Source: Pseudomonadota bacterium (lineage in GTDB: Bacteria; CALINM01). Taken from it: a stretch of DNA of 8,768 nucleotides. The translations under genes and the position numbers were made by a program. How positions within the stretch are numbered: the stretch's first letter is position 1; every line of letters starts with the position of its first letter. This document shows, in pieces, positions 1 through 8,768 of the stretch. A model generated the notes under the pieces. That model was not told where the DNA came from. It did not search any database and was given only the letters and a program-made list of their open reading frames with translations. The DNA is taken from NCBI GenBank assembly GCA_026415985.1, contig JAOAGA010000068.1, positions 1-8,768 of the forward strand, read 5' to 3'.

Positions 1-3
1 TAA

Positions 4-76
4 CGCGTCTGGCAGGATTCGAACCTGCGACCCTCGGCTTCGGAAGCCGATGCTCTATCCCCTGAGCTACAGACGC
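4..76 (-). tRNA. tRNA-Arg (anticodon CCG)
   Basis: This tRNA reads arginine CGG codons. On the minus strand it folds into a full cloverleaf. The 7-bp acceptor stem pairs GCGTCTG (76-70) with CAGACGC (11-5). The D stem is GCTC/GAGC. The anticodon stem TCGGC/GCCGA encloses the loop TTCCGAA, which gives anticodon CCG. The variable loop is GGGTC, and the T stem GCAGG/CCTGC encloses TTCGAAT. The discriminator base is G at position 4. The next bases are TTA, so the 3' CCA is not encoded and must be added after transcription. The 5' base is also the last base of the thpR stop codon, so no promoter fits between them unless it lies inside thpR. Co-transcription with the upstream operon and release by RNase P is the likely route. 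Confidence 0.97.
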
Positions 77-645
77 TATGACTTCAAATTAAAAGAGAAG
101 AGACGGGTGTAGCTTGGTCCGTCTTTTTTCAGCTCGCTTTTATACAAATGGAACTCTTTAACATCAAAGCTGTATTGAATAGATGGCACCTGCATATCTC
201 TGTACTTAGGGTTTGACTGCAGAAATTTTTTTGTATCTTTAATACGCCCCAGTGTTAAATGACCGTGAAACTCCCTTTTTTCCTTTGGAAAGCCAATCTC
301 TGCTAATTTATTCTCAATCTCCCCTGCCAGTTTTTTTAGTTCTAAGCACTCTTTCAGACCAAGAAAGATAACTCTTGGTATTCTTGCATCGGGGAAGAAA
401 TCTAACTTGTCTAACTCAAGGGTAAAGGCAGAAAAGTTGTTTTTTATTTCATTAAGGCAGTGAGCAATTTTATCTAAAAGTGATGCCTTAACCTCGCCTA
501 AAAACTTTATCGTTATATGCCATGTGTCTTCTTTTGTCCAACGAACATCTTTTAATACTTCTGCAAGATGTTTTTGCAGAGGTATTATTTTGTCAATTCC
601 CTCTCTGTCAATATCTATGGCAACGAAAAGCCTTAGTTTATCCAT
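76..645 (-). CDS. thpR: RNA 2',3'-cyclic phosphodiesterase ThpR (2H phosphoesterase, LigT family)
   Basis: This is a 189-residue cytoplasmic 2H-phosphoesterase. Family members hydrolyse 2',3'-cyclic phosphate RNA ends to 2'-phosphates, and some ligate tRNA halves in vitro, hence the old name 2'-5' RNA ligase. Both catalytic HxT motifs are present: H43-I-T45 within WHITIKFLG, and H129-L-T131 within HGHLTLGR. The spacing and total length are normal for the family, so it looks complete and active. The ATG at 645-643 lies inside the end of the upstream CinA-type gene (8-nt overlap), with a GAGAG Shine-Dalgarno element about 8 nt upstream. The stop codon TAG (78-76) shares its G with the first base of tRNA-Arg. 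A cinA-thpR order next to housekeeping DNA genes is common in bacteria. The physiological substrate is not predictable from sequence. Confidence 0.93.
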   Translation of the reverse strand: MDKLRLFVAIDIDREGIDKIIPLQKHLAEVLKDVRWTKEDTWHITIKFLGEVKASLLDKIAHCLNEIKNNFSAFTLELDKLDFFPDARIPRVIFLGLKECLELKKLAGEIENKLAEIGFPKEKREFHGHLTLGRIKDTKKFLQSNPKYRDMQVPSIQYSFDVKEFHLYKSELKKDGPSYTRLFSFNLKS

Positions 646-1111
646 TTTTTAATCTCTCTATTACATATTTTAAACAGAAATTGGCGGTCTGCTTTCTTAT
701 TAAATCCCTATTGCCTTTTAAAAAAATCTCTTCAATATAAATTTTGTCCAGGATATAAAAACCACAATAAACGAGTCCTACCGGCTTCTTTTCTGTTCCC
801 CCCGTTGGTCCTGCTATCCCCGTTGTGGATAGACATATATCTGACTTTGACAGATCTTTGAGCCCCCTAACCATTTCATAAGCACACTGAGAGCTTACCG
901 CACCGTATTGATCTAAAATTTTCTCACCGACGTTTAATAATTTAATCTTTGCAAAATTTGAATAGGTAACCAATCCCATATGAAAATAGGCAGAGCTCCC
1001 GCTCACATCGGTTATAAGCTTGCTAATAAGCCCACCGGTGCATGATTCTGCAACTGAGATAGTCAGGTTATTTTTTAAAAGTATTCTGCCCAATTCTTCT
1101 TTTGTTGTCAT
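638..1111 (-). CDS. pncC: CinA C-terminal-domain protein, nicotinamide-nucleotide amidohydrolase (PncC type)
   Basis: This 157-residue stand-alone CinA C-terminal domain should deamidate nicotinamide mononucleotide to nicotinate mononucleotide, recycling the NMN released by NAD+-dependent DNA ligase and other NAD consumers. Diagnostic motifs are AESCTGG (residues 21-27, with the probable nucleophilic serine S23), VSGSSAYF, VTYSN, the GAVS segment, and STTGIAGPTGG followed by EKKPVG. The N-terminal MoaB-like half of full-length CinA is absent, and no trace of it lies upstream because pgpA ends there. I chose the ATG at 1111, 2 nt after the pgpA stop. It leaves about 20 residues before ESCTGG, as in E. 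coli PncC. A GTG at 1141 would add ten residues and overlap pgpA by 28 nt. No clear Shine-Dalgarno precedes either start, so translational coupling to pgpA is likely. Sharing an operon with ligA, which makes NMN, fits the role. Confidence 0.9.
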   Translation of the reverse strand: MTTKEELGRILLKNNLTISVAESCTGGLISKLITDVSGSSAYFHMGLVTYSNFAKIKLLNVGEKILDQYGAVSSQCAYEMVRGLKDLSKSDICLSTTGIAGPTGGTEKKPVGLVYCGFYILDKIYIEEIFLKGNRDLIRKQTANFCLKYVIERLKNG

Positions 1112-1113
1112 TT

Positions 1114-1568
1114 CTAAAACCCACTGCTTATAATAATCCACAAAAGGATTTTTGTATAAACTCCTGCAACAAGGTCATCTAAGATAACCCCCAGAGGTCC
1201 TTTAAACCTCTTCTCAATTCGCCTTATAGGAAAGGGCTTTAGGATATCAAAAAACCTAAAAATTATAAAGGCAAGTATTATCTGATAAAAGTTTAATTCA
1301 AAAAAAATAAGAGAGAGCCACATCCCCAGTATTTCGTCGCAGACAACAGAAGAGGGGTCATCGTTACCAAAAAACCTTATTGCAAATGAAACTGATTTGT
1401 AAGATATAAAAAAGAAAAAACCAAATAAAAAGATCTGGTAGGAATAAAAGGTCCATTCCGTCAGCAGATAAAATATCACACCTACTACACTTCCAAAGGT
1501 ACCGGGAGCATAGGGAACATAACCTGTATAAAAACCAGTTGAAATTATTTTATAAAATTTTTCTTTCA

Positions 1569-1569
<1 letters not shown>
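1114..1569 (-). CDS. pgpA: Phosphatidylglycerophosphatase A
   Basis: This inner-membrane lipid phosphatase of 151 residues converts phosphatidylglycerol phosphate to phosphatidylglycerol. The conserved PgpA motifs appear in order: PYAPGTFGS (residues 19-27), DDPSSVVCDEILG (70-82) with the acidic metal-ligand residues, FRFFDILKP (104-112) followed by P114-I-R and E119, and GVILDDLVAG (127-136). Hydrophobic stretches around 27-37, 43-64 and 83-106, plus a C-terminal one, are membrane segments. The length is normal. The ATG at 1569 overlaps the preceding stop by one base (TGATG), a classic coupling junction. A TTG one codon upstream is possible but less likely. No good Shine-Dalgarno is visible, which also points to coupling. 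The protein ends 2 nt before the CinA-type start. Confidence 0.95.
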
Positions 1570-4332
<2,763 letters not shown>

Positions 4333-4650
4333 TTAGTATATTGATCTAATTCGTCCCGTTTTCTTATGTATTATTAATATATCAATTATATTACCATCTT
4401 TGCCGTAGATATTTGCTTCGAAAAATCCTCTCCTTTCTGAAATCTCACCTATTCTTATATCATCGTTTTTCTGATAAAATTTTTTTAAAATTTCTCTTGC
4501 TGAATTAATATCTTTCACTTCAAATCTTTCACCATAAACTCCTCTTCTTCCATCGGGACAGTAGGCACCATAGGGCCTTTTTTGCATTACTGGCTGAGCA
4601 TATGCTTCCATAGTTATTAAAATTATTGATATTAATAAAATATTTTTCAT
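4333..4650 (-). CDS. Small secreted PepSY-like protein
   Basis: This is a 105-residue exported protein. Residues 1-18 form a Sec signal peptide with probable cleavage after AYA (16-18). The N-terminal mature part is rich in Tyr, Gly and Arg and has a single cysteine, C31. The C-terminal part has the layout of a PepSY-like fold: a helix (SAREILKKF), a strand (IRIGEISER), a strand (FFEANIYGKDG), then DILIIHKKTGRIRSIY. Small periplasmic proteins of this shape often sit beside envelope-stress two-component systems. I chose the ATG at 4650 because an AAGGG Shine-Dalgarno (4662-4658) lies 7 nt upstream and the signal peptide begins there. A longer frame from 4770 would overlap the preceding gene and a terminator. 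It follows the Spy-like gene and its terminator, so it may be expressed by partial read-through. The exact function is unknown. Confidence 0.75.
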   Translation of the reverse strand: MKNILLISIILITMEAYAQPVMQKRPYGAYCPDGRRGVYGERFEVKDINSAREILKKFYQKNDDIRIGEISERRGFFEANIYGKDGNIIDILIIHKKTGRIRSIY

Positions 4651-4664
4651 GGATAAACCCTTAT

Positions 4665-4690
4665 AAAAAGGGGGATTATATTCCCCCTTT
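4665..4690 (-). terminator. Intrinsic terminator after the Spy-like gene
   Basis: On the minus strand a 9-bp perfect stem pairs AAAGGGGGA (4690-4682) with TCCCCCTTT (4675-4667) across a 6-nt loop, followed by more Ts to 4665. It starts 3 bp after the Spy-like stop codon. The T tract is short (five, partly in the stem), so termination may be incomplete and allow some expression of the following PepSY-like gene. Confidence 0.8.
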
Positions 4691-4693
4691 ATT

Positions 4694-5071
4694 TTACCAG
4701 CATCTCTTGTTTCTTTTGTTTTTATAGCCATCGCCAAAATAGCAGTTACCGCAATTGTAAAATTGACCATCTTTTATACCATACTTTTCTGCGGTGGCCT
4801 GTATTTTTGTCTGCAATGAGACAATATCCTTTTTCAAGGCGGTTATTTTATCATAATCTTTCTTTTCCTTTGAATATTCCTGCTCTAACTCGATCTTTTT
4901 GGTAAATAAATCATCTCTTAAAGCAATGGTTTCTTTCTGAAATTTTTTCAGATTCTCTACATTTACGCTACTGTAATTTGCATAAAACTTACCACCTCTC
5001 ATAACCCTTGCCTCAGAGCTAACCGCTACAATGAGTAGAAATAACACTAAAGTAACAAAAACCTTTTTCAT
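4694..5071 (-). CDS. Spy/CpxP/ZraP-like periplasmic protein with cysteine-containing tail
   Basis: This is a 125-residue exported protein resembling the periplasmic heavy-metal-sensor/ZraP and Spy/CpxP group, whose members act as periplasmic chaperones or feedback regulators of two-component systems. Residues 1-21 form a signal peptide (K2-K3, hydrophobic core, SSEA). Residues 36-97 form charged amphipathic helices, with the family-like stretch ETIALRDDLFTKKIELEQE. The second LTPEQ-like motif common in the family is not visible. The tail carries C107-G-N-C110 and C124, a possible metal or redox site. I chose the ATG at 5071 because a perfect AAGGAGG (5086-5080) lies 8 nt upstream. The ATG at 5092 would place that ribosome-binding site inside the gene. 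The gene follows the kinase by 75 bp, making it a likely regulon member. Family assignment is by pattern only. Confidence 0.75.
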   Translation of the reverse strand: MKKVFVTLVLFLLIVAVSSEARVMRGGKFYANYSSVNVENLKKFQKETIALRDDLFTKKIELEQEYSKEKKDYDKITALKKDIVSLQTKIQATAEKYGIKDGQFYNCGNCYFGDGYKNKRNKRCW

Positions 5072-5079
5072 AATAAATA

Positions 5080-5086
5080 CCTCCTT
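5080..5086 (-). promoter_or_regulatory. Consensus Shine-Dalgarno of the Spy-like gene
   Basis: AAGGAGG on the minus strand, 8 nt before the ATG at 5071. It is the strongest ribosome-binding site seen in the window. It decides this start against the upstream in-frame ATG at 5092 and suggests a highly translated product. Confidence 0.9.
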
Positions 5087-5133
5087 TTTCATTTTCTTAT
5101 AGTTTAATCTTTCATTTTGAAGAGAATATGGAG

Positions 5134-5153
5134 AAATTATGAAAAATTATGAA
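5134..5153 (-). promoter_or_regulatory. Tandem 10-bp direct repeat, candidate response-regulator operator
   Basis: Two perfect copies of TTCATAATTT lie head to tail (5153-5144 and 5143-5134), overlapping the kinase stop codon and pointing toward the Spy-like gene. OmpR-family regulators typically bind two direct half-sites spaced 10-11 bp apart. Downstream a TATAAG at 5101-5096 could be a -10, which would put the repeat at about -45 to -64, a usual activator position. No good -35 is seen, as is common for activated promoters. The binding role is inferred. Confidence 0.5.
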
Positions 5154-6424
5154 TTTTCAAATTTAATTTTAAACTCTGTCCCTGTGTCTCGTTTACTGTT
5201 AACTGATATCTGCCAACCATGTGCTGAAGCAATCTCTCTTACAATGGATAGTCCGATACCTGAACCATCTTTAAATCTCTTATAAAACCTCTCAAAAATA
5301 AAATTTATGTCTTTCTCATCTATACCAATTCCGAAATCTTTTACAATCAGCTCTTTCTTTTTATTATCCAATCTAACCTCTATATTATCTCCCTCTTTTG
5401 ATGCCTTAATAGCATTTGTCATTAAATTTATAACTAACTGTAAATATAGTTGTTTATCTGCCATAATTATCAAATCTTCAAGATCTGATTTGATTGTCAA
5501 TCCTTTTTCGGCAAGGAGAAGAGCCAACCTTTCCATTGCCCTCTCTGTTACTTCTTTTAGATTAATTTTTTCAGGGTTTAGTTTTAATATGCTCGAATCA
5601 ATCTCTGCTAAATTTTTTATGCCTTCCGTAAGCTTTTCTAATTTTTCTACCTCCTCAAGTAAAGACTCTATATTTTTTTTGTCTGCTTTTGCTATACCAT
5701 CCAGTATTGCGATAAGATTCCCCTTTAAAACTGTTAGAGGTGTTCTTATCTCATGTGAAATGTTAGCTATATTCTGTTTTCTTATATCTTCAAGTCTTTT
5801 AAGTTTTCTTATCATCTCTTCAAAAGCGGAACTTAACTGACCTATCTCATCGGCACTTTTTGTGTTTAGCTTTATATTTAAATTGCCTTTTGATATCTCA
5901 ATGGCACTTTTTGCCATCTCCATTAATGGTTTTGAAATTTTATCAGACAAAAGAATACTTAATATGGCTATTGCAAATAATGATAATATTACTGAAAATA
6001 TCATTATTTCTTTCGATCTTAAAATTAGTAGTTTTATTCTCTCTTCTTCGTAGAAGCCTATTTTTGCAACACCAATCTCATTTCTTTTAAAAAAAAGAGG
6101 ATACTCAGTAAAATATATATTCTTTGTATCGCCACTTTTTGAATAAATGATCCTTTCATTATTATCCAACAAGATAAGTTTTATATGTAATTTCGCTTCT
6201 AAATCTGAGAGCCTCTGGATATCAATTTTCTCCAAATTCTCAAATTTTGCATACTCTCTTTCAATCTCTTCTATTATAAAATAGACACTGTCTTCTCTTT
6301 TTCCATCTATGTATTTATTAATCTCTTCAATAAGATAGTTTCTGACAAAGAATGTAGTGGATAGTGTTATGGATGATACAAAAAAAAGTATTATGAAGAT
6401 TTTTATTTTAAATGTTTTAATCAT
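5147..6424 (-). CDS. Sensor histidine kinase (HAMP, HisKA, HATPase_c)
   Basis: This is a 425-residue inner-membrane sensor kinase. TM1 is at about 7-27 and TM2 at about 139-159, enclosing a periplasmic sensor of about 110 residues. The sensor's second half (LHIKLILLDNNERIIYS, then EIGVAKIGF) looks PAS/Cache-like. A HAMP linker spans about 160-212 (K165-P166-L, D192-E-I-G). The phosphoacceptor is H224 in NISHEIRTPLT. The ATPase domain has its N box at N333-N337, its G1 box at D363-G-I-G367, the F box at F377-E-R-F-Y, and G2 at G387-S-G-I-G-L. All catalytic elements are intact. The start ATG overlaps the response-regulator stop by 8 nt, so the pair is co-transcribed and probably cognate. The signal is not deducible, but the downstream Spy/ZraP-like gene suggests envelope or metal stress. 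No close CpxA or ZraS orthology can be claimed. Confidence 0.95.
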   Translation of the reverse strand: MIKTFKIKIFIILFFVSSITLSTTFFVRNYLIEEINKYIDGKREDSVYFIIEEIEREYAKFENLEKIDIQRLSDLEAKLHIKLILLDNNERIIYSKSGDTKNIYFTEYPLFFKRNEIGVAKIGFYEEERIKLLILRSKEIMIFSVILSLFAIAILSILLSDKISKPLMEMAKSAIEISKGNLNIKLNTKSADEIGQLSSAFEEMIRKLKRLEDIRKQNIANISHEIRTPLTVLKGNLIAILDGIAKADKKNIESLLEEVEKLEKLTEGIKNLAEIDSSILKLNPEKINLKEVTERAMERLALLLAEKGLTIKSDLEDLIIMADKQLYLQLVINLMTNAIKASKEGDNIEVRLDNKKKELIVKDFGIGIDEKDINFIFERFYKRFKDGSGIGLSIVREIASAHGWQISVNSKRDTGTEFKIKFENS

Positions 6425-7118
6425 CCGAATGGCAGGTGAATCTATATCCTAATCCGTAAATTGTCTGAATGCAGTTAATCTCATTGTCTACTTCTTTAAT
6501 CTTGTTTCTGATGTTCTTTATATGGGCGTCAACTGCTCTATCGTAACCATAAAAATCATACCCTAAAGCCCTTTTTATGATTTCTTCCCTGCTAAGAACC
6601 TCACCACCCTTATTTACCAAAATTGATAATATTTTAAACTCCGTCGGTGTTAGATTAACCTTTTTGTCATTTACCAAAAACTCGTATTTAGTTTCATTAA
6701 TTTTAATCTTTCCATTATTAAATGACTTTACAGAAGAAACTCTTTGTTTTTCGTATCTTCTCAAAATATTTTTTACTCGTAACACGATTTCCTTGGGATT
6801 AAAGGGTTTTGTTACATAATCATCGGCACCTAAGGAAAGTCCTGTAAGTTTATCTTCAATCTGAGATTTAGCAGAAAGTATTATAACGGGTATGTTTTGA
6901 GCTTCTTTTATCTCCTGAAGCAGTATCTCTCCCTCAAGGTCAGGTAACATTAAATCAAGAATAACCGCAGAAAAATCTTTTAAACTTGCTGATTCTAAAA
7001 TTTTTCTTGTTTCATGTCCGGAATTTGTTACAGCTACAGAAAAATCGCTGTTTTCTAAATAGGCTTTTAAAAGATTGGCTATTTTATTATCATCTTCTAC
7101 TATAAGAATCTTTTGCAC
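6417..7118 (-). CDS. OmpR/PhoB-family response regulator
   Basis: This is a 233-residue cytoplasmic DNA-binding response regulator. The receiver domain (about 3-120) carries the acidic pair D9-D10, phosphoacceptor D55, switch S81 and K103 in DYVTKPF. The C-terminal winged helix (about 136-229) has the LTPTEFKIL motif, SREEI, the DRAVDAHIKNIRNKI recognition helix region and the IYGLGYRF wing. The start is GTG at 7118-7116. An in-frame TAA at 7130-7128 rules out a longer protein. No Shine-Dalgarno is present. The gene begins only about 25 bp after the terminator of the preceding operon, so its promoter must overlap that short stretch. Its likely targets are its own operon and the downstream Spy-like gene, which has a 10-bp tandem repeat upstream. 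Confidence 0.95.
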   Translation of the reverse strand: MQKILIVEDDNKIANLLKAYLENSDFSVAVTNSGHETRKILESASLKDFSAVILDLMLPDLEGEILLQEIKEAQNIPVIILSAKSQIEDKLTGLSLGADDYVTKPFNPKEIVLRVKNILRRYEKQRVSSVKSFNNGKIKINETKYEFLVNDKKVNLTPTEFKILSILVNKGGEVLSREEIIKRALGYDFYGYDRAVDAHIKNIRNKIKEVDNEINCIQTIYGLGYRFTCHSDD

Positions 7119-7143
7119 AAATATATATTAACACAATGATGGC
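7119..7143 (-). promoter_or_regulatory. Compressed promoter region of the two-component operon
   Basis: Only 25 bp separate the T tract of the upstream terminator from the response-regulator GTG. On the minus strand they contain TAATAT (at about 7129-7124), which could be a -10 about 6 nt before the start codon. The upstream T-rich terminator tail or TTGCC would have to serve as the -35 region. This geometry would give a leaderless or nearly leaderless transcript, in line with the missing Shine-Dalgarno. This is inferred from spacing alone. Confidence 0.3.
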
Positions 7144-7169
7144 AAAAAAAAAGGGGCTTAAAGCCCCTT
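7144..7169 (-). terminator. Intrinsic terminator after the dsrP-like gene
   Basis: On the minus strand the stem AAGGGGCT (7169-7162) pairs with AGCCCCTT (7158-7151) across a TTA loop and runs into nine consecutive Ts (7152-7144). It lies 6 bp after the dsrP stop codon. It is a textbook strong terminator and separates the respiratory operon from the two-component system. Confidence 0.92.
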
Positions 7170-7175
7170 AAATTT

Positions 7176-8393
7176 TTAGTTAGTTTCTTTGTTATATTTG
7201 AGCCTTCCTGTCTCTATACCAATTACAAGCTTGGAGAAAATTGTAAAAAGTAGTAATCCAAGGGCGAAAACTCCTAAAGATACAATCATTTCTACAAGAT
7301 TTGGTGTGTATTCATGAATTTCTCCCAAAACACCGGGGATAAAACCGGGAGTGATGAATGCGTGGCCTTTTTCGATCCAGACCGCAATAAAAATTAAGAC
7401 ACAACCTATATTGAGTAGCTTGATACTTCTGATATTTCTCAAAGATATAAATATCAGGAATGCGGTTATATCAAGAGTAATAGCGGTCCATATCCAGGGT
7501 ACCATTTTATTATGTCCATGCAGACCCTGCATCAGATATTCCATAGGTGCCATATGGACTGAACCGGTATAATATTCCTTGAAAACTTCTGCACCAAAGA
7601 GGAATAAATTAAAAAACATAGCGTACGCCATTATCTCGGCTATCTTAAACAAAGCAACATCTTGGACCTTTATACCACCGTATCTTCTGATTATTTGAAG
7701 TGCAATAATCATCAATGAAGGTCCTGAACAAAATGCCGAAGCCAAAAATCTTGGTGCAAGTATAGCTGAGTTCCAGTAAGGTCTTCCTCCTAATCCGTTA
7801 AATATGAAAGCTGTAACTGTGTGAATACTAATAGCAAAAGGTATGGAAAGCAGTATCAGAGGAATGTAAAATTTTTTGTTTGGATGTTCTCCTGTATAGC
7901 CTTTATAGATGAGATATATAGCAATTACAATATTGAGTATCATATAGCCATTTAAAACAACAACATCCCATGAAAGCATTGAAGCAGGCAGATTAAGTAT
8001 CCCTCCAAGGAATGGCAAAAGATGCCAGAATCTATCAGCTCTACCAACATCAACCATAATAGAGCCTAATACCATCACAATAGCAGAGAAAGCCATTATT
8101 TCTCCGTATATTGCGATCTCCTTTATAGCCTGAAAATGATAGACATAGGCGGGGATGACAAGTAAGACTGCAGCTGCAGCAACACCTACAAAAAAAGCAA
8201 AATTACCTATATATATAGGCCAGATTATATGTTGTTCTAAACTCTCTGGTCCTAACTCCCTTGTAAACTCGTGATAATACCCCCATGCCCCTAAGATTAT
8301 TAAAAATAATAAAAATCCTACCCATGCATAATAGGGGAGACCACCCTTGCATATCTCTTTTATTGAATCTACAATAAATCTTACTATTTTCAT
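7176..8393 (-). CDS. dsrP: DsrP-like NrfD-family integral membrane protein
   Basis: This 405-residue polytopic inner-membrane protein belongs to the NrfD/PsrC family and exchanges electrons between the menaquinone pool and an iron-sulfur partner. About ten membrane helices are visible, for example around 19-40, 58-85, 95-116 and 140-165. The best match I recall is DsrP of the sulfite-reduction-associated DsrMKJOP complex: IGNFAFFVGVAAAAVLLVIP (62-81), D115-V-G-R-A-D-R-F-W-H, a WDVVVLNGY segment, and a GGRPYWNSAILAPRFLASAF segment. The length fits. The ATG at 8393 has AGGGG 7 nt upstream, and the gap to the upstream DsrO-like gene is 18 nt. Pairing with that gene supports DsrP over other NrfD relatives, although PsrC- or Qrc-type complexes share the fold. 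Whether the host has DsrAB and reduces sulfite cannot be seen here. Confidence 0.85.
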   Translation of the reverse strand: MKIVRFIVDSIKEICKGGLPYYAWVGFLLFLIILGAWGYYHEFTRELGPESLEQHIIWPIYIGNFAFFVGVAAAAVLLVIPAYVYHFQAIKEIAIYGEIMAFSAIVMVLGSIMVDVGRADRFWHLLPFLGGILNLPASMLSWDVVVLNGYMILNIVIAIYLIYKGYTGEHPNKKFYIPLILLSIPFAISIHTVTAFIFNGLGGRPYWNSAILAPRFLASAFCSGPSLMIIALQIIRRYGGIKVQDVALFKIAEIMAYAMFFNLFLFGAEVFKEYYTGSVHMAPMEYLMQGLHGHNKMVPWIWTAITLDITAFLIFISLRNIRSIKLLNIGCVLIFIAVWIEKGHAFITPGFIPGVLGEIHEYTPNLVEMIVSLGVFALGLLLFTIFSKLVIGIETGRLKYNKETN

Positions 8394-8411
8394 ATAATCA
8401 CCCCTCTCTAA

Positions 8412-8768
8412 TTAATCATGGAAAAAGTAATAAAATCTTGGAATTGTATTCAGGTCTTGTTTAAAGATAAAGACCCTTTTGTTGTCTATTACCTGTCTGA
8501 TCTCATCTTCAGGATCAAGTAAGTTGCCAAACTTCCTTGCACCAACAGGACAGGCCTCTAAACAGGCGGGATATTTACCTTCTCTTGATCTCTGAATACA
8601 GAACGTGCATTTTTCAACTACATTCCATGGTCTTGGTCTGTTGCCTAAATAATGTACGTTAGTGTTTATCTCGTTTTCAGGAATTACCGGATCTCTTCTG
8701 TTAAATCTTCTGCCAAAATAAGGGCAGGCTGACATGCAGTATTTGCAACCGATACACCAGTTATAATC
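8412..8768 (-). CDS. dsrO: DsrO-like 4Fe-4S ferredoxin protein, C-terminal part (runs off the window)
   Basis: This is the C-terminal 118 residues of an iron-sulfur electron-transfer protein. The reading frame is open to the window end, so the real start lies outside. The ATG at 8735 falls inside a cluster motif and is not a start. Visible motifs are WCIGCKYCMSACPY (CxxCxxCxxxCP, partly beyond that ATG) and CTFC followed by RSREGKYPACLEACP, so ligands for at least two 4Fe-4S clusters are present. The tail FGNLLDPEDEI and the ending IPRFYYFF resemble DsrO, the periplasmic Tat-exported partner of DsrP. The Tat signal would be off-window. In the Dsr complex it would pass electrons between DsrP and the multihaem DsrJ. 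NrfC- or PsrB-like proteins share the cluster motifs, so the DsrO name rests mainly on the DsrP neighbour. Confidence 0.85.
   Translation of the reverse strand, partial: DYNWCIGCKYCMSACPYFGRRFNRRDPVIPENEINTNVHYLGNRPRPWNVVEKCTFCIQRSREGKYPACLEACPVGARKFGNLLDPEDEIRQVIDNKRVFIFKQDLNTIPRFYYFFHD

Follow-up and report, generated by a model that had tools for sequence, protein, structure and literature searches.

At the junction of a histidine kinase gene and a gene for a Spy-like secreted protein, the stretch of DNA analysed here (8768 nucleotides, called the window throughout) carries a perfect tandem repeat, and the question raised by this arrangement is whether the repeat belongs to an operator through which the neighbouring two-component system controls the Spy-like gene. 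The genes concerned are encoded on the minus strand in the order OmpR/PhoB-family response regulator (6417–7118; Response_reg and Trans_reg_C domains), which is the presumed binder of the site, BaeS-like histidine kinase (5147–6424; HAMP, HisKA and HATPase_c domains), Spy/ZraP-like secreted protein of 125 aa (4694–5071; preceded by AAGGAGG) and small secreted PepSY-like protein of 105 aa (4333–4650). A first-pass annotation of the window had described a perfect 10-bp tandem repeat without mismatch, and such a repeat is present on the minus strand at positions 5153–5134, where TTCATAATTT occurs twice back to back with zero mismatches. It is the sole perfect tandem repeat with a unit of 9–12 bp in the window. 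The two half-sites that had been read from it both exist, but the perfect pair proved to make up the first two of the four copies in a tandem array (5153–5111, minus strand) consisting of unit 1, TTCATAATTT (5144–5153), unit 2, TTCATAATTTC (5133–5143), unit 3, TCCATATTCTC (5122–5132), and unit 4, TTCAAAATGAA (5111–5121). The units are spaced 10/11/11, the first spacing being 10 and not 11. The array lies between the kinase and the Spy-like gene as had been described, except that copy 1 overlaps the last two codons of the kinase; the kinase ORF ends with ...TTT GAA AAT TCA TAA at 5147 and copy 1 covers TCA TAA. Members of this regulator family bind in head-to-tail fashion to direct repeats whose spacing is 11 bp; ArcA sites frequently contain three to five such repeats, and sites with multiple repeats have also been described for OmpR and PhoB (PMC3798270), and the Pho box consists of two 11-nt direct repeats (PMC4415409). 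Since 11-bp direct repeats are documented for the regulator family, the array fits the operator class of this family; a direct-repeat operator has at least two head-to-tail repeats with a centre spacing of about 11 bp, and the array has four such units. It shares with the ArcA, OmpR and PhoB multi-repeat sites a number of repeats, three to five at 11-bp centre spacing, that goes beyond one dimer site (PMC3798270), and differs from them in core sequence and regulator subfamily. We consider it likely that the repeat is half of an OmpR/PhoB-family operator of four half-sites, which would most likely serve the regulator encoded two genes upstream.

The first-pass annotation had cautioned that AT-rich DNA produces such repeats by chance, and 4 of 200 shuffles of the window that preserved dinucleotide composition did produce a perfect unit-10 repeat, which makes the repeat, taken by itself, modest and only suggestive evidence. 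The same result, together with the occurrence of the exact 20-mer in 19 unrelated viral contigs, which is a gauge of chance only, would agree with a chance repeat in AT-rich DNA or with an AT-rich UP-element to which no specific regulator binds. What bears against this explanation is the comparison of three genomes of the phylum, all of them AT-rich drafts: the window's own (G000) and two relatives, G001 and G002, which belong to the same family and to another genus. Because G001 and G002 share that genus, they provide only about two independent comparisons. The gene order kinase–Spy–PepSY is common to all three genomes; in G002 the regulator gene is also adjacent to the kinase, and in G001 a contig end cuts the kinase and the best regulator match lies on another contig. 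The conservation check that had been proposed with the first description found the array, and not its loss, in both relatives with the same gene order (2/2), between the kinase and the Spy-like gene and with a spacing of 11/11/11. The sequence of the gap preceding the Spy-like gene is TTCACAAATTT TTCACAAATTA TCCATAAAATT TCCTCATCCTT in G001 and TTCACAGAATC TTCACAAATCG TCCATAAAATC TCCAAATCTAA in G002. Units 1 and 2 have aligned units in the relatives, with TTCA invariant in both; TCCATA of unit 3 is invariant in 3/3 genomes, and unit 4, near the −35 region, is weaker in the relatives. The kinases of the relatives are only 32–36% identical to the window kinase, yet the array is kept at the same place.

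The best three-unit TYCAYA chain with 10–11 bp spacing scored 18/18 in each of the three gaps, with 0/5000 shuffles per gap reaching this score, and the four-unit chain scored 23/24 in each gap (0/3000 shuffles each), the consensus having been read off the arrays themselves. For that reason a unit matrix built from G001 and G002 alone is the cleaner test, and it located the window array in exact register (0/5000 shuffles). Phased TTCA blocks occur in both relatives at the position that they have in the window, and no shuffle matches them. Conservation already argues strongly against a chance repeat or an UP-element, judged from these alignments, and we regard either as extremely improbable.

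The specificity of the motif was examined genome-wide, as had been suggested with the first description. The pattern TTCANA-(4,5)-TYCANA-(4,5)-TYCANA had 10 matches in the three genomes, and its reversed control had 1. The only non-coding matches were those at the Spy promoters of the three genomes, with two overlapping matches at each promoter, and at one G001 promoter; all the others fell within coding sequence. A sequence model of the array, built from the same sites that it finds, gave one strong match per genome with E values of 1e-7 to 3e-10, the next best being 0.01; the other array-like matches were nearly all inside coding sequence. At E 0.001 this model detected no array in any of the 383 genomes beyond the three of this phylum (386 scanned). 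With a leave-one-out model built from the two relatives, the window site ranked only third in its own genome (E 6.9); a two-sequence model is narrow, and the first spacing in the window is one base short. A scan of genome contigs with the kinase returned distant kinases only.

The position of the array relative to the promoter was considered next to the direction of control. The −10 candidate named in the first-pass annotation, TATAAG, is indeed at 5101–5096 (minus strand), but its position is not kept, as no counterpart was found at the same spacing in either relative. At a distance of 26 nt, counted from where unit 3 starts, there is TAAACT in the window (5106–5101, minus strand) and in G002, and TAGTAT in G001. 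We prefer TAAACT, on a direct reading of the sequence, as the better −10 candidate than TATAAG, its distance from the array being fixed. No good −35 hexamer was seen near unit 4, where the −35 would fall, and this absence, together with the location of unit 4 near the −35 region, fits a predicted activator-dependent promoter. Members of the OmpR/PhoB family act both as activators and as repressors, and the array starts at the kinase stop codon, so that the adjacent regulator could instead repress the Spy-like gene, or the site could mainly block read-through transcription from the kinase. The array ends upstream of the −10 candidate and does not cover it; this, with the missing −35 hexamer, suits activation, and we consider repression or a read-through block very unlikely.

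As to which regulator binds, whether it activates or represses, whether binding depends on phosphorylation and what the signal is, we infer the following scheme of activation by the adjacent two-component system. The BaeS-like kinase would sense envelope or metal stress and phosphorylate the regulator, and the phosphorylated regulator, probably as two dimers, would bind the direct repeats, phased at 10–11 bp, in head-to-tail orientation along a single face of the helix. The promoter-nearest copy would lie at about the −35 position, from where the bound regulator may recruit RNA polymerase to the weak −10 TAAACT. The output would be a transcript encoding the Spy/ZraP-like secreted protein; most transcription would stop at a terminator-like hairpin, and some might read through into the PepSY-like gene. 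The earlier reading that the adjacent regulator acts directly on the Spy-like gene gains support from the conserved array, as far as sequence comparison can tell.

Since assignment to this particular regulator depends on its subfamily, both signalling proteins were compared with known ones. The closest solved structure to the window regulator was E. coli BaeR (1e-44; next 1e-35), and BaeR was also the nearest of 13 E. coli regulators, with a score of 163 against 145 for OmpR, the next. For the regulators of G001 and G002, OmpR and PhoB scored equal to or above BaeR. The three regulators and BaeR have in common the recognition-helix stretch HIKN(L/I)R, which occurs in no other E. coli regulator compared. 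Among eight E. coli kinases BaeS was the nearest in two comparisons, scoring 124 bits with the window kinase (next 85) and 144 bits with the G002 kinase (next 82). The curated cut-offs were not reached, either for BaeR (197 bits vs 380) or for BaeS (183 and 158 bits vs 500 and 603). By these similarities the kinase is nearest to BaeS and the regulator is broadly BaeR-like.

The BaeR box itself was compared in the forms in which it is quoted in PMC3799227. The 18-bp consensus TTTTTCTCCATDATTGGC (Nishino 2005) matched the three gaps at 11, 10 and 9 of 18 positions, no better than shuffles, and the alternative box TCTNCANAA (Yamamoto 2008) matched at 9/9, 8/9 and 9/9, which was equalled by 134, 1198 and 221 of 3000 shuffles. 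The E. coli BaeR targets spy and mdtA have promoters with 10–11-bp phased TYCAT-type blocks, those of mdtA being TTCATAATTCC TCCATTTTTC TCCCTTATTGG. In a 77 kb E. coli stretch chosen to include BaeR targets, the top match of the array model was the mdtA promoter, and the unit matrix ranked the Pho box of phoB at the top and put the BaeR array of spy in fifth place. A firm assignment to the BaeR box was dropped, since the 18-bp consensus showed no enrichment and the unit matrix gave a higher score to the Pho box of phoB. With the finer assignment failing, we class the array as a probable OmpR/PhoB-family operator that resembles both BaeR and Pho sites, and assign it to neither.

Alternatively, the array could be a true operator bound by a different OmpR/PhoB-family regulator, for example one of Pho type, which would place the Spy-like gene in another regulon. 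The best match of the relatives' unit matrix in the 77 kb stretch, the Pho box before phoB, is in line with this, and the genome encodes further regulators of the family. The Pho box of E. coli PhoB and Gram-positive PhoP is likewise built from at least two direct repeats of 11 nt, with TCA(C/T)A as their core, and E. coli phoA, with one repeat pair at a similar distance to the −10 (TGTCATAAAGTTGTCAC...TATAGT), has a geometry close to that of the array. The TTCAYA core of the array resembles the CTGTCAT core there without being identical to it; no phosphate genes are present in the window, and the window kinase is closer to BaeS than it is to the PhoR models. The array travels with the regulator–kinase locus and is almost confined to it, as expected for a local and not a global regulator. 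We consider binding by a different regulator improbable and retain the adjacent, BaeR-like regulator as the preferred binder.

Control of a Spy-type protein by a BaeSR-like system has its counterpart in E. coli BaeSR, where the target is a Spy/ZraP-type protein as well; the difference is that spy lies far from baeSR there, and the target here shares the locus of the two-component system. Two-component systems beside a gene of the Spy/ZraP/CpxP family are also found in CpxRA–CpxP, where the cpxR–cpxP neighbourhood has been observed, and in ZraSR–ZraP. In these cases cpxP is divergent from cpxRA and ZraR is an NtrC-type regulator, whereas the target here lies downstream of the kinase gene in the same orientation. 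The type of switch is well known, and this instance comes from a poorly sampled bacterial group, the phylum being represented here by three genomes; what the analysis adds is the prediction of a specific regulatory link from the adjacent two-component system to a Spy-like envelope protein. A further idea, that the BaeSR-to-Spy link with its TTCATAAT-type multi-repeat operator is ancient and common to the Proteobacteria and this phylum, with the target still in the same locus here, we put forward as rather doubtful. If the BaeSR resemblance holds, Spy-type control of envelope stress would be far older than the Proteobacterial examples; without it, the prediction is that of a sound yet ordinary operator.

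The identity of the presumed target was assessed by profile and by structure. The window protein scored 17.3 bits against Metal_resist (PF13801), under the cut-off of 29.2, and its homologues in the relatives scored 35.5 and 49.6 bits, above it. The protein has a signal-like N-terminus, and its predicted structure is a helical hairpin. The best solved match of the model was ZraP (3lay, chain A; probability 1.00, rmsd 1.0 over 64 columns), with a Foldseek E of about 0.07 and a single-sequence model of mean pLDDT 68. On this model the Spy-like protein would have the secreted alpha-helical hairpin of the ZraP fold. In the window (4694–5071, minus strand) it has one coil unit and a Cys-rich tail, CGNC...C, and in the other genus (L069 5927–6526 and L070 8549–9151, both minus strand) it has a duplicated coil and two cysteines near the N-terminus. 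Directly after the gene there is a terminator-like hairpin (4671–4687, minus strand), found at the same position in G002 (L069 5918–5901, minus strand) and G001 (L070 8541–8519, minus strand) with differing sequences. The presence of this hairpin in three genomes suggests that the Spy-like gene is its own unit, with possible read-through. The PepSY-like gene, which follows it in both relatives as well (L069 5535–5921, minus strand, in G002), is kept in the three genomes, and its product matched no Pfam family above the cut-off.

The first-pass annotation had seen no such repeat before the regulator gene, the PepSY-like gene or ligA, and the array is indeed absent there; with no array upstream of the window regulator gene, autoregulation was not seen. 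The surroundings of this gene vary. A second hairpin separates it from an upstream nrfD-type gene in the window (6417–8393, minus strand), and its G002 counterpart overlaps a gene for an RlmD-like methyltransferase (L069 7948–9959, minus strand); these upstream neighbours differ and the Spy promoter is kept. Upstream of the relatives' regulator genes the chain scored 16–17/18, in G002 within the coding end of the RlmD-like gene. Autoregulation in the relatives was considered and rejected, the G002 score being attributable to coding constraint, and the G001 score, by analogy, probably likewise. A second array of the same kind, with four or five repeats, TACACAATTTT TTCAGAACTTC TTCATAGTTTT TTCACAAATTA, was detected in G001 (L081, G001:C53, about 471–531, plus strand). 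It lies about 60 bp upstream of a gene whose product, a secreted protein of 150 aa, matched no Pfam family and had no homologue in G000 or G002. This array was found by looking, so its 0/3000 shuffles are to be discounted; its presence suggests a small regulon.
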